From: B21-G16 sp003644825 [NCBI: Candidatus Zhuqueibacterota bacterium]
GTDB taxonomy: Bacteria > SM23-31 > B21-G16
Length of the DNA: 5,593 nt
Assembly: GCA_003644825.1 (NCBI GenBank)
Contig: QNDJ01000138.1
Span: forward strand, 1-5,593
Direction of reading: 5' to 3'
Shown here: one piece after another, positions 1 to 5,593 of the stretch
Numbering within the stretch: position 1 is the stretch's first letter
Layout: the number at the start of each line of letters is the position of its first letter
The notes under the pieces: model-generated
What the model was told of the DNA's origin: nothing
Seen by the model: the letters and a program-made list of their open reading frames with translations, nothing else
The model's database searches: none
Translations under genes and position numbers: made by a program

Positions 1-110
1 AGCATTATTGTTATAATTTCATAAGTAAAGCGAATAAAACACTAACTGTCATTGCGAGACCGTATGGTGCGTGGCAATCTTTTGATATTCTTTTAATATT
101 TTCATTCTCT

Positions 111-126
111 GTGTCGGGAACGACAC
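111..126. repeat. Perfect hairpin, 6-bp stem, GGAA loop
   Basis: GTGTCG-GGAA-CGACAC is a perfect inverted repeat, extendable by one T/G wobble pair at 110 and 127. It lies inside the inverted-arm element, six bases before a second hairpin of similar design. No T-tract follows it, so it does not look like an intrinsic terminator. It is probably part of a palindromic intergenic repeat unit. Confidence 0.6.
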
Positions 127-132
127 GTTAAA

Positions 133-156
133 AGGTCAGGCAGGGATGCCTGACCT
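133..156. repeat. Perfect hairpin, 10-bp stem, GGGA loop
   Basis: AGGTCAGGCA (133-142) and TGCCTGACCT (147-156) are exact reverse complements around the loop GGGA. This is the strongest palindrome in the window and much richer in G+C than its surroundings. Its apex resembles that of the preceding hairpin (GGGA against GGAA preceded by G). There is no downstream T-run on either strand, which argues against a terminator. It is best read as a REP-like palindromic unit. Confidence 0.7.
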
Positions 157-274
157 ACGATTCTGGCTATATTATACCTATAGAATGAGTAATCGAGCAG
201 GAATAGTTTTTACACAATAAAGAGATTGCTTCGTCCATACGGACTCGCAATGACTATTCAAGTTTTAAACAAGA

Positions 275-288
275 GCTCTGATAAGAGC
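275..288. repeat. Small perfect hairpin, 5-bp stem, GATA loop
   Basis: GCTCT-GATA-AGAGC is a perfect short inverted repeat about 20 bases beyond the right arm of the larger element. It has the same form (perfect stem, four-base loop) as the two hairpins inside the element and may be a third repeat unit. At five base pairs, chance cannot be excluded. Confidence 0.35.
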
Positions 289-590
289 GATATATAAAAA
301 TATCATTTTAATTAATACTTTTCAAAGAAGGTAGAAATACATATATCACATATCTTTTATCATATCGTTTTGAAGGTGCCAGAGACATATCTGATGACTG
401 GGTGGTATCTTCCAAACCCTGCTGATTGCTTCAATAATACTGATTCAACCATCATAACCCAAAAAATCCGATAGATTAAACATACAATTAAAATAAACAC
501 CTAGAGACACCAGAACAACTTCTCTACCCTTTCTTTTTTTATCCAGGAGATACCCTGAATAATTTTTTTCCCTGAATTTCAATAAAATTA
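289..590. other. Intergenic stretch, no intact gene
   Basis: No reading frame of credible length, RNA gene or CRISPR-like repeat is visible. Bases 312-474 on the + strand may be a decayed coding remnant (separate entry). CCCTGAAT occurs twice, at 553-560 and 570-577, flanking a T-rich spacer; its meaning is unknown and it may be chance. The final part is strongly A+T-rich and runs into the candidate promoter of the GH57 gene. Confidence 0.5.
312..474 (+). pseudogene. Possible decayed C-terminal fragment, UROD-like
   Basis: From 312 a + frame stays open to a stop at 423-425 and reads ...FEGARDISDDWVVSSKPC. A second frame from 418 continues PADCFNNTDSTIITQKIR to a stop at 472-474. Joining them with a small deletion of about five bases repaired would give WVVSSKP(NP)AD...IR. 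This resembles, from memory, the K-P-N-P-A segment near the C-terminus of uroporphyrinogen-decarboxylase-like methyltransferases, which is followed by an acidic residue and an I-R pair. There is no start codon or ribosome binding site, and A+T drops locally compared with the flanks. The family assignment is speculative: only about 35 residues are involved and no search could be run. It may equally be chance. Confidence 0.2.
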
Positions 591-619
591 TTTACAATAT
601 AAAAAACTTAAAGTATTAT
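591..619 (+). promoter_or_regulatory. Candidate sigma70-type promoter for the GH57 gene
   Basis: TTTACA (591-596) and TATTAT (614-619) each match the -35 and -10 consensus at five of six positions and are separated by exactly 17 bases. Transcription would begin near 626, giving a leader of roughly 78 bases. The region is so A+T-rich that chance matches are expected, so support comes mainly from the spacing and from being upstream of the only + strand gene. Confidence 0.4.
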
Positions 620-692
620 TGAACTAATAATAATGTTTATCAAACCTTGCTTTTTAATAAAATTTGAATTAATTTAAATAAAAATAAAATTG

Positions 693-698
693 AAAGGA
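693..698 (+). promoter_or_regulatory. Ribosome binding site, GH57 gene
   Basis: AAAGGA lies five bases before the ATG at 704. It fixes this start, and conserved GH57 sequence (the LHTHLPYV motif) begins only nine residues into the protein. An ATG at 690 in another frame precedes this site and opens only a short, uninformative frame. Confidence 0.75.
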
Positions 699-703
699 AA
701 TAT

Positions 704-2413
704 ATGTATAAAGGAAGCTTCATACTTGTTCTTCATACTCATTTACCTTATGTTCTTTATCATGGTAAATGGCCTCATGGAACTGACTGGCTTTCAGAAG
801 CAACAGCAGAATCATACATACCGATTCTTAATGTTCTCTATGATCTTATTGAAGAGGGTAAAAAACCGAAGTTAACAATGAGTATAACACCTATTTTGGC
901 TGAACAGATGACTTCTGAAACTTTCAAAACTGATTTTGAAAACTATATCTCGATAAAACTTTCAGCGGCTGAAAATGATAGAGAATATTTTAAAAAGGTT
1001 GGCAAAAAAAGATTGGAGAACAATGCAGAATTATGGATAAATTTTTACAAAAATATTAAAGAAAGTTTTGAGGAACGATATAATAAAAACCTTATTGCAG
1101 CTTTTAGAACGTTGCAAGAAAAAAAGGTTTTAGATATAATAACCTGTGGTGCTACTCATGGTTATTTTCCATTGCTTGGAGAAGACTCAAGTATAAATGC
1201 TCAGATTAAAACCGCAATATCTGTTCATAAAAAGCACTTTAACGAATATCCTGAAGGTATATGGCTTCCGGAGTCTGCCTACAGACCGGGATATAGATGG
1301 AAAAGACCTGTAGAATTTTCAGCAGGAAATGAACCTGTTCAGAGAAAAGGAATTGAAGAATTCCTTAAGGAAAATAAAATCAGGTATACTTTTACAGATT
1401 CTCATATGTTAACTGGCGGTAAAGCTATTGGAATATATCTTGATAGATTTGAAGGATTAAAATTATTAATGAAACAATATGAAGAGGAAGTTCATTTTGA
1501 GGAGATAAAAGATTTATCACCCTACGAGATTTATACTATTGGTGAATACACTTCTCCTGAGGATGCTGTTTACATTTTTACCAGAGACCCAAGGACAGGG
1601 CTTCAGGTATGGAGCGGTGAACATGGATACCCTGGAGATGGGAATTATCTCGATTTTCATAAAAAACATTTTCCTGGAGGCTTAAGATACTGGAAAGTAA
1701 CTTCAGCTAAATGTGACCTTGGAGAAAAAGAAGAATATATCCCTGAAAATGTTGAGGCAAGATTACAGGAAAATTCTGACCATTTTAAACATTTAATCAA
1801 ATCTACATTAGTTGAACACTATCAAAATACTGGAAAATATGGAGTTGTGACGGCACCCTATGATACAGAACTTTTCGGGCACTGGTGGTTTGAAGGTCCA
1901 CGATTTTTAAAACTCCTTTTTACAAAAATTTGTGATGATGATGAGGTAAAGGTTTCCACTGCAAGAGATGAAATCAAAAGGATTAAAAGTATTGTAAAAA
2001 TTTCTCTACCAGAAGGCTCCTGGGGAGAAGGAGGATATCATTACATCTGGTTCAACGAAAATACGCAGTGGACCTGGAAAAAGATATATGAAGATGAAAT
2101 TAGATTCAAAAGTATATTAAGCAAAACCAGAAATATTAAAAATAAGATTCTGGTTGATATATTAAAACAGGCTGCAAGAGAATTATTATTACTTCAATCT
2201 TCTGACTGGCAATTCCTTATAAGTACATTTGCTGCAAAAGATTACGCTGAATTAAGGTTTTCACAACACCACTCCGATTTTAATGAACTCTTGAACATTG
2301 CTGAGAAGATTCTTCATGGAAATAATTTAAAAAAGGAAGAACAGATATTCTTTAAGGATTGTAAAAATAGAGATAATGTATTCCCTGAAATTGAACTTGA
2401 ATGGTTCTTATAA
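704..2413 (+). CDS. GH57 1,4-alpha-glucan branching enzyme
   Basis: This is a 569-residue glycoside hydrolase family 57 protein of the branching-enzyme type (DUF1957 C-terminal region). Such enzymes cleave an alpha-1,4 glucan and rejoin the piece by an alpha-1,6 bond, shaping glycogen-like storage polymer in the cytoplasm. All five family motifs are visible in order: HTHLPYV (11-17), GATHGYFPLL (149-158), WLPESAYRPG (187-196) with Glu190 as presumed nucleophile, YDTELFGHWW (386-395) with Asp387 as presumed acid/base, and a Trp-rich block at 438-458 (W440, W449, W456, W458). A segment at 294-330 (RDPRTGLQVWS, then GYPGD and YLDFHKKHFPGG) is typical of branching enzymes rather than GH57 amylases or 4-alpha-glucanotransferases. 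No signal peptide or membrane segment is seen. From memory, it is a little longer than the Thermus form (about 520) and lacks the long tail of the Thermococcus form (about 675). The residue after the nucleophile is Ser, where relatives often have Cys. It has its own promoter candidate and converges on the ATPase gene. Branching specificity is inferred from motifs; other alpha-glucan transferase activity is possible. Confidence 0.9.
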   Translation: MYKGSFILVLHTHLPYVLYHGKWPHGTDWLSEATAESYIPILNVLYDLIEEGKKPKLTMSITPILAEQMTSETFKTDFENYISIKLSAAENDREYFKKVGKKRLENNAELWINFYKNIKESFEERYNKNLIAAFRTLQEKKVLDIITCGATHGYFPLLGEDSSINAQIKTAISVHKKHFNEYPEGIWLPESAYRPGYRWKRPVEFSAGNEPVQRKGIEEFLKENKIRYTFTDSHMLTGGKAIGIYLDRFEGLKLLMKQYEEEVHFEEIKDLSPYEIYTIGEYTSPEDAVYIFTRDPRTGLQVWSGEHGYPGDGNYLDFHKKHFPGGLRYWKVTSAKCDLGEKEEYIPENVEARLQENSDHFKHLIKSTLVEHYQNTGKYGVVTAPYDTELFGHWWFEGPRFLKLLFTKICDDDEVKVSTARDEIKRIKSIVKISLPEGSWGEGGYHYIWFNENTQWTWKKIYEDEIRFKSILSKTRNIKNKILVDILKQAARELLLLQSSDWQFLISTFAAKDYAELRFSQHHSDFNELLNIAEKILHGNNLKKEEQIFFKDCKNRDNVFPEIELEWFL

Positions 2414-2419
2414 CTAAAA

Positions 2420-5400
2420 TTACAATCTAAACTTTTTTAGCCTTAAAGAATTAGTTACCACAGATACCGAACTGAAAGCCATAGCAAGGCTTGCAAACAT
2501 CGGATTGAGTAATATACCAAAAAATGGATATAGAATACCAGCGGCAACTGGAATACCAAGTGTATTGTAAGCAAAAGCCCAGAAAAGATTTTCTTTTATT
2601 GTACGCATTGTTTTTTTAGATAATTTTATTGCATCAATAACTCCTTTCAGGTCATCTCTAATGAGAGTAATATCCGAAGCTTCCAGTGCAACGTCTGTTC
2701 CTGAACCTATAGCAATGCCAACATCTGCCTGAGCAAGGGCTGGTGAGTCATTAATTCCATCACCAACCATAGCGACTGTTTTTCCTTCTTCCTGTAGTTT
2801 TTTTATTTCTAATGCTTTTTTATCAGGTAATACTTCAGAAAGAATCCTTGTTACACCAGCCTGTTTTCCGATTGCTTCAGCTGTTCTTTTGTTATCTCCA
2901 GTAATAATGCCGACTTCAAGATTCATATTTTTTAGTTCACTTATTACCTGTCTGGAATTTTCTTTAAGTGTATCTGCAACAGCAATAATCCCTATAATTT
3001 TTTTATTTAATGCTATAAACATAGGTGTTTTTCCTTCTTCTGCCAGTTTTTTAGCTATTTTGATAGAATTTTCGGTTCTGGTGTTCATTTCAGTAATAAA
3101 GCTTTCGTTCCCCAGGATAATCTCATTTTCCTGTATTTTTGCTTTAATTCCTTTACCTGGAATGGCTTCAAAATGTTCTACTTTTTTTAGAGGAATATTC
3201 ATTTTTTTAGCCTCATTTACAATTGCTTCGCCAAGAGGATGTTCTGAACCCTTTTCTGCAGATGCAGAATACATTAAAATATCTTTTTTTTCAAAATTAT
3301 TAAAATTAATTACATCTGTAACCCTTGGTTTTCCAATTGTAAGGGTACCTGTTTTATCAAAAATAATAGAGTTTATTTTATGAGCTGTTTCAAGAGTTTC
3401 TCCACCTTTAATTAAGATTCCTTTTTCAGCTCCTTTTCCTGTTCCAACAATTATAGCTGTAGGGGTGGCTAATCCCATTGCACAGGGACAGGCAATTATT
3501 AAAACAGCAATAAAATTCAAGAGAGCATAATCAAACGAAGGACCAACAAATGACCATACAATAAAAGTAAGCGCAGCAATAGAAACTACAATAGGGACAA
3601 AAATACTTGCAATTTTATCAGCAATTCGCTGTATTGGGGCTTTAGAACCCTGAGCTTCCCGGATCATCTTTATAATTTGAGAAAGAAAAGTGTCTTTTCC
3701 AATGCGGGTAGCTCTAAACTTAAAAGTTCCTGTTTTGTTTATTGTTGCGCCTACAACTTCATCTCCTTTTTTCTTTTCTACAGGCATACTTTCACCGGAA
3801 ATCATCGATTCATCCACCGATGAATATCCTTCTTCAACAACTCCGTCAACGGGGATTTTTTCTCCTGGTCTAACAATTATAAGGTCTCCCGGTATTACCT
3901 CTTTTATAGGTATGTCTATTTCTCTGCCATCTCTTATTACCCTTGCAGTTTTAGCCTGTAAATCCATCAGCTTTTTAATAGCTTCAGATGTTTGACCTTT
4001 TGCTCTTGCTTCCAGTAATTTTCCAAGAAGTATCAGTGTTATAATAACGGCTGCTGTGTCAAAATATACTGACTGGATGAGGTTACTTCCTTCGAAAAAA
4101 CCAGAGTAGAATGTAGCAAAAGTGCTGTAGATAAATGCAGAAGCAGTTCCAATTGTAACGAGTGAGTTCATATCGGCAGTTTTGTGTTTTAGAGCAGTCC
4201 AGAATCCTTTATAGAATCTGTTTCCTCCGTAAAAAATAACAGGTGTGGTTAAAATAAAAAGAATATAGAAACTGATTTGTTCTTCTATTTGAGAAATATA
4301 AGGAAAAAATCTTTTAAAGCTAAAAATCAAAATAAGCCCTGAAAAGATTGCGCTAAAGATGAATTTCTTTTTTAGTTTTTTGTAACTTTTTTCTCTTTCT
4401 CGTTTTTCGACTTCAGCAGGTTCTTCACCTTCTTCGACTTCCAGAACTTTATAATTACCAGCCCCTGCAACAGCTTCTTTAAAATCTTTTATGTTCACAA
4501 TTTCAGGAACAAATTCGACAATTGCATTTTCTGCTGCAATATTTACTTTTGTTTCAATAACACCATTTAAATTATTTAAAGCTTTTTCAACTTTACCTGC
4601 ACAGGATGCACAGGTCATCCCTATAATTGGTAGAACAACCCTTGAAGTAATAGGTTCATAACCTGCATCTTTTATTTTTTTAGTAAATTCAGAAGCACTT
4701 GTTTTATTTTTATCATAGACAATTGTGGCATTCTCGGATGCCAGATTAACGTTAACTGAATCCACTCCATTTATATTTTTCAAGTTTTTTTCAATTTTCA
4801 TTACACAACTTGCACAGGTCATTCCTTTTACAGGTATTGTAATGGAGCTTTTTCCTTCTGTTTTTATATCTGGTTCAATTGAAGCTGGTTTTTCTATTGG
4901 ACAGTCTTTGGCACTTTCCATATTTAAATTTTCAGTATATTTTTCTGGATTTTTATTAAACTCATTAAGGCAACTTTCAGAACAAAAATAATATTTCAGA
5001 CCTTTATACATTACTTTAAATTTTGCTGTTTTTTCATCGACTTCCATTTTACATATAGGGTCTATAACCATTTTTTTTCTGCTATGATTAGTAATAATTT
5101 CAACTATTTCAGGATAGTAACTGGTTCTTTTTTTCAAAGCCGAATCAATTACTTTGATAATTATAAAAGATATGACTAAACCTACAAAACTACCGATAAT
5201 TCCATATTTTTCACTTCCACTTTCACTTAGAGGAGTAAATTTTATGCCTATTATATAACCAGCAATAAGAAAAACAACTGGAAGAATATAAGTTATCAGA
5301 GCGGCTGAAATCTTTTTTGAGGGTTTACATTTGATTTTTACAAGGTCTCCAACTTTAGCATTTTTTTTGTCTATAACATTGAGAAAATCTGAGCCTTTAG

Positions 5401-5515
5401 CGAAAGCTGAACACCCACTTTTAGAACCACAGGAAGAACATGCTTGACTGTAGTTAATTTTTATGGTGGAAATTTCCCCCTTTTTTTCAACTACTTTTCC
5501 TATTTCATTTTCCAT
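2420..5515 (-). CDS. RseC-YHS-HMA-HMA fused Cu(I) P1B-type ATPase
   Basis: A 1031-residue copper-exporting ATPase of the inner membrane with extra N-terminal domains. Residues 1-145 resemble RseC/MucC, with Cys26, Cys29 and Cys35 (CX2CX5C) and two helices (about 69-90 and 105-122). A YHS domain follows (149-194; Cys155, Cys178, Cys182), then two HMA domains with GMTCASC at 231-237 and 299-305, and a charged linker (360-384). The ATPase core has eight predicted helices, the actuator SGES (573-576), CPC in helix 6 (676-678), phosphorylated Asp720 in DKTGT, HP (759-760), TGD (872-874) and GDGIND (918-923). CPC, YN (983-984) and MxxSS (1012-1016) mark the Cu(I)/Ag(I) subgroup. Ordinary CopA has about 800-850 residues; the excess is the RseC and YHS parts. 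Two RseC helices leave the metal-binding domains in the cytoplasm, so the fusion is topologically sound, with ten helices in total. The start is chosen for its strong ribosome binding site; Met149, where a conventional YHS-type ATPase would begin, has none. No catalytic residue is missing. RseC is otherwise known from SoxR reduction and Rnf-type contexts; its role here is unknown. Confidence 0.93.
5071..5078 (-). other. A8 run at the RseC/YHS junction
   Basis: On the coding strand, eight A residues cover the end of codon 146, codons 147-148 and the A of the ATG for Met149 (frame AGA AAA AAA ATG). With one A fewer, the frame would read TGG TTA TAG and stop, giving a 150-residue RseC. With one A more, it would stop at TAA after residue 155. 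In either case the ATG would open a conventional 883-residue YHS-CopA. The run is therefore a possible slippage site or the scar of a fusion. A second A8 run lies inside the RseC part (5361-5368), so such runs are not unique to the junction. Confidence 0.5.
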
Positions 5516-5523
5516 TTTTAGTT

Positions 5524-5530
5524 CTCCTTT
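5524..5530 (-). promoter_or_regulatory. Strong ribosome binding site, RseC-ATPase gene
   Basis: AAAGGAG on the minus strand sits eight bases before the ATG at 5515. It is the best Shine-Dalgarno match in the window and decides the start in favour of the full-length fused protein over Met149, whose upstream sequence is A-rich without a GGAG core. Confidence 0.8.
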
Positions 5531-5539
5531 ATTTTAAAT

Positions 5540-5559
5540 TTAATATTTTAAGATATTAA
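5540..5559. promoter_or_regulatory. Dyad across promoter spacer and -10, possible operator
   Basis: TTAATAT (5540-5546) and ATATTAA (5553-5559) are exact reverse complements with a six-base spacer, covering the proposed -10 and much of the promoter spacer. The position would suit a repressor site for copper- or redox-responsive control. It matches no operator I can name (it lacks the G/C contacts of known CsoR or CopY sites), and such A+T palindromes arise easily by chance. Confidence 0.2.
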
Positions 5560-5568
5560 TTAAAGCAA
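5540..5568 (-). promoter_or_regulatory. Candidate promoter of the RseC-ATPase gene
   Basis: On the minus strand TTGCTT (5568-5563) and TATTAA (5545-5540) are separated by 17 bases. A run of ten A (5579-5570) lies directly upstream, as in an UP-element. Transcription would start near 5533, just before the ribosome binding site, leaving a very short leader. The region is almost pure A+T, so the match is weaker evidence than it looks. Confidence 0.35.
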
Positions 5569-5593
5569 ATTTTTTTTTTGTTTTCCAGTTATA

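Follow-up and report, generated by a model that had tools for sequence, protein, structure and literature searches.

The window analysed here, the whole 5,593-nucleotide stretch of contig QNDJ01000138.1, carries on its minus strand a single frame of 1031 aa that runs from an ATG at 5515 to a stop at 2420 without internal stops. The frame and its features were located as follows:

2420..5515, minus strand: RseC-YHS-HMA-HMA-Cu(I) P1B ATPase, 1031 aa (frame, Pfam and NCBIfam TIGR01511)
5519..5533, minus strand: AAAGGAGAA, Shine-Dalgarno-like, within 15 bases 5' of ATG1 (-7.1 kcal/mol with the anti-Shine-Dalgarno sequence)
5102..5494, minus strand: RseC_MucC domain, residues 8-138 (Pfam PF04246; same place in the genome search)
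5411..5440, minus strand: CX2CX5C cluster, C26-C29-C35 (read from the translation; conserved in 34 RseC rows)
5240..5323, minus strand: predicted RseC membrane helix 1, residues 65-92 (AlphaFold model of residues 1-200)
5129..5215, minus strand: predicted RseC membrane helix 2, residues 101-129 (same model)
5071..5078, minus strand: run of eight A (T on the plus strand) at the RseC/YHS junction, codons 146-149, its last A being the A of ATG149
4934..5068, minus strand: YHS domain, residues 150-194 (Pfam PF04945)
4655..4840, minus strand: HMA domain 1, residues 226-287 (Pfam PF00403, better of two stretches)
4445..4630, minus strand: HMA domain 2, approximately residues 296-357, limits set by eye (second Pfam stretch and GMTCASCA motif)
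3422..3961, minus strand: E1-E2 ATPase (actuator) domain, residues 519-698 (Pfam PF00122)
2723..3373, minus strand: HAD hydrolase domain (P and N domains), residues 715-931 (Pfam PF00702)

The first-pass annotation had claimed that one frame joins a complete RseC module to a YHS domain and a complete Cu(I) ATPase, and this was confirmed, as all domains scored above their cut-offs. At its N terminus, where a full-length RseC_MucC hit had been expected, PF04246 matched residues 8-138 almost completely (profile positions 1-129 of 130) with 96.8 bits against a curated cut-off of 24.4, and the YHS domain (PF04945) scored 60.8 bits against a curated cut-off of 30.3; both segments thus belong to their families. 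Pfam scores for the remaining domains were 112.8 bits against 24.8 for HMA (in two stretches), 215.4 against 28.1 for E1-E2_ATPase and 130.2 against 26.4 for the HAD hydrolase. The pump part matched the copper-translocating P-type ATPase family TIGR01511 (NCBIfam) with 639.3 bits (cut-off 397) and, with two HMA domains and an IACPCAMG sequence, which we take to be the CPC motif in the membrane core, it classifies as a Cu(I) P1B ATPase. Against the CopA equivalog PRK10671 (NF007952) it reached 740.3 of the required 1316 bits, which places it among Cu-type ATPases outside that equivalog.

The span 4930-5515 given in the first-pass annotation includes the RseC and YHS parts. In an alignment of 34 RseC rows, C29 and C35 were invariant and C26 was conserved in at least 90%. 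The two helices (taken from the models) and the N-terminal CX2CX5C cluster agree with the RseC_MucC pattern, as had been proposed from the letters of the DNA. The RseC part is complete, and its C-terminal limit in the alignment is approximately that of stand-alone RseC proteins. NHSRKK is followed immediately by M149, which opens the YHS start MVIDPICKM. The linker between the two domains comprises ∼7-11 residues.

The junction itself, with the codons AGC AGA AAA AAA ATG GTT, contains the 8-A run, and this run is the strongest ground for doubting the fusion. With one base fewer the frame would end after residue 150, and with one base more after residue 155, either of which is close to the usual length of an RseC protein. 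The single frame could therefore result from a one-base error or from natural slippage, with rseC (150 or 155 residues) and a YHS-HMA-HMA copA starting at ATG149 being two overlapping or abutting genes. ATG149 is indeed where a YHS-CopA would begin (the CopA of locus L128 starts with MPIDPICGM), and rseC is a separate gene ahead of copA in three other loci (L140, L189 and L181). However, the two further 8-A runs of the frame, at 5361-5368 (residues 50-52, inside the RseC match) and 3284-3291 (residues 742-744, inside the HAD match), are both in phase. A/T runs were also surveyed across 298,617 bases of the source genome (fusion contig included; frames of at least 200 aa). Here, 47 runs of 8 lay inside frames and 4 of 51 (8%) near 3' ends, much like runs of 6 (49 of 572, 9%); for runs of 7 the count was 20 of 198, and runs of 9 were rare (1 inside frames, 1 near a 3' end and 7 outside). 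No excess of frame breaks at 8-runs was seen in these ∼299 kb. Moreover, ATG149 lacks a Shine-Dalgarno sequence (-0.1 kcal/mol, versus -7.1 kcal/mol at ATG1), although 25% of 104 sampled starts in the genome were as weak; 57% of 358 internal ATGs were as strong as ATG149 or stronger. An objection raised together with the original claim, namely, that rseC and copA might be separate in related genomes and the frame an assembly indel, was borne out in its first half, as unfused neighbors occur in other lineages; the indel was seen in no genome. Judged from the sequence of this one metagenome assembly, the frame probably encodes a real single protein, and two genes joined by a base error or slippage appear unlikely.

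An AlphaFold model of residues 1-200 (mean pLDDT 81, pTM 0.60) predicted a beta-rich N-terminal part, with strands and short helices within residues 4-62, followed by the two membrane helices, a strand at 136-142 and the YHS fold. Confidence dropped below 50 for residues 146-155, which span the linker and the start of the YHS domain. In the full-length model the RseC helices were placed at 68-91 and 103-130. Its YHS, HMA and ATPase parts were confident (mean pLDDT 81.5), and its RseC part was poor (blocks of 32-56), so that this model, whose alignment had placed RseC rows on the C terminus, gives no information about the packing of RseC against the pump. In a Foldseek search of the PDB, residues 1-200 had no match at E ≤ 0.001. 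According to the accessible part of PMC11729352, both termini of Escherichia coli RseC are cytoplasmic; since RseC adds two helices, the YHS-HMA-ATPase part would remain on the cytoplasmic face. The model and the analogy with E. coli support the earlier proposal that the ATPase topology is left unchanged by the predicted addition.

To see how widespread the arrangement is, PF04246 was searched in 432 genomes, composed of successive sets of 386, 37, 5 and 4, and RseC was above cut-off in 154 of them (128, 17, 5 and 4, respectively). Of these over-cut-off matches, the fusion RseC alone had a frame exceeding 430 aa. The next-longest frame (L027 in G234, 426 aa) appeared, by sight, to be an out-of-frame extension across a neighboring gene and was discarded. 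Other over-cut-off matches in longer frames were those of 202-330 aa (G073, G056, G211, G124, G325, G372 and G244) and of 221-223 aa (G423 and G424), and weak, sub-cut-off matches fell in frames of 812 aa (G380) and 691 aa (G389). Within the phylum, three of six genomes had an over-cut-off RseC, fused only in the source genome. The question of whether related genomes keep the fusion was answered in the negative: it was found in none of the five other phylum genomes (63-90% complete), two of which contain a separate RseC over the cut-off. The fused copy was also the only RseC found in the source genome (83.6% complete), where a search for a separate rseC, as suggested in the first-pass annotation, returned none.

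Contigs of named genomes were scanned for fused relatives with six peptide patterns from residues 1-198, a design that reaches close relatives only. Among the 62 loci retrieved, the RseC profile found one RseC, which was stand-alone (L096), and no fusion. The best scan match (L049), a Cu ATPase that has its YHS domain at the C terminus and whose last membrane helix aligns with the RseC helix, was rejected. No fused record occurred among the plasmid matches listed. Being alone in the 432 genomes and in the contig scan, the fusion is an orphan on present evidence. In a literature search that covered few subscription journals, the matches listed included no paper linking RseC with metal export and no described protein with the RseC-YHS-HMA-ATPase order, which supports the earlier statement that no described protein with this order was known to the annotator.

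The surroundings of rseC were compared in 123 loci, comprising 120 RseC places with flanks of up to 5 kb, two phylum contigs and the fusion. Twelve weaker over-cut-off places (in G146, G119 [twice], G035, G373, G260, G088, G137, G317, G182, G201 and G213) and the places in the later 46 genomes were without flanks. Neighbors were queried with E. coli Rsx-type proteins, a CsoR-type protein and the YHS-HMA-ATPase part of the fusion, and loci were called Rnf linked if they had at least three Rnf types, or RnfC, or RnfA together with RnfE. By this rule, 16 loci were Rnf linked, and 78 of the 123 had no Rnf, CsoR or CopA-type protein of those sought. Metal linkage was found in 10 of the 122 other loci, in 7 families, with the gene orders given here (some neighbor names were assigned by sight, not by profile):

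L140/L004 (genome G029): csoR, rseC, copA, with the copA ATG two bases past the rseC stop
L189: rseC, then copA ∼0.25 kb on
L181: YHS-thioredoxin reductase-like fusion, rseC, copA
L128 (G006): DUF302, YHS lipoprotein-like, YHS-HMA-HMA copA, cupredoxin, rseC, DsbD-type
L205: copA, HMA protein, csoR; 1.6 kb on rseC, then SHOCT protein
L206 and L211: rseC, then a stand-alone YHS gene 15-17 nt past the rseC stop
L129: rseC, then SO_0444-type permease with inserted YHS directly past the stop (range of 0-14 nt for L129, L134 and L136)
L134: rseC, then putative SO_0444-type permease directly past the stop
L136: rseC, then SO_0444 permease with C-terminal HMA

The L136 permease scored 379.8 bits against the SO_0444 cut-off of 300; that of L129 (222.2 bits) is SO_0444-type by resemblance, as is the name of the thioredoxin reductase part in L181 (213.7 versus 343.45 bits).

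In 8 of these 10 loci rseC comes first and the exporter or YHS gene second, as in the fusion, the exceptions being L128 and L205. A metal gene follows rseC directly, on the same strand and within 150 nt, in 6 of the 74 loci having such a downstream gene, and directly precedes it in 1 of 83. When neighbors were clustered, the metal-protein cluster led the 40 clusters listed in its number of same-strand genes immediately downstream of rseC (7, versus 6 for the RnfB-like cluster); the RnfB-like cluster had 7 members directly upstream of rseC. The metal cluster spanned 13 loci, three of which (L168, L214 and L229) had no match to the copA/YHS/HMA query and were probably drawn in by the thioredoxin reductase portion of the L181 protein. 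Without them it holds 10 loci, with L142 included and L205 absent, and would then rank below some Rnf-type, response-regulator and CBS-like clusters. Large P1B ATPases were present in 7 of 122 loci (six families, 1.09 Mb of flanks), with ∼0.57 expected (Poisson P[≥5], 3e-4). This enrichment is indicative only, because two of the loci belong to one family and the density, a rough 0.52 per Mb, was guessed from the phylum's six genomes, whose 19.3 Mb showed 8 to 10 P-type ATPase places; the number may be higher elsewhere. In L142, which is outside the list of 10, the P1B ATPase lies 3.4 kb off among unrelated genes. Since metal-linked rseC loci recur in 7 families, the fusion fits a recurring pairing, and the gene neighborhoods suggest a previously unrecognized role of RseC in metal handling.

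The RseC tree, built from 138 columns after the short row L143 had been dropped, was poorly resolved: of its 119 inner branches, 53 were open. No single clade united the metal-linked RseC proteins, and starred branches force at least four changes. Linkage to metal genes required 8 changes on the tree, compared to a mean of 10.7 after shuffling (as low in 3 of 500 shuffles), and has hence changed more than once. The fusion RseC grouped with L128 and the unlinked L144 (support of 85, not starred), and the separate RseC proteins of the two phylum genomes stood apart from it. By similarity, its closest relative was L174 (82.8 bits, 35% identity), whose flanks contain no metal gene, and the L128 RseC ranked seventh (67.3 bits). 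The ATPase core of L128 is 59% identical to that of the fusion and was second by score, after L098, of 62 other frames, a set drawn largely from the YHS-based scan.

We propose that an RseC of the sort that some other bacteria encode beside metal exporters has been acquired by a predicted Cu(I)-exporting P1B ATPase as its N-terminal part. The RseC part would set a cytoplasmic thiol, possibly Fe-S, cluster and two helices directly ahead of the YHS and HMA domains. This cluster may act as a redox module that keeps the copper-binding thiols of the exporter reduced and hence Cu(I) loading working; alternatively, its redox state may gate the pump. Electrons could come from the Rnf complex or from another cellular reductant, for example, a flavoprotein of the thioredoxin reductase type. 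The YHS domain of an adenylyl cyclase is described as a probable copper sensor in the accessible part of PMC4626032. We infer the mechanism from these comparisons and give an even chance to the joint reading that the product exports Cu(I) and that its membrane-anchored thiol/Fe-S RseC serves the exporter, most likely by redox. Several observations speak against it: the fusion is known from one metagenome assembly only, the 8-A run makes an indel conceivable, most RseC loci are not metal linked, the other RseC proteins of the phylum are separate and stand apart on the tree, and the most similar RseC (L174) lacks metal genes in its flanks.

The first-pass annotation had suggested that the thiol cluster either hands copper to the YHS/HMA domains or ties pump activity to thiol redox state, an interpretation that is partly supported. 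For the former, the RseC cysteines would bind Cu(I) as a membrane-held first acceptor, consistent with the RseC-YHS-HMA-HMA order in one chain, the linker of ∼7-11 residues and the recurrence of YHS and HMA partners beside rseC. However, the same cysteines of E. coli RseC (26, 29 and 35) can hold an Fe-S cluster, as stated in the accessible part of PMC11729352, and the motif is common to 8 metal-linked and 2 Rnf-linked rows of the alignment, a weak point given so few Rnf rows. Because the partners include reductant-type proteins (thioredoxin reductase-like in L181 and DsbD-type in L128, one locus each) besides metal sites, we favor a redox module; transfer of copper from RseC ranks second and is considered rather unlikely.

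RseC could also still serve Rnf, its join to CopA being a by-product of gene order without copper function. The source genome has two Rnf-type clusters, neither of them beside the fusion gene. Their contigs showed no rseC, and RseC was detected in this genome solely as the fused copy, so that it may still act for Rnf. Against this, rseC is repeatedly placed next to metal exporters in genomes that lack the fusion, and with a genome that is 83.6% complete another rseC may be missing. We regard a purely Rnf-directed function as quite improbable. The accessible part of PMC9124969 reports that deletion of rseC abolished autotrophy in Clostridium ljungdahlii, and its authors consider it likely that RseC regulates the Rnf genes positively.

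Previous work has associated RseC with sigma-E, SoxR reduction and Rnf. The copper pump fusion and the repeated placement of rseC beside varied metal exporters suggest that RseC takes part in metal or thiol handling; if true, accessory proteins of electron transfer would thereby be connected with the export of metals. More tentatively, and with less than even odds, RseC may in one branch of its uses be a general accessory of metal exporters, a membrane Fe-S/thiol module that couples export to electron supply; P1B ATPases, SO_0444-type permeases and YHS proteins would have it as a separate neighbor, and in the present pump it would be fused.

Among known systems, the solved Cu(I) ATPases resemble the pump, 3j09 over residues 296-1029 (E, 8.5e-210) and 3rfu over 415-1029, but these matches stop short of the RseC and YHS parts. 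The L128 locus shares the YHS-HMA-HMA-ATPase architecture, with a same-strand rseC at a distance of 0.4 kb; unlike in the fusion, its RseC is a separate downstream gene that follows a cupredoxin gene. In L140/L004, RseC is encoded directly ahead of the Cu ATPase, preceded by a gene for a metal-sensitive repressor of the CsoR/RicR type, but as two genes two bases apart in different frames, and the ATPase has three HMA domains and no YHS. E. coli RseC, of the SoxR-reducing system, has in common with the fusion the conserved cysteines 26/29/35, the two helices and both ends in the cytoplasm; in contrast, it is stand-alone, is encoded in the rpoE-rseABC operon and works with the Rsx complex, and the accessible part of the source mentions no metal exporter partner (PMC11729352). 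According to the same part of PMC11729352, RnfF of Rhodobacter capsulatus has a C-terminal partner that is ApbE-like and not a transporter, but like the fusion it joins an RseC-like N terminus to a protein of its own system.

The pump gene (minus strand, 5515-2420), which encodes the RseC-YHS-HMA-HMA-Cu(I) ATPase fusion, is convergent with a plus-strand gene, and the two stop codons are separated by 6 nt:

704-2413, plus strand, protein resembling glycoside hydrolase family 57/1,4-alpha-glucan branching enzymes, with Pfam matches to Glyco_hydro_57 and BE_C

The window also contains a repeat element:

about 48-82 and 222-251, CATTGCGAG...GTGGCAATC element, two copies, mutually inverted

Since the same genome yielded two additional copies within 289 kb, this element may be a dispersed repeat. 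This genome also has two Rnf-type clusters (L271, G000:C145; L272, G000:C18), with RnfD-type genes recognized by PF03116; L272 adjoins cytochrome c-like and NiFe hydrogenase-like genes (named by sight).

One candidate relative of the RseC-YHS join came from a Euryarchaeota MAG:

L049:1492-4125, plus strand, Cu ATPase carrying a YHS domain at its C-terminus

It was rejected, as its tblastn likeness reflected the terminal helix and YHS domain of a Cu ATPase mimicking the join.

Elsewhere, YHS and permease genes were located next to separate rseC genes:

L181:5490-6554, minus strand, thioredoxin reductase-like flavoprotein (this part below the family cut-off, named by resemblance) joined in one chain to a YHS domain, directly before rseC
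L129:4704-5693, plus strand, SO_0444-type permease (likewise named by resemblance), directly after rseC
L134:3999-4985, minus strand, putative SO_0444-type permease, directly after rseC

In the L129 permease, a YHS domain is inserted mid-protein (residues 145-187). Two genomes of one genus carried near-identical rseC genes:

L132:4983-5384, plus strand, rseC
L136:58-540, plus strand, rseC

Downstream of each lies a gene that, by sight, resembles a cysteine desulfurase, with an SO_0444 permease in between in L136 but not in L132.
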